A stretch of DNA of 64,000 bases, taken from Streptomyces sp. MMBL 11-1 (GTDB lineage Bacteria; Actinomycetota; Actinomycetes; Streptomycetales; Streptomycetaceae). The stretch spans positions 3,661,001-3,725,000 of the forward strand of contig NZ_CP117709.1 of assembly GCF_028622875.1 (NCBI RefSeq). The letters run 5' to 3'. Positions 1 to 64,000 of this stretch are shown one piece after another (position 1 is the first letter of the stretch; each line of letters starts with the position of its first letter). Under the pieces are notes generated by a model that saw nothing but the letters and a program-made list of their open reading frames with translations, was not told where the DNA came from and ran no database searches. Made by a program: the position numbers and the translations under genes.

Positions 1-2
1 AG

Positions 3-2624
3 GTCCGCCGCACGGCCGAGGAGCTGCGCGAACTGGGCGATCCCGTCCGGGCGGAGGAGCTGGACGGGCGGCTGAAGGCGGCCCGCCAGGAGGCGGGCCG
101 CGCCCTGCGCGACCGCACCGAGCTGTACGCGGACGGCGGGTCCGTGATCAGGCTGGGCCGCCACCGGTTCGCCGTGAACACCCAGCCGTTCGACCTGACG
201 CTCGTACCCGCCGGGGACAGCCTCGCCTTCGCCCTGACCGGGACGGACTACCGGGCCCCGGTCACCGACCCGGCGTTCGCGGAGGCCCGGCCGTACTGGG
301 AGCAGCTGCTCCCCTCCGAGAACGCCTCCGTCTACCGTGCCGAGCACCTCGCCGCCCGCCTCCTCGACGAGCACGGGGCCCGGCGCCTCGCCGCACTCAC
401 CGACTCCGAACTGGCCCGGCTGGTGCGGGAGTCGGCCGCAGAGGCATACGACGAGGGGTACACGCGGGGCGTCCACGACGAGGACGCCACCGCGATCCTG
501 ACCGCGCTGCTGCGCCTGCACGCGGACGCGGGACTGCTGCGCCACGAGCCGGCCGTCCGCGCGGCGGCCCAGCTCTTCTGGGCGTACGGGGCCGACGAGG
601 CGCTGCGCGCCTCCTGGACGAGGCGCGCGGTGTCCCTGGCGCGCGCCCGCGACACCTTCGGGCTCGCCCCGGCCATCGACGCCCTCCAGGAGGAGTGGGC
701 GGCGGCGATCGGCTCCCCGTCCCCGTCGGCGCCGGGTCACGCCGTCGCCGCGTACCTCTTCGAGGAGCTGACTACCGGGCCCGCCGGATTCGTCGTGGGC
801 TCCTCGGTCCGCGCCTTCCTGGACGCCTTCCACCGGGAGGCCGGCCCCGACGCGTACGGCGACGATCTCGCGGCCCTCGGCGACGACCGGGCCGCCCGGC
901 AGCAGCTCGTGGAGGGCTGGCTCGCCCCGTACGCCGAGACGGCGGCGGCCGGCGGCGGAATTGGCCTCGACGGCGGCGACCTGGCGGAGGCCGTGGCGGT
1001 GGAGCTCTGCCCGGAGCTGGAGCGGTACGCCTGCGACGCTCCGCTCACCGAGCGCCTGGAGGGCCTCCTCGGCGACCACCCGCGCATCGCGGACGGCGGG
1101 GCCCTCACCGTACGGATCGACGAACTCCTCGCCCGTACCGCTGAGTTCCGTACCCGCACCGTGCCCGGCTTCCGCGCCTACCAGCGGCTGCGCACCTCCC
1201 TGGTGACCGCCGAGCGCGGGCGGCTGCGGCTGGACGACCACCGGCCGCGCGTGATGTCGGCGTTCGTCCGCAACCGGCTGCTCGACGAGGTGTATCTGCC
1301 GCTGATCGGCGACAGCCTGGCCAAGCAGCTCGGCACCGCCGACGCCGACCGGCGCACCGATTCACAAGGGCTGCTGCTGCTCGTCTCGCCGCCCGGCTAC
1401 GGCAAGACGACGCTCATGGAGTACGTCGCGGACCGGCTCGGCATGGTGCTCGTCAAGATCAGCGGGCCCAACCTGGGCCACGACGTGACCTCGCTCGACC
1501 CGGACCGGGCCCCGAGCGCCACCGCCCGGCAGGAGATCGAGAAGATCAACTTCGCGCTGGAGGCGGGCAACAACACGCTCCTCTACCTCGACGACATCCA
1601 GCACACCTCGCCCGAACTGCTCCAGAAGTTCATCCCGCTGTGCGACGCCACCCGGCGTATCGAGGGTGTGCGGGACGGCGAGCCGCGCAGCTACGACCTG
1701 CGCGGCAAGCGGTTCGCGGTGTGCATGGCGGGCAACCCGTACACCGAGTCCGGCGAGCAGTTCCGGATCCCCGACATGCTCGCCAACCGGGCCGACGTCT
1801 GGAACCTCGGCGAGGTCCTCAGCGGCCGGGACGACGTCTTCGCGCTGAGCTTCGTGGAGAACGCCCTGACCGCCAACCCGGTCCTCGCCCCGCTGGCCGC
1901 CCGGTCCCGGGAGGACCTGGCGCTGCTGGTGCGGCTGGCGGGCGGCAGCGACCCGGCGGCCCGCGCGGAGCACCTGGAACACCCTTACAGTGCTGCCGAG
2001 TTGGACCGCGTCCTGGCCGTGCTGCGCCATCTGCTCACCGCCCGGGACACCGTGCTCGCGGTGAACGCGGCGTACATCGCGTCGGCCGCGCGGACGGATG
2101 CCACGCGCACCGAGCCGCCGTTCCGGCTCCAGGGCTCCTACCGCAACATGAACAAGATCGCCGAGCGGATCGTGCCCGTCATGAACGACGAGGAGCTGTC
2201 CGCCGTCGTCGACGACCACTACGCGGGCGAGGCCCAGACGCTCACCACGGGGGCCGAGGCCAACCTCCTCAAGCTGGCCGCCCTGCGCGGGACGCTCACC
2301 GCCGAACAGGCCGAGCGGTGGGCGGCGATCACCGCGTCCTACGTCCGTACGCAGGCGCTCGGCGGACCGGACGGCGACCCGATGACCCGGGCCGTGGCCG
2401 CGCTCGGTCTGCTCGCGGACCGCATCGCGGCGGTCGAGACCGCGATCCAGCGCGCGGCGGACCCCCGGCACCTGCTGGCGGGCCCTGCGGGGCCTGCGGG
2501 GTCGGTGGGACCTGCGGGGCCTGCGGAGCTGGCGGGGCCGACGGCCTCGGCGAACCCGCCCGGCGCGGTGAACCACCAGGTCACGCCCGACCGTCGTGCG
2601 AAGATCACCAGCACTCCACACTGA
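3..2624 (+). CDS. AAA-type ATPase of the DNA-repair ATPase (DUF3686-like) family, 5' end missing
   Basis: The reading frame is open from base 3, so the gene starts before the window; the GTG at 144 is only an internal codon. The visible part is about 873 residues. A Walker A motif, PPGYGKTTL, lies near base 1390 and a Walker B, LLYLDDIQ, near base 1580, which marks one AAA+ ATP-binding domain. Conserved PYT and RNMNKIAERI segments follow. This layout fits the large DUF3686 proteins annotated as DNA repair ATPases in actinomycetes; their biochemical role is poorly known. The C-terminus ends in Gly-Pro-Ala collagen-like repeats (2480-2550), probably a disordered tail. The next gene starts 29 bases downstream on the same strand. 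Confidence 0.75.
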   Translation, partial: VRRTAEELRELGDPVRAEELDGRLKAARQEAGRALRDRTELYADGGSVIRLGRHRFAVNTQPFDLTLVPAGDSLAFALTGTDYRAPVTDPAFAEARPYWEQLLPSENASVYRAEHLAARLLDEHGARRLAALTDSELARLVRESAAEAYDEGYTRGVHDEDATAILTALLRLHADAGLLRHEPAVRAAAQLFWAYGADEALRASWTRRAVSLARARDTFGLAPAIDALQEEWAAAIGSPSPSAPGHAVAAYLFEELTTGPAGFVVGSSVRAFLDAFHREAGPDAYGDDLAALGDDRAARQQLVEGWLAPYAETAAAGGGIGLDGGDLAEAVAVELCPELERYACDAPLTERLEGLLGDHPRIADGGALTVRIDELLARTAEFRTRTVPGFRAYQRLRTSLVTAERGRLRLDDHRPRVMSAFVRNRLLDEVYLPLIGDSLAKQLGTADADRRTDSQGLLLLVSPPGYGKTTLMEYVADRLGMVLVKISGPNLGHDVTSLDPDRAPSATARQEIEKINFALEAGNNTLLYLDDIQHTSPELLQKFIPLCDATRRIEGVRDGEPRSYDLRGKRFAVCMAGNPYTESGEQFRIPDMLANRADVWNLGEVLSGRDDVFALSFVENALTANPVLAPLAARSREDLALLVRLAGGSDPAARAEHLEHPYSAAELDRVLAVLRHLLTARDTVLAVNAAYIASAARTDATRTEPPFRLQGSYRNMNKIAERIVPVMNDEELSAVVDDHYAGEAQTLTTGAEANLLKLAALRGTLTAEQAERWAAITASYVRTQALGGPDGDPMTRAVAALGLLADRIAAVETAIQRAADPRHLLAGPAGPAGSVGPAGPAELAGPTASANPPGAVNHQVTPDRRAKITSTPH

Positions 2625-2653
2625 TCGGGAAGACCAGCCGGAAGGATCACGGC

Positions 2654-4687
2654 ATGCTGGGTTTCGTGCCTCCACTTCCTCAGCAACCGGGACGCCCGCC
2701 GTCCACCGGCCACATGATCGTCTGCGGTGACGACGCCCTGGCGCGCCGGCTCGCCGTGGAGCTGCGCTACGTCTACGGGGAACGGGTCACCCTGCTCCTG
2801 CCCCCGGGCCGGGACGCGAACAGCCCCGAGACGCCGCTGACCCAACGGGGAAGGGCGGCGGCCCTGTTCGGCCGGATGTCGGCGGCGATGAACCGCGCGG
2901 GCAGCGGCACCGGAACGGCCGGCGGCGGCAACAGCGGCACCGGCAGCGGCACCAGCAGCAGCGACACCAACGCCGGAGTCGAGGCCGTCCGCATCATGGA
3001 GGCGCCCGAACCCTCCGACGACGTACTGGAGGAGGCGGGCGTCGACCGGGCCGCCGCCCTCGCGCTCGTCTACGACGACGACGAGCGCAACATCCGCGCC
3101 GCCCTGACCGCCCGCCGCCTCAACCCCCGTCTGCGGCTGGTCATCCGGCTCTACAACCGCAAGCTCGGGCTCCACCTGGAGGAGCTGCTCGACCAGGCGG
3201 CGGCCGTCGCCATGCCCGGCATCGACCCGGCGCTGCTGGACGCCTCCACCACCGTCCTGTCCGACGCCGACACCGCCGCCCCGGCCCTCGCCGCCACCGC
3301 GCTCACCGGCAGCAGCAAGGTCATCCAGGCGGAGGGCCTGCTCCTGCGCGCCGCCGAACGCCCCCCGCCCCGCCCCGGCGAGGCGGCCGACCCCGGCCTG
3401 TGCACCCTCGCCCTGCTCTCCTCCACCACCAACGACCCGGCGGGCGCCGAGGGTTCGGACAGCAGTGGCGACGAGGCCCCCCAACTGCTGCCCGACGAGA
3501 GCGCCGTCGCCGCCGCGACCGGCCGGGGCACGGTGGTCCTCGAAACGGTCAGCCGGGCCGACCCGGACCGTCCGGCCACCCGCATGGGCGGCAGGGGCGC
3601 CCCGCTCTCGCAGGTCTTCTCCCGCAGGCTCCGCTGGTCGGCCCTCGGCGTCGCGGCCTCCGTGGTCGCCCTGGTGATCGCCTCGGTCGTGACCACCAAG
3701 GACAGCGTGGTGCACTCCACCTACCTGACGCTGCTCGACCTGCTGTCGATGGGCGACCCGGCCGAGGGCGGAGGGGACGCCCGGCAGATCATCCAGCTCC
3801 TCTCCGGCGTCGCCGGCCTTCTCCTGCTCCCCCTGCTGGTCGCCGCCGTCCTGGAGGCGTTCGGCACCCTGCGCACCGCGTCCTCGCTGCGCCGCCCACC
3901 GCGCGGTCTGTCGGGGCACGTGGTGCTGCTGGGGCTGGGAAAGATCGGTACGCGGGTCCTCGTACGGCTCCGCGAGCTCGACATCCCCGTGGTCGTCGTC
4001 GAGGAGGACCCCGAGGCGCGGGGCATCCCGCTGGCCCGCTCGATGCACGTGCCGACCGTCATCGGCGACGTCACCCAGGAAGGCGTCCTCGAAGCGGCCA
4101 AGATCTATCGCGCCCGCGCCCTCCTCGCACTCACCAGCATCGACACGACGAACCTGGAGGCGGCGCTGTACGCCCGCTCGGTGAAGCCGGACCTGAGGGT
4201 CGCACTGCGGCTGTACGACGACGAGTTCGCGACCGCCGTCTACCGCACCCTGCGCACCGCGCACCCCCAGGCCCTGACCCGCTCGCGCTCGGTCTCCCAT
4301 CTCGCCGCGCCGGCGTTCGCGGGCGCCATGATGGGCCGCCAGGTCCTCGGCGCGATCCCGGTCGAGCGCAAGGTGATGCTGTTCGCCGCCCTGGAGGTCG
4401 CGGGGCACCCGCAGTTGGAGGGCCGCACGGTCGAGCAGGCGTTCCGGGCGGGGGCCTGGCGGGTCCTGGCCATCGACGCCACCCCGCCCGCCGACCGCAA
4501 CCCCGACCTCGCCGCCCCGCTGCCGTTCGACCCGGAGGGCGACGTGGCGCCGCCGCCCTCCGGCCTGGTCTGGGACCTGCACCCCGGCTACGTCCTGCGC
4601 GCCCAGGACCGGGTGGTGATCGCCGCCACCCGCCGGGGCCTCGCGGAGCTGCTGCGGCGGCAGCGGGCGGTGGTGCCCAGGCAGTAG
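2654..4687 (+). CDS. RCK/TrkA-N domain membrane protein, possibly an ion channel (CASTOR/POLLUX-like)
   Basis: The 677-residue protein has two nucleotide-binding folds around a membrane core. The first Rossmann segment (GHMIVCGDDALARRL) is near residue 18. A Gly/Ser/Thr-rich linker covers about residues 85-105. Hydrophobic helices lie near 327-345 and 378-400. A second classic TrkA-N motif, HVVLLGLGKIGTRV, is at about 423. Domains of this kind bind NAD or ATP and gate potassium or calcium transport. With two predicted helices and a short loop between them, a pore is possible but unproven. I start at ATG 2654 because a GGAAG ribosome site sits just upstream; the frame is open much further 5' only as a shadow of the ATPase gene. 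Confidence 0.75.
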   Translation: MLGFVPPLPQQPGRPPSTGHMIVCGDDALARRLAVELRYVYGERVTLLLPPGRDANSPETPLTQRGRAAALFGRMSAAMNRAGSGTGTAGGGNSGTGSGTSSSDTNAGVEAVRIMEAPEPSDDVLEEAGVDRAAALALVYDDDERNIRAALTARRLNPRLRLVIRLYNRKLGLHLEELLDQAAAVAMPGIDPALLDASTTVLSDADTAAPALAATALTGSSKVIQAEGLLLRAAERPPPRPGEAADPGLCTLALLSSTTNDPAGAEGSDSSGDEAPQLLPDESAVAAATGRGTVVLETVSRADPDRPATRMGGRGAPLSQVFSRRLRWSALGVAASVVALVIASVVTTKDSVVHSTYLTLLDLLSMGDPAEGGGDARQIIQLLSGVAGLLLLPLLVAAVLEAFGTLRTASSLRRPPRGLSGHVVLLGLGKIGTRVLVRLRELDIPVVVVEEDPEARGIPLARSMHVPTVIGDVTQEGVLEAAKIYRARALLALTSIDTTNLEAALYARSVKPDLRVALRLYDDEFATAVYRTLRTAHPQALTRSRSVSHLAAPAFAGAMMGRQVLGAIPVERKVMLFAALEVAGHPQLEGRTVEQAFRAGAWRVLAIDATPPADRNPDLAAPLPFDPEGDVAPPPSGLVWDLHPGYVLRAQDRVVIAATRRGLAELLRRQRAVVPRQ

Positions 4688-4699
4688 CGCCTGGGCACC
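4672..4699 (+). terminator. Stem-loop terminator overlapping the stop codon of the TrkA-like gene
   Basis: The arms GGTGCCCAGGC and GCCTGGGCACC form a perfect 11-bp stem with a 6-base loop that contains the TAG stop codon. There is no strong U-tract, which is common for Streptomyces terminators. It separates this gene from the convergent trpS. Confidence 0.6.
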
Positions 4700-4806
4700 A
4701 CCGGGAGCCTGGGGCCGGGGGGCGTCGAGCCGGTAGCGGGCGTCGAGGCGGTCGGGGCGGGTGCCACCCGGCACCCGGCACCCGTCGCCTTGCACCCGGT
4801 GCCCGT

Positions 4807-5880
4807 CTACCTGAACGCGCCCATCGCCTCCCGCACCTCGTCCAGCGTGGCCTCCGCCAGTGCGTTCGCCCGCTCGTTGCCCGCGCGGAGCACCGACCGC
4901 ACGTACGTCAGGTCCTTCGCGTACTCCGCCCGCCGGGCGCGGAAGGGGGCCAGGTGGCTGTTGACCGCGTCGGTCACCTTCCGCTTGAGGACAGCGGCTC
5001 CGCCGTCGCCGATCTCCGCCGCGACCTCGTGCGGGTCCCGCTCCAGGCAGAGGGCGGCCAGCAGCACCAGGGAGGAGACGTTGGGGCGGGCGTCGGGGTC
5101 GTAGGTGATGTGCCGGTCGGCGTCCGTGGTCGCGCCCTTGATGAGGCGGGCCGTCTCGTCGGCGGTGGCGCCGAGCGGGACGGAGTTGGCCCGGCTCTTG
5201 CTCATCTTCGTGCCGTCCGTGCCGAGCAGCAGCGGCGCGGCGGAGAGCATGATGTCCGGTTCCTGGAAGACGTCGCCGTACCGCTCGTTGAAGCGGCGGG
5301 CGATCGTCCGGGTGACTTCCAGGTGCGGCGCCTGGTCCCGGCCGACCGGAACCAGGTTTCCCTTGCAGGACAGGATGTCGGCGGCCTGGTGGACCGGGTA
5401 GGTGAGCATCAGTCCGCTGACCGTGGACTGCCTGGAGTGCGCGATCTCGTCCTTGACCGTGGGGTTGCGGTTCAGCTCCGCGACGGAGACGAGGCTGAGG
5501 AAGGGCAGCATGAGCTGGTTGAGCGCGGGGACGGCGCTGTGGCAGAAGACGGTGGACCGGGCGGGGTCGATACCGAGGGCCAGGTAGTCCAGGAGCAGCC
5601 CGTCGGTGTACTCCCCCAGCCGCTCCGCGGTGTCCCGGTCGGTGATCACCTGGTAGTCGGGGATGAGGACGATGACGTCCACGCCGAGGTTCTGGAGGCG
5701 GACCCTGTTGAGCAGGGAGCCGAAGTAGTGGCCGAGGTGGAGGGGGCCGGTGGGGCGGTCCCCGGTGAGGACCCGGAAGCTGCCGGGGTCCTGGGCGATG
5801 CGGCGCTCCAGCTCGGTGCTGGGGAGTTCGGCGCCGTGATGGTCGGCGGGTGCGGTCGGGGCCGGTGCGGTGCTGGTCAT
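4807..5880 (-). CDS. trpS: Tryptophanyl-tRNA synthetase, probably the auxiliary attenuator-controlled type
   Basis: A class I aminoacyl-tRNA synthetase of 357 residues that charges tRNA-Trp. The HIGH-type signature appears as PTGPLHLGHYFG near residue 42. The KMSKS signature is exact near residue 220 (GTDGTKMSKSRAN). The start at 5880 (MTSTAPAPT) is preceded by a GAGGAGAG ribosome site; the frame stays open upstream through leader DNA, but that DNA has its own structure (leader peptide and terminator). Streptomyces often carry two TrpRS genes, and an auxiliary indolmycin-resistant one is controlled by ribosome-mediated attenuation (Vecchione and Sello). The Trp leader here makes this copy a good candidate for that class; resistance itself is inferred. 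Confidence 0.88.
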   Translation of the reverse strand: MTSTAPAPTAPADHHGAELPSTELERRIAQDPGSFRVLTGDRPTGPLHLGHYFGSLLNRVRLQNLGVDVIVLIPDYQVITDRDTAERLGEYTDGLLLDYLALGIDPARSTVFCHSAVPALNQLMLPFLSLVSVAELNRNPTVKDEIAHSRQSTVSGLMLTYPVHQAADILSCKGNLVPVGRDQAPHLEVTRTIARRFNERYGDVFQEPDIMLSAAPLLLGTDGTKMSKSRANSVPLGATADETARLIKGATTDADRHITYDPDARPNVSSLVLLAALCLERDPHEVAAEIGDGGAAVLKRKVTDAVNSHLAPFRARRAEYAKDLTYVRSVLRAGNERANALAEATLDEVREAMGAFR

Positions 5881-5980
5881 GGGATCGGGTCTCTCCTCGC
5901 GTGGATGATGCGTGGAGGACGGCCCCGCCGGTGAGCGCCGTTGCGCTCCGTCTCCGTGTCCGCGCCGTACGAGGGCAGCG

Positions 5981-6008
5981 AAAAGGGCCGTCCATGTCGA
6001 ACGGCCCT
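5981..6008 (-). terminator. Attenuator terminator in the trpS leader
   Basis: On the minus strand, AGGGCCGT (6008-6001) and ACGGCCCT (5991-5984) form a perfect 8-bp stem with a 9-base loop, followed by TTTTC. It lies 28 bases after the leader peptide stop and 100 bases before trpS, where an attenuator is expected. The preceding segment, with CGGCC (6018-6031 area), could pair with the GGCCG of the 5' arm as an antiterminator. Confidence 0.7.
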
Positions 6009-6035
6009 GGTTCCGTGCAGATGCTGTGGCCGCTC

Positions 6036-6077
6036 CTATGAGGAGCGCCACCAGTTTCGGCACAGGACAGAGGTCAT
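6036..6077 (-). CDS. 13-residue leader peptide with tandem Trp codons (trpS attenuator)
   Basis: The minus strand encodes MTSVLCRNWWRSS and a TAG stop. Two adjacent TGG codons sit at positions 9 and 10 of this very short frame, directly upstream of trpS. The Trp codons lie in the 5' arm of a stem-loop (TGGCGCTCCT pairing with AGGAGCGGCCA). A ribosome stalled there for lack of charged tRNA-Trp would open that stem and free its 3' arm to block the attenuator terminator. This is the standard logic of amino-acid leader attenuation. The GTG/ATG choice is clear, although the ribosome site is weak. Confidence 0.75.
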   Translation of the reverse strand: MTSVLCRNWWRSS

Positions 6078-6122
6078 GGGCCGAGTGTAGCGGCCACAGG
6101 CCGGGCGTGGAGGAGGCCCGCG

Positions 6123-6263
6123 TTACTTCGGGGCGTGCCCGCCCACGTAGAAGAGGAGCCAGATGAACCCGGCGAACAAGTGCGTCGCGAAGACGTAGAC
6201 GAAGACGCGCAGGAACACTCCGCGCGCTTTCCACTCCTCGCTGTCACTCGTCCGTTTGTTCAC
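6123..6263 (-). CDS. Small single-pass membrane protein
   Basis: A 46-residue protein beginning VNKRTSDSEEWKARG, with one strongly hydrophobic helix (about residues 19-38) and a short C-terminal tail, GGHAPK. I choose GTG 6263; upstream in-frame codons run into the promoter region of the divergent monooxygenase gene. Small proteins of this shape are widespread in Streptomyces (DUF6126-like), with no known function. It lies upstream of the trpS leader on the same strand and may share or precede its promoter. Confidence 0.6.
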   Translation of the reverse strand: MNKRTSDSEEWKARGVFLRVFVYVFATHLFAGFIWLLFYVGGHAPK

Positions 6264-6437
6264 CGTTTCAGAGTACGTGCGATCCGTAAGGGTGTCCGTC
6301 CGCGTGGAATAGGACGGTGGGGGGCCTCGTTGTAGGGTGTAGTTCAACGTTCAACCAAATCTCGGCCGAGGTTTCCGTACTCCGGAACCGATACCCGGAA
6401 TCCTGACCTCCGGCCGGCACTCAGGAAGGCGGACGCC

Positions 6438-7628
6438 ATGCAGTTCGGGATCTTCACCGTCGGGGACGTCACGACCGACCCGACCACCGGCCGGACCCCC
6501 ACCGAGAACGAGCGCATCAAGGCGACCCTGGCCATCGCGCAGAAGGCCGAGGAGGTCGGCCTGGACGTCTTCGCGACCGGTGAGCACCACAACCCGCCGT
6601 TCGTCCCGTCCTCCCCGACGACCACCCTCGGCTACATCGCCGCCCGCACCGAGAACCTGATCCTCTCCACGTCCACGACGCTGATCACCACCAACGACCC
6701 GGTGAAGATCTCCGAGGACTACGCCACCCTCCAGCACCTCGCGGACGGCCGCGTCGACCTGATGATGGGCCGGGGCAACACCGGGCCGGTCTACCCGTGG
6801 TTCGGCAAGGACATCCGCCAGGGCATCCCGATGGCCATCGAGAACTACGCCCTGCTGCACAAGCTGTGGCGCGAGGACGTCGTGGACTGGGAGGGGAAGT
6901 TCCGTACGCCGCTCCAGTCCTTCACCGCCACCCCGCGCCCGCTGGACGGCGTCCCGCCGTTCGTCTGGCACGGCTCCATCCGCTCCCCGGAGATCGCCGA
7001 GCAGGCCGCGTACTACGGCGACGGCTTCTTCCACAACAACATCTTCTGGCCCATGGAGCACACCAGGAAGATGGTGGACCTCTACCGGCGCCGCTACGCC
7101 CACTACGGGCACGGCACCGCCGAACAGGCCATCGTCGGGCTGGGCGGCCAGGTGTTCATGCGGAAGAACTCGCAGGACGCGGTACGGGAGTTCCGCCCGT
7201 ACTTCGACAACGCGCCGGTCTACGGCCACGGCCCGTCCCTGGAGGACTTCACCCGCGAGACCCCGCTGACCGTGGGCTCCCCGCAGGAGGTCATCGAGCG
7301 GACGCTGACGTTCCGGGACGCGGTCGGCGACTACCAGCGCCAGCTGTTCCTGATGGACCACGCGGGGCTCCCGCTGAAGACGGTCCTGGAGCAGCTCGAC
7401 CTCCTCGGCGAGGAAGTCGTACCGGTGCTGCGCAAGGAGTTCGCCAACCTGCGGCCGGCCGGAGTGCCCCAGTCCGCACCCGTCCACCCGGCGGTCGCCG
7501 CGGCCCGCGCCACCCGCACCACGGGCACCACGGGCACCCTGGGCACCACTGACACCCCTAGCACCACCGGCACCACCGGCACCACCGGCACCACCGGCAC
7601 CACCGGCACCACTGAGAAGGAGGCCTGA
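6438..7628 (+). CDS. LLM-class flavin-dependent monooxygenase (CE1758-type)
   Basis: The 396-residue protein has the bacterial luciferase fold signature: FATGEHHNPPF near residue 45, then TTTLGYIAARTENLILSTST, and FVWHGSIRSPE near 173. Such enzymes use reduced FMN and oxygen to oxidise small substrates; the substrate here is unknown. It starts at ATG 6438 after GGAAGG. The next gene, five bases downstream, encodes a matching FMN reductase, so the pair probably forms a two-component monooxygenase. The C-terminus is a low-complexity tail (TRTTGTTG repeats) encoded by a tandem 9-base repeat of the ACCACCGGC type, likely to vary in copy number. Confidence 0.87.
   Translation: MQFGIFTVGDVTTDPTTGRTPTENERIKATLAIAQKAEEVGLDVFATGEHHNPPFVPSSPTTTLGYIAARTENLILSTSTTLITTNDPVKISEDYATLQHLADGRVDLMMGRGNTGPVYPWFGKDIRQGIPMAIENYALLHKLWREDVVDWEGKFRTPLQSFTATPRPLDGVPPFVWHGSIRSPEIAEQAAYYGDGFFHNNIFWPMEHTRKMVDLYRRRYAHYGHGTAEQAIVGLGGQVFMRKNSQDAVREFRPYFDNAPVYGHGPSLEDFTRETPLTVGSPQEVIERTLTFRDAVGDYQRQLFLMDHAGLPLKTVLEQLDLLGEEVVPVLRKEFANLRPAGVPQSAPVHPAVAAARATRTTGTTGTLGTTDTPSTTGTTGTTGTTGTTGTTEKEA
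7561..7613 (+). repeat. In-frame 9-base tandem repeat (ACCACCGGC) at the end of the monooxygenase gene
   Basis: Five nearly exact tandem copies of a GGCACCACC-type unit encode Gly-Thr-Thr repeats; related degenerate copies begin near 7509. Because the unit is a multiple of three, copy-number change would alter only the tail length. This is a minisatellite within a gene, not a CRISPR array. Confidence 0.85.
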
Positions 7629-7633
7629 CCTCG

Positions 7634-8293
7634 ATGTTCGCCACCCCTCCCCTGCGCATCGTCGCCGTCTCGGCCGGGCTCAGCCAGCCGTCCTCCACCC
7701 GGCTGCTGGCCGACCGGCTGGCCGCCGCCACCCGCGAGCGTCTCGCGGCCGAGCAGGACCGGAACATCGAGGTCCGCGTCATCGAGGTGCGCGACCTCGC
7801 CGTGGACATCGCCCGCCACCTGCTCAGCGGCTTCCCTTCGGCCGCGCTGCGGGAAGCGCTCGACGCGGTGACGGAGGCCGACGGGCTGATCGCCGTGACG
7901 CCGGTGTTCACCGCCTCCTACAGCGGTCTGTTCAAGTCGTTCTTCGACCTGATCGACAACACCGCGCTGACCGGCAAGCCCGTCGTGCTCGCCGCGACGG
8001 GCGGCACGGCCCGGCACTCGCTGGTCCTGGAGCACGCGCTGCGCCCGCTCTTCGCCTACCTGCGGGCCGTCACCGTGCCCACCTCCGTCTACGCGGCCTC
8101 GGAGGACTGGGGCTCCGCGGGCGACGAGTACACCGACGGCCTGCCGTCCCGGATCCGGCGCGCGGGCGGCGAGCTGGCCTCCGCCGTCCTGGGCCGTACG
8201 GCCTCCGGGGCCTCCCGGGCCCCGGCCCCGGACGACGGGGAGGACGCGGTCGTCCCGTTCGAGCAGCAGCTCGCGGACCTGCGGCTGGACTGA
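7634..8293 (+). CDS. NAD(P)H-dependent FMN reductase (CE1759-type)
   Basis: A flavodoxin-fold protein of 219 residues. The phosphate-binding loop SAGLSQPSSTRLLADRL is near residue 10, with the later GLIAVTPVFTASYSGLFKSF segment typical of FMN reductases. It would supply reduced FMN to the monooxygenase just upstream, whose stop codon it follows by five bases; the two genes are surely cotranscribed. ATG 7634 is preceded by GAGAAGGAGG inside the previous gene's end. The C-terminal part (PAPDDGEDAVVPFEQQLADL) is variable in this family. Confidence 0.87.
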   Translation: MFATPPLRIVAVSAGLSQPSSTRLLADRLAAATRERLAAEQDRNIEVRVIEVRDLAVDIARHLLSGFPSAALREALDAVTEADGLIAVTPVFTASYSGLFKSFFDLIDNTALTGKPVVLAATGGTARHSLVLEHALRPLFAYLRAVTVPTSVYAASEDWGSAGDEYTDGLPSRIRRAGGELASAVLGRTASGASRAPAPDDGEDAVVPFEQQLADLRLD

Positions 8294-8437
8294 CACCGTG
8301 GAGGCGGTTCGCCCCGGCACGCCTCTATTTGTCCGATGTGATTACAGTGAGATCAAACGCTGTACAAGCGGGACGGAAAGGGACCGCGCCGTCCCGACCT
8401 ACTGAGCTGTACGAGCCGTACCGAGCTGGAGGCAGAT

Positions 8438-8860
8438 ATGGGCAGGATCGTCGTGGGCGTGGACGGCTCCGACTCCTCGATCAAGGCACTGCACTGGGCC
8501 GTGCGCCAGGCCGGGCTGACCGGTGCCACGGTGGAGGCCGTGAACAGCTGGGAGTACCCCGCCACCAGCTGGGCGTCGATGATGCCGGGCATGCCGGAGG
8601 ACTTCGACCCGCAGGCCCTGGCCACCGTCTCCCTCACCGAGGCGCTGGAGGAGGCCCTCGGCGCCGAGGGAGCCGCGGCGGTCAGCAAGGTCGTGGTCAT
8701 CGGCAATCCGGCCCAGGCCCTGCTGGACCGCGCCCAGGGCGCGGAGTTGCTCGTCGTGGGAGCCCGCGGCCACACCGGTCTGAAAGCCACCCTTCTCGGC
8801 TCGGTCAGCCTCCATGTCACCCAGCACGCGCCGTGCCCGGTGACGGTCGTGCGCGACTGA
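8438..8860 (+). CDS. Universal stress protein (UspA family)
   Basis: A single Usp domain of 140 residues. The N-terminal strand IVVGVDGSDSS and the C-terminal nucleotide-binding signature GARGHTGLKATLLGSVS are both intact; the latter is the G-x2-G-x9-G-S motif of the ATP-binding subgroup. Members act in stress survival and dormancy; the target is unknown. The start at ATG 8438 follows GGAGG. It has its own upstream region of 144 bases with an AT-richer patch (TGTGATTACAGTGAGATC) that may hold the promoter. Confidence 0.9.
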   Translation: MGRIVVGVDGSDSSIKALHWAVRQAGLTGATVEAVNSWEYPATSWASMMPGMPEDFDPQALATVSLTEALEEALGAEGAAAVSKVVVIGNPAQALLDRAQGAELLVVGARGHTGLKATLLGSVSLHVTQHAPCPVTVVRD

Positions 8861-9093
8861 ACCGTCGTACGCGGCCGGCGCCCCGTCCGCAGGCCCGCTC
8901 CCGTCCGCACGGCTGACGGGAGCGGGGGCGGGCGCGGTGGCTCGCTAGGTGGCTCGACGGTGCGCGACGACCGCCGACGCGACCGCCTGGGCGACCGCCT
9001 CGGCGGCACCCCCGACGGCACCCCTCGGCGGTACCCCCGACGGCGCCTCTAGGCGGTAAACGGAAGGCCGTTGTCAGTGGGTACTCCTATCGT

Positions 9094-12000
9094 GTGGTCA
9101 TGACCCCTGCTCTCTTCGGGCGCGACCACCCCGCAGGCGTACTCCGCTCGGAGATCGCCCGGGCCACGGACAGCCACGGCGGTCTCGTGCTGGTCACCGG
9201 CGAGGCCGGGATCGGCAAGAGCACGCTCGTCACCGATGCCGCGCACGAGGCACGGCGGCGCGGGGCTCTGGTGGTCGGAGGTTCCTGCTGGGACTCGGAC
9301 AACACCCCTGGCTACTGGCCCTGGGTCCAGATCCTGCGCGGTCTGCGCCGGTCCGCCACCGCGGCCGAATGGGCAGCGGCCCAGGAGGCGTCGGACGGCC
9401 GGCTCGCCGTGCTCCTGGGCGATCCGGTCAGGGTCGCCCAGGGCGGTGTGGACGGGCCGGGACCCAGCGCGCCATCGGCCCCGGGGGCCGCCGGAGGCCC
9501 GGGTTCCGACCGGGCGCGGAGCGGCGAGCCCGGCCCGGAAGCGGCCACGAGCCTCCCGGGCGGCGGTCCGCCGGAGGGGGCCGAGGCCTTCGGTCTCTTC
9601 GACGCGGTGACCACGGCCCTCGTCACGGTCTCCCAGAGCCGGCCGCTGGTGGTCGTTCTCGACGATCTGCACAGCTCCGACCCGGCCTCGCTGCGCCTGC
9701 TCGAATTCGCCGCCCAGCACGCCTGGTTCGAGCGGCTGCTGCTGATCGGCACCTACCGGGACGTCGAGGTGGAGGCGCCGGGGCACCCGCTCCAGCAGCT
9801 GATCCTCCCCCTGGTCTCGCGCGCCGCCGCGACCCTCACGCTGACCGGCCTCGGCCGGGACGAGGTGGGAGCGCTGATGACGGTGACGACGGGCCGCGAG
9901 CCCGCACCGCCGCTGGTCGACGAGGTCCACCGGCGCACCGGCGGCAACCCCTTCTTCGTCGAGCAGACGGCCCGGCTCTGGCACAGCGGGAGCCCTGTCT
10001 CCACCATTCCGCCCGGCGTGCGGGAAGCGGTCCGGCAGCGGCTCGCCCTGCTGCCCGAGCCGGTCGTCTCCCTGCTGACCAGTGCCGCCCTGCTCGGCCG
10101 GGAGTTCCGCCGGCAGGTCCTGGCCGTGGTGCACGGTTCACCGGTCCCCCACGTGGACCGGCTGCTGGAGCCGGCCGTCGTCGCCCGTGTCGTCGTCCCC
10201 CGCCCGTCCGGGCAGTACGCCTTCGCCCACGACCTGCTGCGCGAGACGCTGTACGCCTCGCTGGACGACGCCGAGGCCCGTGAACGCCATGCCGCCGCCG
10301 TACGGTCCCTGGACGCGCACGGCGGCCTCGGCGACGCGGTGCGGCCCGGCGCCCTCGCCCGGCACGCCCACCTCGCGGGCAGTGCGCTGGACCGCGACCG
10401 CCGGATCGACCTGCTGCTGACGGCCGCCCGGGACGCCGCGGCCCGCCTGGCCGACGAGGAGGCGGTCGGCCACTACCGGCGCGCCCTCGCGGTGGCGTCG
10501 GGTGAGTCGAGTGAGTCGGGCGAGCCAGGAGGCCCGGGGGAATCCGCAGGGCCCAGGGGGCCAGGCGGAGTCCCGGCATGCGGGCCGGGAGCTGCATACG
10601 GGCCGGGCTCGGCAGACGGGACGGGAGAGGCCGGCAGGACAGGAGAGGCAGACGGGACGGGAGAGGCCGGTGCGGAGGGCCGGGGGCCGGACCTCCGGCG
10701 TGCCGCGCTGATCGGTCTCGACCTCTCCGGCCAGCTCCGGCACGCGGGGGAGACGGCCGAGGCGCAGCGTCTGCTGGACCGGTCGGTCGCCCTGGCCCGG
10801 GAGCTGGACGAACCGGAACTGCTGGCCCGGGTGGCGATCACCCTCCACCGCGACCGTTCCCTGGGCGGCCACGACGTGCCCACGATGGGACTCCTCGCCG
10901 AGGCCCACCGCAGGCTCACCGGCAAGGAGGGCCAGGAAAGCCTCTCCGACGACCGGCTCGCCCAGGAGCTGGCCATCCACATCATGGCGCTGGCCCGGAG
11001 CGGCTCGGACGACGAGGCGCTCGCCTTCTCGCTCTGGGCACGCCACGACTCCGTGTGGGGCCTCGGCTCGGCGGTGGAGCGGCTCGGGCTGACCGACGAG
11101 ATGACCGTTGTCGGCCGGCGCTCCCAGAACCAGGACATGGAGCTGCACGCGACGTCCATGCGCTGGGTGGCGCTGCTGGAGCTGGGCGACCCGGCCTTCA
11201 TCGACCAGTTCCGGGCGTTCGTCCGGCTCGCCGAGCAGACCGGGCTGCCCCGGTTCGCCCTGGGAGTCGCCGTGGACACCAGTCTGATCGCCTCGCTTCA
11301 GGGCCGGTTCGCCGAGGCGTCCACCGCGCTGGAGGACGACGCACTCGACCCCGAGAGCGATGAGCACGTGGCCTTCGGCTTCATGGGGCACCACCTGCGC
11401 TGGGCGTTGCATCTGCTCCAGGGGCACTTCGCCGAGGCCGAGGAGGTCCTCGGCGCGCTTCCGGGCGCCGGGTATCCCTATCCCGGGCTGCTGGAGGCGG
11501 TCACCGCCGTGGAGCAGGGCGACGCCACGCCCGGTCTGCGCCTGATCGCCGAACAGGCGGACCGCCCCGCCCCCTACCCTCGGGCGTTCATGCCGCTGTG
11601 GCTCCGGCTGCTGGCCCAGACGGCCGCGCTCACGGGCGACCCACGGCTCATCACCCGCGCGGAGGACGAGCTGACGCCCTACACGGGCCAGTGGATCGTC
11701 TCGCTGTACGGGTGCGACATCGGCGGCCCCGTCGACCTCTGGCTCGGCATGCTCGCCGCCGCCCGCGACGACCAGGACGCGGCGGTGGCGGCCCTCACCG
11801 AGGCCGCCGCCTCTTCGGACCGTCTCGGCGCCCGCCCCTGGGCCGTACGCGCCCGGCTGTGCCTGGCCCGTTCTCTGATCGCCCGCGTCGACGCGACCGG
11901 CGGCGACGCGGTGGACGACGGGACGGCCCGTACTGGCGTGGCCGGTGCTGGGACAGCCCGTGCCGGGAGCGCCGATGCCGGTGACGCCGGGCAGGCCCGT

Positions 12001-12828
12001 CGGCTGCTCGGCGAAGTGGAGCGGGAGGCGGGCGAGTTGGCCCTGGCCCACGTGGAGACCGGGGCCGCGGCCCTCCGCGCGGCCCCGCCCGTCACCGCTG
12101 CCCCTGCCCCTACCGCGAGCGACGCCCCCGCCGCCCCCCGCCTCGCCTCCGGCCCACCCGGTCCCTCCGTCTCGCCGGCCCGGGGCTCGTCTCCCGACCG
12201 GGGCAAGGCAGGCGCACCGGCGTGGTCATCGGCAGCGGCAGAGACAGCGTCCGGACCATCGGCGGGGCCCCGGGCCGTGCCGTCCGCCGAGTTCCGGCGG
12301 AACGGGCCGGTGTGGCAGCTGCGCTGGGACGGGGTGACCGTGCACGTCCCGGACGCCAAGGGCCTGCGGGACCTGCACAGCCTGCTGGGACTGCCCGGCG
12401 CCGACGTCCCGGCCGTCCGGCTCCTCGCGCCCGAGGGCGGGGACCTCGTCGTCGCCGCCGGGCAGCTCGGCGGCGATCCGGTGCTCGACGAGGAGGCCAA
12501 GCGACGCTACAAGGAACACCTGGACCGGCTGGACGCCGAGATCGACCGGGCCGCCGCCCTGGACGACACCCGCAGCGTCGAGAAGTACGACCGGGAGCGG
12601 CAGGCCCTCCTCGACCAGCTCCGCACCGCGGCCGGACTCGGCGGCCGAACCCGCCGGCTGGGCGACCAGACCGAGCGGGCCCGCAAGACGGTCACCGCCC
12701 GGATCCGCGACACCCTGCGCAAGCTGGACACCCTGCACCCCGCACTGGCGGCCCACCTGAAGGCCTCCGTGACCACCGGAACCACCTGCGCCTACCGCCC
12801 CGAACAAACCCCCGACTGGCACCTCTGA
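9094..12828 (+). CDS. Large signal-transduction-type AAA ATPase, unknown role
   Basis: The 1244-residue protein has Walker A GEAGIGKSTLVTDAA near residue 32, Walker B LVVVLDDLHSSDPASL near 186, and the RTGGNPFFVEQTARLWHS motif shared with LuxR/LAL and STAND ATPases. A long helical repeat region follows. Two Gly/Ser/Glu-rich linkers interrupt it (about residues 470-530 and 985-1070). The C-terminal 170 residues contain an RYKEHLDRLDAEIDRA coiled segment and end without a recognisable LuxR helix-turn-helix. It resembles the large ATPase regulators of actinomycetes but lacks their usual DNA-binding end. Starts at GTG 9094 or ATG 9100 are both possible. Confidence 0.75.
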   Translation: MVMTPALFGRDHPAGVLRSEIARATDSHGGLVLVTGEAGIGKSTLVTDAAHEARRRGALVVGGSCWDSDNTPGYWPWVQILRGLRRSATAAEWAAAQEASDGRLAVLLGDPVRVAQGGVDGPGPSAPSAPGAAGGPGSDRARSGEPGPEAATSLPGGGPPEGAEAFGLFDAVTTALVTVSQSRPLVVVLDDLHSSDPASLRLLEFAAQHAWFERLLLIGTYRDVEVEAPGHPLQQLILPLVSRAAATLTLTGLGRDEVGALMTVTTGREPAPPLVDEVHRRTGGNPFFVEQTARLWHSGSPVSTIPPGVREAVRQRLALLPEPVVSLLTSAALLGREFRRQVLAVVHGSPVPHVDRLLEPAVVARVVVPRPSGQYAFAHDLLRETLYASLDDAEARERHAAAVRSLDAHGGLGDAVRPGALARHAHLAGSALDRDRRIDLLLTAARDAAARLADEEAVGHYRRALAVASGESSESGEPGGPGESAGPRGPGGVPACGPGAAYGPGSADGTGEAGRTGEADGTGEAGAEGRGPDLRRAALIGLDLSGQLRHAGETAEAQRLLDRSVALARELDEPELLARVAITLHRDRSLGGHDVPTMGLLAEAHRRLTGKEGQESLSDDRLAQELAIHIMALARSGSDDEALAFSLWARHDSVWGLGSAVERLGLTDEMTVVGRRSQNQDMELHATSMRWVALLELGDPAFIDQFRAFVRLAEQTGLPRFALGVAVDTSLIASLQGRFAEASTALEDDALDPESDEHVAFGFMGHHLRWALHLLQGHFAEAEEVLGALPGAGYPYPGLLEAVTAVEQGDATPGLRLIAEQADRPAPYPRAFMPLWLRLLAQTAALTGDPRLITRAEDELTPYTGQWIVSLYGCDIGGPVDLWLGMLAAARDDQDAAVAALTEAAASSDRLGARPWAVRARLCLARSLIARVDATGGDAVDDGTARTGVAGAGTARAGSADAGDAGQARRLLGEVEREAGELALAHVETGAAALRAAPPVTAAPAPTASDAPAAPRLASGPPGPSVSPARGSSPDRGKAGAPAWSSAAAETASGPSAGPRAVPSAEFRRNGPVWQLRWDGVTVHVPDAKGLRDLHSLLGLPGADVPAVRLLAPEGGDLVVAAGQLGGDPVLDEEAKRRYKEHLDRLDAEIDRAAALDDTRSVEKYDRERQALLDQLRTAAGLGGRTRRLGDQTERARKTVTARIRDTLRKLDTLHPALAAHLKASVTTGTTCAYRPEQTPDWHL

Positions 12829-12997
12829 CCCGCCCCCTCGGCCCCCGGAACACCCGCCCCTTGGCCCGGTCTGCCGGGGCGCCAGTCGGGCCCAGCGGCC
12901 CGGGCGCCCGGCCGCCCGGCTCCGCCGTTCTCCGCGCACCCCGGGCGCCCGGCCGGCCCCGTACCCGCCGCGCGGCCCCGTACCCGCCCCGGTGCCG

Positions 12998-14281
12998 CTA
13001 CTCCTCGGCGACGACATCGGCGACGACACAGGCCACGTTGTCCGGTCCGCCCGCCTCGCGGGCCAGCCCGACCAACCGGCGCACGGCCTCCTCCGGGTCC
13101 TCCGCCGCGATGACCGCCGCCCTCAGCTCCGCCTCGTCCACCACGGTGGACAGCCCGTCCGAGCAGAGCAGATAGCGGTCCCCGGCCATGGCCTCGCGCA
13201 AGCGGACGTCGGGGCGGCACGCCACGGCCGCCGGGGCAGGCCGCGCCTCCCCGACCAGCGCTTTCAGCAAGAGCGCACGCCCCGGGTGGGAAGCGGCCTC
13301 CTCCCGGCTCAGCGAACCGTCGTCGATCATCGACTGGACCAGGCTGTGGTCATGAGTGATCCGGAACAGCTCCCCGCCCCGCAGCAGATAGGCCCGCGAG
13401 TCCCCGATGTGCACGAGCCCGAGCCGCGATCCGGTCCACAGCATCGCGGTGAGCGTGGTCCCCGAACCGTCCGGGGCCGCACAGGGCGCGACCGCGTCCC
13501 GTACCGCCCGCGAAGCGGAATCCGCCGTGTCCTCCAGAGCGTTCAGCAGATCCGCGGCGGACAGCGCACCGTCCCGGGCGCCCCACGCGGAGGGCTTGAG
13601 CGCCTCGATCGCCGCAGCGCTCGCCTCGGCCCCGCCCTCCCCGAAGCCGTCGGCGACCGCCAGCAGCCCGGGCCCCGCGAACGCCGCGTCCTGGTTCGTC
13701 GTACGCACTTCCCCGGCATCGGTCAGCGCGGCGCACCGGATCGCGAGCGGCACCGCCCCCGGTCCGCCCGGCAACCCCGGACCCGGGCTCCCCCACCCGC
13801 TCGGGCCCCCCGTGCACTCCGCGCCGCCCGCCTTCCCCGCGTTCCCCGTGCTTCCGGTACCGCCTGTGCTTCCCGTACTGCCTGTGCTTCCCGGTATCCG
13901 CGACATGGCCCTGCCCTCCGCTGACAGATGGTCGACGAGGTACATCGCGAGATCCCGCCGGGCCGCCGTCTCGGCCTCCACCCGCGCCCAGTAGGCCCGG
14001 ATCTCCACGGCCGCGGCGCCCGCGTCGAGCGCGACCACCCGGCCGATCCGGCTCAGAGGCATGCCGATCCTGCGCAGCCACGCCACCAGCCGGGCCCCCT
14101 CCGCCTGCGCCGGGTCGTAGTACCGGTAACCGTTCACCGGATCGACCAGGGCGGGTCGGAGCAGACCCAGCTCGTCGTAGCGCCGGAGCGCCTTGGCGGA
14201 GAGCCGGGACAACCGGGCGAACTCCCCGATCGTCACCAGCTCTCCGCTCGCGGCGTCCACCGCGCGGCCTTCGCGTCCCAC
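12998..14281 (-). CDS. MerR-family regulator fused to a PP2C-type protein phosphatase
   Basis: A 427-residue fusion. Residues about 15-85 are a MerR winged helix (TIGEFARLSRLSAKALRRYDE, then GYRYYDPAQ), followed by the helical dimer region. A Ser/Thr/Gly linker rich in GST repeats spans about 132-180. The rest is a PP2C phosphatase: RTTNQDAAF, AVADGFGEGG, LVHIGDSRAYLLR, LLCSDGLSTVVDEAEL and GGPDNVACVV carry the metal-binding aspartates. It would dephosphorylate Ser/Thr-phosphoproteins and may change DNA binding in response. The drug-type ABC exporter genes lie immediately downstream on the same strand, 142 bases away from the exporter stop, so direct control of them is possible but not shown. 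Confidence 0.88.
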   Translation of the reverse strand: MGREGRAVDAASGELVTIGEFARLSRLSAKALRRYDELGLLRPALVDPVNGYRYYDPAQAEGARLVAWLRRIGMPLSRIGRVVALDAGAAAVEIRAYWARVEAETAARRDLAMYLVDHLSAEGRAMSRIPGSTGSTGSTGGTGSTGNAGKAGGAECTGGPSGWGSPGPGLPGGPGAVPLAIRCAALTDAGEVRTTNQDAAFAGPGLLAVADGFGEGGAEASAAAIEALKPSAWGARDGALSAADLLNALEDTADSASRAVRDAVAPCAAPDGSGTTLTAMLWTGSRLGLVHIGDSRAYLLRGGELFRITHDHSLVQSMIDDGSLSREEAASHPGRALLLKALVGEARPAPAAVACRPDVRLREAMAGDRYLLCSDGLSTVVDEAELRAAVIAAEDPEEAVRRLVGLAREAGGPDNVACVVADVVAEE

Positions 14282-14408
14282 CCCGTACCTCCTCGTACCG
14301 GGCGCCTTCCGCCCGGCCCCACCGATGCTGGGGCTTCCCCTGCGGGGAAGGTCAAGGATGCACGGCGGATACGTCCGCGGCCCCCACGCGGGCAGGCCCG
14401 CCCGCAGG

Positions 14409-15266
14409 TCACTTCCGGTTGTAGAGCCGCATCGTCACCGCGCCGAAGACCACCAGAAGCACCCCGGTCCAGCCCAGCGTCCAGGCGATGTCGGAGGCCG
14501 GCCAATTGCCCGCCATCAACTCACGCACGGCCGTGGCGAGGTGGGTGACCGGGCTGTTGTTCACGAAGGCCTGAAGCCAGCCCGGCATCGTCTTCGGGTC
14601 GACGAAGACATTACTGAGGAACGTCAGCGGGAAGATCACCATCATGCTGACGCCCATCACCGACTTCTCGGAGCGCAGCAGCAACCCGAACATCGTCCAG
14701 ATCCAGGAGAACGCGAACGAGAACAGGACCAGCAGGGCGACACCGGCCAGCACGCCGAGCACACCGCCGCCCGGACGGAATCCGATGATCATGCCGATGG
14801 CGAGCATCACCACCGAGGCCAGCAGATACCGCAGAACGTCGCCGAGCAGATAGCCGACCATCGGAGCGGGCCGCCAGATCGGCAGCGTACGGAACCGGTC
14901 GAAGACGCCCTTGGCGATGTCCGTGTTCACCGCGATGCCCGTGTACATCGTGATCATCACGACGCTCATCACCATGATGCCGGGCAGCAGGAACTGGATG
15001 TACTCCTCCGTGGAGCCGGCCAGCGCCCCTCCGAAGAGGTACGTGTACATCAGGACCAGCATGATCGGGAAAGCCGTCACATCGAAGAGCTGTTCCGGCA
15101 CATGCTTGATCTTCAGCATGGCGCGCCAGCCGAAGGTCATCGATGCCGACAGGGCACTGGGCCTCGGCGGGCGCTCCTGGCCCACCAGGATCGCCGAGAG
15201 GCGTTCCTTGTCCGGCGCGGCGAGCGCGACGCCCTCCAGCTCCGTCTTGGCGGTCGCGGTGCTCAT
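14409..15266 (-). CDS. ABC-2 type exporter permease (DrrB-like)
   Basis: This 285-residue permease has about six hydrophobic segments, including [35 protein letters not shown] and [16 protein letters not shown], the last part of the ABC-2 signature. Such permeases pair with DrrA-like ATPases to export drugs or lipids. I start at ATG 15266 ([12 protein letters not shown]): it overlaps the stop of the ATPase gene by four bases (ATGA), a sign of translational coupling. The frame is open further upstream only inside the ATPase gene. Confidence 0.88.
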
Positions 15267-16234
15267 GCCGCCACTCCCTTCTTGTCCGTGAGTGCGAGGA
15301 AGACCTCGTCGAGGCTGGGCTGTCCCAGCGAGAAGTTGTCGACCGTGATGCCGCAGCGGGCCAGCTCGGCCAGGGCCCGTCCGGCCTGCTCGGCGGCCCC
15401 CTGCTCGGTGCTCTGCCCGTCGACCCGGGCGGTCAGGGCCACCGGGTCCGCGTCCAGCTGGACCTCCACGTCCAGCGCGAGTGCCAGCACCCGCTGCGCC
15501 TCGGCCCGCTGAGCGCCGTCCCGGAGCCGCAGATGGACGGTGCCCGCCCCGACGGAGGCCTTGAGCTCGCCCTTGGTTCCCTCGGCGATGACCCTGCCGT
15601 GGTCGATCACCGCGATACGGGAGGCCAGCTGGTCGGCCTCGTCCAGATACTGGGTGGTCAGCAGCACCGTGGTGCCGTGGGCGACGACCGCCCGCACGAT
15701 GTCCCACACCTGGTTGCGGCTGCGGGGGTCGAGTCCGGTGGTCGGCTCGTCCAGGAACAGCACGTCCGGGGTGTTGAGGATGGACGCGGCGATGTCGATG
15801 CGCCGCCGCATGCCTCCCGAGTAGTTCTTCACCTGCTTGCCCGCCGCCTCGCTCAGCCCGAACCCTTCGAGCAGCTCGGCCGCCCGGTCGCGGGCCGCGG
15901 GCTTGGAGTGCCCGAGCAGCCGGCCGAGCAGGACGAGGTTCTCCACCCCGGTCAGGTCCTCGTCCACCGAGGCGTACTGCCCGGTCAGGCTGACCCGGCT
16001 GCGGACCGCGTCGGCGTCCTTCACCACGTCCTTGCCGAACACCCTGGCCGTGCCGCCGTCGGGGCGCAGCAGGGTCGCGAGCATACGGACGGCGGTGGTC
16101 TTCCCGGCGCCGTTGGGCCCGAGGACGCCGTAGACGGTGCCGGTGGGGACGGCGAGGTCGATGCCGTCCACCGCACGGTTGTCACCGAAGACCTTCACCA
16201 GCCCCGTGGTCTCGATGGCCAGTTCTGTGCTCAT
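15263..16234 (-). CDS. ABC exporter ATP-binding protein (DrrA-like)
   Basis: A 323-residue nucleotide-binding subunit with Walker [15 protein letters not shown], signature [12 protein letters not shown], Walker [13 protein letters not shown] and the switch region [15 protein letters not shown]. The C-terminal 90 residues form the DrrA-type regulatory extension (DUF4162-like). With the downstream permease it forms a complete exporter of the daunorubicin-resistance family; the substrate is unknown. The upstream gene on the same strand, a flavin reductase, ends 58 bases before it, so the three may be one unit. Confidence 0.9.
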
Positions 16235-16292
16235 GATCCATTCCTTGTGGGTCGTCGGTCGGGAGTCTGCGATCCGCGCGGATTCCGGGAGC

Positions 16293-16904
16293 TCATGAGA
16301 CGTACGGGCGGATGGCGCGCGCCTCGCGCAGTGCCCAGCCCCACCAGCCGAGCTGGTCGAGCATGAGCCCCATGGACCGGTCCCGGCCGGTGTCGTCGGA
16401 GGGCCCCTCCAGCGGCTGCCGGAGGAAGTCGAGCGCGACCCCGTTTCTCAGGGTCACCGTGTGCAGCTCGGTGAAGACCGAACGCAGCTGCTCCACGGCG
16501 TACAGCCCGGCGGAACCGTGCCCGTAGCTCACGAAGGCGACCGGCTTGGTCTGCCACTCCTCGTAGGCGAAGTCGATGGCCTGCTTCAGGGAGGCGGGGA
16601 ACGAGCGGTTGTACTCCGGGGTGACCACGACGAAGGCCTCGGCCCTGGCGATCTCCTCGGTGAACTCCGTCATCTGCTCGGTCGCCCGTCCCGGATAGTG
16701 CACGGGGAAGTCGTAGTCGGCGAGATCCAGCACGGCGAGGTCCAGCTCGCTCCGGTGCTGGGCCCGCTCCACGAACCAGCGGCCGACCGCGTCGCCGATA
16801 CGGCCCTCGCGGGTGCTGCCGATGATCACCGCGACACGCAGGGGAAGGCCGCTTCCCGCGTCCGCTTCCCGGCCCCCGCCGGCACTCTCGTCCGTCGTCA
16901 TCAC
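16293..16904 (-). CDS. NAD(P)H-dependent FMN reductase (flavodoxin fold)
   Basis: A 203-residue reductase with the diagnostic phosphate loop [15 protein letters not shown] near residue 24 and the mid-motif [20 protein letters not shown], which places it in the SsuE/azoreductase-like family. It binds FMN and reduces flavin or quinone substrates. It is not closely similar to the reductase at 7634. The first codons ([11 protein letters not shown]) offer two ATG starts in tandem. It sits just ahead of the ABC exporter genes and may be cotranscribed with them. Confidence 0.88.
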
Positions 16905-17034
16905 TCGATCCTCCTCCCGCGACCTCCGCCGCCCCCCGGGCTTCCCGGGCCTCCCCGGGTCTCCCGGCTTCCGGGCCCTCTCGTCCGGCCCCGGCCGTTC
17001 CGCTCCCTCACCTCAGGGGCGCCAGACGCGGAGA

Positions 17035-17065
17035 CGCGACCGCCAGATTGAATCTGGCGGTCGCG
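17035..17065. terminator. 31-base perfect palindrome, probable bidirectional terminator or operator
   Basis: The arms CGCGACCGCCAGATT and AATCTGGCGGTCGCG are exact 15-base complements around a single G. As RNA it would fold with a 12-13 bp stem and a TTGAA-like loop. It lies in the 231-base gap between the membrane protein gene ending at 17136 and the reductase starting at 16904, both on the minus strand. It is placed well to end the first and less well to regulate the second. Confidence 0.5.
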
Positions 17066-17135
17066 CACCCGGCCGGAGACGCCGGAAACCCGATGCCGGA
17101 GCCGCCCTACGCCGGCCCCGGACATCGGACGGGCT

Positions 17136-17543
17136 TCAGGCCTCCCGCGTGTAGAAGACGTAGAACGAGACGCAGAAAACGCCCGCACCGACCACCAGCC
17201 CCAGAACGGTCGACCTCAGCACGCTGGTGTCGGTGAGGCTCACCAGGAAGCCGATCGCGCACGCGGTCAGCGCGCCGTACACGGCTGCCCGCAGCTCGCG
17301 CGGCAGCGAGCGCTGGACCCGGCCCACCGCGAAGCAGAGAACCGCCAGAGCGGCACCGGAGACGAGCCCGAGCAGCACCTGCCCACCGGTGCTGGGGCCG
17401 CCGTCGCGACGGATGAACGCCGCGTAGAACCCGTAGGCCACGCCGAGCACCAGGGGCAGCGCCCAGGCGAGCGAGGTGTGATGGCGGGTCCGCGCATGGG
17501 CGCGGGAACCGCTTCGGCCGGGCATGGCTGCGTGTGTGGCCAT
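17136..17543 (-). CDS. Four-helix membrane protein of unknown function
   Basis: A 135-residue protein with a short basic N-terminus (MATHAAMPGRSGSRAHARTRHH) and four hydrophobic segments, for example WALPLVLGVAYGFYAAFI and VLGLVVGAGVFCVSFYVFYT. It ends in YTREA. ATG 17543 is preceded by AAGGAGC at good spacing; the codons further upstream are not expected to be translated. No domain recognised. It is divergent from the gene starting near 17675. Confidence 0.65.
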   Translation of the reverse strand: MATHAAMPGRSGSRAHARTRHHTSLAWALPLVLGVAYGFYAAFIRRDGGPSTGGQVLLGLVSGAALAVLCFAVGRVQRSLPRELRAAVYGALTACAIGFLVSLTDTSVLRSTVLGLVVGAGVFCVSFYVFYTREA

Positions 17544-17674
17544 CGCGGACAGCTCCTTCCGTCGCCCCCGTCGCACGCCCCCGCTCCTCCAGAGCACACC
17601 CGACCGCGCCGCCCGGCAACTCGAATGGCGTACGGCCCGGAGCGGCCCGGCCGCGTACGGGATTCCCTGGAGGA

Positions 17675-18613
17675 GTGCGGACCTCCCTCTCGGCGACCTC
17701 GACCTCGGCGGCCTCGGCCTTCTCGGCGACCACCGCGGTCTTCTCGGCGGTCCTGCTCGTTCTGCTCGCCGTCCTCGTGCCGTTGAGTGCGCTCTCCGCC
17801 TGGGTCGACCTGGAGATCGACGACACCGACCGGTACGTCGCCGCTGTGTCGCCGCTCTCCTCCGACCCGGCGGTACAGAGCACCGTCGCGGACCTGGTCA
17901 CCGAGGAGGCGATGCGACAGGTCGACCTCGGCCCGCTCCAGGACACGGTCCGGGAGTTCCTGCACGAGACCGTGCGGTCGTTCACCACCACCGAGGCCTT
18001 CCGGAACGCGTGGGACGCCGCGAACCGGTCCGCCCACAAAGCGGTGGCAGCCGCCCTGGACGGCGACAGCGGGGAGGCTGTGACGATCGATCTGGCCCCG
18101 GTGATCGACCAGGTCAAACAGGACCTGGTGCGCGACGGAGTGCCGTTCGCGGACCAGATCCCGGTCGAGCGGACGGAGATCACCGTGCTCGGCCCCGGTC
18201 AGGCCGACGAGCTCAGGAGTTCGTTCCGGTGGCTGCGCTACTGCAGCATCTGGCCGGCCGTCGCCACTCTGGTGTTCCTCGTCCTGGTGGTCGGGATCGC
18301 GACCGTACGGCGCGGGCTGCGGGCCGGGCTGTGGGCCACCGCGACCGTGGGAGCCGGGTTCGTGCTCGGCGCGATCGTGCTCCGGGTGCTGGTCGCGGTC
18401 GGCCGTGGCCGGGTGCTGGAGGAGGCGCCGGACAGCGACCGGGACGCGGCCGCCGCGGTGGTCGACGCCCTGACCGCCTCGCTGCGGACCACGGTGTGGG
18501 CGGTGCTGGCGGTCGGTGCGGTCCTGCTCGTGGGGGCGGTGGTGGCCCGGATGCTCCTGCGGGGCAGGCGGTCCACGGTCGACGGCCGCCCCGCCGACGG
18601 AGTGGATCGGTAG
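17675..18613 (+). CDS. Membrane protein with a large extracytoplasmic helical domain, unknown function
   Basis: About 312 residues from GTG 17675: one N-terminal membrane helix (AVLLVLLAVLVPLSALSAWV), a roughly 140-residue extracytoplasmic domain rich in Asp, Glu, Val and Thr (DTDRYVAAVSPLSSDP and repeated helices), then three membrane helices. This design occurs in conserved Streptomyces proteins of no known role. The start is uncertain: GTG 17675 has GGAGG too close, and an ATG at 17534 would overlap the divergent gene. The end at 18613 is firm. Confidence 0.6.
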   Translation: MRTSLSATSTSAASAFSATTAVFSAVLLVLLAVLVPLSALSAWVDLEIDDTDRYVAAVSPLSSDPAVQSTVADLVTEEAMRQVDLGPLQDTVREFLHETVRSFTTTEAFRNAWDAANRSAHKAVAAALDGDSGEAVTIDLAPVIDQVKQDLVRDGVPFADQIPVERTEITVLGPGQADELRSSFRWLRYCSIWPAVATLVFLVLVVGIATVRRGLRAGLWATATVGAGFVLGAIVLRVLVAVGRGRVLEEAPDSDRDAAAAVVDALTASLRTTVWAVLAVGAVLLVGAVVARMLLRGRRSTVDGRPADGVDR

Positions 18614-18689
18614 CCGACGGGGTGGAGGGGGATCAGAGCTGACCACCGCCCCAGGGAGCTGACCACAGCCCCAGGGCGGGACAGAGGCT

Positions 18690-18725
18690 CCCCGCTCGGT
18701 GTTTCACGTGAAACACAGAGCGGGG
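18690..18725. promoter_or_regulatory. parS site (ParB-binding) inside a stem-loop
   Basis: The core GTTTCACGTGAAAC (18701-18714) is the perfect palindrome bound by ParB in Streptomyces. It is flanked by CCCCGCTC (18690-18697) and GAGCGGGG (18718-18725), so the whole can fold as a hairpin that could also end transcription of one of the two convergent genes. ParB loads at such sites to segregate the origin region. Confidence 0.9.
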
Positions 18726-18828
18726 AGCAGCACGCCCGAAAGCGGCACGTCCGAGAGCCGCCCGTCCGGGAGCCGCCCGTCCGGGAGCCGCCCGTCCGGG
18801 AGCCGTACAGCCGGGCCGCGCCGTGGCC

Positions 18829-19230
18829 TCAGCTCTCCGGCGGGCGCCCCTGAAGACGTTCCATCTCCCGGCGGTCGCGCTTGGTCGGACGGCCTGCGCC
18901 CCGGTCCCGTACCGGGACCTGGACCGCGAGCTCGCGGGGCGGCGGGGGCGGGCTGTTGTCGACGAAGCACTCCACGGCCACCGGCGGACCGACCCGCTTC
19001 TTCACGATCTTCGAGACGACGACCACCCGGTCCCGCCCCGCGTGCCGGAGCCGCACCTCGTCGCCGACGCGTACGGCCTGCGCGGGCTTGGCCCGCTCGC
19101 CGCCGACCTTCACATGTCCTGCCCGGCAGGCGGCGGCCGCCTGGGCACGGGTCTTCGTCAGCCGGACCGACCAGATCCACACGTCGACCCGGACGCTTCC
19201 CTCCGCCTGCGGCGTGTCACCGGAAACCAT
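18829..19230 (-). CDS. S4-domain RNA-binding protein (Hsp15-like)
   Basis: A 133-residue protein with an S4 domain at about residues 14-75: VRVDVWIWSVRLTKTRAQAA and CRAGHVKVGGERAKPAQAVRVGD fit the family closely. Hsp15-type proteins bind free 50S subunits that carry stalled nascent chains. The C-terminus is basic (GRPTKRDRREMERLQGR). ATG 19230 is the only good start. It stands alone between parS and phoX. Confidence 0.85.
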   Translation of the reverse strand: MVSGDTPQAEGSVRVDVWIWSVRLTKTRAQAAAACRAGHVKVGGERAKPAQAVRVGDEVRLRHAGRDRVVVVSKIVKKRVGPPVAVECFVDNSPPPPPRELAVQVPVRDRGAGRPTKRDRREMERLQGRPPES

Positions 19231-19291
19231 GCCTCGACTCTAGTCCGGACCGGGCCGCGGGCGGGAGGCGTTGAGCCCCCGCCCGCGGGCC

Positions 19292-21361
19292 TCACACGCC
19301 GATGTCGCGCCCGTCCTTGCGCCAGACGGCGACGACGGAGGGGCGGACGATCTTGCCCGGACCGTCGGGCCAGATGCTCGCCGGCTTCTCCACCGAGGCT
19401 CCGTCGATCTCACCCGGGTGCTGGACCGCGACCAGGACACGACGGTCCTGGATGACGGGGCCGCAGGTCTCGGCCCCGGCCGGGACGGTCAGGAACTGCT
19501 TCAGCTCGCCACGCCGCTCACCCTGCGTCGCCACGCCGAACAGGCCGTCGTGGGAGTCAAGCTTGTTGCCGTCCGTGGAGATCCACAGGTTGCCGTGGGC
19601 GTCGAACGCCACGTTGTCCGGGCAGGAGATGGGGCTGACGTTCTCCTTGGGGAAGCCGGCGAAGTACGTCGACGGGTCGTCCGGGTCGCCCGCCACGAGG
19701 AACAGGCGCCAGGCGAATCCGTCACTCGTCGGGTCGTCCCAGTTCTCCGCCAGCTCCAGGACCTGCCCGTGCTTGTTGTTGTTGCGCGGGTTGGCCTCGT
19801 CCGCACCGGCCTTGCCCGCCTTGCCGCGGTCCGTGTTGTTGGTGAGCGCCACGTACACCCGGCCGGTGCGCGGCGAGGGCTCGACGTCCTCGGGGCGGTC
19901 CATCTTGGTCGCGCCGACCTTGTCACCGGCGAGCCGCGTGTAGACGTACACCTCGTCCGCGGTCATGCCGGGCACGTGCGACGTGGTGCCGGTGGCCAGC
20001 GGGATCCAGACGCCGCTGCCGTCGAACTCGCCGTCGTTGGGCAGCTTTCCGGTGCCGTCGATCTCGGTGACCGGTGAGTCGCCGGTCAGCTTGGCGACAT
20101 ACAGGGTGCCCTCGTCCAGCAGCGTCAGGTTGTGCTCGCGGGCGGCCCGCGAGTTGCCCTTCTTCATCCGCTTGCTGGAGACGAACTTGTAGAGGTAGTC
20201 GAACTTCTCGTCGTCGCCCATGTAGACGACCGGGCGTCCGTCGGAGGTCAGCCGGGGCTCGGCCGCCTCGTGCTTGAACCGGCCCAGCGCGGTCCGCTTG
20301 CGCGGGGTGGAGTCCGGGTCGTACGGGTCGAGTTCGACGACCCAGCCGAAGCGGTTGGCCTCGTTGGGCTCCTGCGCCAGGTCGAACCGCCGGTCGAACC
20401 GCTCCCACTTGCGCTCGGTTGCGCCGGTGCCGATCCCGTACCGCTTGTGCATGTCGGTGGTGCCGTGGGCGAAGTACTGGTTGAAGTTCTCCTCGCCGTG
20501 CAGCGTGGTGCCCCACGGAGTGGTGCCGCCCGCGCAGTTGTTGAGGGTGCCGAGCACCTTGCGGCCGGACCGGTCCGCCGACGTGCGCAGCAGGGCGCTC
20601 CCCGCGGCCGGGCCCGTCATGCGGAACTCGCTGGTCGCGGTCAGACGGCGGTTCAGCGGGTGCCGGTTGACCGGCCCGAGCCTGCCGGTGCGGTGCTCCT
20701 CCTGGACGACGACCACGGAGAGTCCGTGTGCCGCCCAGGCGATCTCCACCTGCTCACGGGTCGGGTTGGCCGGATCGTAACCGCGGAACATGAGGATCTC
20801 GTCCGTGTACTCATGGTTCGCGACCATGACCTGCCGGCCGCGCTCGCCGCGCAGCGGGAGCAGGGAGAGGAAGTCGTTGTTGTAACCGAACTGGCCGGCC
20901 TGGGCCTTCGCCGTCTGCTTGTCCGGGTCGAAGGCGGGCGCGCCGCGCAGGATCGGCTCGCCCCAGCGGATCACCACGTTCTGGGCGTACCCGTCGGGGA
21001 TGGTGACCTTGTCGTCCTTGTTGGGCGCGACCGGCGAGAACCGCAGGCCCCGCGCGCCGGACGGGGCCGGTTTGTGGGGGTGGCCGGGCTTGTGCCCGTG
21101 TCCGGCGAGCGCGGCGGCCTCGGCCTGCGGGGCGCTCGGGCCGGTCAGCGCCGCGGTACCGGCGGCGGTGGCGACGGTGACCACGGCGGCGGCGCGCATC
21201 ATCGAGCGGCGCGACACGGCACCGGCGATGATGTCGCCGGCGTACTCGTTGTCGCTGTTGTTGGGCGTCTCCTTGAAGCAGGCGTCCCCGCAGCGGAAGC
21301 GGCAGGTCAGCGCGGAACGCCCACCGGGATGCGAGCTGATGAACGGCAGCAGGTTGCGCAC
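19292..21361 (-). CDS. phoX: PhoX-family alkaline phosphatase, Tat-exported
   Basis: A 689-residue DUF839/PhoX enzyme. The N-terminus has a conserved Cys patch (CRFRCGDACFKE) and then a twin-arginine signal, SRRSMMRAAAVVTVATAAG, so the folded enzyme is exported by Tat. Family hallmarks include FDYLYKFVS, NNCAGGTTPWGTTLHGEENF and SCPDNVAFDAHGNLWISTDG. PhoX enzymes are calcium/iron-dependent phosphomonoesterases that release phosphate from organic sources. GTG 21361 is chosen: CGGAGGGAATCCAC lies just before it. A PHO-box-like direct repeat 64 bases upstream suggests PhoP control. Confidence 0.88.
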   Translation of the reverse strand: MRNLLPFISSHPGGRSALTCRFRCGDACFKETPNNSDNEYAGDIIAGAVSRRSMMRAAAVVTVATAAGTAALTGPSAPQAEAAALAGHGHKPGHPHKPAPSGARGLRFSPVAPNKDDKVTIPDGYAQNVVIRWGEPILRGAPAFDPDKQTAKAQAGQFGYNNDFLSLLPLRGERGRQVMVANHEYTDEILMFRGYDPANPTREQVEIAWAAHGLSVVVVQEEHRTGRLGPVNRHPLNRRLTATSEFRMTGPAAGSALLRTSADRSGRKVLGTLNNCAGGTTPWGTTLHGEENFNQYFAHGTTDMHKRYGIGTGATERKWERFDRRFDLAQEPNEANRFGWVVELDPYDPDSTPRKRTALGRFKHEAAEPRLTSDGRPVVYMGDDEKFDYLYKFVSSKRMKKGNSRAAREHNLTLLDEGTLYVAKLTGDSPVTEIDGTGKLPNDGEFDGSGVWIPLATGTTSHVPGMTADEVYVYTRLAGDKVGATKMDRPEDVEPSPRTGRVYVALTNNTDRGKAGKAGADEANPRNNNKHGQVLELAENWDDPTSDGFAWRLFLVAGDPDDPSTYFAGFPKENVSPISCPDNVAFDAHGNLWISTDGNKLDSHDGLFGVATQGERRGELKQFLTVPAGAETCGPVIQDRRVLVAVQHPGEIDGASVEKPASIWPDGPGKIVRPSVVAVWRKDGRDIGV

Positions 21362-21424
21362 GTGGATTCCCTCCGTCTGGTGTCGTGCGTGACGGTATGT
21401 GTGCCTCCACGCGGTCCGAGGGAC

Positions 21425-21446
21425 TCCCGGTGAACGGCGGGTGAAG
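21425..21446 (-). promoter_or_regulatory. PHO box upstream of phoX
   Basis: On the minus strand two 11-base direct-repeat units stand side by side: CTTCACCCGCC (21446-21436) and GTTCACCGGGA (21435-21425). This is the GTTCACC-based unit and spacing known for PhoP sites in Streptomyces. It lies 64 bases before the phoX start codon, consistent with activation under phosphate limitation. Confidence 0.65.
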
Positions 21447-21654
21447 TCCGGGCCACCGCTGTTTCCTTGGGGGCCGGAGGCGGACACCGTCGCGGACTCG
21501 GTCCGGGAACGGTTTCGGCTCGGTTGACGCAGGGGTGGGCCGCACCGTCGAACGGCCGGATCCGGCCGCTAACCTTACGTATCCGTCCTGGCCAGGGAGG
21601 AATTCACCCAGGTCGGACATTCACCGCACCCAACTCATGCGAAAGGCCTCGCCC

Positions 21655-23379
21655 ATGGGCATTCGGAGCTTGCTGCGTAAGGTGTTCGGCCGCACGGAGC
21701 AGGACGAGCCGACCACGGCCACCGTCCCGCCCCAGGCCGAGCGCACTCAGCCCAAGGAGCCGGAGCCGGAGACCACTTCGGCGGCCGAGCCCGCGGCGGA
21801 GCCGAAGGCGTCGATCCCGGCCCCGGCCTCGCCCTCGTCCCCCGCCTCGTCCGCCGCCGAGACGCCGTCCGCCGCGTCCACGGCTTCCCCCGCCGACTCC
21901 ACGGAGCGTGACGACTCGCGGGCCGCCGACCTCGTGGCGGAGGCCTTCGACAAGGCGGCCGCCGCACCTGCGTCGCCGACCGTCCCCGCGCAGAAGTCGA
22001 GCCCGGAAGACGTTTCGAAGGCGGAGAAGCCCGAGGAGCCGGTGACCGCCGAGGAAGCCGCCGCCCAGCCCGAGGAGCCGACGGCATCCGTCGAGCCCGT
22101 CGAGCCTGTCGAGCCCAAGAAGCCGGTGGCGGCCGAGGAACCCGCCCAGGCCGAGGAGCCCGTCAAGGCCGAGCAACCCGCCCAGGCCGAGGCACCTGTC
22201 ACGGCCGAGGAGCCCGTCACGGCCGAGCAGCCCGAGTCGACGCCGGAGCCCGCCGCCGCGTCGGAGCCCGAGTCGACGCCGGAGCCGATCACGATCGACC
22301 TCGACCTCGACGAGACCCCGGAACCCGCACCGGAGCCGAAGGCCGAGCCGGCACCGGAACCGGCAGCGGCAGCGGTGGCGGAAGCGGTGGCGGAAGCGGA
22401 AGCCGCCCCCGAAGCAGCGGAGATCGCCGCCCCTGATGCCGCCGAGGCACCCGGGACGCCCGAGGAGGCACCCAAGGCCAAGGCTTCAGCGGCACCGGAA
22501 CCGGCAGCCGCAGAGACATCGGAGACCACAGAGACGCCGGAGACCGCAGAGACGCCTGCCGTCGCGGAGACCCCGGCGGCCCCTGCCGCCCCGGAGCCCG
22601 CCGCCGCGTCGGAACCGGCCGCCGCCGCGTCGGAACCGGCCGCCACCGCGCCCGAGCCCGCCGTCACCGCACCGGAGGCCGCCCCCGGCAAGCCCGCAAC
22701 CGCGCTCGCGCGGGTCAAGTCGCGTGCTCCGCAGCTCGTCACCCCGTACAAGGCGGCGCAGACAGCGCTCAAGGAGCACGGGCTGACCGGGCTCCGCGCC
22801 CGCGTCTATCTGGTGCTCGACCGCTCCGGCTCGATGCGGCCGTTCTACAAGGACGGCAGCGCCCAGCATCTGGGCGACCGGACGCTCGCGCTCGCCGCGC
22901 ACCTGGACGAGGACGCCACCGTGCAGGTCGTCTTCTTCTCGACGGAGATCGACGGCACCGGCGCCATCGAGCTCTCCGGCCACGAGGGCCGCGTCGACGA
23001 GCTGCACGCGGGCCTCGGCCGACTGGGCCGGACGCACTACGAACGTGCGGTCGAGGAGGTCGTCGGGCACTACGAGACGACGAAGGCCACCGGCCCGGCT
23101 CTCGTGATCTTCCAGACGGACGGCCCGCCGGACGCCAGGCAGGCCGCCCGGCAGGCCCTCACGGACGCGGCGCGGCTGCCGCTGTTCTTCCAGTTCGTCG
23201 CCTTCGGCGAGCAGGACGCGAAGGGCTTCGACTTCCTGCGGAAGCTCGACGCCCCGAACACCGGCTTCTTCCACGCCGGACCGGCGCCCCGCGAGATCGC
23301 GGACGCCGACCTCTACCGCGAGATCCTCGCCGGGCTGCCGGCCTGGACCGCCGCGCGCGCGGCCGGCTCCGACGCCTGA
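21655..23379 (+). CDS. vWA-domain protein (TerF-like) with long Ala/Glu/Pro tract
   Basis: A 574-residue protein. A short basic N-terminus ([13 protein letters not shown]) is followed by about 330 residues made mostly of Ala, Glu, Pro, Thr and Ser (AEEPV and EPAA repeats), probably extended and disordered. The C-terminal 210 residues form a von Willebrand A domain with the metal-ion site [11 protein letters not shown] and later FQTDGPPD. Such domains occur in tellurium-resistance and related stress proteins, where they bind partners via a metal ion. No ter gene cluster is visible here. It overlaps the convergent histidine kinase gene by 67 bases. Confidence 0.75.
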
Positions 23380-24626
23380 TCGACCGGCAGCCGTACGGTC
23401 ACGGCGAGACCGCCGCCCTCCGGGCCCGGTATCGCCGTGACCGTGCCGCCGTGGGCCACCGCGATCGACCGGACGATCGACAGCCCGAGGCCCGACCCCG
23501 GGCCCATCCGGTCCCGGCCCTCGCCCCGCCGGAACGGTTCGAAGAACCCCGCGATATCGGCCTCGGAGACCACCGGTCCGGTGTTGCGCACCAGCAGGGC
23601 CCCCTCCCCGGTCAGCGAGACCTCCACCGAGCCGCCCGGCACGTTGTACGTGACCGCGTTGGCCAGCAGGTTCGCCACCAGCTGGGCGAGCAGCAGCCGG
23701 TTGCCGCGCACGGAACAGGCGGCCACCGCGACGTTCACGGCCGGTCCGCCGCCCGGCCCCCGGCCGCCCTCCGGACCGCCTCCCGCTCCCCGGCCGTCAG
23801 GGCCACCGCTCGCGCCCCGTACCGCCGGATGGCGGGCCGCCTCCTCCCTGACCACGTGGTCGAGCCGGACCGCCTCGCGCTCGTCCGCTGCCAGCCCCCG
23901 TTCGCTGCGGGCCAGCACGAGGAGCCCTTCGATGAGCCGCTCACTGCGCCGGTTGGTGTCCAGCAGGGTCTGCCGGGTGGTCACGAGGTCCTCGGGGGAC
24001 GGGTCGTCCAGGCCGATCTGGATCGCGGCGCGCTGGGTGGCCAGCGGGGTCCTCAGCTCGTGCGAGGCGTTCGCGATGAATCTCTGCTGGCTGTCGAACG
24101 CCTTCTCCAGCCGGGCCAGCAGGGCGTCCAGCGTCTCGCCCAGCTCCTTGAGCTCGTCGTCGGGGCCGGTGGGCGCCATGCGCTCGTGGAGGGTGTGCGC
24201 GGAGAGCCGGCGGGCCTTCTCGGTCATGTCGTGGATGGGGCGCAGCACCCGCCCGGCGGTCCACCAGCCCACCGCGACCGCGCAGCCCGTCATCACGAGC
24301 AGAGCGGCGGCCGACCAGTACAGGAGCTGTTGCCCCGCCGCGTTGCTGACGTTGTCGGTGAGGTCGTAGACGGTGGGCGGCCCCAGGTGCCGACGGGAGA
24401 TCAGCGGGCCGTTCACCGCGTAGCCGGGCTGGGCGACCGCGGCGGACGAGGCGATGGAGCGGGCCTCGGTCTCCGTGCCCGCGCGGGAGGCCAGGTTGAC
24501 GGTGGCCAGCAGGGCGGTGCCGAGCACCAGGAAGACACCGCCGTAGGCGAGGGCGATCCGGGTCCTGATCGTCGAGTGGGGCAGCTTCGAGGCGTCCACC
24601 AGGCGCCGGAGGGACGGCCGCCTCAC
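23313..24626 (-). CDS. Sensor histidine kinase
   Basis: This 437-residue kinase has an N-terminal membrane helix ([21 protein letters not shown]), a short periplasmic loop, a second helix near residues 80-105, HAMP, the phosphoacceptor box [16 protein letters not shown], an N box [10 protein letters not shown], and the [21 protein letters not shown] lid. It is the partner of the response regulator whose stop overlaps its GTG start by four bases (GTGA). A Gly/Pro-rich insertion ([18 protein letters not shown]) lies between the kinase halves. The signal is unknown. Confidence 0.92.
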
Positions 24627-25276
24627 AGGGCGTACCCGACGCCCTGCACGGTGCGGATCAGCGCGGGCTCGCCGAGCTTGGCGCGGAGCTTGCTCATACA
24701 GACGCGCACGGCCCCGGTGAACGGGTCGGCGTTGGCGTCCCAGGCCCGCTCCAGCAGCTCCTCCGCGCTGACCGTGCCGCCGTCGGCCTCCAGGAGCAGT
24801 TGCAGCACGGTGAACTCCTTGGGCGAGAGGTCCAGCTCCCGGCCGTCACGGACCGCTGAGCGCCGTACGGTGTCGAGCCGGATGCCGTGCCGCTCCAGCT
24901 GGGGCGGCACGGGTCTGGCGCTGCGTCGGCGCAGGGCACGTACCCGGGAGACCAGCTCGGGGAACTCGAACGGCTTGGCCACGTAGTCGTCGGCCCCCAG
25001 GTCGAGCCCGGCGACCCGCTCCTCCATGGTGCCCGAGGCGGTGAGCATCAGGATCCGGGTGCGGGAGCCGGAGGCGACCAGCCGGCGGGCCACGTCGTCG
25101 CCGTGCACCCGGGGGAGGTCGCGGTCGAGCACGACGACGTCGTAGTCGTACAGGCCGAGGTAGGCGAGGGCCGCGTCTCCGCTGTACACCGTGTCGACCG
25201 CGAAGCCGGCCCGGCGCAGTCCGGTGGCGACCAGTTCCGCGAGGATCTCCTCGTCCTCGGCGACCAGTACCCGCAT
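24623..25276 (-). CDS. OmpR/PhoB-type response regulator
   Basis: A 217-residue regulator: receiver domain with acidic pocket AEDEE and the phosphoacceptor aspartate in VVVLDRDLPRVHGDDV, switch Thr/Ser in LMLTASGT, conserved Lys in VAKPFEF; then a winged-helix output domain (ELDLSPKEFTVLQLLLEADGG and VRVCMSKLRAKLGEPALIRT). ATG 25276 is followed at once by the receiver strand MRVLVAEDE; the long upstream open frame is not convincing. It is translationally coupled to the kinase gene. The regulon is unknown. Confidence 0.93.
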   Translation of the reverse strand: MRVLVAEDEEILAELVATGLRRAGFAVDTVYSGDAALAYLGLYDYDVVVLDRDLPRVHGDDVARRLVASGSRTRILMLTASGTMEERVAGLDLGADDYVAKPFEFPELVSRVRALRRRSARPVPPQLERHGIRLDTVRRSAVRDGRELDLSPKEFTVLQLLLEADGGTVSAEELLERAWDANADPFTGAVRVCMSKLRAKLGEPALIRTVQGVGYAL

Positions 25277-25457
25277 GGTGATGTCCCCTGCCTCGTGCAC
25301 GCTTGTCCGCTCCCTCCCAGGATGCGACTTTCCTACGGGAACCATTACGGGAACGGATGTTTCGCAAAGCTCTCCACCGGAGGCCGTCGCTCCGCCCGCG
25401 CGGGGCCCGCGTTTATCGATGTGAGTGGATCTTGATCTGGCCGTTAGGATTTCGACC

Positions 25458-27071
25458 ATGGCGGCCACTGGATCCGAGAAGCAGGGGGCGACGGCGTACT
25501 ACGTCTCGACCCCCATCTACTACGTCAACGACGCTCCTCACCTGGGCCACGCCTACACGACCGTCGCAGGCGACGTGCTCACGCGCTGGCATCGCCAGCG
25601 CGGCGAGAAGGTGTGGTACCTCACCGGCACGGACGAGCACGGTCAGAAGATCATGCGCACGGCCGAGGCGAACGACGTCACTCCGCAGGCCTGGTGCGAC
25701 AAGCTCGTCGAGGAGGCGTGGAAGCCCCTCTGGGAGCACCTCAACATCGCCAACGACGACTTCATCCGGACGACGGAGAAGCGGCACACCGACCGTGTGC
25801 AGGAGTTCGTGCAGGACCTGTACGACAAGGGTGAGATCTACAAGGGCGGATACGAGGGCCCTTACTGCGTGGGGTGCGAGGAGTACAAGCTCCCCGGCGA
25901 TCTGATCGACGGCGAGGGCGAGTTCGCCGGGCAGAAGCTCTGCCCGATCCACAAGAAGCCGGTGGAGCTCCTCAAGGAGGAGAACTACTTCTTCAAGCTG
26001 AGCGAGTACGGCCCGAAGCTGCTGGAGTTCTACGCGGCGAACCCCGGCTTCATCCAGCCCGAGTCGGCGCGCAACGAGGTCGTGAACTTCGTCGAGCAGG
26101 GTCTCCAGGACCTGTCGATCTCGCGCTCGACCTTCGACTGGGGCGTCCCGGTTCCGTGGGACGACAAGCACGTCATCTACGTGTGGGTCGACGCGCTGCT
26201 CAACTACGCGACGGCCGTGGGCTACGGCGCGAACCAGGAGAAGTTCGACGGTACGTTCCCGGCGGACGTGCACCTGATCGGCAAGGACATCCTCCGCTTC
26301 CACTCGGTGATCTGGCCCGCGATGCTGATGGCGCAGGGCCTGCCGCTGCCCGGCAAGGTCGTCGCCAACGGCTGGCTGATGGTCGGCGGCGAGAAGATGT
26401 CCAAGTCCAACCTGACCGGCATCAAGCCGCAGGACCTGACCTCGCACTTCGGCGTGGACGCGTACCGCTGGTACTTCCTGCGGGCCATCGCGTACGGCAG
26501 CGACGGGTCGTTCTCGTGGGAGGACTTCACCGCCCGCTACACCTCCGAGCTGGCCAACGACTACGGCAACCTCGCCTCGCGGGTCGCGGCGATGGTCGGC
26601 AAGTACTTCGGCGGTGCGCTGCCGGAGGCGACGGCCGCGGGTGAAGCCGAGCGTGCGGTACGGGAAGGCCTGGCGAAGGCCGTGGCGACCGCCGACCGGA
26701 AGATCGGTGAGGAGCTGGACTTCCAGTCCGGCATCCTGGCGGTCTTCGACTTCGTGAAGCAGGTCAACGGCTACATCACGGAGCAGGAGCCGTGGAAGGT
26801 GGCCAAGGACACCAGCCCGGAGGGCCAGGCCCGCCTGGCCTCCATTCTGTACACGGCCGCCGAGTCCCTGCGCGGGGTCGCGGTCCTGCTCAACCCGGTG
26901 ATGCCGGAGACCTCGCAGAAGCTCTGGGAGTCCCTGGGCGCCGAGGAGTCCCTGGGCGCGCTGGCCGACCAGCGGGTCCAGGACGCCGGCACCTGGGGCG
27001 TACTGCCCGCGGGCGCGACGGTGACGAAGGGCGCGGTGCTGTTCCCGCGCCTGGAGGAGAAGCCGGCGTAG
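25458..27071 (+). CDS. metG: Methionyl-tRNA synthetase
   Basis: A 537-residue class I synthetase that charges tRNA-Met. The HIGH signature is PHLGHAYTT near residue 28. A zinc-knuckle region is visible as CVGCEEY and CPIHKK. KMSKS is exact in GEKMSKSNLTG near residue 318. The anticodon-binding helical domain fills the C-terminal third; there is no dimerising EMAP-like tail, which fits the shorter actinobacterial form. ATG 25458 begins MAATGSEKQGATAYYVSTP. It is divergent from the two-component system and ends at a strong hairpin. Confidence 0.95.
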   Translation: MAATGSEKQGATAYYVSTPIYYVNDAPHLGHAYTTVAGDVLTRWHRQRGEKVWYLTGTDEHGQKIMRTAEANDVTPQAWCDKLVEEAWKPLWEHLNIANDDFIRTTEKRHTDRVQEFVQDLYDKGEIYKGGYEGPYCVGCEEYKLPGDLIDGEGEFAGQKLCPIHKKPVELLKEENYFFKLSEYGPKLLEFYAANPGFIQPESARNEVVNFVEQGLQDLSISRSTFDWGVPVPWDDKHVIYVWVDALLNYATAVGYGANQEKFDGTFPADVHLIGKDILRFHSVIWPAMLMAQGLPLPGKVVANGWLMVGGEKMSKSNLTGIKPQDLTSHFGVDAYRWYFLRAIAYGSDGSFSWEDFTARYTSELANDYGNLASRVAAMVGKYFGGALPEATAAGEAERAVREGLAKAVATADRKIGEELDFQSGILAVFDFVKQVNGYITEQEPWKVAKDTSPEGQARLASILYTAAESLRGVAVLLNPVMPETSQKLWESLGAEESLGALADQRVQDAGTWGVLPAGATVTKGAVLFPRLEEKPA

Positions 27072-27086
27072 CGCGTTGTCACGCAC

Positions 27087-27125
27087 GATGAGCCCGGGAC
27101 CGTGGACAACGGTCCCGGGCTCATC
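27087..27125 (+). terminator. Rho-independent-like terminator after metG
   Basis: Perfect 16-bp stem: GATGAGCCCGGGACCG (27087-27102) and its complement CGGTCCCGGGCTCATC (27110-27125), loop TGGACAA. It is only 15 bases after the metG stop and also faces the convergent gene at 27142, so it may act in both directions. Confidence 0.85.
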
Positions 27126-27141
27126 GCGTTCCGGCTTCGGG

Positions 27142-27741
27142 TCAGCGCGTCCAGTTCTTGAGCGGCTCGGTGTCCAGCTCGATCCCGACCGGGCCGGGGA
27201 GGGTGACGGTCTTGCCGTACGGCACGGTGACGACCTGCTCGTAGCGGACGCCGTCGGGCTCCGAGTGGACCTTCACCTCGCAGCTGTCCCGGTCGATCAG
27301 CAGATAGACGGGGATACCGGTCTCGGCGTACGCGCGCGGCTTCTCGACGCGGACGCGGCGGTCGGTGTCCTCGTCGTACGAGGTGACCTCGACGACCATG
27401 AGGACGTCATCGGGGCTGGCCCATTCGCCATGGCCGACGAAGGCGTCAATCGGAGCCAGGCTCGCATCGGGACGGGCGTTGCCCTTGCGGTAGGACTCGA
27501 TGCGAATGCCTTGCTCACCGAAGAGCCACCGGCTCGGATCCGACTGCATGCAGATCTGCGTCAGCCAGGCGACGATCCGCCCGTGGTCCCCGTCCGGCAC
27601 AGCCTTGACCCCCAGTTTCCCGTTCACGAACTCCAGCCTCAGTGCCTCCTCAGCACGTATGGCGCTACGGGCCAGCTCTTCGAAGACGTCCTGCGTCAGG
27701 ACGCGGTCCTCGACCACGCTCACAACGACCTCCTCCTGCAC
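27142..27741 (-). CDS. Uma2-family protein (DUF820), PD-(D/E)XK-like
   Basis: A 199-residue protein of the Uma2/DUF820 family, which has a restriction-endonuclease-like fold. The likely active-site pattern is GNARPDASLAPIDAF ... LMVVEVTSYDEDTD ... RVEKPRAYAETGIPVYLLID: the PD, then ExT and K positions. These genes are numerous in Streptomyces and their biological role is not settled. Starts at ATG 27741 or the GTG seven codons downstream are possible; the first keeps an AGGAGG just upstream. Confidence 0.8.
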   Translation of the reverse strand: MQEEVVVSVVEDRVLTQDVFEELARSAIRAEEALRLEFVNGKLGVKAVPDGDHGRIVAWLTQICMQSDPSRWLFGEQGIRIESYRKGNARPDASLAPIDAFVGHGEWASPDDVLMVVEVTSYDEDTDRRVRVEKPRAYAETGIPVYLLIDRDSCEVKVHSEPDGVRYEQVVTVPYGKTVTLPGPVGIELDTEPLKNWTR

Positions 27742-27820
27742 CGGGCCACCGGGTCACTTGTACCGGGGAACACCCTCAGCGTACGGGCAAGGGCCCCTGC
27801 CCGTACGTCCGATCAGCGCC

Positions 27821-28651
27821 TCACCGCCCCAGCCTCTCCGCGTCCCCCATCACGATCACCGGGTGCATCGCCGGGTCCAGCGTGCGCAGCAGCTCCTCCA
27901 TACGTGCCTCCGGGATGGAGACACAGCCCTGGGTCGGGCCGCCGTGGTCGACGTGGACCCAGATGCCGCCGCCGCGTTCGAGGCCGAGCGGGCGGGTGCG
28001 GTCCAGTGGGCTGACGCCCGCCGTGCGGTTGTAGTTGATGGCGACGACGTAGTCGAAGGAGCCCTCCAGCGGTTCTCCGAAGAAGCCCTCGCCGTCCACC
28101 GCGAACCGGGGGTGCTCGTCGTACGGCAGAAGCGCCCCGGGGTCGGGGAGCCGGCCACCCGCGTCGGTGAGCGGGTAGACGCCCGCGGGGGACTTCAGGT
28201 CGCCCGCCACATGGTGGTCGGTCCAGCCCTCCATACCGTTGTGCGCGGGCCAGGGCCCCGCGACCGGCTGCCAGCCCTTCGCCGGGGTCTCGCGGTGGTA
28301 CAGGACAGCGCTCGACTGGTTGGAGTCGGCCGCCTCGCCGGTCACGACGAACACCTGCCGGGTCTCGGCGGGGATCCGGGCCTGGGTCTTTGGCCCCAGG
28401 CCGGGGATACCGGCGGGGCTCGGCGTGGGCTCCGGGCTGGGTGACGCCCCGCGTACGGAGGCGTCGCCCGACTCCGGGCCCGCGGCGCCCAGCCCCGGAA
28501 CTCCTGCGGGAGCCTTCGCGGGAGCGGCGCCCAAGGAGCAGCCGGTGAGCAGCAGGGCCAGGACGAGGAGCGGTGCGGCGAGCAGGGCGGGCGGGCGGCG
28601 CGGGACGGACACGGTGGCGGGCTCCTCGGGTGGCGGCGGGCGACGCGACAA
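27821..28651 (-). CDS. L,D-transpeptidase-like lipoprotein (YkuD/ErfK type)
   Basis: A 276-residue protein with an N-terminal signal and lipobox (LLVLALLLTGCS), then a Pro/Gly/Ser-rich spacer, then a YkuD-type catalytic domain. The catalytic Cys appears in HVDHGGPTQGCVSIPEARME; the usual SHGC is here TQGC. Related signatures are GVYPLTDAGG and VVAINYNR. These enzymes form 3-3 cross-links in peptidoglycan or act on other cell-wall amides; the TQGC variant suggests a less typical subfamily. The start after a basic MSRRPPPPEEP segment is plausible. Confidence 0.75.
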   Translation of the reverse strand: MSRRPPPPEEPATVSVPRRPPALLAAPLLVLALLLTGCSLGAAPAKAPAGVPGLGAAGPESGDASVRGASPSPEPTPSPAGIPGLGPKTQARIPAETRQVFVVTGEAADSNQSSAVLYHRETPAKGWQPVAGPWPAHNGMEGWTDHHVAGDLKSPAGVYPLTDAGGRLPDPGALLPYDEHPRFAVDGEGFFGEPLEGSFDYVVAINYNRTAGVSPLDRTRPLGLERGGGIWVHVDHGGPTQGCVSIPEARMEELLRTLDPAMHPVIVMGDAERLGR

Positions 28652-28791
28652 GGCGGGGCGCGAGAGGGGTGTCTCGGTGCCAGTCCTTGCCGGGCCCGGC
28701 CCGGCCGAACCCGATCCGGGGCCATCCGGCTGTACCGCGTAGCCCTGACCGCGTAACCCCGCTGCTCACCGGCTTTCCGCCACGTGCGACG

Positions 28792-28825
28792 AAACAGCCC
28801 CCGATCGAGTGATCGGGGGCTGTTT
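28792..28825. terminator. Stem-loop terminator for aspS, overlapping parS
   Basis: AAACAGCCCCCGATC (28792-28806) pairs with GATCGGGGGCTGTTT (28811-28825): a 15-bp stem with a 4-base loop and a T run at the end on both strands. It ends aspS, whose stop is 52 bases away, on the minus strand. Confidence 0.8.
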
Positions 28826-28835
28826 CACGTGAAAC
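28822..28835. promoter_or_regulatory. parS site (ParB-binding)
   Basis: A second perfect copy of GTTTCACGTGAAAC. It shares its first four bases with the 3' arm of the aspS terminator. It lies 10.1 kb from the copy at 18701; clusters of parS like this are found near oriC in Streptomyces. Confidence 0.9.
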
Positions 28836-28876
28836 ATCCGCAGAACGGGAGGAGCCGCGGGGGCCGCTTCCCGGAA

Positions 28877-30676
28877 CTACTTCTCCGTGGGCTTCTCCGA
28901 AGCGCCCGCGCCCTTCGCGGCAACCGGCTTGCGCAGCTGGATGTTCAGCTCGCGCAGGCGGCTCTCGTCCAGCTCCGTCGGAGCGCCCATCATCAGGTCC
29001 TGGGCGTTGCCGTTGAGCGGGAAGGCGATCGTCTCGCGGATGTTCGGCTCGTCGGCGAGCAGCATCACGATGCGGTCGACGCCCGGGGCGATGCCACCGT
29101 GCGGCGGGGCGCCGAGACGGAACGCGCGGAGCATGCCCGCGAACTCGTGCTCGACGGTCTCACGGTCGTAGCCGGCGATCTCGAAGGCCTTGAGCATCAG
29201 CTCGGGCTCGTGGTTACGGATGGCGCCCGAGGACAGCTCGATGCCGTTGCAGACGATGTCGTACTGCCAGGCGAGGATGTCCAGCGGGTCCTTCTCCTCC
29301 AGGTCGGCGAGGCCGCCCTGGGGCATCGAGAAGGGGTTGTGCGAGAAGTCGACCTTCCCGGTCTCCTCGTCCTTCTCGTACATCGGGAAGTCGACGATCC
29401 AGCAGAACCGGAAGACGCCCTCCTCGAAGTGGCCGGCGCGCTTGGCGGCCTCGACCCGGACCGCCGACATGATCTTGGAGACCTCGTCGAACTCGCCCGC
29501 GCCGAAGAAGACGGCGTGACCCGGGACCAACGAGAGGCGCTCGGTGAGCGTCTTGACGTCGGTCTCGGTGAGGAACTTGGCGATCGGTCCGGCCAGCGCC
29601 CCGTCCTCACCCACGCGCACCCAGGCCAGGCCCTTGGCGCCGTGCTCGACGGCGTACTCGCCGAGGCCGTCGAAGAACTTCCGGGACTGGCCCGCGGTGT
29701 CCGGGACCGGCAGCGCGCGGACGTGCTTGCCCGCGAACGCCTTGAACCCGGAGTCGGCGAAGACGTCCGAGATGTCGACGAGCTCCAGCTTGGCGCGCAG
29801 GTCCGGCTTGTCGTTGCCGTACTTCAGCATCGACTCGCGGAACGGGATGCGCGGGAACGGCGAGGTGACCTCGCGGCCGTTGCCGAACTCGGTGAAGAGC
29901 TCGGTCATCAGCTTCTCGATCGGCTGGAAGACGTCCTCCTGCTCGACGAAGGACATCTCGACGTCGAGCTGGTAGAACTCGCCCGGGGAGCGGTCCGCGC
30001 GGGCGTCCTCGTCGCGGAAGCAGGGCGCGATCTGGAAGTAGCGGTCGAAGCCCGAGATCATCAGCAGCTGCTTGAACTGCTGCGGGGCCTGCGGCAGCGC
30101 GTAGAACTTGCCGGGGTTCAGCCGGGACGGGACGACGAAGTCACGGGCGCCCTCGGGGGAGGTCGCGGTGAGGATCGGGGTCGCCATCTCGTTGAATCCG
30201 AGGGCCACCATCTTGGAGCGGATGGAGGCGATCACGGCCGAGCGCAGCATGATGTTGCGGTGCATGCGCTCGCGGCGCAGGTCGAGGAAGCGGTACTCCA
30301 GGCGCCGCTCCTCGTTGACGCCGTCCTCGGTGTTGATCGTGAAGGGCAGCGGGCCGGCCTCGCCGAGCACCTCGACCTCGGTGACCTCGATCTCGATCTC
30401 GCCGGTGGGCAGCTCCGGGTTGACGTTGTCGGCGCCGCGCGCGGAGACCTTGCCGTCGATCCGGACGACGGTCTCCTTGGTGAGCTTCGCCAGCGCCTCG
30501 TTGCCGGGGGTACCGGGGCGGGCGACGAGCTGCACCAGACCGTAGTGGTCGCGCAGATCGATGAAGAGGATGCCACCCAGGTCTCGGCGATTGTGCAGCC
30601 AGCCGCTCAGCCGGACGTCGGTGCCGACGTCAGAGGCGCGGAGCTCGCCGCAGGTGTGGGACCTGTACCGATGCAT
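28877..30676 (-). CDS. aspS: Aspartyl-tRNA synthetase
   Basis: A 599-residue class II synthetase charging tRNA-Asp. It begins with the OB-fold anticodon domain ([21 protein letters not shown]). The bacterial-type GAD insertion lies in the middle. Motif 2 ([19 protein letters not shown]) and motif 3 ([19 protein letters not shown]) are intact. Length and GAD domain fit bacterial AspRS. Whether it also charges tRNA-Asn cannot be read from the sequence. ATG 30676 starts [10 protein letters not shown]. Confidence 0.95.
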
Positions 30677-30870
30677 CGTCGTTCATCCAGTCTTCGCGGT
30701 TCGGGGGTGCCCGGCGGATCAGGGCCCCTGGGAGTGGATCGAGCGTCCCCAGGCTACCGCCCGGGGACGGGACGCTTCATTTCCATTGACGCGGCGGCCC
30801 CGGCCGGATGCCGGAGCAGGCGGCGGACCCTCGGTGGCGTCCGCCGAGCACATCTTCCTAAAGTGGGGCA

Positions 30871-33081
30871 ATGCGCACCGAGGAAGTCCTGGCCGCGATC
30901 GCGACGGGCCTGTGGCGCTGGGACAACGCAGCCGGCACGGTCACGCTCGACGCGGAGGCGGCCCGGCTGCTGGGGCTGCCCGCCGAGCCCGGCAGCTACC
31001 GGGAGTCCACCGTGCGCTCCTGTTTCCACCCGGTCGACTGGAACGAGATCTACGCGGTGGTGAACCTCGCGGTCACCGAGGGCACCCTCGCCGAGGCGCG
31101 GCTGCGGATCGTGGACGAGCGCGGCCGGGTCCTCCGTACCGTGCGCAGCCGCTCCAAGCCGGTCGTCCCGCCGGGCCGGGACATCGGGAGTTACGTGCTC
31201 TACGGCACGCTCCAGGAGGTCGCCGAGCCGCAGCCCGGCTCCACCGACGCCGCCCACACGCCGATCACCGGGGACTGGCGGCGGTCCCGGGAAGCGTTCC
31301 TGCTGGACGCCGGCCGGGCGCTGGCCGAGGCCCGGTCCACCGCGGAGGTGCTGCGGGTCGCCGGATCGCTCTCCATGCCGGGCTTCTCCCCGGACGGTCT
31401 CGCGGTGTTCGGTTCCGCCGGGGAGCGGCTGACGATCATCGGGCAGCACGGGCACAACGCGGGGGACGAGGAGCCCTTCACCGACATGCCCCTGGAGACC
31501 GACTACCCGGCCGCCGAGGTCGTCCGCACCGGCCGCGCGATCTACCTCCCCTCCCCCGACGAGTACCACCGCCGCTACCCGGCCACCTGGCCGCTCGCCC
31601 GGCGCTTCGGACGACAGTCCTGGGCCTATCTGCCCCTGGTGTCCTCCGGCCGCACGATGGGCGCCTGGATGGCGGCGTTCCGGCATCCGGTGGCGTTCAC
31701 CCCGGACGAGCGCGCGGTGCTCTCGACGGTCGCCCGCATGCTCGCCCAGGCCCTGGCCCGTGCCGGGGTGGCCGAGACGGAACGCGAGCTGTCGCTCGGA
31801 CTCCAGCGCTCGATGATGCCGACCCTGGGCCCGGAGATCCCCGGCATGACGGTGGCCGCGCGGTACGTGCCGACCGGCGGCGGGCTCCAGGTGGGCGGCG
31901 ACTGGTACGACATGATCCCGCTGCCCAACGGCCGCATCGCCCTGGTCATCGGCGACGTCCAGGGCCACGACGTGCGGGCCGCCGGGCTGATGGGCCAGCT
32001 CCGCATCGCCCTGCGCGCCTACGCCTCCGAGGGGCACCGCCCGGACGCCGTGCTCGCCCGGGCCTCGCGCTTCCTGTCCGGGCTCACCGACGCGTACGAG
32101 AGCGTCGAGGGCGACGCGGATCCCGCGACGCCGCGCTTCGCGACCTGCCTGTACGCGGAGGTGGACCCGGAGGCCGGAACCCTGGACATCGCCCGCGCGG
32201 GCCACCCGGACCCGGTGGTGATCAGCGCCGACGGGACCGCGGTGATCCGGCAGACGGCCGGCGGGCTGCCGCTCGGGATCGAGACGGACTCCGACTACCC
32301 CACCACCCGGGTGGTCCTGGAGCCCGGCGAGACGATCATGCTGTGCACGGACGGCCTCATCGAGACCGGCGGGCACGACATGGCCACCGGCTGGTCCCGG
32401 CTGCGCCCGGTCCTGGAAGAGCCCGCCGACGACCTGGAACAGCTGGCCGACGCCCTGGTCCAGGCCGTGCACGGGCCGACCTCGCACTACACGACGGGGC
32501 CACTCGCGGACCGGCGGGAGGACGACATCGCGGTCCTGGTGCTGCGGCGGGAGAGCACCCCCGCCCGGAAGACGCCGCCGCGCCGCAGCGTCATGACCAT
32601 CGCGCAGGCCGAACCCGAGCGGATCTCGGTCGGCCGGCAGCTCGTGCGCGAACTGCTGCACGACTGGAGCGATCCCGAACAGGTCGACTCGGCGGTCCTG
32701 ATGCTCTCCGAGATGGCCACCAACGTGCTCGTCCACACGGACGGGGACGCGCTGATGGTGGCGGAGGTCTCCGGCGAACGGGGGGAGCGGCGGCTGCGCG
32801 TCGAGGTCGCCGACGCCAGCGACGAACTGCCGCACAAGAGGCGGCCGGGCGAGATGGCGTCCAGCGGGCGGGGCCTGGTGCTGATGGAGATGCTGGCGGA
32901 CGCGTGGGGGGTGGATCCGCGCGGGGCGGGGAAGTCGATCTGGTTCGAGCTGTACGAATCGGGCGAGCCGGATGAGCCGAACGAGTCGGATGAGTCGGAT
33001 GAGTCGGATGAGTCGGACGAGCCGTCGGATGGGTTGGACAGGCCGGGGGAGCCGGGGGAGTTCGCGGAGGCCGCGTCCTGA
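30871..33081 (+). CDS. PAS/GAF/SpoIIE phosphatase with anti-sigma-type HATPase domain
   Basis: A 736-residue signalling protein with four modules: a PAS-like fold (residues 1-115), a GAF domain (about 140-300, GRQSWAYLPLVSSGRTMGAW), a SpoIIE-type PP2C domain (about 310-520, VGGDWYDMIPLPNGRIALVIGDVQGHD), and a HATPase_c domain (about 570-700, LSEMATNVLVHTDGD and SSGRGLVLMEML). Proteins of this kind switch sigma factors by partner exchange, with the phosphatase acting on anti-anti-sigma proteins. The C-terminal tail is an acidic Asp-Glu-Ser repeat encoded by a GATGAGTCG unit. It has no partner genes beside it. Confidence 0.9.
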   Translation: MRTEEVLAAIATGLWRWDNAAGTVTLDAEAARLLGLPAEPGSYRESTVRSCFHPVDWNEIYAVVNLAVTEGTLAEARLRIVDERGRVLRTVRSRSKPVVPPGRDIGSYVLYGTLQEVAEPQPGSTDAAHTPITGDWRRSREAFLLDAGRALAEARSTAEVLRVAGSLSMPGFSPDGLAVFGSAGERLTIIGQHGHNAGDEEPFTDMPLETDYPAAEVVRTGRAIYLPSPDEYHRRYPATWPLARRFGRQSWAYLPLVSSGRTMGAWMAAFRHPVAFTPDERAVLSTVARMLAQALARAGVAETERELSLGLQRSMMPTLGPEIPGMTVAARYVPTGGGLQVGGDWYDMIPLPNGRIALVIGDVQGHDVRAAGLMGQLRIALRAYASEGHRPDAVLARASRFLSGLTDAYESVEGDADPATPRFATCLYAEVDPEAGTLDIARAGHPDPVVISADGTAVIRQTAGGLPLGIETDSDYPTTRVVLEPGETIMLCTDGLIETGGHDMATGWSRLRPVLEEPADDLEQLADALVQAVHGPTSHYTTGPLADRREDDIAVLVLRRESTPARKTPPRRSVMTIAQAEPERISVGRQLVRELLHDWSDPEQVDSAVLMLSEMATNVLVHTDGDALMVAEVSGERGERRLRVEVADASDELPHKRRPGEMASSGRGLVLMEMLADAWGVDPRGAGKSIWFELYESGEPDEPNESDESDESDESDEPSDGLDRPGEPGEFAEAAS

Positions 33082-33173
33082 GCCGCGCCCCTCGTGCTCC
33101 TGATCCTCGCGGCCGTGGCCCCGCGCCCCTGGCCTCCGGACCGCCCGGGCCCGACCCCGTAGCGGTTCCGTCC

Positions 33174-34325
33174 TCAAACGCCGGCCGGGCCGGATCCACC
33201 GCCGGGCGGGCCGACTCCTCCCGAGGCCGGGCCGGATCCGCCGCCGGGCGGGCCGGTGCCTCCCGGGGCCGCCGGGCCGGGCCGTGCCTCGTACCCCCTT
33301 CGCAGCTCGCCCAGGACCCCGAAGGCCGCCGCGCACAGGGGCACGGCCAGCAGCATGCCGAGCAGGCCCGCCACGCTCGCCCCCGCCGTCAGCGCGATCA
33401 TGATCATGGCGGGGTGCATCTGGACCGTACGGCTCTGGATCATCGGCTGGAGCACATGGCCCTCCAGCACCTGGACCGCGAGGACCACCCCCAGGGCCCA
33501 CAGGGCGATCACGAACCCCCGGTCGGCCAGCGCCACCAGCACCGCCACCGCGCCGGAGAGAAACGCCCCGAGGTACGGGATGTACGCGCCGACGAACACG
33601 AGCGCGCCGAGCCCCACCGCCCCGGGAACATCCAGGATCAGCAGGCCCACCGTGATGCACACGGCGTCGATCAGGGCGATGAACGTGGTGCCGCGCATGA
33701 AGCCCTCGACGGCCTCGAACGCCCGGCGGCCCATGGCCTCCACCTGCTCCCCAGTACCGCGCGGGGCCACCGAATGGGCCAGGTTCACCGCCCGGTCCGA
33801 ATCGCGCAGGAAGAAGAAGGTCAGCAGCAGGGCCAGCACACTGGTCGCCACCAGCGAACCGACCAGGCTGAGGCCGCTGAGCAGACCGCCCGCCGCGCTC
33901 GCCCCGAACTTCTCGAACAGGCTCTTCGCGTTGTCGGCCAGGTCGTCGACGTCCGTGGCCCCGGCGATGTCCAGATGGTCCACGACCCACTGACCAGCGT
34001 CCTTCAGCGAGTCGACGATCTGGGCACCGGAGTCGACGAGGGCGGTGACGACGATGTATCCGGCGCCGCCGACCACCGCGACGAGGGCCGCGCAGGTCAG
34101 CCCCGCGGCCAGCGACCGGTTGAGCCTGCGGGCGATGAGCCACCGGTGGACGGGCCCGAGCAGCGCGGTGCCGAGCAGGGCGAGCAGCACCGGGGTGACC
34201 GCGGTCTTGAGGACGACGACCAGCCAGATCGCGACGGCGGCGACGCCCACGACGAGCAGGACGACACCGCACCAGGCAGCCGCGCGGCGGGCGCTCTCGG
34301 GAAGGAGGGGCTGGGGTGCGGGCAC
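33174..34325 (-). CDS. AI-2E family transporter (UPF0118)
   Basis: A 383-residue polytopic protein with about seven hydrophobic segments, for example VVLLVVGVAAVAIWLVVVLK, VLALLLTFFFLRDSDR and VGLGALVFVGAYIPYLGAFL, the last being close to the family signature. AI-2E proteins have been linked to autoinducer export and Na+/H+ exchange, but the substrate of this one is unknown. The C-terminus is a Gly/Pro tract (PGGGSGPASGG). It shares orientation with the pirin gene, 92 bases away. Confidence 0.85.
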   Translation of the reverse strand: MPAPQPLLPESARRAAAWCGVVLLVVGVAAVAIWLVVVLKTAVTPVLLALLGTALLGPVHRWLIARRLNRSLAAGLTCAALVAVVGGAGYIVVTALVDSGAQIVDSLKDAGQWVVDHLDIAGATDVDDLADNAKSLFEKFGASAAGGLLSGLSLVGSLVATSVLALLLTFFFLRDSDRAVNLAHSVAPRGTGEQVEAMGRRAFEAVEGFMRGTTFIALIDAVCITVGLLILDVPGAVGLGALVFVGAYIPYLGAFLSGAVAVLVALADRGFVIALWALGVVLAVQVLEGHVLQPMIQSRTVQMHPAMIMIALTAGASVAGLLGMLLAVPLCAAAFGVLGELRRGYEARPGPAAPGGTGPPGGGSGPASGGVGPPGGGSGPAGV

Positions 34326-34416
34326 CCTCCCACCCGATCACGGTGCGTGGCGCACGGCCCGTCCGCCGCCCCCGTACGGGTGACGGCGAGTCACCTGACG
34401 GAAGCGGCGGGAGGCG

Positions 34417-35151
34417 TCACATGCCGTGGACCGCGGGGACCGTACCCAGGCGGCCGGCCTGGAAGTCCTCGAAGGCCTGCCTCAGCTCGGCCTGACTGTT
34501 CATCACGAACGGTCCGTAGTGCGCCATCGGCTCCCGGATCGGGCGGCCTCCGAGGAGGACGACCTCCAGGTCCGGGGTGTTGCCGTCCTGCCGCTCGTCC
34601 GCGCGGACGGTCAGCGAGCCGCCGGCGCCGAACACCGCGGTCTGGCCCATCGCGACGGGGCGGCGCTCCGCGCCGACCGTGCCGCGTCCGGCCAGGACGT
34701 AGGCGAGGCCGTTGAAGTCCTCGCGCCACGGCAGGGTCACCTCGGCGCCGGGCCGGACGGTGGCGTGGATCATCGTGATCGGGGTGTGGGTGATGCCGGG
34801 GCCCTCGTGGCCGTCGAGTTCACCGGCGATGACGCGGAGCAGCGCGCCGCCGTCGGGGGAGGCGAGCAGCTGGACCTCGCCGCCGCGGATGTCCTGGTAG
34901 CGCGGGGCCATCATCTTGTCGGCCTTGGGCAGGTTCACCCAGAGCTGGAGGCCGTGGAAGAGCCCGCCGGACATGACGAGCGACTCCGGCGGGGCCTCGA
35001 TGTGCAGCAGGCCCGACCCGGCGGTCATCCACTGGGTGTCGCCGTTCTCGATGGTGCCGCCGCCACCGTTGGAGTCCTGGTGGATGAAGGACCCGTCGAT
35101 CAGGTACGTGACCGTCTCGAAGCCGCGGTGCGGGTGCCAGGGGGTGCCCTT
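34417..35151 (-). pseudogene. Pirin-like gene, 5' end removed by prophage integration (attB gene of phiC31 type)
   Basis: About 245 codons of a pirin (cupin) protein remain, from [14 protein letters not shown] to the stop. The metal-binding cupin residues are largely present ([33 protein letters not shown]). The codon series stops being pirin exactly at the TT crossover at 35150-35151. The N-terminal exon-equivalent must lie beyond the right end of the prophage. The frame stays open across the junction into phage DNA, so a protein with a phage-derived N-terminus (up to 350 residues) is possible. The gene is the known integration target of phiC31-type phages. Confidence 0.9.
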
Positions 35152-35170
35152 CACTTCCCCCAGTTGGGGG
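35134..35170. other. attL, hybrid attachment site (B-O-P')
   Basis: The left half GTGCCAGGGGGTGCCC (35134-35149) matches the left arm of phiC31 attB in a pirin gene. The right half, with CAGTTGGGGG, matches the P' arm of phiC31 attP next to its integrase gene. They meet at TT (35150-35151), the phiC31-type crossover dinucleotide. The integrase starts 16 bases beyond the site. The other junction is outside the window. Confidence 0.9.
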
Positions 35171-35185
35171 CGTAGGATCTCCCCC

Positions 35186-37003
35186 ATGACAACAGGAGTC
35201 GTGACCGGCGTGGACACGTATGCAGCGGCGTATGACCGGCAATCGGCAGAACGCGAAAACCGAAGCGCAGCAAGCCCAGCGACCCAGCGTAGCGCCAACG
35301 AAGACAAGGCGGATGCCGTTCGGGGCGAAGTCGAGCGCGACGGCGGACAGTTCCGGTTCATAGGCCATTTCTCCGAAGCCCCGGGAACGTCCGCCTTCGG
35401 TACCGCTGAGCGCCCCCACTTCGAGCGCCTGTTGAACGAATGCCGCGCCGGTCGCGTAAACATGATCATCGTTTACGACGTGTCCCGCTTCTCACGCCTT
35501 GACGTCATGGACGCAATTCCCATCGTGACGGAATTGCTGGGACTGGGCGTAACCATCGTGTCCGTTACGGAAGGCATCTTCCGCAAGGGCAACGTCATGG
35601 ACCTTATCCACCTGATCATGAGGCTTGATCAGGCGCATAAGGAATCGTCCACCAAATCGAAGAAGATTCACGACACGAAGAACCTTCACCGCGAATTGGG
35701 CGGGTACGTAGGCGGAAAGCCGCCTTACGGTTTCAAGTTCGTTTCCGTGCCCGTCGAGATCACGCGGAACGGCAAAACGTCCGTGATCGTGATTCAGAAA
35801 CTCGCCCACGACGACACCCCGACTTCCGGCCCCTTCGAGAATGAGCCGGACACGATTCGTTGGTGGTGGCGCGAAATCAAGGCGCATCGCGACCTTCCCT
35901 TTACCCAGGGAGCAAAAGCCAGCATTCACCCGGGCAGTCTGACCGGTCTGTGCAAGCGAATGCACGTCGATGGAGTCCCTACCCGGGGCGAGACAATCGG
36001 GAAGCGGACAGCGGCTAGCATCTGGGACGCTGCCGTTGTTAAGCGGATTCTGTCCGACCCGCGCATTGCTGGATTCGCCGCTGAAGTCCTGTACAAGAAA
36101 AAGCCCGATGGGACACCGACCACCAAGGTTGCGGGATACCGAATCCAGCGCGACCCGGTAACGCTCCGGCCCGTCATGCTCGAATGTGGCCCGATCATCC
36201 CGCCGGCTGAGTGGCACGAACTTCAGGAATGGCTACAGGGCAGGGGACGCGGCAAGGGGCTCAGCCGTGGGAAATCGGTACTGTCCGCCATGGAACGGCT
36301 TTACTGCGAGTGCACGAACACGATGACGTCGAAGAAGGAAGAGAACTCCGTCAAGGACTCTTACCGCTGCCGTCGCCGTAAGGCGCTTCCCGGTCAGCAC
36401 GAAGGCGACTGCACCATTTCCATGGCAGCGCTGGACAAGCACGTTGCCGACAAGGTCTTTGCCCGCATCAAGACCGCTGAGGGCGACGAAGAAACCTTGG
36501 CGATGCTGTGGGAAGCGACACGACGCTTCGGGAAGCTCACAGAAGCCCCTGAGACGTCCGGTGAGCGTGCTTCCCTTGTGGCGGAGCGCGCCGACGCTGC
36601 CCAGGCGCTAGAAGAGCTGTACGAAGACCGTGCGGCCGGTTCCTACGGCGGACCCATCGGCCGGAAGCACTTCCGCAAGGCTGAGGCAGCGGCAACGCTC
36701 CGGCTACAGGGTGCCGAAGAGCGCCTGACGGAGCTGGAAGCCAACGACGCCCCCGTGTTGCCCATCCGGCAATGGGTGCCCGAAGACCCGAACCTTGACC
36801 CGACCGGCAAGGGCTCTTGGTGGCACGCTGCCACGGTCGAAGACAAGCGCGTCTTCGTGGAACTGTTCGTTGACCGGATCACGGTCATCAAGGCCCCGAC
36901 CGGCAAGGGTGCGGGAACTCCCGTTGAGGACCGCGTGACGATCACGTTCGCGACTCCCCCGAAGGACGAAGACGAAGACGCCACCGAGGACGAAGCGGCG
37001 TAA
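35186..37003 (+). CDS. int: Large serine integrase, phiC31 family
   Basis: A 605-residue serine recombinase that joins attP and attB and makes attL/attR. The catalytic domain starts [18 protein letters not shown], where the Ser of YDRQS is the nucleophile; the arginine-rich [20 protein letters not shown] segment follows. The recombinase and zinc-ribbon domains are present ([16 protein letters not shown] ... YRCRRRK), then a coiled region ([19 protein letters not shown]). From memory it is close to phiC31 Int along its whole length and of the same size. ATG 35186 lies 16 bases from the attL core. An RDF candidate lies at 60352. Confidence 0.95.
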
Positions 37004-37016
37004 CGCACAGCGGGAA

Positions 37017-37047
37017 GGGTCGAGCCGGCTGAGGTTCGGCCCTTTTT
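37017..37047 (+). terminator. Terminator of the integrase gene
   Basis: GGGTCGAG pairs with TTCGGCCC (G-T pairs allowed) around a GC-rich loop, followed by a run of five Ts (CCTTTTT). It lies 14 bases after the int stop codon. Confidence 0.75.
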
Positions 37048-37131
37048 CTGCCTTCATAATCGTTAGTTAGTCTAAGTAATAGTGACTCCGTCACGTCAGC
37101 GCCCAGGGGCAAGCCGTCTGACCAGCAAGTT

Positions 37132-37276
37132 GCGACGCTGTGACGTAGTGATCCATTTTCTTGAAACACATAAGAAAACTCTAAGGGCAACCCAGAATCG
37201 ACAACACTTCGTCACAGCGTCGCACGCCCGGTTCGCTGCTCAGAAGTCACCGACTCCCTTCATATAAGTAGGAGGG
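37132..37276 (+). promoter_or_regulatory. Regulatory module A: 14-bp inverted repeat around an AT-rich core, followed by the phage box
   Basis: GCGACGCTGTGACG (37132-37145) and its exact complement CGTCACAGCGTCGC (37210-37223) flank 64 bases that are AT-richer than their surroundings (TTGAAACACATAAG, CTCTAAGGGCAACCC). Twenty-two bases later comes GTCACCGACTCCCTT (37246-37260), then TAAGTAGGAGG. A related copy lies at 58467-58592. The 380-base gap 37004-37383 holds the int terminator, this module and a GC-rich leader with no convincing gene. A further possible stem, AAGTAGGAGGG with CCCCCTACTT, spans 37265-37355. Confidence 0.7.
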
Positions 37277-37383
37277 TGTTTCCGCACCGCGCATCTAGTC
37301 GCGAAACGCAACGGCGGTCAGAGTGCGCACCCTTCGGCCGGTCGCCCCCCTACTTCTCTCCTAGGGTTGAGCGTCCGGCGCAA

Positions 37384-37456
37384 GCTTCTGTAGCTCAGTT
37401 GGTAGAGCGGCCGGCTCTTAACCGGCTTGTCGTTGGTTCGAGTCCAACCGGAAGCA
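37384..37456 (+). tRNA. tRNA-Lys (CUU)
   Basis: A 73-base cloverleaf: acceptor GCTTCTG/CGGAAGC (one G-U), D-stem GCTC/GAGC, anticodon stem GCCGG/CCGGC with loop CTCTTAA, which gives anticodon CTT, and T-stem GTTGG/CCAAC with TTCGAGT loop. Discriminator A; no CCA encoded. It is the first gene after module A. A phage-borne Lys tRNA would support AAG codons, which are frequent in the late genes. Confidence 0.9.
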
Positions 37457-37686
37457 CGTCAGGAACGGCACGACTTGCGTATTGTGGTCGGGTGCCCGTG
37501 GCAGGGGTGATGTGGTTCGCCTGCCTTCATGGCGATACGGAGTACCGACTATGGCGTGGTCGGTTGCGCGTGAGCGTATGCAGGGATCTTCGGATGCCTG
37601 ACCGGTTCGAATCCGGACTATCGCACAGGGGCGCGTACGGCGTTGATCGTGGCGGCGCGCTCGACCACTTGAAAGGGGCTGGGCCC

Positions 37687-37923
37687 ATGAGCGGGTACAC
37701 GTGGGCTTGGCTGGGTTGGCTGGGCGCGTTCGTTGCCATTGAGGGTAAGGCGCTCTTCAACAAGTCCCCTGGGGACACGCTGAGCGAGCACGTGTGGCGT
37801 TGGTTCGCTACTGCCCAGGGTTCTACCGGTACGCCTAGCGGCTGGGTCCGCATACGGCGTTTCAGCCTTCTCGCCTTCATGGGTTGGCTCACTGTGCACT
37901 TCCTGACTGGGGGCCGTTTCTAA
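37687..37923 (+). CDS. Small phage membrane protein
   Basis: A 78-residue protein, MSGYTWAWLGWLGAFVAIEG at the start, with two hydrophobic segments (residues 5-20 and 60-75) joined by a polar loop rich in Trp, Ser and Thr. ATG 37687 has AAAGGGG at good spacing; the frame is open upstream through tRNA-like sequence, which I do not treat as coding. Function unknown; its position before the packaging genes is typical of small phiC31-type accessory or membrane proteins. Confidence 0.6.
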   Translation: MSGYTWAWLGWLGAFVAIEGKALFNKSPGDTLSEHVWRWFATAQGSTGTPSGWVRIRRFSLLAFMGWLTVHFLTGGRF

Positions 37924-37941
37924 CCTACTCGCGTGAGTAGC
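37924..37941. promoter_or_regulatory. Operator-like palindrome (CIR type), copy 1
   Basis: CCTACTCGCGTGAGTAGC follows the stop of the small membrane protein gene at once. It is one of seven near-identical 16-18 base palindromes in the prophage and probably a repressor-binding site. Confidence 0.7.
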
Positions 37942-38010
37942 CTGGATCGGCTCGAAGGGTAGGGGGGTGCCTGCCTGGGGCGCGCCCCCTTGAGATAGGG
38001 GGGGGTGCCC

Positions 38011-38358
38011 ATGCGTACACGTTGCCTTGATTGCCGGGGGTGGGCTACCCACAACGGGCGTTGCGCGCTGCACCACTCGAACTACAACGCACAGCGCAGT
38101 GTGAAGAGCCACGCTAAGCGGCGTGCTGCCATCGCACGGGGGAACAACGCTGCGGCTAAGCTTCGGCGCGCTGTGCGTAAGGCTGTGGGTGCTGAGTGCC
38201 GCATGTGCATGGGCTTCTTCCTGCCTAGTCAGTTGGATATCGACCACATCAAGCCCCTTGCATTGGGTGGCGAAGATGTTGAATCGAATGTCCAGGCTCT
38301 TTGCAAGCGTTGCCACAAGACGAAGACCGCAATGGATTTCGGAAAGCGCCCGTTCTAG
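38011..38358 (+). CDS. HNH endonuclease next to the packaging region
   Basis: A 115-residue HNH nuclease. It begins with a Cys pair (MRTRCLDCRGWATHNGRCALHH) and ends with the catalytic module CRMCMGFFLPSQLDIDHIKPL and VQALCKRCHKTK, in which the DH and Asn/His positions of HNH are visible. In HK97-like phages an HNH protein beside the terminase genes works with TerL in cos cleavage, and its position here supports that. ATG 38011 has a G-rich ribosome site; GTG two codons earlier is possible. Confidence 0.85.
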   Translation: MRTRCLDCRGWATHNGRCALHHSNYNAQRSVKSHAKRRAAIARGNNAAAKLRRAVRKAVGAECRMCMGFFLPSQLDIDHIKPLALGGEDVESNVQALCKRCHKTKTAMDFGKRPF

Positions 38359-38543
38359 GGGGAATGCGGTCCGAAAGTTCGGAAACTTTCCCTACAGCGA
38401 TCCCGGCCCCAGCTCGGAAAACGCGCGCTAGGTGTGACGCCGGACCCCGGCCCCCCAGCGACCACGACCCTTGATACCACTGGGCAATCGGCACTTCGGC
38501 ACGCTGAGAATGGGTCAGTTAACGACCTGTTAAGGGGGTGCTA
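38359..38543 (+). other. Probable cos/packaging region
   Basis: This gene-free 185-base stretch sits between HNH and terS, where cos lies in many phages of this order. It contains a GC-rich block (GGACCCCGGCCCCCCAGCG) and a hairpin GAAAGTTCGGAAACTTTC (38370-38388 area). The nick site cannot be read without knowing the phage ends. Confidence 0.35.
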
Positions 38544-38987
38544 ATGAGCCGCGCGAAGTCCCCAGACATGCGAACCGGGAATGCGAATACCGCCGCTTCC
38601 GTGGACGCTGCCCCCATCGTGTATGAGGGTCGAGCGCCCCGGGTGCCTGCCCATTTGAAGGCCACGGGCAAGGACGTTTGGCGCAATGTCTGGTCAGCCG
38701 GCATGGGTGCCTACTCCCCCGAAACTGACCGGAACGTAATCCTTCGGTACTGCGAACTTCATGACCGACGCGCTGACCTACTCGCGCTTGTCGACGCTGA
38801 CGGCTTCATGTCTGAGGGGTACAACGGTCAGCCCGTTGCACACCCGATGCTCCGCTATGTCGAGTCGACGGAGAAGGAACTCCGCTCGATTGAAACGGCG
38901 ATTGGCTTCACGCCTGAGTCGCGCTTGCGCCTGGGCATCGTTGCCGCTGAGGCCCGGAAGGTGTCCGCCGGTCCGGAAGATTTCTGA
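38544..38987 (+). CDS. terS: Terminase small subunit (P27 family)
   Basis: A 147-residue small terminase. The region KDVWRNVWSAGMGAYSPETDRNVILRYCELHDR, in two blocks, is typical of P27-type subunits, which recognise phage DNA and recruit TerL. ATG 38544 has AAGGGG seven bases upstream. The TGA stop is inside the acceptor stem of the following tRNA. The reading frame is the same as that of terL, with only TGA codons between. Confidence 0.85.
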   Translation: MSRAKSPDMRTGNANTAASVDAAPIVYEGRAPRVPAHLKATGKDVWRNVWSAGMGAYSPETDRNVILRYCELHDRRADLLALVDADGFMSEGYNGQPVAHPMLRYVESTEKELRSIETAIGFTPESRLRLGIVAAEARKVSAGPEDF

Positions 38988-39058
38988 GTGTGGCGTAACA
39001 GTGGCAAGCGCACGGGGTTTCAGACCCCGGGGCATGGGTTCGACTCCCGTCACTCAGA
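38984..39058 (+). tRNA. tRNA with anticodon UCA (would read UGA)
   Basis: A complete 75-base cloverleaf: acceptor CTGAGTG/CACTCAG, T8, D-stem GCGT/GCGC, A14 and GG in the D-loop, anticodon stem CGGGG/CCCCG, loop TTTCAGA (T33, anticodon TCA, G37), variable loop GGGC, T-stem ATGGG/CCCGT with TTCGACT, discriminator A, no CCA. All stems pair. UCA is the anticodon of opal suppressors and of tRNA-Sec. G37 and C1:G72 with A73 are not what tRNA-Sec or tRNA-Trp usually show. The amino acid cannot be told from sequence. It starts four bases before the end of terS. Confidence 0.75.
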
Positions 39059-39077
39059 CTGAAAGGGGGGATGACCG

Positions 39078-40643
39078 GTGACAGGAATTGATCCGGTCAT
39101 CGCTCGCCACATCCCCGCTGACGCCCCGTTTCCTTCTGAGGGTTACCGGGTGGCGAAGTGGATTGAAGAGTTTTGCTACCTGACTGGGAGCTTCGCCGGC
39201 CAACCGTTCCGGCTTCTCCCGTGGCAGCGTCAGCTACTCATTGACTCGTACGAACTGACGCAAGACACCTTCGGGCGTTGGCGTCGAAAGCACCGCACGG
39301 TTGTTGTGTGCGTGGCGCGCAAGAACGGCAAGAGCACGATTGCCGCTGCCATCATGCTCTATCACCTTGTGGCCGATCGGGGCGACGCTCAGCGGCAGAT
39401 CATCGCCGCTGCGAATGACCGCAATCAGGCGCGCATGGTCTTCGACTCCGCGAAGCAAATGGTTAACGCGTCTCCGAAGCTGAGCGCGGTATGCACCGTT
39501 CAGCGCGACGTGATCCGGTTCAAGGACAACACTTACCGGGTCGTGTCTGCGGACGCCGGACGTCAGCAAGGTCTCAACCCTTCCGCTGTGAGTCTGGACG
39601 AATACGCGTTCTCGAAGAACTCCGACTTGTTCGACGCGCTGACGCTGGGTTCCGCCGCGCGTAACCAACCGATGTTTCTGATCATTTCGACCGCTGGGCC
39701 TGATCCGGACGGACCCTTCGCCGCGCTGTGTGAGCAAGGTGAGCGGGTCAACTCCGGTGAGGCTGACGACCCGACGTTGTTCTATCGGTCGTGGGGCCCG
39801 AAGCTGGGTCAGACCGTGGATCACCTCGACCCCGAAGTGTGGGCGGCGTGCAATCCGTCGTACGAGATTTTGAACCCAGATGACTTCAAGGCGGCAGCGC
39901 AGCGGAGCACGGAAGCTAGCTTCCGCATCTACCGACTGAGTCAGTTCGTCCGTGGCGCGTCCACGTGGCTTCCGCATGGGCTTTGGGATTCTCTCGTCTC
40001 GACGGACGACCCGCTTGAGCCTGGGGACGAAGTTGTCTTGGGCTTCGATGGGTCCTGGAAGGGCGACAGCACGGCCCTAGTCGCTTGTCGCGTACGGGAC
40101 TTGAAGGTGTCCGTCCTGGGCCACTGGGAAGCGCCGGCCGACGATGTGCATTGGCGTGTCCCCATGGCGGACGTCCGCGATTCGCTTCACGTCGCGCTCG
40201 ACACGTACCGGGTCCGGAACCTTGTTGCCGACCCGTACCGCTGGGAAGAGACGCTAGACAACCTTGAGGCTGACGGCTTCCCGGTTGAGGCGTTTCCCAC
40301 CAACTCCCTGAAGCGCATGATCCCAGCGACCCAGGCGATTTACGACGCCTGCCGCGATGGCCGGTTGTGCCACGACGGGAATCCGGCGCTAGCTCGCCAC
40401 ATCGGAAATGCCGTTCTGAAGGAAGACAAGAACGGCGCGCGAGTAACGAAGGAATACGCCGCAAGCCGTCGAAAGATTGACCTTGCTATCGCGATGATCC
40501 TTGCTGTTCACGGCGCGATCATGTGGCGCGAAGACAACGGGGCCCACGTCGATACGGCGATTCTCGCCACGTGGGAAGGCGACGACGGGCACGTGTTCAC
40601 GTCCGGTCTGCCCGACGCTGACGCCTACTTCTCTGACATCTGA
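39078..40643 (+). CDS. terL: Terminase large subunit
   Basis: A 521-residue packaging motor. The ATPase half has TVVVCVARKNGKSTIAAAIM (Walker A type) and later VSLDEYAFSKNSDLFDAL (Walker B, DE). The nuclease half has VLGFDGSWKGDSTALVACRV and MIWRED-type acidic residues toward the C-terminus. It cuts and pumps phage DNA into proheads. GTG 39078 follows GAAAGGGGGG. The phiC31-like order terS-tRNA-terL-portal is clear. Confidence 0.93.
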   Translation: MTGIDPVIARHIPADAPFPSEGYRVAKWIEEFCYLTGSFAGQPFRLLPWQRQLLIDSYELTQDTFGRWRRKHRTVVVCVARKNGKSTIAAAIMLYHLVADRGDAQRQIIAAANDRNQARMVFDSAKQMVNASPKLSAVCTVQRDVIRFKDNTYRVVSADAGRQQGLNPSAVSLDEYAFSKNSDLFDALTLGSAARNQPMFLIISTAGPDPDGPFAALCEQGERVNSGEADDPTLFYRSWGPKLGQTVDHLDPEVWAACNPSYEILNPDDFKAAAQRSTEASFRIYRLSQFVRGASTWLPHGLWDSLVSTDDPLEPGDEVVLGFDGSWKGDSTALVACRVRDLKVSVLGHWEAPADDVHWRVPMADVRDSLHVALDTYRVRNLVADPYRWEETLDNLEADGFPVEAFPTNSLKRMIPATQAIYDACRDGRLCHDGNPALARHIGNAVLKEDKNGARVTKEYAASRRKIDLAIAMILAVHGAIMWREDNGAHVDTAILATWEGDDGHVFTSGLPDADAYFSDI

Positions 40644-40650
40644 TTCCAGT

Positions 40651-40666
40651 CCACTCACGTGAGTGG
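40651..40666. promoter_or_regulatory. Operator-like palindrome (CIR type), copy 2
   Basis: CCACTCACGTGAGTGG, a perfect palindrome, lies in the 46-base gap between terL and the portal gene. Confidence 0.7.
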
Positions 40667-40689
40667 GCTGCACCCTCGAAGGGGGCACT

Positions 40690-42054
40690 ATGGGTTTTTG
40701 GTCTGCTCTCTTCGGGGGTGGGAACTCTCCGGCGCTCGACGCTGCGGAGTCCCGGGCGTGGGAGCCGTACGACCCGACCTTGTACAGCTTTGGGTCAGCG
40801 GCGGCGTCAGGTGAGCGTGTAACGCCCCATGAGGCTCTTCAGGTGTCTGCGGTCTTCGGGTGTGTCCGTCTGCTCTCAGAAACGATTGCAACCCTTCCGC
40901 TGACGTCGTACAGCAAGAGGGGCGGAGCGCGTCGAGAGATCACGTCGCCTGATTGGCTGGACTACCCGAACGCCGAACCGGGTGGGATGGGTCGGATTGA
41001 CATTCTGTCCCAGACGGTTCTTTCCCTTCTCCTTCAGGGCAACGCCTTCATAGCCGTGCGCTGGGCCGGCCCGAACATCGCGGGTCTTGATGTGTTGGAC
41101 CCAACGAAGATTCACGTTCACATGGTCATGGTGGACGGAATGCGTCGCAAGGTTTTTGAGGCGTACGACATTGACGACGACGGCAACGAAGTGTTGCTTG
41201 GGTGGTTCACGCCGCGCGACGTCCTTCACATTCCCGGAATGATGTTGCCTGGTGACTTCGTCGGGTGCTCGCCCATTACCTACGCGCGTGAGTCCATCGG
41301 GCTTGCCCTTGCGGCTCAGAAGTACGGCAGCAAGTTTTTCGCGAACGGTGCGATGCCGGGCGCGATCGTTGAGGTTCCGGGCACCATGTCCGAAGAGGGG
41401 CTTGCCCGCGCGCGTGAGGCTTGGCGCGCTGCCAACTCCGGCGTTGACAACGCTCACAGGGTGGCGCTGCTGACTGAAGGCGCGAAGTTCTCGAAGGTGG
41501 CTATGAGCCCCGACGAAGCCCAGTTCCTTGAGACTCGTCAGTTTCAGGTGCCAGAGATTGCACGCATCTTCGGCGTTCCGCCGCACCTGATCAGCGACGC
41601 CACGAACTCAACTTCGTGGGGCTCCGGCCTTGCTGAGCAGAATATTGCCTTCACGATGTTCAGCCTTCGTCCGTGGCTTGAGCGTATCGAGTCGGGTTTT
41701 AACCGACTGCTTTTCGCTGAGACAGCGGACCGCATGAAGTTCGTGAAGTTCAACTTGGACGAGATCAAGCGCGGGGCTCCGAAGGAACGAATGGAGCTTT
41801 GGAGCCTGGGCCTTCAGAACGGCATTTACTCGATTGACGAAGTGCGTGCGGCTGAAGATATGCCCCCGCTCCCCGACGGGTTGGGCGAGTCGTACCGGGT
41901 GCCCATGAATCTCAGTGAAGTCACTGACGAACCTGAGCCGGCCCCCACTCCCCCAGCCATTGAAGCCCCGGTATCTGAACCGGGCGAAGAGCCGGATAAC
42001 GCCGAAGGCGACCCGGACGATAAGGGGGAAACCGAGGATGACGACGACGCGTGA
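40690..42054 (+). CDS. Portal protein (HK97 type)
   Basis: A 454-residue portal: MGFWSALFGGGNSPALDAAES at the start (chosen at ATG 40690 after GGGGG), VFGCVRLLSETIATLPLTSY, and DVLHIPGMMLPGDFVGCSPI are signatures of the HK97 gp3 family. Twelve copies form the DNA gate of the head. The C-terminal 50 residues are Pro/Glu/Asp-rich and disordered. The gene overlaps the next one by 17 bases. Confidence 0.93.
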   Translation: MGFWSALFGGGNSPALDAAESRAWEPYDPTLYSFGSAAASGERVTPHEALQVSAVFGCVRLLSETIATLPLTSYSKRGGARREITSPDWLDYPNAEPGGMGRIDILSQTVLSLLLQGNAFIAVRWAGPNIAGLDVLDPTKIHVHMVMVDGMRRKVFEAYDIDDDGNEVLLGWFTPRDVLHIPGMMLPGDFVGCSPITYARESIGLALAAQKYGSKFFANGAMPGAIVEVPGTMSEEGLARAREAWRAANSGVDNAHRVALLTEGAKFSKVAMSPDEAQFLETRQFQVPEIARIFGVPPHLISDATNSTSWGSGLAEQNIAFTMFSLRPWLERIESGFNRLLFAETADRMKFVKFNLDEIKRGAPKERMELWSLGLQNGIYSIDEVRAAEDMPPLPDGLGESYRVPMNLSEVTDEPEPAPTPPAIEAPVSEPGEEPDNAEGDPDDKGETEDDDDA

Positions 42055-42682
42055 ACTGCGCGTTGCCGTTGGAGCACTCGAAGAGCGCGCGTCTGATGAC
42101 GGGCGCATTTCTATGCGCGGGTACGCCTACCGGTTCAACGAACTGAGTCAGGATCTCGGCGGATTCCGGGAGCGCATTGTTCCTGGGGCGGGTGCTCCGT
42201 CGCTACGTCAGAACGACGTATACGCAACTTTCAACCACAACGCTTCGGCACTGCTAGGGCGTACTTCGTCCGGCACGCTGCGGGTTGGTGAAGACCGCGA
42301 AGGCGGCTTCTATGAGATCGATCTACCGGATACGACGGTTGGTCGTGACGTCGCTGAGCTTCTGAAGCGTGGCGACCTGAAGGGTTCTTCCTTCACCTTC
42401 CGCGTGCTTGACGGCGGGCAGCGTCGAGCGGCTGAGGATGACCCGGAAACGGGCCTTCCCGTCCGTGAGATCACTGCCATGGATGTATCAGAGCTGGGCC
42501 CGGTTACCAACCCTGCCTATCTCACAACTCAGGCTTCTCTTCGCTCGATCGAAGAGGCGCTGTGTATCGGGGAGTTCGCGCCCCCGGCTTCTGACGAAGC
42601 GCGCGATTCCCAGCCGGCGAGCGACGACGCCCCGGTTTCTCACCCTGACGCGCGTGCCCTTGTCCGCGCTCTTTCCCAGTAA
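42038..42682 (+). CDS. Prohead protease (HK97 gp4 family)
   Basis: A 214-residue serine protease of the U35 family. It opens MTTTRELRVAVGALEERASD, and the conserved core is YATFNHNASALLGRTSSGTLRV (His) and LKGSSFTFRVLD (Ser). It trims the N-terminal scaffold of the capsid protein during head maturation. The tail is Ala/Asp/Ser-rich. ATG 42038 follows AAGGGGGAAACCGAGG inside the end of the portal gene. Confidence 0.9.
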   Translation: MTTTRELRVAVGALEERASDDGRISMRGYAYRFNELSQDLGGFRERIVPGAGAPSLRQNDVYATFNHNASALLGRTSSGTLRVGEDREGGFYEIDLPDTTVGRDVAELLKRGDLKGSSFTFRVLDGGQRRAAEDDPETGLPVREITAMDVSELGPVTNPAYLTTQASLRSIEEALCIGEFAPPASDEARDSQPASDDAPVSHPDARALVRALSQ

Positions 42683-42692
42683 GGGGCTCCAC

Positions 42693-43871
42693 ATGGACGC
42701 AACTACTCTGTCCGCGAACTTTGAGGCGCGCGAGAAGGCCACTGCTGAGCTTCGCAAGCTTGCTGACGACTTCGCGGGTAAGGACATGACCGCTGACGCG
42801 CGGCAGACCGAAGAGCGTCTGCTTACTGCGGTTGCCGACTTTGACGGCCGGATCAAGCGCGGCATTGAGGCGATCAAGGCGACCGACGCTGTCACTTCGC
42901 TTCTCGCTGGTCTTCAGGGCTCCGGCTCCGGCGTTCAGCGTTCGGCGGACGTAGACGACGCCGACACCCTTCGGTCCGGCAATCTGGGTGAGTCGCGCGC
43001 GTTCGAGTTCGCGCCTGAGAAGCGCGACGGCACGAAGGCGGGTAACCCTAACGTCCTGTCGCGCACCCTTTACGGTCAGCTCATTGCCCAGGCTGTTGAG
43101 CGCTCCGCGATTATGCGTGGCGGCGCGACGACCTTCACCACGTCGGACGCCAACCCGATGGACTTCACGGTCATCACGGGGCGGTCTACCGCCGCAATTG
43201 TCGGGGAGGGTCAGGAGGTTCCGGAGTCCTACCCGACCACGATCCAGCGGAGCATGGGCGGCTTCAAGTACGGTCACGCTGCGGTCGTCTCGTACGAATT
43301 CGCGACTGATCAGGTTCTCGACCTTATCGGCTTCCTTGTCTCGGACGCGGGTCCGGCGATCGGTGACGGTATGGCACGTCACTTCCTGACCGGCACCGGT
43401 ACGGGTCAGCCGCGCGGCATCCTCACCGACGCTTCGCCGGCCAACGCGACCTTCGCCCTGACCGACACGGACAGCAAGGTTTCCGACGCGCTGATTGACC
43501 TGTTCCACGAAGTCCCGTCTTCGTACCGCAAGAACGCGAAGTACGTTGTCAACGACCTTCGCGCGGCTCAGATGCGCAAGCTGAAGGACTCGAACGGTCA
43601 GTACCTTTGGCAGTCGGGTCTGACGGTCGGTGCTCCGGATTCCTTCAACGGCAAGATCGTTGAGAGCGACGACGGTATGCCCGTTGACAAGATCCTGTTT
43701 GCCGACCTGAGCAAGTACCGGGTCCGCTTCGCTGGGTCGCTCCGCGTGGACCGTTCCACTGACGTCAAGTTCTCCACTGACGAGATCGTTTACCGGTTCC
43801 TTCAGCGCGCGGACGGGCTTCTTGTTGACACCCGTGGCGCGAAGGTTCTGACCGTTGGTCCGGGTGCCTGA
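42693..43871 (+). CDS. Major capsid protein (HK97 fold)
   Basis: A 392-residue capsid protein. Residues 1-100 are a helical delta domain (TELRKLADDFAGKDMTADAR) removed by the protease. The rest fits the HK97 fold, with TVITGRSTAAIVGEGQEVPE, GHAAVVSYEFATDQVLDLIG and GTGTGQPRGILTD. ATG 42693 follows AAGGGG; the frame extends 95 codons upstream inside the protease gene but this is a shadow. A terminator with an operator-like loop follows it. Confidence 0.95.
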   Translation: MDATTLSANFEAREKATAELRKLADDFAGKDMTADARQTEERLLTAVADFDGRIKRGIEAIKATDAVTSLLAGLQGSGSGVQRSADVDDADTLRSGNLGESRAFEFAPEKRDGTKAGNPNVLSRTLYGQLIAQAVERSAIMRGGATTFTTSDANPMDFTVITGRSTAAIVGEGQEVPESYPTTIQRSMGGFKYGHAAVVSYEFATDQVLDLIGFLVSDAGPAIGDGMARHFLTGTGTGQPRGILTDASPANATFALTDTDSKVSDALIDLFHEVPSSYRKNAKYVVNDLRAAQMRKLKDSNGQYLWQSGLTVGAPDSFNGKIVESDDGMPVDKILFADLSKYRVRFAGSLRVDRSTDVKFSTDEIVYRFLQRADGLLVDTRGAKVLTVGPGA

Positions 43872-43887
43872 TCCTTCCTAGGTGACT

Positions 43888-43923
43888 GGGGCTCAGCCTG
43901 CTTACGCGAGTAGGTTGAGCCCC
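43888..43923 (+). terminator. Terminator stem with an operator-like palindrome in its loop (CIR copy 3)
   Basis: GGGGCTCA (43888-43895) pairs with TGAGCCCC (43916-43923). The loop is almost exactly the repeated element, CCTGCTTACGCGAGTAGG (43897-43914), with one mismatch to the palindrome. It follows the capsid gene, where transcript levels are often adjusted. Confidence 0.7.
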
Positions 43924-43954
43924 TTCCCCTGGGCCTCTTGGAAGGGGGCGCAGC

Positions 43955-44323
43955 GTGGCGTACGCGACTCTTGAAGAGCTTCGCGCGCTTGACGGGCTGG
44001 ATGACGCCCAGCTCTTTTCTGACGAACTTCTGTCAGACGCAATTGACTTCAGCGTGGAAACCGTCGAAGTGTACTGCGGCCGGAAGTGGGACACGGCAGA
44101 GAACCCGACGCCGGAAGTTATCCGTTGGTGCGTGCGCACTCTCGCGCGGCAATACGTGCTCGACCACATGTCGCGCATTCCCGATCGGGCACTTCAGGTG
44201 CAGTCGGAATTCGGTTCCATTCAGCTCGCCCAGGCGGGGGGCAACTGGCGTCCGACGTCGCTGCCCGAAGTCAACGCGAAGTTGAATCTGTACCGGGCCA
44301 GGCTCCCGTTCATCTTCATGTAA
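43955..44323 (+). CDS. Head-tail connector (gp6-like)
   Basis: A 122-residue protein of the head-tail adaptor type: MAYATLEELRALDGLDDAQL and EVYCGRKWDTAENPTPEVIR, with a helical fold as in HK97 gp6 family proteins. It would sit beneath the portal. GTG 43955 follows GAAGGGGG. Assigned mainly by position and the DxQLFSDE...AIDF pattern. Confidence 0.75.
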   Translation: MAYATLEELRALDGLDDAQLFSDELLSDAIDFSVETVEVYCGRKWDTAENPTPEVIRWCVRTLARQYVLDHMSRIPDRALQVQSEFGSIQLAQAGGNWRPTSLPEVNAKLNLYRARLPFIFM

Positions 44324-44332
44324 GGGGCGGGC

Positions 44333-44770
44333 GTGGCACTCATTTTTGACGCGAAGGTGCGACTGTTCGACGCGCTGAAGGTTGTGATTCCGGGCGACGT
44401 CCAATGCACCTTCGCGGAAACGGGAGACACCTCCCGACGCAAGACCGTATGGCTAGGGGCAACGGTTGATGACGACCTTGCCCCCGTGGCGATGCGCGCC
44501 GGAGCGAAGCCGACGAACGTAACCGGCTACGTGGAAGCGCACGCCGTAGTCACAACCCCGGGCAACCCGATTGACGCTGAGCGCGCCGTGTACGGCATTC
44601 GCGACTACGTCAAGGAAGCGTGCGCAGCGATGAACGCTGACCTTGCTTCGGTGCCTGGGCTTCTCGACGTGCGGCCGGAGTCGGCTTCCGTCGAGTCAAC
44701 CGAAACCACTGACGGCGCTTACTCGGCGCTGACTGTTCGCGTCCGTGTTCGTGGGCGCGTCTACCAATAG
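44333..44770 (+). CDS. Tail completion/terminator-type protein
   Basis: This 145-residue protein lies between the connector and the tail tube, where siphoviruses encode head closure or tail terminator proteins. It has alternating beta-strand pattern (VTGYVEAHAVVTTPGNPIDA) and a mixed C-terminus. No family motif is certain, so the role is taken from gene order. GTG 44333 has AAGGGGCGG upstream. Confidence 0.6.
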   Translation: MALIFDAKVRLFDALKVVIPGDVQCTFAETGDTSRRKTVWLGATVDDDLAPVAMRAGAKPTNVTGYVEAHAVVTTPGNPIDAERAVYGIRDYVKEACAAMNADLASVPGLLDVRPESASVESTETTDGAYSALTVRVRVRGRVYQ

Positions 44771-44784
44771 AAGGGGGCGCACGC

Positions 44785-45768
44785 ATGGCGCTTGACGCAA
44801 GCATTGGCATTGGGCAGGAAGACGCTTACGGAGTTCTGTCCGCTGTCGTTGAGGGATACGAGGGTCAGGCGGATTCATGGAAGACAACCCGCGAGTTCAT
44901 TGAGTCGGTTGGCTTCCGCGCGGGTATGCAGACGGCGCGCGCTGACCGCCGGAACATCGTCAATATGGGCGGTGAGGGGGAGGTCGAAGTCGATGTTCTC
45001 GACGCCGGAGCCGCGTCCCTCCTGAAGTCGGCTTTCGACAAGGCCACTGTCACCGATTCGGCCGGCGTCCGAACCACGGTCTTCGAGACTTCCGACGTTT
45101 CTGAGGCTCCGTCATTCTCGGCTCAGATGGTTCGCCCGGGTACCGATGGCAGCAAGGTTGCTTACAAGCATCTGGGTTGTGTCGCTACTGAGTGGAGCCT
45201 TACCGCTGAGGTCGAAGAGGCTGTCAAGCTCAACGTCAGCTTTGACTTTCAGGACGTCACGCACACTTCGGTTGCGGGTCAGATCGTCGCTCCCGTGTAC
45301 CCGGTTGAGGCGTACCCGTACGACTGGACTCGTACCGGGGTTGTTCTGTCCCGGGACGGCAGCGCGGTTGCGTTCGACGCCACGTCGCTTGAGCTGACTG
45401 GCGAGCTGGGCATGAAGACCGACCGGCGCTTTCTTCGCGCGAACGAATTGAAGAAGAAGCCGATTCGGAACGCTGTCCCGACGTACGAAGGCAACCTTGA
45501 GGGCGAGTTCAGCGCCGCGTCCCTGGGACTGTATGAGGCGTTCATTGCTGGTGAGCTGTGCGCGCTGAAGGTGACCTTCGCGGGTGTTCTTCCCGGTACG
45601 TCGCTCACCGTTGAGTGCCCCGCGATTCAGTTCACGGGTGAGTCTCCCGAAGCGGCTACCGACGAAGTCACCGTTCACAATCTCCCCTTCCGCGTGCTCG
45701 ACCCGGGCGACGGTACCGCCGCTGTGAAGCTGACGTACGTCGAGCCTGGTACGCCGGTAGAGCCGTAG
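44785..45768 (+). CDS. Major tail tube protein
   Basis: The 327-residue protein begins MALDASIGIGQEDAYGVLSA and has the long beta-rich body with a later Ig-like part (VEPGTPVEP end) expected of a tail tube subunit. It lies just before the tail assembly genes. Its TAG stop shares a G with the GTG of the next gene (TAGTG), suggesting coupled translation. Confidence 0.8.
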   Translation: MALDASIGIGQEDAYGVLSAVVEGYEGQADSWKTTREFIESVGFRAGMQTARADRRNIVNMGGEGEVEVDVLDAGAASLLKSAFDKATVTDSAGVRTTVFETSDVSEAPSFSAQMVRPGTDGSKVAYKHLGCVATEWSLTAEVEEAVKLNVSFDFQDVTHTSVAGQIVAPVYPVEAYPYDWTRTGVVLSRDGSAVAFDATSLELTGELGMKTDRRFLRANELKKKPIRNAVPTYEGNLEGEFSAASLGLYEAFIAGELCALKVTFAGVLPGTSLTVECPAIQFTGESPEAATDEVTVHNLPFRVLDPGDGTAAVKLTYVEPGTPVEP

Positions 45769-46199
45769 TGGCGCAGCGGTCCGCGTACACGGTTCGTGTC
45801 GATGGACTGAGGGAGTTTCAGCGCAACGTGCGTTCGCTGAGGGACAAGGAATTGAACAAGGCAGTTCGTGAAGCCAACAAGGCTTCCGGGGAAATCCTTG
45901 TCCCTCAGGCGAAGCACGAAAGTCCGGACGGGAAGCGCGACGCGAAGTCGTCGAAGAAGTACCGTCCGGGCAAGCTGGATAAGTCCATCAAGGTCACGGC
46001 GTCCGCGAAGGGCGCTGTCATTAAGGCCGGCTCAGCGGCACGTGTGCCCTATGCCGCCGCTATTCACTTCGGTTTCCGGAAGCGAAACATTCGCCCGAAC
46101 CGATTCCTTTTCCGCGCTATGGCGCGACGCTCCGACCAAGTTGCCGCCACGTATGAGCGGCGAATCCACGCGGTCGTTCAGAGATTCTTGGAGAGTTGA
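45768..46199 (+). CDS. HK97 gp10-type tail/connector protein
   Basis: A 143-residue protein with the family start YTVRVDGLREFQRNVRSLRD, a basic loop (GKRDAKSSKKYRPGKLDKSI) and the conserved end AAIHFGFRKRNIRPNRFLF. HK97 gp10 proteins act at the head-tail joint. GTG 45768 overlaps the previous stop by one base. Confidence 0.85.
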   Translation: MAQRSAYTVRVDGLREFQRNVRSLRDKELNKAVREANKASGEILVPQAKHESPDGKRDAKSSKKYRPGKLDKSIKVTASAKGAVIKAGSAARVPYAAAIHFGFRKRNIRPNRFLFRAMARRSDQVAATYERRIHAVVQRFLES

Positions 46200-46200
46200 T

Positions 46201-46482
46201 ATGCCCGCGAAGAAGCCCGCTTTCGTTCCCCCGACCGACTTCACGCTTGACCTGAAGCTTGAGTCTCTGACCATTGACGAGATCGACGCCATTGAGGAGA
46301 TTACGGGTCAGCCGCTCGACGCGCTGAACAAGCCTGGTTCGCGGCGCGCTCCGATGCTCAAGGCGATGGCGTTCGTGGTCATGAAGCGGAAGCACCCGGA
46401 ATTCTCCATTGAGGACGCTGGGGCGCTCCGTATCAACCTGAAGGGCAAGGGCAAGGCGGACCCTACCGCGACCAACGCGTAA
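46201..46482 (+). CDS. Tail assembly chaperone, short form (gpG-like)
   Basis: A 93-residue protein, MPAKKPAFVPPTDFTLDLKL at the start, IDAIEEITGQPLDALNKPG in the middle. In siphoviruses this position codes for a chaperone of the tape measure protein, made together with a longer frameshifted form. A -1 open frame without a start codon follows at once (see the 46201-46682 entry). Confidence 0.8.
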   Translation: MPAKKPAFVPPTDFTLDLKLESLTIDEIDAIEEITGQPLDALNKPGSRRAPMLKAMAFVVMKRKHPEFSIEDAGALRINLKGKGKADPTATNA

Positions 46483-46682
46483 TTGCTTGCGCACGTCTGA
46501 TCGGCCACTTCAAGGGGCTTACGTGGTCAGACGTGCGCAGCATGGAACTTCGCGATTTCAACGCGTTGGTTGAGCAGATGACGGAAGACGTCGAGGCAGA
46601 GCGCAAGGAAGTTCAGCGCGCCGGACGTGGCAGGGGCGGCAACGCTCAGGGTGGGGAACGGCGTACGCCGGTCATGACTTAA
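46201..46682 (+). CDS. Tail assembly chaperone, frameshifted long form (gpGT-like)
   Basis: A second frame, -1 relative to the short form, runs from a stop at 46411 to TAA 46680 and continues IACARLIGHFKGLTWSDVRS, MELRDFNALVEQMTEDV and a basic, Gly-rich tail. It has no good start. The conserved rule for dsDNA phage tails is a ribosomal frameshift here. The only slip-prone sequence in the window is AAGGGCAAGGGCAAGG near 46438-46456, which is not a canonical X XXY YYZ heptamer. Length about 160 residues. Confidence 0.65.
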
Positions 46683-46692
46683 GGGCGGCGCT

Positions 46693-48882
46693 GTGGCACG
46701 ACCTATTCAGGTAACGATTTTGGGCGACGCCGACCAACTGTCGCAGACGCTTGACCAAGCGTCCGAAGAGGTCAGCGCGTTCGGTGAGCACGCGAAGGGG
46801 CTTGCTCTTGCTGCGGGTGGCGCTATCGCTATCGGCATCGGTGCGGGCATCGCGTCGGCCCTTGAGAAGGAAGTGGGCAACGACCTACTTGCCGCCCAGT
46901 TGGGTGCGTCGCCGGCTGAGGCTAAGAAGCTTGGCGAAGCGGCCGGAGCCGTGTACAGCGACGGGTACGGCGAATCTGTGGCTGACGCCAATGAGGCGCT
47001 TAAGGGACTGTGGCAGCAAGGTCTAGTTCCGGCGGGTGCCACTGCCGACGAAATGGCGCACATTTCGAAACAGGCTATGGACGTCGCTACCGTCCTGGGT
47101 GACGAAGTCGGTCCGACGTCTGCCGCTGTCGGCCAGATGTTGAAGACGGGCCTTGCGAAGAACGCGACTGAGGCTTTTGACATTCTCGTCAAGGGCACCC
47201 AGGAAGGCGCGAACAAGAGCGAAGACCTCTTGGACACGTTCAACGAATACGGTGTCCAGTTCAAGGGGCTGGGGCTCGACGGTAAGACCGCAATGGGCTT
47301 GCTGTCTCAGGGTCTTCAGGGTGGCGCGCGTGACGCTGACCTTGTTGCCGACTCGCTGAAGGAATTCGGGCTTATCGTCCGCGCGGGTGGCGAAGAAGTG
47401 GACGCGTCATATAAGGCCATTGGCCTGAGCGGCAAGGACATGACGAAGGCCATTGCTGAAGGTGGTCCGGCGGCAGCGAAGGCGCTTGATCAGACGCTTG
47501 ATGGACTCCGTAAGGTCAAGGACCCGGCGGAGCGCTCAGCCCTAGCGGTGAAGCTTTTCGGTACCCAGGCTGAGGACATGCAAGACGCGCTCTTCTCGCT
47601 CGACCCCTCGAAGGCTGTTGAGTCGCTGGGCAAGGTGGACGGCGCGGCGAAGGCGGCAGGCGACACCATGCACGACAACGCCGCCACGAAGGTGAAGCAA
47701 TTCACCCGGGCACTTACGGGCTTCGCTACTGACGTCCTGGGGACGCTGGTCATTCCGGCCGTTACGGCGGTTGCCGGGAAGCTCAGCACGGTCGGTTCTG
47801 CCTTCGCGGCTACGGCTGGGTTCATCAGTCAGCACAGCGGCATTTTCGGCACCATCGCGGGACTGATTACCGTGATCCTGCTGCCCGCGCTAGTCGCCTG
47901 GGGAGTGACGGCAACGACGTCAGCGATAGCCAACGTGACGGCGTGGATTACGTCCGCCACGACGTCCACCACTTCGGCAGCAACTCAGGTGCTCGCACAC
48001 TGGGCAGTCGTGGGCGGGTGGATCAAGTCGGCAGCGACGGCGGTTGCCAATGCGGCGATCGTGGTAGCCGGCTGGGTACTCATGGGCGCTCAGTCGCTTT
48101 TGCAGGCGGCGCGAATGGCGGCAGCGTGGCTTATCGCCATGGGGCCGGTCGGTTGGGTGATCGCTGGGATTGTGGCGCTTGTCGTCATCATCGTCGCCAA
48201 CTGGGACACCATCAAGGAAAAGACGCTCGCCGCGTTCCAGTGGGTTTGGGACTGGGTCAAGAAAATCTTCGGGTGGCTGAAGGATCTCTTCCTGAATTTC
48301 ACCGGTCCGGGCCTGATCATCAAGCATTGGGACAAGATCGTCAGCGCCACACGAAGCGCGTTCAACTGGGTGAAGAACCTAGCGAAGAACGCACTTGACG
48401 CCGTGGTCAGTTTCGTCATGGGCCTTCCGGGACGCCTCCTTTCTGCTGGGTCTCGACTGCTGAGCGCCGGTAAGGCAATCGGCGGTTACGTGATCAACGG
48501 CATCAAGAACGGGCTTTCCAAGCTGGGCGGTTTCGCGCAATCGTTGGGAGCCACCGTTACCCGCGCGGTGAAGGGTGCGATCAACGGGGTTATCAGCCTG
48601 ATGAACTGGGCGATCCCGAACCGGTTGGGCATGGGGCCGCTGAGCATCGACATTCCCGATAACCCAATCCCGAAGATTCGTGCCATGGGTGGACCGGCTA
48701 GCGGTCGGGTGCGTGTCGGTGAGCGCGGGCCGGAAGAGGTCGTGTTGCCGACCGGTTCAACGGTCATCCCGAACCATCGGCTTGGCTCCGGCGGGGGCGT
48801 CACGGTCAACGTTCAGACCAATGCGGACCCGTTCGCTATCGGCCGTGAAGTGGCCTGGGCGCTCCGCACAAGTCCCGCGTAA
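46693..48882 (+). CDS. Tape measure protein
   Basis: A 729-residue protein. Residues 1-350 are helical with QTLDQASEEVSAFGEHAKGL and phage minor-tail-like VLGDEVGPTSAAVGQMLKTG. Hydrophobic stretches follow (GTIAGLITVILLPALVAWGV; GWVIAGIVALVVIIVANWD). The C-terminus has Gly-rich MGGPASGRVRVGERGPEEVV. These features and the length fit a small tape measure protein that sets tail length. GTG 46693. Confidence 0.9.
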   Translation: MARPIQVTILGDADQLSQTLDQASEEVSAFGEHAKGLALAAGGAIAIGIGAGIASALEKEVGNDLLAAQLGASPAEAKKLGEAAGAVYSDGYGESVADANEALKGLWQQGLVPAGATADEMAHISKQAMDVATVLGDEVGPTSAAVGQMLKTGLAKNATEAFDILVKGTQEGANKSEDLLDTFNEYGVQFKGLGLDGKTAMGLLSQGLQGGARDADLVADSLKEFGLIVRAGGEEVDASYKAIGLSGKDMTKAIAEGGPAAAKALDQTLDGLRKVKDPAERSALAVKLFGTQAEDMQDALFSLDPSKAVESLGKVDGAAKAAGDTMHDNAATKVKQFTRALTGFATDVLGTLVIPAVTAVAGKLSTVGSAFAATAGFISQHSGIFGTIAGLITVILLPALVAWGVTATTSAIANVTAWITSATTSTTSAATQVLAHWAVVGGWIKSAATAVANAAIVVAGWVLMGAQSLLQAARMAAAWLIAMGPVGWVIAGIVALVVIIVANWDTIKEKTLAAFQWVWDWVKKIFGWLKDLFLNFTGPGLIIKHWDKIVSATRSAFNWVKNLAKNALDAVVSFVMGLPGRLLSAGSRLLSAGKAIGGYVINGIKNGLSKLGGFAQSLGATVTRAVKGAINGVISLMNWAIPNRLGMGPLSIDIPDNPIPKIRAMGGPASGRVRVGERGPEEVVLPTGSTVIPNHRLGSGGGVTVNVQTNADPFAIGREVAWALRTSPA

Positions 48883-48887
48883 TCCAG

Positions 48888-48905
48888 CCTACTCGCGTAA
48901 GTAGG
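48888..48905. promoter_or_regulatory. Operator-like palindrome (CIR type), copy 4
   Basis: CCTACTCGCGTAAGTAGG, nearly palindromic, starts 6 bases after the tape measure stop and precedes a terminator. Confidence 0.75.
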
Positions 48906-48906
48906 T

Positions 48907-48940
48907 AAGCGCCCCTCAGTGATGATGCTGGGGGGCGCTT
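48907..48940 (+). terminator. Terminator after the tape measure gene
   Basis: AAGCGCCCC (48907-48915) and GGGGCGCTT (48932-48940) form a perfect 9-bp stem with a 16-base loop, directly behind copy 4 of the operator-like element. Confidence 0.75.
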
Positions 48941-48962
48941 CCATGTCTAAGGAGGTTGCCCG

Positions 48963-49769
48963 GTGGCTGAGTTGAGCGACTGGACGTGTGAGTACAACGG
49001 CGTTGTCATGGGCTTGCCGGAGTCTGCTATATCCATCGTCGGGGTTGATGGGCTTCTGTCCGCCCCGGAGATCCGTACGTCTGACCTTGTCCTTGTCCAG
49101 CGGAACGGGCTTTGGCCTGGGCGCGACTACATGAACGGGCGCACGGTCACGCTGACGCTTGAGGTCTACGGCTCGACGCGCGAAGAGTACACAGCGGCCC
49201 TCAATGCCCTTCAGGCGGCGTTTCAGCCCTGCACCGATGAACTCCCCTTCCGGTTCCGTTTCCCGGGCGCAGCGGGCGACCAGACAGCTTTCGTCATGGC
49301 GCGTGTGCGTCGGCGTAGCGCTCCGCTGGACCTGAGCTTCGCTTACCGCACCTGCAACATGGTCGTCGAGCTTTTCGCGACGTCTCCGTTTATCGAGGGG
49401 GACGCGCCGCGCACCATCCCCGTGCGGTCAGCCGGCCCCGACGATCCGGGCTTCACGCCAATCAGCCGGTTCACTCAGTACGGGACGTTCAACGCGCGCC
49501 CAGCGGTCGAGATTCACGGGGCGACTTCCCCGACGCTGACCGACGAAGCAACGGGTGAGTTCTTCGGCGTGAACTACACGGGCACGGTCCGTGTCGACTC
49601 CCAGGCGCAGACGGTTACCGATGGGGCAGGCGCGTCTATCGCTGGGCTGATCAAGCCGGGTTCGACGTGGCCGGAGTTCGCCCCGGGTGACCATCGCTTG
49701 AAGCTGACCACTGGGAACGCGAACCTTCAGGCAACGGCCGTTGTGTCGTGGGTAGACAGGTGGGTTTGA
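48963..49769 (+). CDS. Distal tail protein (phage tail family)
   Basis: A 268-residue protein with the distal-tail type start MAELSDWTCEYNGVVMGLPE and a YLF..LPFRFRFPGAAGDQTA type beta core. Position after the tape measure is that of Dit proteins, which form the hub for tail-tip proteins. The gene ends with tandem TGA TGA, in frame with the next gene. Confidence 0.75.
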   Translation: MAELSDWTCEYNGVVMGLPESAISIVGVDGLLSAPEIRTSDLVLVQRNGLWPGRDYMNGRTVTLTLEVYGSTREEYTAALNALQAAFQPCTDELPFRFRFPGAAGDQTAFVMARVRRRSAPLDLSFAYRTCNMVVELFATSPFIEGDAPRTIPVRSAGPDDPGFTPISRFTQYGTFNARPAVEIHGATSPTLTDEATGEFFGVNYTGTVRVDSQAQTVTDGAGASIAGLIKPGSTWPEFAPGDHRLKLTTGNANLQATAVVSWVDRWV

Positions 49770-49778
49770 TGACGCGAC

Positions 49779-49793
49779 GTCACCGACTCCCTT
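49779..49793 (+). promoter_or_regulatory. Phage box GTCACCGACTCCCTT, in the Dit-tail tip gap
   Basis: One of seven copies of this 15-base element in the prophage. It is followed by CGTGTAAGTAGGGGG and a TTG-initiated tail gene. Probably part of a phage promoter or leader. Confidence 0.6.
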
Positions 49794-49814
49794 CGTGTAA
49801 GTAGGGGGTGCGCC

Positions 49815-50870
49815 TTGTCTGAGTTTCAGGTTTTGCAGGTAGACGTGAAGACCGGCAACGTTGTAACGGCGTTGCCGGTTACGGGAATTGGCTACACGGA
49901 GACGTTGAACGCCGCCGGGACGTGCTCCGTTGGTGTACCGCTCGACGCTGCCAATCCGGCCACGTTGGAGCCTGGGCGTTCGGGCCTTGTGGTCACGCGT
50001 GACGACGTCCCCGTGTGGGGCGGACCGGTCTGGACGGCTTCCGCTGACCTTGCCGCCGGAGTGCTCACGCTGAACGCCGCTGGGTGGCACAGCTACTACG
50101 CCGCCCGGTACTTGAACGCCGCGAAGGGGTACAAGGGCAGCAAGGATCAGGCTCAGCTTCTTCGGGACTGGATCGGGTACGCGAACACGAACGACGGAAT
50201 CGGCACGGTCGTCACGGGGCTCACGAACACGGGGCGTACGCGTTCCCGCACGTGGGCTTTCTCGGAGTTCAAGAACATCGCTGAGGCGGTCAACGAACTT
50301 GCCGACGAAGACGGCGGATTCGATTTCCGGTACGAAACGTTCTGGGCGAACACAGCGCGCACCCGGGTGGGTAACCGGCTCATGAAGTCGGCGCGCGTTT
50401 CGCTCGCCTTCCCGTCGCTGACTCATGGCGTGAACGCGAACGTGACAGCAGTCTCTTACGACGGGAGCCGGCTAGCGACGCGCGCCTATGCCTTCGGGGC
50501 GGATCTCGGTACGGGCGTCAAGCCTTTCGCTTCGTCGGTCAACGCGCTCGACACACCGACGCTGCAACAGGTCGTCACGTACGCGGACCTTCGGTCAACG
50601 GCGGAGCTGCTACCGAAAGCCGGAGCCCTGGGCGCTGTCGGTCGTCAGGTGATTGCGATTCCTTCGGTTGAGCTTTACCCGGGTGTGTACAGCCCCGGGA
50701 CGCACATGTTGGGCGCGCACGGAACGGTGAATGTCGATTCCGGCTATGTGCAGTTGCTCGAAGAGTTCGTGATCAGTGAGCGACAGATAGCCGTAGACGT
50801 GAATGGAACCGAGACGGCGACGCTGTCTCTGGCGAGTAAGGAAGTGTTTGTAAGTGGCGATTCAGGCTAA
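49815..50870 (+). CDS. Tail tip / minor tail protein (Tal-like)
   Basis: A 351-residue protein starting at TTG 49815 (after AGTAGGGGG) and beginning LSEFQVLQVDVKTGNVVTAL. It resembles siphovirus minor tail proteins of the gp37 (ReqiPepy6) type, rich in beta strand, with repeats of the VTA-S/D kind. It lies between Dit and the fibre. The start codon is weak and its frame equals that of the upstream gene. Confidence 0.7.
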   Translation: MSEFQVLQVDVKTGNVVTALPVTGIGYTETLNAAGTCSVGVPLDAANPATLEPGRSGLVVTRDDVPVWGGPVWTASADLAAGVLTLNAAGWHSYYAARYLNAAKGYKGSKDQAQLLRDWIGYANTNDGIGTVVTGLTNTGRTRSRTWAFSEFKNIAEAVNELADEDGGFDFRYETFWANTARTRVGNRLMKSARVSLAFPSLTHGVNANVTAVSYDGSRLATRAYAFGADLGTGVKPFASSVNALDTPTLQQVVTYADLRSTAELLPKAGALGAVGRQVIAIPSVELYPGVYSPGTHMLGAHGTVNVDSGYVQLLEEFVISERQIAVDVNGTETATLSLASKEVFVSGDSG

Positions 50871-51465
50871 TGCGCTGCCGCCTTCTCTTTTGGCTGAGCT
50901 GAATGAGATGAAGCGCCGGCTGACTGCCCTTGAGCGGAAACCGAAGTTGGGCAGCGTGAATGAGCGCCTGCCGTACGGGTCTTATCAGTCGCCTTCGGTT
51001 GAAGGCACGGTTGGGCCGAACTTCCGGCATCTGCTGGGCATCATCAATTCCACGGGGTTGAATCAGCCGGTCCTTCTTCTGGCGATCCCGTTTTCCCTTC
51101 CCGGGGGCGCAGACGGCGCGCGGCTCGACGTGTCCGTGACGTTGTGGATGACAGACATGATCACGGGCGGCAAGACGAAGGAAATCACGCTCGACAAGAC
51201 GAGTGCGCCGGACGGATTTACGCGTCAGCTCACCTTCACGTGGCTTCACCCTCAGCCGATCGGCTTTGACGACGCCGAACAGTGGAAGGGCTTCGAGATC
51301 AACTACCGCGTCAACAAGCGCGTAACGGTCAACGGGATCAGCCACACGGTCGGTATCGGGGAACCCCAGCTCGCAACGGGGCTTCCGGCAGGTACGTACG
51401 TGGAAGAGTCCACGGACGGTAACCCGCGCATCGACGGACAACTGACGCCCGTTCCGGGGTCGTGA
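50854..51465 (+). CDS. Minor tail protein, unknown detail
   Basis: A 203-residue protein that overlaps the previous gene by 17 bases and opens MAIQANALPPSLLAELNEMK, a short helix, then a beta-rich body with a HWxGY-like QLTFTWLHPQPIGFDDAEQW region. Function assigned by position in the tail-tip cluster only. Confidence 0.6.
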   Translation: MAIQANALPPSLLAELNEMKRRLTALERKPKLGSVNERLPYGSYQSPSVEGTVGPNFRHLLGIINSTGLNQPVLLLAIPFSLPGGADGARLDVSVTLWMTDMITGGKTKEITLDKTSAPDGFTRQLTFTWLHPQPIGFDDAEQWKGFEINYRVNKRVTVNGISHTVGIGEPQLATGLPAGTYVEESTDGNPRIDGQLTPVPGS

Positions 51466-51761
51466 TGGCTGACATTGTCGGCACGGCCGAAGTCGTGGGG
51501 GGCGCGTGCCTGTTCCTGTTGCTGGTCTACCGGCAGGTTCGGACCGGCGCGCGGGATGCGTGGCGGGAAGTAGCGGAGTCCCAGACAGCGCGTGCTGAGG
51601 CTCTTGACGCTCAGGTGCAGACACTCATTTCTGAGGTCCGTTCGCTGCGCCTTGAAAACGAAGCGCTCCGTATAGAGGTGGCGTCGCTGCGCAGAGAAAA
51701 TTCTGAGCTTCGTGAGCACATTGACAACTTGATTGGGGGCGCACGTGGCGATTCCGAATGA
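51465..51761 (+). CDS. Membrane-anchored coiled-coil protein
   Basis: A 98-residue protein with one N-terminal hydrophobic helix (VVGGACLFLLLVYRQV) and a heptad coiled coil (LRLENEALRIEVASLRRENS). Starts at ATG 51465, overlapping the stop TGA before it. It sits among tail genes; a spanin- or holin-like role is possible but unproven. Confidence 0.6.
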   Translation: MADIVGTAEVVGGACLFLLLVYRQVRTGARDAWREVAESQTARAEALDAQVQTLISEVRSLRLENEALRIEVASLRRENSELREHIDNLIGGARGDSE

Positions 51762-53781
51762 GATTCCCACTGTCCGCGTAACGGGAACTTATCTGGGCTG
51801 GGACGGTCGAGCCCTTAAGGGCACGGTCACGTTTACCGGTCCGGGGCTTGTGACGTTCCCTGAGTCGGACCTTTTCATTGCCGGTCCGGTTGTCGCCACG
51901 CTTGACGAACTGGGCCGGATCGTGGACGCCAACGGCAACGTCGGTATCCGCCTTCCGGCCACTGACTCCCCCGACATGAACCCGTCCGCGTGGACGTACA
52001 CGGTTAAGGAGAATCTGACCGGCGTCACGGGGGCGCGCACCTATTCCATGGTGCTGCCGAAAGACACGCTGAACAACACCGTAGACCTTGCGGACGTCGC
52101 GCCGGCTGACCCGTCAACTCCCAACTACGTTGCCGTTCCTGGACCTAGCGCCTATGAAGTGGCAGTGGCGGGCGGGTACACGGGCACCGAAGCGGAATGG
52201 GTCGCGTCCCTCGAAGGTCCCCAGGGCGTTCGGGGAGTGCGCGGCTCTCAGGTGTTCACCGGTTCCGCTGCCCCCACTTCGGCGCTGGGTATCGACGGCG
52301 ACGTATACGCCCAGTACGAGACGACTACGGTCCTGGGGGTACCGTCCACCACGGTTACCAACTGGGCGCGTTCTGGGGGCGCTTGGGCCACCGTTGGCGG
52401 TCCGGTTCGCGGCTCCGCGATCTACGTGAACAACTCAACGGGTACCCCAGTCACGGGAACCCGTCCGGGGGATCTTCTCGTTCGGTCAGACAGCGGAGAC
52501 CTGTTCCAGCGCGGCGCGTCGCTGTGGGAGTCGAAGGGCAACATCAAGGGCCCGAAGGGCGACAAGGGCGATAAGGGAGACACAGGGGCGACCGGTCCGG
52601 CGGGTGCAGACGGTACGGGCGCGGGAACGGTTACGGCTGTCAACACGGTCGCGCCCGACGCGAACGGCAACGTCACGCTTACTGCGGTGAACGTGGGCGC
52701 TCTCTCCACCACGGGGGACGCACAGCTTGCCGGAAGTCTCAACGTCGTTGCGGCCGGCGCGGCTACCGACGTCTTCAAGGCTTCCAGCGCTGACGGCTCC
52801 GCGTACACGAGCATCACGACCGGCGGAGCGCTTGTTACGAACGTGTCCGCTTCGTTCAACGGGCGTATGTGGGTGCGCGCGGACAGCGCGGGTACCGATC
52901 CGTTCCGGGTGACGCTTGCCGACAACACCGAAATCATGTCGGTCCGCAAAACGGGCAGCGTGCGGCTTCCGATGGGAAACCTGTACGCCGACAAGAACCT
53001 TCGCGTTGGCGGCGCTGCTAGCGCATCGGGCATGGGCAGCGCTGTCACGGGCGTTCTTGCCGTTGACCACGGGACCGGACCTAGCGCGGTGAACCCGAAC
53101 GGCGTCAACGTGTACGCCGAAGGCGGTCAGCTCAAGGTGCAAGAGTCGAGCGGCGCTGTCTTCACGGTCGGTGCGACGTCGAGCGCGCCGAAGAACACGT
53201 GGACGCCTCAAGCACTGGGCTTTGAAGCGTGGTCGTGTGACCCGTACACAGTGGCGAACCCGGTTGCGAAGTACCTGACTCCGCAGCGGCTTTACTTCGT
53301 GGGGCTGAACATCACGGAGCTGACAACGGTCAACCGAATCGTTCTGTACGCGCGCGGCTATGGCGGCGTGACGTCGAACCGGTACCGGGCGGGTATCTAC
53401 CGGGAGAACGGCGCGAAGGTTGTCGAGACTGGCGGCGTCGCGCTGACGATGGCTGGGCAGGAAGCCGGGTCCATGCCCGCACAGAAGACGAACCATATCG
53501 GCGCTGTTCCTGTGACGATCACTCAGACCGCGCTTACGCCTGGGCGCTACTGGGTTGCGTTCTCGCTTGTTACGGGTGGCACGACTGACTTCGCGTTCTT
53601 CCACGTTCAGAACGAGTCCCCCATCGCGACTGCCAACTTTTGGATGCCGGGTACGCCGTTCGCGCGGGCGTGGTTCACGGAAGGGCAGAACAACGCGGCA
53701 CTTCCGACCACTGTGAGCCAGACAGCGGCGGGTGCACGCGCTGACCATGACATCCCGATTGCGGCACTGGCCTACGTCTAA
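51745..53781 (+). CDS. Tail fibre with collagen-like repeats
   Basis: A 678-residue protein. The N-terminal part (MAIPNEIPTVRVTGTYLGWD) attaches to the tail; a central Gly-X-Y run, GPKGDKGDKGDTGATGPAG, and a beta-rich C-terminal domain with conserved aromatic residues form a trimeric fibre. It probably carries the receptor-binding site. GTG 51745 sits 12 bases inside the previous gene, with TGGGGG upstream. Confidence 0.85.
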   Translation: MAIPNEIPTVRVTGTYLGWDGRALKGTVTFTGPGLVTFPESDLFIAGPVVATLDELGRIVDANGNVGIRLPATDSPDMNPSAWTYTVKENLTGVTGARTYSMVLPKDTLNNTVDLADVAPADPSTPNYVAVPGPSAYEVAVAGGYTGTEAEWVASLEGPQGVRGVRGSQVFTGSAAPTSALGIDGDVYAQYETTTVLGVPSTTVTNWARSGGAWATVGGPVRGSAIYVNNSTGTPVTGTRPGDLLVRSDSGDLFQRGASLWESKGNIKGPKGDKGDKGDTGATGPAGADGTGAGTVTAVNTVAPDANGNVTLTAVNVGALSTTGDAQLAGSLNVVAAGAATDVFKASSADGSAYTSITTGGALVTNVSASFNGRMWVRADSAGTDPFRVTLADNTEIMSVRKTGSVRLPMGNLYADKNLRVGGAASASGMGSAVTGVLAVDHGTGPSAVNPNGVNVYAEGGQLKVQESSGAVFTVGATSSAPKNTWTPQALGFEAWSCDPYTVANPVAKYLTPQRLYFVGLNITELTTVNRIVLYARGYGGVTSNRYRAGIYRENGAKVVETGGVALTMAGQEAGSMPAQKTNHIGAVPVTITQTALTPGRYWVAFSLVTGGTTDFAFFHVQNESPIATANFWMPGTPFARAWFTEGQNNAALPTTVSQTAAGARADHDIPIAALAYV

Positions 53782-53786
53782 CTCAG

Positions 53787-53804
53787 CCTACCCACGTGAG
53801 TAGG
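53787..53804. promoter_or_regulatory. Operator-like palindrome (CIR type), copy 5
   Basis: CCTACCCACGTGAGTAGG begins 5 bases after the fibre gene stop and immediately precedes a terminator. Confidence 0.75.
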
Positions 53805-53807
53805 TAC

Positions 53808-53840
53808 GGCCCCGGAGCAACACGGTTCCGGGGCCTCTTT
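53808..53840 (+). terminator. Terminator after the fibre gene
   Basis: GGCCCCGGA (53808-53816) pairs with TCCGGGGCC (53827-53835), followed by TCTTT. Confidence 0.8.
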
Positions 53841-53861
53841 GATGCGCGAAAGGAAATCGTT

Positions 53862-54671
53862 TTGAGCATTCCGAAGCTTCTGTCTCTCGGCCACGCCGAA
53901 GTCGGATACCGCGAAGGTCGGGCAAACGGCCATTGGAACAACTTTCAGAAGTTCTCGCCGGCCGTGCCTGGGCTTGAGTGGTCGCAGAATCAGGCATGGT
54001 GCGCCACCTTCACTTCGTGGCTTGCGCTGAAGGCTGGTCTTGCTGACGCCTACCCGCGCACGGCTTCGTGTTGGACCGGAACGAATTGGTTCAAGAACAA
54101 GGGGCGCTTTTCGGCGTACCCGGCGGTCGGCGCTCAGGTGTTCTTCGGCAATGGCGGGGGCAGTCACACGGGCATCGTGTACGCCTATGACGCCAATTAC
54201 GCATACACGATCGAGGGGAACACGAACGGCAACGGCAGCGCTGAGGGTGACGGCGTGTACCTGAAGAAGCGCGCGCGTCGGGATTCGTACCTGTACGGGT
54301 ACGGCTACCCGGATGTTAAGGGTGGCAGTGTGAGCGCTGACCCGAACGCCGCGAAGTTCGGGTATAAGCACAAGGCGACCGGCAAGGTTGGCGATCTGGG
54401 CGGGAAGCCCGCGAAGCCGAAGGCGTACGAGCCGTTCCCGGGTGCGGCTTTCTTCAAGCGTGAGCCGAAGTCGGCAATCGTTACCGCCATGGGCAAGCGC
54501 CTTGTTGCGGTGAAGTGCTCCGCGTACAAGGTCGGTCCGGGCGCTCAGTGGTCGGACGCTGACAAGGCTTCGTACGCGAAGTGGCAGCGGAAGTGTGGGT
54601 TCACGGGTGCCGACGCTGACGGTTGGCCCGGTAAGTCATCGTGGGACAAGCTGAAGGTCCCGAAGGTCTAA
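53862..54671 (+). CDS. CHAP-type endolysin
   Basis: A 269-residue cell-wall hydrolase. The N-terminal domain has NQAWCATFTSWLALKAGL (catalytic Cys) and GGGSHTGIVYAYD (His), as in CHAP-type amidases/endopeptidases; the C-terminus ends TGADADGWPGKSSWDKL, as in peptidoglycan-binding modules. TTG 53862 follows AAAGGA; the upstream open frame runs through the fibre terminator. It lyses the host with the holin candidate downstream. Confidence 0.85.
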   Translation: MSIPKLLSLGHAEVGYREGRANGHWNNFQKFSPAVPGLEWSQNQAWCATFTSWLALKAGLADAYPRTASCWTGTNWFKNKGRFSAYPAVGAQVFFGNGGGSHTGIVYAYDANYAYTIEGNTNGNGSAEGDGVYLKKRARRDSYLYGYGYPDVKGGSVSADPNAAKFGYKHKATGKVGDLGGKPAKPKAYEPFPGAAFFKREPKSAIVTAMGKRLVAVKCSAYKVGPGAQWSDADKASYAKWQRKCGFTGADADGWPGKSSWDKLKVPKV

Positions 54672-54680
54672 GGGGTGCAC

Positions 54681-54854
54681 ATGGGAGATCACAGTAAGCC
54701 GGGTCGCCTGGGTGGCGTTCTGTCCTGGGCGAAGGCTCACCCGAAGATCGTCAGCGCGGTCGTGGTGGGCGTCGTGGGCGTCGTCTCGGCCGTGAAGCCG
54801 GAGTTCCCGGGCGCTGCCGTTGTGTCTGCCGTCCACGCTGTCCTAGGGGTTTAG
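54681..54854 (+). CDS. Holin candidate, 57 residues
   Basis: This gene is below the usual size cut. It encodes MGDHSKPGRLGGVLSWAKAH and then one hydrophobic segment (IVSAVVVGVVGVVSAV) and a short helix. ATG 54681 follows AAGGGG, ten bases after the endolysin stop. A small protein with one membrane helix next to an endolysin is most likely the holin or a membrane partner. Confidence 0.6.
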   Translation: MGDHSKPGRLGGVLSWAKAHPKIVSAVVVGVVGVVSAVKPEFPGAAVVSAVHAVLGV

Positions 54855-54864
54855 CCGGCTCAGG

Positions 54865-54879
54865 GTCACCGACACCCTT
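54865..54879 (+). promoter_or_regulatory. Phage box variant GTCACCGACACCCTT
   Basis: A one-base variant of the repeated box, leading the early region. Confidence 0.6.
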
Positions 54880-54913
54880 CGTGGGAAACGTAAGCAACCT
54901 ACGAAGGGTGTCG
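54870..54913 (+). promoter_or_regulatory. Leader stem-loop covering the ribosome site of the dNMP kinase gene
   Basis: CGACACCCTTCGT (54870-54882) and ACGAAGGGTGTCG (54901-54913) are exact 13-base complements with an 18-base loop. The GAAGGG that would serve as ribosome site lies in the 3' arm, one base before the GTG start at 54915, so the fold would hide it. Confidence 0.65.
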
Positions 54914-54914
54914 C

Positions 54915-55505
54915 GTGGCCTATTACAAGAGCATCGGGCTTATCGGTCCCGCCCAGTCGGGTAAGGACTCCATCGGGTCTCGGCTCCGGCAGCGTTACGG
55001 ATATCAGCGTGTGGCGTTCGCGGACCCGCTCAAGGCGGCGGCGCTGAAGCTGAACCCGTGGGTGGACGCCGCCTCTGCCGTTCGGGGCCCCGTGCTCTGC
55101 CGTCGGCTCTCTGAGTTGGTGGATGAGTGGGGCTGGGACCGTTGCAAGACGGAATACCCGGAAGTGCGGCGCACCCTTCAGCACGTCGGACAGACCGTTC
55201 GGGAGCTTGACCCCGACTTCTGGGTACGTGCCGCCTTCCCTGCGATCGTTGCCGCGTCTCGTCTGGGGCTTCCGGTCGTTGTTACTGACGTGCGGTACGA
55301 GAACGAAGCCCAGGCGCTCACTGCCCGTGGCTTCGAGCTGATCCGGGTTACGCGGCCCGGTGCCGGACTGGCGGACGAGACCGGACGGCACAAGAGCGAA
55401 ACCGAGTTGGCCAACTACCCGACAGCGCTGACGATTTCGAACGCTGGGACGCTGGGTGAGCTGAACGACATTGTTGACAGCTTGCTCGTTCCGCGCACGC
55501 GTTGA
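54915..55505 (+). CDS. Deoxynucleoside monophosphate kinase
   Basis: A 196-residue P-loop kinase. Walker A is GLIGPAQSGKDSIGSRLRQR; a later DVRYENEAQAL and HKSETELANY match phage dNMP kinases, which raise dNTP supply during replication. GTG 54915. It leads the early region and ends at a strong terminator. Confidence 0.9.
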   Translation: MAYYKSIGLIGPAQSGKDSIGSRLRQRYGYQRVAFADPLKAAALKLNPWVDAASAVRGPVLCRRLSELVDEWGWDRCKTEYPEVRRTLQHVGQTVRELDPDFWVRAAFPAIVAASRLGLPVVVTDVRYENEAQALTARGFELIRVTRPGAGLADETGRHKSETELANYPTALTISNAGTLGELNDIVDSLLVPRTR

Positions 55506-55512
55506 CAATTCC

Positions 55513-55556
55513 TCCCCCTATCGACTGCCTTCGGGTGGCCGGTAGGGGGATTTTTT
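55513..55556 (+). terminator. Terminator after the dNMP kinase
   Basis: TCCCCCTA (55513-55520) pairs with TAGGGGGA (55543-55550), followed by six Ts. Confidence 0.85.
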
Positions 55557-55576
55557 CGTTGTGGGCTTGCGCCGTG

Positions 55577-55594
55577 CCTACTCGCGTGAGTAGG
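55577..55594. promoter_or_regulatory. Operator-like palindrome (CIR type), copy 6
   Basis: CCTACTCGCGTGAGTAGG, the best match to the consensus, 43 bases upstream of the early gene at 55638. Confidence 0.75.
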
Positions 55595-55637
55595 TTGGTT
55601 CCTGCAAGACACCGACAGCGACGAAGGGCAAGGGATC

Positions 55638-57347
55638 ATGGCTAGCTACACTGCACCCGCCGGATACACGGTCTTCAGCATGGGTGCGGGCAAGGTTGGC
55701 CACGCCGCAAAGGGCACCGACACGCACACGCCCTGTAAGCGTCCGATCACGAAGAGCATCAAGCTTCTTCACACGCCCTTCGTCACCTGCACCCAGTGCG
55801 TCAAGGCACTTGCCGCCAACAAGGAAGAGACGAACATGTCTGTAGCTAACAACGTGGTCAGCGTCCGGGGCGGCAAGGTCCACTACCGCGCCCAGTACCT
55901 TGGCGACCACGTGTTCCCCGCGTGCCGTACGGGTGCCATGACGAACAGCGGCACGAAGTACCGCACGGTTGCCGCCCCTGTCGACTGCACCACGTGCGCC
56001 CGTTACGACGCCGCGCACTTCGCTGAGTACCGCCCCGAAGTTGAAGCCGACCCGAAGGAAGACGCCATGCCCGCGAAGCCCGAAGCCGAGAAGACGACCG
56101 AAGCTGACACGTCCGGTGAAGACATGTCCGCTGTCGCCAACACGGACGTTGACGCGCTGATCAGTGAGGTTCACACGACCATTGACGAACTGAAGAAGCT
56201 CGACCCGACGTCAGAAGGTGCGCACGGCAAGGCTGTCGAGCTGAAGCAAGAGGCGGACGGCAAGATTCGGAAGCTTCCGGCCGCGAAGCGCAACACGCTG
56301 CGACAGGACGTACGGGCGGCGTTCAAGGTGGCGACCACGAAGCCGGAGCCGGCCCCCGCCCCTGAGCCGATCACGCCTACCGCAGTGCAGACGCGCGCCG
56401 AAGCCGACGCCGAAGCCGCCGCTGAGGACCCGCGCAAGTTCGAAGGCGTTGACAAGCTGATCAAGGACGGCGTCAAGGCGTTCAGCGAAGGTCTCGATCT
56501 GGGGCTGAGGCTGACGAACGTCGGTGACCGGTTGGCGCGCATCATCAATCAGATGCGCCTCAGCATCCCGAACCCGGACGCCGGGAACCTCCCCGACCTG
56601 ATGTCGATTCGCAAGACGACGAAGAACGGTTCGAGCGCGATCTACAACGCCGTTCGCAAGGGGATTGCAGACGACGACGTTGACCGGATCGCCGCTCACA
56701 ACTCGATGGTGCGCGCGTCTCAGAACAAGGCTTCCGACGTCCTTGTTGAGTACCTTGACAGCTTCGACACGATGCCGCTTGAAGAAGCACGCGCCACGAT
56801 GGACGCGCGTTTCCCGGGTGCCACTGAGAAGCTGGACGAGAACGCGAAGCTCCGCGAAGAGCTGGACGAAGACGACGCGAAGCGGCCGGCTGAGCTTTCC
56901 CCGTCCGACGCAATCCGCGCGCTGTACGCCGATCACGGAATCATCCTTCCCCGCTACGGCCGTACGGAGCTTGCGCGCATCGACCGGCGCGTGAAGAAGC
57001 TCGAAGGCTTCACGAAGGAACTGGAGACGCTGAGCGAAACCGCGAACGCTCCCGCCGAAAAGGTCGAAGAGCTGGAAGGCGCGATCACTGAACTTCGGGA
57101 AGAGATTCCCGCCCAGTTCCTTGAGCCGGTGAAGGAGAAGACCGACGCCGAGAAGACCGCTGACGCCCTTGCCGCTGTGAAGGCAGCGATGGAGCGTGCG
57201 GGCAAGCGCGCGAAGAAGGTGAAGACCGCAAAGCAAAAGCAGAAGGTCAAGGCGGAGTCGTACGCGCTGATCCGTGCCTTCGTGGACGCCATGGGGCTTG
57301 ACCTGAGCGCGCTTGTCCCGGCGGACGACGAAGACGACAACAAGTAA
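55638..57347 (+). CDS. Early phage protein with two Cys-rich repeats, unknown function
   Basis: A 569-residue acidic-basic protein. The N-terminal 115 residues hold two copies of a small zinc-ribbon-like module: HTPCKRP ... TCTQCVKA and FPACRTG ... DCTTCARY. Then come a long Glu/Lys/Ala region and coiled helices (ETLSETANAPAEKVEELEGA). It ends EDDNK. A third related module is in the gene at 57642. No enzyme motif recognised. It may interact with DNA or RNA through the Cys modules. It lies alone between an operator-like site and a terminator. Confidence 0.65.
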   Translation: MASYTAPAGYTVFSMGAGKVGHAAKGTDTHTPCKRPITKSIKLLHTPFVTCTQCVKALAANKEETNMSVANNVVSVRGGKVHYRAQYLGDHVFPACRTGAMTNSGTKYRTVAAPVDCTTCARYDAAHFAEYRPEVEADPKEDAMPAKPEAEKTTEADTSGEDMSAVANTDVDALISEVHTTIDELKKLDPTSEGAHGKAVELKQEADGKIRKLPAAKRNTLRQDVRAAFKVATTKPEPAPAPEPITPTAVQTRAEADAEAAAEDPRKFEGVDKLIKDGVKAFSEGLDLGLRLTNVGDRLARIINQMRLSIPNPDAGNLPDLMSIRKTTKNGSSAIYNAVRKGIADDDVDRIAAHNSMVRASQNKASDVLVEYLDSFDTMPLEEARATMDARFPGATEKLDENAKLREELDEDDAKRPAELSPSDAIRALYADHGIILPRYGRTELARIDRRVKKLEGFTKELETLSETANAPAEKVEELEGAITELREEIPAQFLEPVKEKTDAEKTADALAAVKAAMERAGKRAKKVKTAKQKQKVKAESYALIRAFVDAMGLDLSALVPADDEDDNK

Positions 57348-57362
57348 CCGTCCGACACACTG

Positions 57363-57401
57363 AGCGACGCCCCCGGGAGTGACTGGCCTGGGGGCGTCGC
57401 T
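57363..57401 (+). terminator. Terminator after the 569-residue early gene
   Basis: AGCGACGCCCCCGG pairs with CTGGGGGCGTCGCT (one G-T), 57363-57376 with 57388-57401, loop 11 bases. Confidence 0.8.
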
Positions 57402-57417
57402 GTAAGGAGGTAGTCCC

Positions 57418-57645
57418 GTGGCAAAGCAGGAATACCCGGCACGGCTGGGCGACGTGTACGCCGGAGAGAGCGCGGCGACCAACAACCCGGACACGGTTGT
57501 CATCCGGGCGTACGTCAGCGACCGGAAAGACCTTGACCGGCCGGTTCTTGTCGAGCTGACCAGCAAGGGGGCGCGCGACGTTGCCGCCCGACTACTCGAA
57601 GAAGCCGACAAGGCGGAAGCCGCAGCGAAGGGGAGGCGGGCGTGA
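57418..57645 (+). CDS. Small early protein, unknown function
   Basis: A 75-residue protein starting at GTG after AAGGAGG. It has a beta-rich start (AKQEYPARLGDVYAGESAAT) and an Ala-rich helical end (ARLLEEADKAEAAAKGRRA). The stop overlaps the next start by four bases (GTGA), so the two are coupled. Confidence 0.55.
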   Translation: MAKQEYPARLGDVYAGESAATNNPDTVVIRAYVSDRKDLDRPVLVELTSKGARDVAARLLEEADKAEAAAKGRRA

Positions 57646-58157
57646 AGACGTACACAGCCGTTGAAGCGGTTATCACGGACGGCGAGACTCACGGCGTAGC
57701 GAAGAACTCAACCGAGCCGTACATGACGGAATGCGGTACCGGGGCCGGCTTCGAGCTGGAAGGGGTGGAACCCACGTGCGTTGACTGTCGTACCGCGCTG
57801 GGGCTCGACGGCGGAGCCACACCGAAGGCTGACCCCGTGGTTACGGTCGGGATGTGGCACGCCATGCAGGACGATGCGCAGCGGGCAGCACGCACCCAGG
57901 CGGGACGGCAGCGTGAGGAAACCCCGGCGGAGAACGAAGAGCGCATGGCTAAGGCTGAAGCGGCGCGCGTCCTGGGTATGGCATGGACGACCGTTTGGCG
58001 GCAGGCAAACCACATGAGCGCCGTTGAGTTCACGCGGTGGGCGAAAGACGGCGGCAACGTCCTGAGCGGCCCCGTTGTCGAAGCGGAGAAGCGCCGATAC
58101 CGCAGCGTGCGCGGCCGGTACGAAGAGCGCAAAGCCCAGCTCGAAGCCGAAGGCTGA
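57642..58157 (+). CDS. Early protein with a Cys-rich module and helical C-terminus
   Basis: This 171-residue protein has MTECGTGAGFELEGVEPTCV followed by DCRTAL, the same Cys pattern seen twice in the 569-residue protein. The C-terminal half contains a helix-turn-helix-like stretch (AEAARVLGMAWTTVWRQANH) and a basic tail. A DNA- or RNA-binding role is possible. Preceded by the gene at 57418 with 4-base overlap. Confidence 0.55.
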   Translation: MKTYTAVEAVITDGETHGVAKNSTEPYMTECGTGAGFELEGVEPTCVDCRTALGLDGGATPKADPVVTVGMWHAMQDDAQRAARTQAGRQREETPAENEERMAKAEAARVLGMAWTTVWRQANHMSAVEFTRWAKDGGNVLSGPVVEAEKRRYRSVRGRYEERKAQLEAEG

Positions 58158-58169
58158 GGCGACCGGCCC

Positions 58170-58349
58170 ATGTGGGAACGCATCGAAGCCGGGCTGTACC
58201 GCTACCGGAAGACACGTGAGCCGGCTGACGTGATCCGGGTCGGCCCCCGCAAGTGGGAAGCCAACTACCGCCACAACGGCACGCGCGACCAACGGTTCTT
58301 CAAGACAGCGCGCGAAGCCAAGCTTCACATCGAGCTGACGTGCCGCTAG
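58170..58349 (+). CDS. Small basic early protein
   Basis: A 59-residue basic protein, MWERIEAGLYRYRKTREPAD at the start, with RFFKTAREAKLHIE near the end, reminiscent of small AP2/integrase-arm-like DNA-binding folds. It starts 12 bases after the previous stop. Function not known. Confidence 0.5.
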   Translation: MWERIEAGLYRYRKTREPADVIRVGPRKWEANYRHNGTRDQRFFKTAREAKLHIELTCR

Positions 58350-58379
58350 ATCGGCCCTGAGCGCCCCGCACAGCACCTA

Positions 58380-58416
58380 GAAGCCCCGCCGGGTCTCCAA
58401 GTACCGGCGGGGCTTC
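58380..58416 (+). terminator. Terminator ahead of module B
   Basis: GAAGCCCCGCCGG (58380-58392) pairs with CCGGCGGGGCTTC (58404-58416), 13 bp. Confidence 0.85.
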
Positions 58417-58466
58417 GTCACACCCTCACAGCGCCGGACAAGGGCTGAGCTGGGCTTTGTGATGCT

Positions 58467-58592
58467 GTGACGCTGTGACTCAAAATCAAGAACAACATAA
58501 GACTTCTCTAAGGCAACCCCAGCTCGACGCCACATCGTCACAGCGTCACCCGTTCCGCTGGTTCGGTCACCGACTCCCTTCAGGACAAGTAG
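58467..58592 (+). promoter_or_regulatory. Regulatory module B: inverted repeat around an AT-rich core, followed by the phage box
   Basis: GTGACGCTGTGAC (58467-58479) and GTCACAGCGTCAC (58537-58549) are exact complements with a 57-base AT-richer spacer. The spacer shares ACATAAGA and CTCTAAGGCAACCC with module A (37132). GTCACCGACTCCCTT follows at 58566, then AAGTAGGAG. GCTGTGAC is directly repeated at 58464-58479. It lies before the RecB-like gene and probably carries an early promoter and binding sites for a phage regulator. Confidence 0.65.
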
Positions 58593-58613
58593 GAGACTAC
58601 GAAGGGAGCGACC

Positions 58614-59459
58614 TTGCCGAAGGTGCGCACTGTTTACCGTGGCGGAAGCCGCTTTTACGTCCACCCCGTGAACCGGGAAATCGTTCACCCGGGCGTGACG
58701 TCCATTCTGGGAATGCTGCCTAAGCAGAATTTCTTCGGCCCGTGGCAAGCGAAGATGGCAGCAGAACTTGCCGTCGACTCGATCGACTTCGTGTCGGATA
58801 TGGCGCGTCGCGACCGTGACGGAGCCATCGACTATCTGAAGGGTGCCGCGCGCCGCTACACGAAGGTTCGCGCCGATCTGGGTAGCGAAGCCCATGATCT
58901 CTTCGAGCGCCTGATACGTGGTGAGTACGTGGGCAGGGTCCGGAGCGACCTTCAGCCCTACGTCGACCACTTCCGTGAGTTCCTTGAGGCAGTGAACCCG
59001 GAGTTTCTGGGTGCCGAAGATGTGGCGTGGTCGGACACGTACGGCTATGCCGGGTCTTTCGACGTCGTGATGATTGTGTGGCTCGACGCTGACGGCATCC
59101 CGACCCCGGACCGCTCCGGCACTCCGCATCTGATCATGGGTGACTGGAAGACGGGCAAGAACACGTACCCGGACGTTGCCCTTCAGCTCAGTGCGTACAT
59201 GAACGCTGACTTCTTCCTTGACGCTGACGGCAACAAGCGGGACGTCCCGGAGTTCGAGGGTGCTGCCGTTCTTCACGTCACAGACGAGACATGGGCGTTC
59301 AAGCCGATCGAGACTGGGCCCGAAGTGTTCGCACAGTTCCTACACCTTCGCGCGACCTTCGATTGGGACCGCGACCTTTCCCGGAAGGTGATCGGAAAGC
59401 CCATTGCGCGGAAGGCGAAGGGCAAGATTGTGACCGGTACCCAGCGAAGGGCGCGATAG
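58614..59459 (+). CDS. RecB/Cas4-like PD-(D/E)XK nuclease
   Basis: A 281-residue nuclease. The active site is read from YGYAGSFDVVMI (first acidic site), HLIMGDWKTGKNTYPD (D-x-K) and LQLSAYM (QxxxY), with an early helical region. Such exonucleases work with recombinases or in DNA degradation. TTG 58614 follows GAAGGGAG. It begins a cluster of early genes. Confidence 0.85.
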   Translation: MPKVRTVYRGGSRFYVHPVNREIVHPGVTSILGMLPKQNFFGPWQAKMAAELAVDSIDFVSDMARRDRDGAIDYLKGAARRYTKVRADLGSEAHDLFERLIRGEYVGRVRSDLQPYVDHFREFLEAVNPEFLGAEDVAWSDTYGYAGSFDVVMIVWLDADGIPTPDRSGTPHLIMGDWKTGKNTYPDVALQLSAYMNADFFLDADGNKRDVPEFEGAAVLHVTDETWAFKPIETGPEVFAQFLHLRATFDWDRDLSRKVIGKPIARKAKGKIVTGTQRRAR

Positions 59460-59710
59460 TGGCGAAGCGCTTTTTCCGCGTGCTTCCGGGGCGCTACCCG
59501 CTGCGGAAAAGCGAAGTGCGCGTCCAGTTCCGGGAGCGGCGTCGAATCGGCTCCGTACTCATTGACGAAGCGTGCGTCTGGGTGGACGACACCGACGATC
59601 CGAAGCGCGCCGTTGACGGCGTGAAGGGTGCCATCATCCGCCGGCTAGCACGTGACCTTGCCGTGCGCGATTTGCTGGGCGATACGCCTTACGACGAAGG
59701 GGCGCGCTGA
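59459..59710 (+). CDS. Small basic early protein
   Basis: An 83-residue protein, MAKRFFRVLPGRYPLRKSEV at the start. GTG 59459 overlaps the stop of the nuclease by one base (TAGTG). Charged, no membrane helix, no motif recognised. Confidence 0.55.
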   Translation: MAKRFFRVLPGRYPLRKSEVRVQFRERRRIGSVLIDEACVWVDDTDDPKRAVDGVKGAIIRRLARDLAVRDLLGDTPYDEGAR

Positions 59711-59711
59711 G

Positions 59712-59903
59712 TTGCTTCAGGCCACCACTACCGGAATCCTCAAGGATTCGTACGCCCAGGGCGGCAGCATCGGCGTTTACATCACGCCCGTGTATTGCTC
59801 CGTGTCGCGCCCCATGACTGCTGAGCTGACGCCTGACGAAGCGCGCTTGCTGGGTCTCCGGCTCATCCGGCTTGCTGATCAGGCAGACGCACAGCGGACC
59901 TAG
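59712..59903 (+). CDS. Small early protein
   Basis: About 63 residues from TTG 59712, MLQATTTGILKDSYAQGGSI and an Ala/Leu-rich end DEARLLGLRLIRLADQADAQ. A ribosome site GAAGGGG lies upstream. The start is uncertain. Confidence 0.45.
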   Translation: MLQATTTGILKDSYAQGGSIGVYITPVYCSVSRPMTAELTPDEARLLGLRLIRLADQADAQRT

Positions 59904-59917
59904 TCACCGACTCCCTT
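59903..59917 (+). promoter_or_regulatory. Phage box GTCACCGACTCCCTT
   Basis: The box sits directly after a gene end, 41 bases before the next start at 59958; GTAAGCAACC follows it. Confidence 0.6.
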
Positions 59918-59957
59918 ACCGGCAGATGTAAGCAACCCGCATGAAGGAGAGAACGCC

Positions 59958-60176
59958 TTGAAGAACGACCTTAAGACCCTGGGCACTGCGGCGCTTGTCG
60001 GCTTCGCGCTGATCTCGCTGGGGCTTGCTGTCTCCGCGTACTTCAGCATGATCGTTGTCGGCATGTGGCACGGTCACAACGACGCCGTGCCTGCCCTGGG
60101 CTTCGTTGACTGCCTGTACGGCGTTGGCCTCTTCTCCATCCTCACGGGTCTGGGCGCGTACGTGAAGCGCGACTAG
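59958..60176 (+). CDS. Two-helix membrane protein
   Basis: A 72-residue protein with hydrophobic segments LVGFALISLGLAVSAYF and VGLFSILTGLGAYV. TTG 59958 follows GAAGGAGAG. It may be a superinfection or membrane factor; not recognised. Confidence 0.6.
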   Translation: MKNDLKTLGTAALVGFALISLGLAVSAYFSMIVVGMWHGHNDAVPALGFVDCLYGVGLFSILTGLGAYVKRD

Positions 60177-60206
60177 CACCCCGGAGCCCCAATCCCCCAC
60201 ACCTGA

Positions 60207-60241
60207 CCCCTCAGTGCCTCACACGGGCGCTGAGGGGTTTT
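60207..60241 (+). terminator. Terminator after the two-helix membrane protein gene
   Basis: CCCCTCAG (60207-60214) pairs with CTGAGGGG (60230-60237), followed by TTTT. Confidence 0.8.
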
Positions 60242-60259
60242 CGTGCGTTCCGGCCCTAC

Positions 60260-60274
60260 GTCACCGACTCCCTT
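60260..60274 (+). promoter_or_regulatory. Phage box GTCACCGACTCCCTT
   Basis: Located 78 bases before the RDF gene, behind a terminator. Confidence 0.6.
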
Positions 60275-60351
60275 ACCGGTAATAGACAGCACAAGGGACG
60301 GACGGGCAGCGGCGAGTTCCTGCCCGTCCGCCTACTAAGGGAGTTACACGC

Positions 60352-61086
60352 ATGGCGAAGCGGTCGATTTGGGCGGGCGACGAAGAGAACAAGCCGAAGA
60401 AGCGCGAGACGTACGCGGACGACACCGTTGGCCGGCTGCACTCCGGCTACTCGGAGAAGAACGAAAAGGGGAACCTTGTCCCCGTGGCGCTGAGTGAGTG
60501 GCGCTTTTCCACGGGTGAGAAGACCGTTGCTGACGCCGTTGCCCAGCTCTTCGGCGGTACCCCCGTTGAGGATGACGAGTCGACGTCTGAGAACTTCATC
60601 GACGTTTTCACGTCCAAGGATCGCATTCCCGTGATCCTTGAGGCGGACGGCATCGACTGGGACATGAAGCTCTGGTGGAACGGCAAGCTCAAGCACCACT
60701 GCGACGGCTTCGACTTCCTGTCGCACAAGGACGAAGACATGATCGGTCAGCCGTGCGGTTGCCCGACCCTCTTTGATGAGCGGAAGGCAGCGGCGAAGGA
60801 GGGCGACGCCCCGAACCCTGCGCAGACTGTCACGTTCCAGCTCGCTGACGACCCGGAGCTTGGCAAGTTCAAGTTCCAGACTGGTTCGTGGACGCTCTTC
60901 AAGGTCATTCACGAAGCCGAAGACGCCCTAGAGCGCATCGGCAAGGGTGGCCCGGTTCTCGCTTACCTTGAGCTTGAGCTTGTGGAGTACACGCCGAAGA
61001 AGGGCCCGATGCGGAACAAGCTTGTGTCGTATTACAAGCCCGTCATCAACGTCGCGAAGTCCTTCAACGACGCCGTTGCCGACTAG
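60352..61086 (+). CDS. Recombination directionality factor candidate (phiC31 gp3-like)
   Basis: A 244-residue protein that opens [20 protein letters not shown]. Its Cys pair GQPCGCP and the order [12 protein letters not shown] ... [10 protein letters not shown] match the gp3-type RDF family of phiC31-like phages as I know it, including the same length. In that system gp3 binds the serine integrase and turns it from integration to excision. Its presence in one prophage with the Int at 35186 makes the pair consistent. ATG 60352 follows AAGGGAG. Confidence 0.8.
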
Positions 61087-61268
61087 TGGCGCGTCTGGAA
61101 CCCGCGTCCCGGGAAGCCTGGGCGCGCGTGATGCGTGGCGCTTCTGACGACGCCGTGAAGGTCCCCCTGTGGGAGTACCCGCCGGAAGCACGGGTTGCGA
61201 TTCTCCGTGAGCGGCGCGTCAGGTTCGGCGTACAGACGGCAGACGACTTCGATCCGGAGTACCACTAG
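61086..61268 (+). CDS. Small early protein
   Basis: A 60-residue protein, MARLEPASREAWARVMRGAS at the start, acidic end DDFDPEYH. GTG overlaps the previous TAG by one base. Unknown function; coupled to the RDF gene. Confidence 0.5.
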   Translation: MARLEPASREAWARVMRGASDDAVKVPLWEYPPEARVAILRERRVRFGVQTADDFDPEYH

Positions 61269-61558
61269 TGGGGCAGCGGGGAACGGTCACCGATTACGCG
61301 GGCGAAAGGCTGTACGTCGGTGACCTGATCAACTATGCGACCCGTTGCGGGAACGGCACACGTGCGGCTGACGCGGTTATTCGGGAAATCGAGATCCGGC
61401 GCTTCGAGGGGAAGCGAATTCCGTTCCTGAAGGTCCAGCCGACCGGCACCGAATCCCGCGACGGACTGACGGAGCGCAAGTCACTGCGCAAGGAATGGAT
61501 AGGCACCGATCACGTGCGGCTTCTGAGAAGCAACGTGACCGGACAACGGAACGGCTGA
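61268..61558 (+). CDS. Small early protein
   Basis: A 96-residue protein, MGQRGTVTDYAGERLYVGDL at the start, beta-rich and basic toward the end. GTG shares a G with the previous TAG. Unknown function. Confidence 0.5.
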   Translation: MGQRGTVTDYAGERLYVGDLINYATRCGNGTRAADAVIREIEIRRFEGKRIPFLKVQPTGTESRDGLTERKSLRKEWIGTDHVRLLRSNVTGQRNG

Positions 61559-61572
61559 CACGACACACACAC

Positions 61573-61606
61573 GCCCCGGGCGGAGCACTGCGCTTCGTAC
61601 CGGGGC
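61573..61606 (+). terminator. Weak terminator-like hairpin
   Basis: GCCCCGG (61573-61579) and CCGGGGC (61600-61606) pair; no strong T run. Confidence 0.5.
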
Positions 61607-61621
61607 TTGTCGTCGTCTCAA

Positions 61622-61639
61622 CCCACTCACGTGAGTAGG
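61622..61639. promoter_or_regulatory. Operator-like palindrome (CIR type), copy 7
   Basis: CCCACTCACGTGAGTAGG, just ahead of the gene at 61646. In the early region such a site could regulate transcription. Confidence 0.75.
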
Positions 61640-61645
61640 TAAGGG

Positions 61646-61828
61646 ATGGAACGCAAGATCACGGTAGCCAATGCCCCCGCGCTGGGAGACCTTCGCGCCA
61701 TGGGCAGGGGCGACACCGTATGGATTCACGCGAACGCCGAGACACGCAAGGACTGGGCGCGATACAGCGACGCTCTTGCCGCTGCGGTAACCCGTGGGGC
61801 TGACGTACGCCGACGCTGGGGGATTTGA
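61646..61828 (+). CDS. Small early protein
   Basis: A 60-residue protein, MERKITVANAPALGDLRAMG at the start, VRRRWGI at the end. ATG 61646 follows AAGGGA next to operator copy 7. The stop overlaps the next start. Unknown function. Confidence 0.55.
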   Translation: MERKITVANAPALGDLRAMGRGDTVWIHANAETRKDWARYSDALAAAVTRGADVRRRWGI

Positions 61829-62175
61829 TGCGCCACGAACCGAAGTGCTCTTGTCAGCCGTGCCGGAACAAGCGCCGGAAGTCGTACATCAAGGACTACT
61901 ACCGGAAGTTGCCGAAGGACAAGCGTCACACACTGAGTCAGAAGCGTCGAGCGACGGCGTACGGGGTCGAGCACGCCGAGTATTCCCGCACTGAGGTCAT
62001 GCGCCGTTGGTCGTACCGCTGCGCCTACTGCGATGCACGGGCGGAGCACCTTGACCACGTTCACCCGCTCAGCAAGGGCGGCGCTGACGCCGAACACAAC
62101 ATGCTTCCGGCGTGCGCGAAGTGCAACCTGTCGAAGGGCGCGAAGACGCTTGCCCAGTGGGCGGAGTCGTTCTAG
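61828..62175 (+). CDS. HNH endonuclease, early region
   Basis: A 115-residue protein: basic N-terminus with CSCQPCRNKRRK, then HNH core CAYCDARAEHLDHVHPLSKG and HNMLPACAKCNLSKGAK. It differs from the packaging HNH at 38011. Probably a nuclease with a role in early DNA metabolism or homing. ATG 61828 overlaps a TGA. Confidence 0.8.
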   Translation: MRHEPKCSCQPCRNKRRKSYIKDYYRKLPKDKRHTLSQKRRATAYGVEHAEYSRTEVMRRWSYRCAYCDARAEHLDHVHPLSKGGADAEHNMLPACAKCNLSKGAKTLAQWAESF

Positions 62176-62327
62176 TGCCTGGGATGCTGCGCAACAGTCG
62201 TCACGTGGGCTACCGGACGTGCGACAGGTGCAAGAACTGTTACGACGGGAAGCGCGACACTCGGCTTTGGCGGAAGGCCACACGCAAGCGAGAAGAGCGG
62301 GCATGGCGACGCGCGCCGGCTGACTAG
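62175..62327 (+). CDS. Small Cys-rich protein, 50 residues
   Basis: MPGMLRNSRHVGYRTCDRC and then KNCYDGKR form a C-x2-C-x2-C type knuckle, followed by a very basic tail. GTG shares one G with the previous TAG. It could bind zinc and nucleic acid. Short, so of modest certainty. Confidence 0.5.
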   Translation: MPGMLRNSRHVGYRTCDRCKNCYDGKRDTRLWRKATRKREERAWRRAPAD

Positions 62328-62342
62328 GTCACCGACTCCCTT
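62328..62342 (+). promoter_or_regulatory. Phage box GTCACCGACTCCCTT
   Basis: Directly after the Cys-rich gene, 36 bases before the primase start. A possible leader with ACGGG and GAAAGG follows. Confidence 0.6.
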
Positions 62343-62377
62343 ACGGGTCCACGAGAGACAAACGAAAGGTGTCGACC

Positions 62378-64000
62378 GTGGACTTCGTGAGCTTGCTGGG
62401 CCGATTCAAGGACGTCAGCGAAGAGCCAGACGGCGGGTATCTGGCCGCGTGTCCGGCGCACAACGACTCGCGTCCGTCGCTCCGGATATGGCGGGGGGAC
62501 GACGACAAGGTTCGCCTGTCGTGCCGCGCCGGATGCAAGACGGAGCGCGTGAAGGATGCCGCCGGGCTTGCCTGGGCTGACCTGTTCGACGTGACCGGCG
62601 ACGGCATGACCGTGCCGAAGGAAAAGCCGAAGATGGTTGGTGCCGGGTCGGTTGCGGCGCTCCGCATGTGGTTGACGTCGCTGCCCCTGGGGGATGGCAC
62701 GTACGCTGCTGACCGGTTCGGCATCAACCCAACTGAGGCTGAGCGCCTGGGACTTCGCTTCTCGGCTCCGTATACGGGTGACCGACTCGACTATGACGGG
62801 CCCGACTTCGTGTCGCTGAGCTTCGCGCGGTACCCCCGGCTTGTCGTGCCGCTGAACGGTTTCGACGGTGTGACCCGTGGCGCTCAGGGGCGTGACCTCA
62901 GCGGCAAGTGCCCGGGGCGTTGGCTGAGCCTGAGCAACCCGGAAGGGCAGCGCTGGGCCCCGTACGGCGTGTTCCGTGGCGAGTCCGGTTACGGGGTTAT
63001 CCTGCTCACTGAGGGGCCCGGAGACGCGCTTACAGCGGTTTCGGTCGGGTACGACGCCGTTGCCGTTCGGGGCGCTTCTCTCGTCAACAACCCTGAGCTT
63101 GTGGCCGAGTTGGCCGAAGGGCTTCGCGGCTATCAGGTGATCGTGTGCGGTGACAGCGACACGGCCGGCCAGGGGTTCACGCTGCGCCTTTCCGAAGGGC
63201 TTGCCGCGCACGGCATCGACACGTACGCGCTGAACACCCAGGGCGACGACCTTACGGATTGGCGCGAGTCGAACCCGGCGGCGTTCCCATCCGCTCTTCA
63301 CGCTGCGGTCAAGTCGGCTCGACCGGTCAAGGATCGCGTCCAGGTCGAGGCGGAGCACCGTAAGGCGGAAGTCGCGCACCGTACCGGCGCTGTCCAGGTG
63401 TCGAGTGATCAGGGCACCGAAGCGGCGCGCATCCTGGGCGAGTTGGTCAACACGTACGGCGAAGACGCTGACGCGATGAACGCCTATGCGTTGGTTGCGT
63501 GGACTGACGGCAGGATCAAGTACGCCCCGGGACTGGGGTACTTCGTGTGGGACGGTACGACGTGGATGAAGAGCGCTACGCGCGTGCGTCAGGAGATTCA
63601 CGCCATGGGCGCGGCTCTTGTGCTCACCGGGTACACGAAGGAAGCGCGCGGCTTCACCATGACGTCGAAGATCAACAACCTTCTGGAAGAGCTGCGCAGC
63701 GTGCCCAGCGTGTACGTGGACGCTGAGGAATTCGACGCGAAGCCGTACCTGTTGAGCTTCACGAACGGCGTTGTGGACCTTCGCACGGGGAAGCTCCGCG
63801 CGCACGATAAAGCCGACATGCTGACCGTGACGCTGCCGATCGAATACGACCCCAACGCCCAGGCTCCGCGATGGGAACAGTTCATCACGGAGATTTTCCC
63901 GGGCAACGCCGATCTTGTGGATTACGTACAGCGGCTTGTCGGGTACGGCATTACCGGCAACACGAGTGAGCAGTGTTTTGCCGTTCTGTGGGGCAAGGGT
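62378..64000 (+). CDS. Phage primase/helicase (P4-type), 3' end missing
   Basis: The open frame runs from GTG 62378 off the window. It starts with MDFVSLLGRFKDVSEEPDGG, a zinc-ribbon (CPAHNDSRPSL ... CRAGCKTE), then a Toprim domain (ILLTEGPGDALTAVSVGYDA and VCGDSDTAGQGF), and ends where the SF3 helicase Walker A begins (VLWGKG). Such proteins prime and unwind phage DNA, as gp9a does in phiC31. It is part of the early operon. Confidence 0.9.
   Translation, partial: MDFVSLLGRFKDVSEEPDGGYLAACPAHNDSRPSLRIWRGDDDKVRLSCRAGCKTERVKDAAGLAWADLFDVTGDGMTVPKEKPKMVGAGSVAALRMWLTSLPLGDGTYAADRFGINPTEAERLGLRFSAPYTGDRLDYDGPDFVSLSFARYPRLVVPLNGFDGVTRGAQGRDLSGKCPGRWLSLSNPEGQRWAPYGVFRGESGYGVILLTEGPGDALTAVSVGYDAVAVRGASLVNNPELVAELAEGLRGYQVIVCGDSDTAGQGFTLRLSEGLAAHGIDTYALNTQGDDLTDWRESNPAAFPSALHAAVKSARPVKDRVQVEAEHRKAEVAHRTGAVQVSSDQGTEAARILGELVNTYGEDADAMNAYALVAWTDGRIKYAPGLGYFVWDGTTWMKSATRVRQEIHAMGAALVLTGYTKEARGFTMTSKINNLLEELRSVPSVYVDAEEFDAKPYLLSFTNGVVDLRTGKLRAHDKADMLTVTLPIEYDPNAQAPRWEQFITEIFPGNADLVDYVQRLVGYGITGNTSEQCFAVLWGKG

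Follow-up and report, generated by a model that had tools for sequence, protein, structure and literature searches.

A tRNA gene with the anticodon UCA, which matches the stop codon UGA, lies within the packaging genes of a Streptomyces prophage, and it raises the question of whether UGA has acquired a second meaning in this phage and, if it has not, how the presence of such a gene is to be explained. The window, by which we mean the whole stretch of 64,000 nucleotides that was analyzed, is a portion of an 8.0-Mb contig in a genome of 8.5 Mb. The coordinates of the features discussed here are given in Table 1.

ARAGORN, which the initial annotation had named as a means of checking the gene, identified two tRNA genes in the window, viz. 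a tRNA-Lys(ctt) and, at 38984-39059, a 'tRNA-SeC'(tca). The latter was also matched by the Rfam model RF00005, which spans its full length with a score of 56.1 bits (gathering score 29; E 2.1e-9), within the range of 36.1-79.7 bits observed for the 76 other RF00005 matches in this genome. All 21 pairs of its cloverleaf are formed, 19 of them Watson-Crick and two G-U, and direct reading of the letters identified T8, A14, G18G19, T33, the T-loop TTC, a short variable loop, the TCA anticodon and G37. The agreement of ARAGORN with RF00005 and the complete pairing bear out the 75-base cloverleaf with a UCA anticodon that had been proposed initially; the gene is real and more than a chance resemblance, and it has the complete cloverleaf and the conserved positions by which functional tRNA genes are recognized structurally. 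The anticodon sits in a 7-base loop with U33, as is required of an opal suppressor tRNA. The cloverleaf (-26.8 kcal/mol) is not the minimum-energy fold (-32.3 kcal/mol), and in the isolated anticodon arm the open 7-base loop has an energy of -7.4 kcal/mol vs. -9.9 kcal/mol for a collapsed 3-base loop. With all 21 pairs preserved, the gene does not look idle and decaying, although a recent insertion could also account for this. In 54 other stretches of the same genome ARAGORN identified 74 tRNA genes, and no TCA anticodon is present among them.

Table 1. Features of the prophage in the window, with the basis of each assignment.
Feature	Position	Strand	Basis
Putative late lytic promoter CACCGACTCCCTTCATATAAGTAG	37248..37271	+	Exact match to a 15-base motif
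tRNA-Lys(CTT), in the usual int-gp29 slot	37384..37457	+	ARAGORN; Rfam, 71.1 bits
gp31, terminase small subunit	38538..38987	+	Translation; 81-90% identity with the gp31 proteins from six named relatives
tRNA with UCA anticodon	38984..39058	+	ARAGORN; Rfam RF00005; cloverleaf; direct sequence reading
Second in-frame UGA after gp31	39060..39062	+	Frame reading
Third in-frame UGA, in the frame of gp33 and ending three bases before its start	39072..39074	+	Frame reading
gp33, terminase large subunit, TGA stop	39078..40643	+	92% identity to Vash TerL, full length
Copies of CACCGACTCCCTTCA	37248, 49781, 54867, 58568, 59905, 60262, 62330	+	At most two mismatches

Surroundings of the gene in the prophage

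The right part of the window is a prophage of the phiC31 group, with integrase, tRNA-Lys, gp29, gp30, gp31, the UCA tRNA, gp33 and the late genes, which were assigned by protein alignment to phiC31, BT1, Vash, Samora, Shawty, and TG1. The hosts of these phages, together with the named genome contigs that carry the nearest gp31 genes, point to a streptomycete as the host. The position between gp31 and gp33 of this phiC31-like prophage confirms the description of the gene as a phage tRNA among the packaging genes. In each of the six phages named above the slot after the integrase carries an annotated tRNA. Upstream of the tRNA-Lys of the prophage there is a match to CACCGACTCCCTTCATATAAGTAG; in BT1, Vash, Samora, and Shawty this motif, followed by TATAGGTAG, precedes the tRNA slot, variants of it are present in TG1 and phiC31, and in the phiC31 record X91149 a 'promoter, late lytic' is annotated just upstream of the tRNA-Thr. 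Because this putative promoter lies about 1.7 kb upstream of the UCA tRNA, the latter should be carried on the late transcript, and the late-expressed setting that had been claimed for the gene agrees with its place among the packaging genes downstream of the promoter match.

The promoter-like motif CACCGACTCCCTTCA has seven copies, all of them on the + strand and downstream of the integrase, as compared to 0.21 expected by chance; these are probably the phage's own lytic promoters. All six relatives have a gene for gp45, a minor tail or virion protein, which is flanked by gp44 and gp46; this gene is missing from the prophage (49769-49815), and tblastn searches with the proteins of all six relatives gave no match to it at 1e-4. 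The prophage may be defective in its tail, or its tail may be different.

Other tRNA-like genes were also observed outside the window. A third such gene of the prophage, a tRNA-Ile(GAT) of 44.8 bits (contig C1, 3731096-3731167; L133:7096-7167), lies between the gp13 and gp14 homologues, an interval in which ARAGORN identified a tRNA-Gly in phiC31. The smaller contig C2 (399 kb) contains three clustered tRNA matches of 36-60 bits (371287-371846; L115), one of which is a tRNA-Ala(AGC) by ARAGORN.

The gp31-gp33 junction in related phages

The junction was compared in 69 phage or prophage loci around gp31, comprising 11 named ones and 58 from two scans; this number includes duplicates, as several of the named phages recur in the viral contig set. 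None of the 69 loci has a tRNA between gp31 and gp33. The spacing of the two genes is 7-48 bases in 53 of them, 405-958 bases in nine and 95 bases in one (L069); the remaining six, in which gp33 aligned only from residue 20 (five loci) or had no match (one), were left out of the gap counts, leaving 63 with a measurable gap. The loci with long spacing include phiC31, where the insert is the reverse-strand gene 32. In the nearest relative by gp33 (L034, 96% identity) the junction consists of 11 bases. Gaps of 42-48 bases with inverted repeats were noted in L023, L025, L068, L073, and L074.

Within the genus, relatives of gp31 were detected in 19 of 392 genomes. No UCA tRNA is present at the junction in any of the five other prophages whose gp31 matched with E < 1e-69, one of which (L298) has a junction identical to that of L021; 13 genomes with weaker gp31 matches (E 6.5e-21 to 3.5e-4) lie outside this comparison. 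The 75 bases of the tRNA were found in one of the 392 genomes, namely that of the window itself, where at most two first-look candidates were scored per listed genome. A search for them in 72,556 plasmid records was negative, and the search of phage records that had been suggested at the outset retrieved only short pieces from nine records (E 2-7 in every case; 28-52% query coverage), which we read as chance. Pattern scans of viral contigs yielded 15, at least 120, none and four stretches. ARAGORN identified no tca tRNA in the 15 stretches, none in the four further ones, and none among the 62 tRNAs of the 120 stretches listed together with one locus from the family scan. In the family-wide pattern scan two of 394 genomes matched, viz. 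the window's own and one that has no tca tRNA at the locus. The expectation that related phiC31-type phages would share the gene finds no support in any of these samples, and from its distribution the UCA tRNA appears to have been inserted privately, at a junction where cargo is accepted.

The 95-base insert of L069 deserves separate mention. It matches best the body of a tRNA-Glu, in an alignment that shortens the D loop (L069:6440-6520), and the score of 22 was reached by none of 200 base shuffles (maximum 17.5), which preserve base composition only. Neither ARAGORN nor Rfam called a tRNA in it, and with caution it may be regarded as a decayed tRNA. It was rejected as an orthologue of the UCA tRNA, the mutual score of the two being only 2.5.

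Acceptor end, UGA stops and possible roles of the tRNA

The UCA tRNA carries C1-G72, A73, and G37. Among 74 host tRNAs, C1-G72 and A73 occur together in all four tRNA-Pro and in none of the 70 others, and the best host matches of the gene are likewise tRNA-Pro(CGG), with 50 of 75 bases identical (67%), and tRNA-Pro(UGG), with 47 of 75; tRNA-His is near the top of the host comparison (score 15.0 vs. 15.5, the best two being tRNA-Pro). The top score with tRNA-Pro of 19.5 was reached by none of 200 base shuffles. Since this score is below the median best mutual score of 29.75 between host tRNAs of different amino acids, the assignment to a Pro lineage draws mainly upon C1-G72, A73, and G37. Among the tRNAs of related phages, C1-G72 and A73 are also present in four tRNA-Leu genes (three of them identical), whose variable arm is long; the single tRNA-Pro has C1-G72 but G73. 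In the available part of one source, C1:G72 is described as unique to tRNA-Pro among bacteria (PMC10164551), and the available part of another lists A73, G72, G15:C48, U17a, G49, G35, G36, and G37 as bacterial Pro determinants (PMC9976931); of these the UCA tRNA retains A73, G72, and G37, and G35 and G36 are replaced by C35 and A36. The Trp determinants in the same table are G73 and A1-U72 (PMC9976931), both of which are lacking in the UCA tRNA.

A Pro-like ancestor is most likely because C1-G72, A73, and G37 match bacterial tRNA-Pro, and judging from the tRNA body we give a Pro lineage roughly two chances in three; no donor tRNA was found, and the identity to tRNA-Pro is only 67%. The initial annotation had also considered that the gene could have been left over from a mutated tRNA. 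The tRNA-Pro-like acceptor end speaks for the mutated tRNA, whereas the fold, which shows no decay, speaks against a leftover. C35 is a determinant for arginine, and the base that follows G18G19 in the UCA tRNA is C. As G35 and G36 of Pro and G73 and A1-U72 of Trp are missing, and C35 is offset by the C after G18G19, no synthetase is an obvious match.

The explanation that we hold with a little more confidence than doubt is that the gene is a private cargo tRNA with a Pro-like body and a changed anticodon, which would read UGA weakly and late at most and would be dispensable. A cargo tRNA gene would have been inserted at the gp31/gp33 junction in a single phage lineage, and the anticodon of its tRNA-Pro-like ancestor would have mutated to UCA. 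The gene would be transcribed with the late operon, and its transcript could be processed to a tRNA with the anticodon UCA. Owing to the changed positions 35 and 36, prolyl-tRNA synthetase would accept this tRNA poorly, and as no other synthetase fits well, readthrough of UGA would be weak and late at most and the prophage would not depend upon the tRNA. Some late readthrough is possible as far as can be judged from sequence.

The use of UGA in the prophage is that of an ordinary stop codon. Among its late genes 10 of 22 end in TGA, as compared to 58 of 125 in the six relatives (Fisher p = 1.0), where the proportion varies from 3 of 21 in TG1 to 13 of 20 in phiC31. Late genes were taken in the relatives as those ending before 20 kb and in the prophage as those with stops at 38,000-58,400, gp30 included; the row at 51573, an alignment overrun of the Vash minor tail protein, was dropped, which makes the count 10 of 22 and not 10 of 23. 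A count for the whole prophage (28 of 53), which retains an overrun row, was set aside; in the six relatives UGA ends 174 of 320 genes overall. In the prophage it terminates TerS, TerL, portal, major capsid, and six other late genes, and in the four named proteins the TGA is located at the ends of the orthologues or within about three codons of them. No internal UGA in a conserved protein was found in 287 tblastn alignments against the prophage, the two internal stops in these alignments (one TGA, one TAG) being overruns past the gene's own stop. Hence, UGA recoding of the table 4 type is ruled out by the ordinary TGA stop counts and the full-length orthologues, and the suggestion that the phage reads UGA as sense is not upheld; the prophage reads UGA as a normal stop and the UCA tRNA is no recoding device. 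In gp54, which was suspected of being a gene split by UGA, the frame behind the TGA is provided with a separate ATG at a distance of four codons.

There is also no build-up of back-up stops behind the late TGAs in comparison with the six relatives. The next in-frame stop follows the ten TGAs after 0-63 codons (median 21), vs. a median of 8 for the relatives' 58, and a second stop within at most three codons is present behind one of the ten, vs. seven of the 58; this sole immediate second stop, in gp44, is again TGA. These observations bear upon the proposal that the gene is a selected opal suppressor, which would be charged late and, by reading UGA partially, would extend late proteins or disturb host termination. 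The intact fold, the UCA anticodon with U33, the late-promoter match upstream and the ten UGA-ended late genes as targets are all compatible with it, and Atu_ph07, according to the available part of its description (PMC6102473), sets a precedent of a UCA suppressor tRNA despite abundant UGA stops; however, the gene occurs in no examined relative, TGA stops are not avoided, back-up stops are not seen and no synthetase match is evident, and we regard such a selected role as unlikely.

The placement of the gene offers other possibilities. Its first base is the final base of the last sense codon of gp31, and bases 2-4 are the gp31 stop codon TGA (38985-38987), so that the acceptor stem begins with bases that also form the end of gp31; the 3' strand CTCAG pairs fully with CTGAG. 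The start of the tRNA at the end of gp31 is either a chance beginning or fitted to the site. Due to this overlap, tRNA maturation and gp31 translation would compete for one RNA, which would suit a processing element, i.e. a tRNA whose fold matters and whose decoding does not, and at which RNase P and 3' processing would split the late mRNA between gp31 and gp33. A cut by RNase P before 38984 would also take off the gp31 stop codon, a loss that would be costly, and with none of the 69 relatives' loci having a tRNA at the junction, we consider this role distinctly improbable.

Past the gp31 stop, the reading frame crosses the tRNA and the second and third UGA and enters gp33 without change. This arrangement invites the idea of a suppressor tRNA embedded in a UGA stop that the same tRNA reads. 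Ribosomes reading through the gp31 stop would then pass over the tRNA and keep it from folding, which would amount to negative feedback on the suppressor; cutting by RNase P would remove the gp31 stop, and a rare triple readthrough would yield a fusion of the terminase small and large subunits. The shared frame is unremarkable, since gp31 and gp33 are also in phase at 10 of the 63 relatives' junctions with a measurable gap; it may well be due to chance, and we give this idea very little credence. Equally doubtful is a role as decoy or substitute in countering a host defence that cleaves tRNAs, as a UCA tRNA would not be able to stand in for a cleaved sense tRNA. The available part of one report does mention proposals that phage tRNAs with altered anticodon loops evade tRNA-cleaving defences (PMC10264068). 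Lastly, a selenocysteine tRNA, to which the 'SeC' label of ARAGORN would point, is next to impossible, since this label derives from the anticodon, the short variable loop and 7-pair acceptor stem (in line with the non-Sec shape noted initially) and the fit of RF00005 to the whole gene exclude it, and in the host genome all matches to SelB fall short of the cut-off, as do those to RF01852 (tRNA-Sec), the UCA tRNA being absent from the seven listed (150 of 2028 candidates scored).

Comparison with known systems

If charged, the UCA tRNA would represent a natural opal suppressor within a group of temperate phages that commonly use UGA as a stop, and it would provide a single, genetically tractable test of the use that such tRNAs have for phages with an unchanged code. 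If it is inert, it would show a route by which a phage cargo tRNA acquires a stop anticodon, and it would caution against concluding from a UCA tRNA that a phage has been recoded. A Streptomyces phage with a UCA tRNA was not found in the parts of the literature on phage suppressor tRNAs that were available, which is no proof of absence. A further role known for phage tRNAs, which according to the available part of PMC10865867 can be required by lysogens whose own tRNA gene is disrupted upon integration, was set aside: it applies to tyrosine integrases and tRNA sites, and the integrase of the prophage can be aligned with its counterparts in phiC31, BT1, Shawty, and TG1, for which the annotation is site-specific recombinase, integrase or serine integrase.

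Phages with an unchanged UGA stop are already known to carry UCA tRNAs. The Agrobacterium phage Atu_ph07, as described in the available part of PMC6102473, likewise has a single UCA tRNA, and phage and host both use UGA commonly as a stop. In that jumbo phage, however, it is one of 33 tRNA genes (PMC6102473), whereas the tRNA described here is solitary, lies between terminase genes and belongs to a temperate phage from a group with genomes of 40 kb. The anticodon and the predicted codon are also the same in phages predicted to use table 4, of which 11 of 73 encode a UCA tRNA; these are predicted to read TGA as tryptophan (PMC11210395, available part), whereas the prophage stops at TGA.

The preferred reading, a private cargo tRNA of Pro-like origin, finds parallels in two other groups of tRNAs. 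The cargo tRNAs in the int-gp29 slot of phiC31-like phages are similarly tRNA genes of varied identity that head the late region in related phages; the UCA tRNA differs from them in its gp31-gp33 slot and in its stop-codon anticodon. With bacterial tRNA-Pro it shares C1-G72, A73, and G37 and a loop UUUxxGA as in the host tRNA-Pro(UGG), and it differs from it, in positions taken from the cloverleaf, by C35/A36, A15/C48, and A49 in place of G35/G36, G15:C48, and G49.
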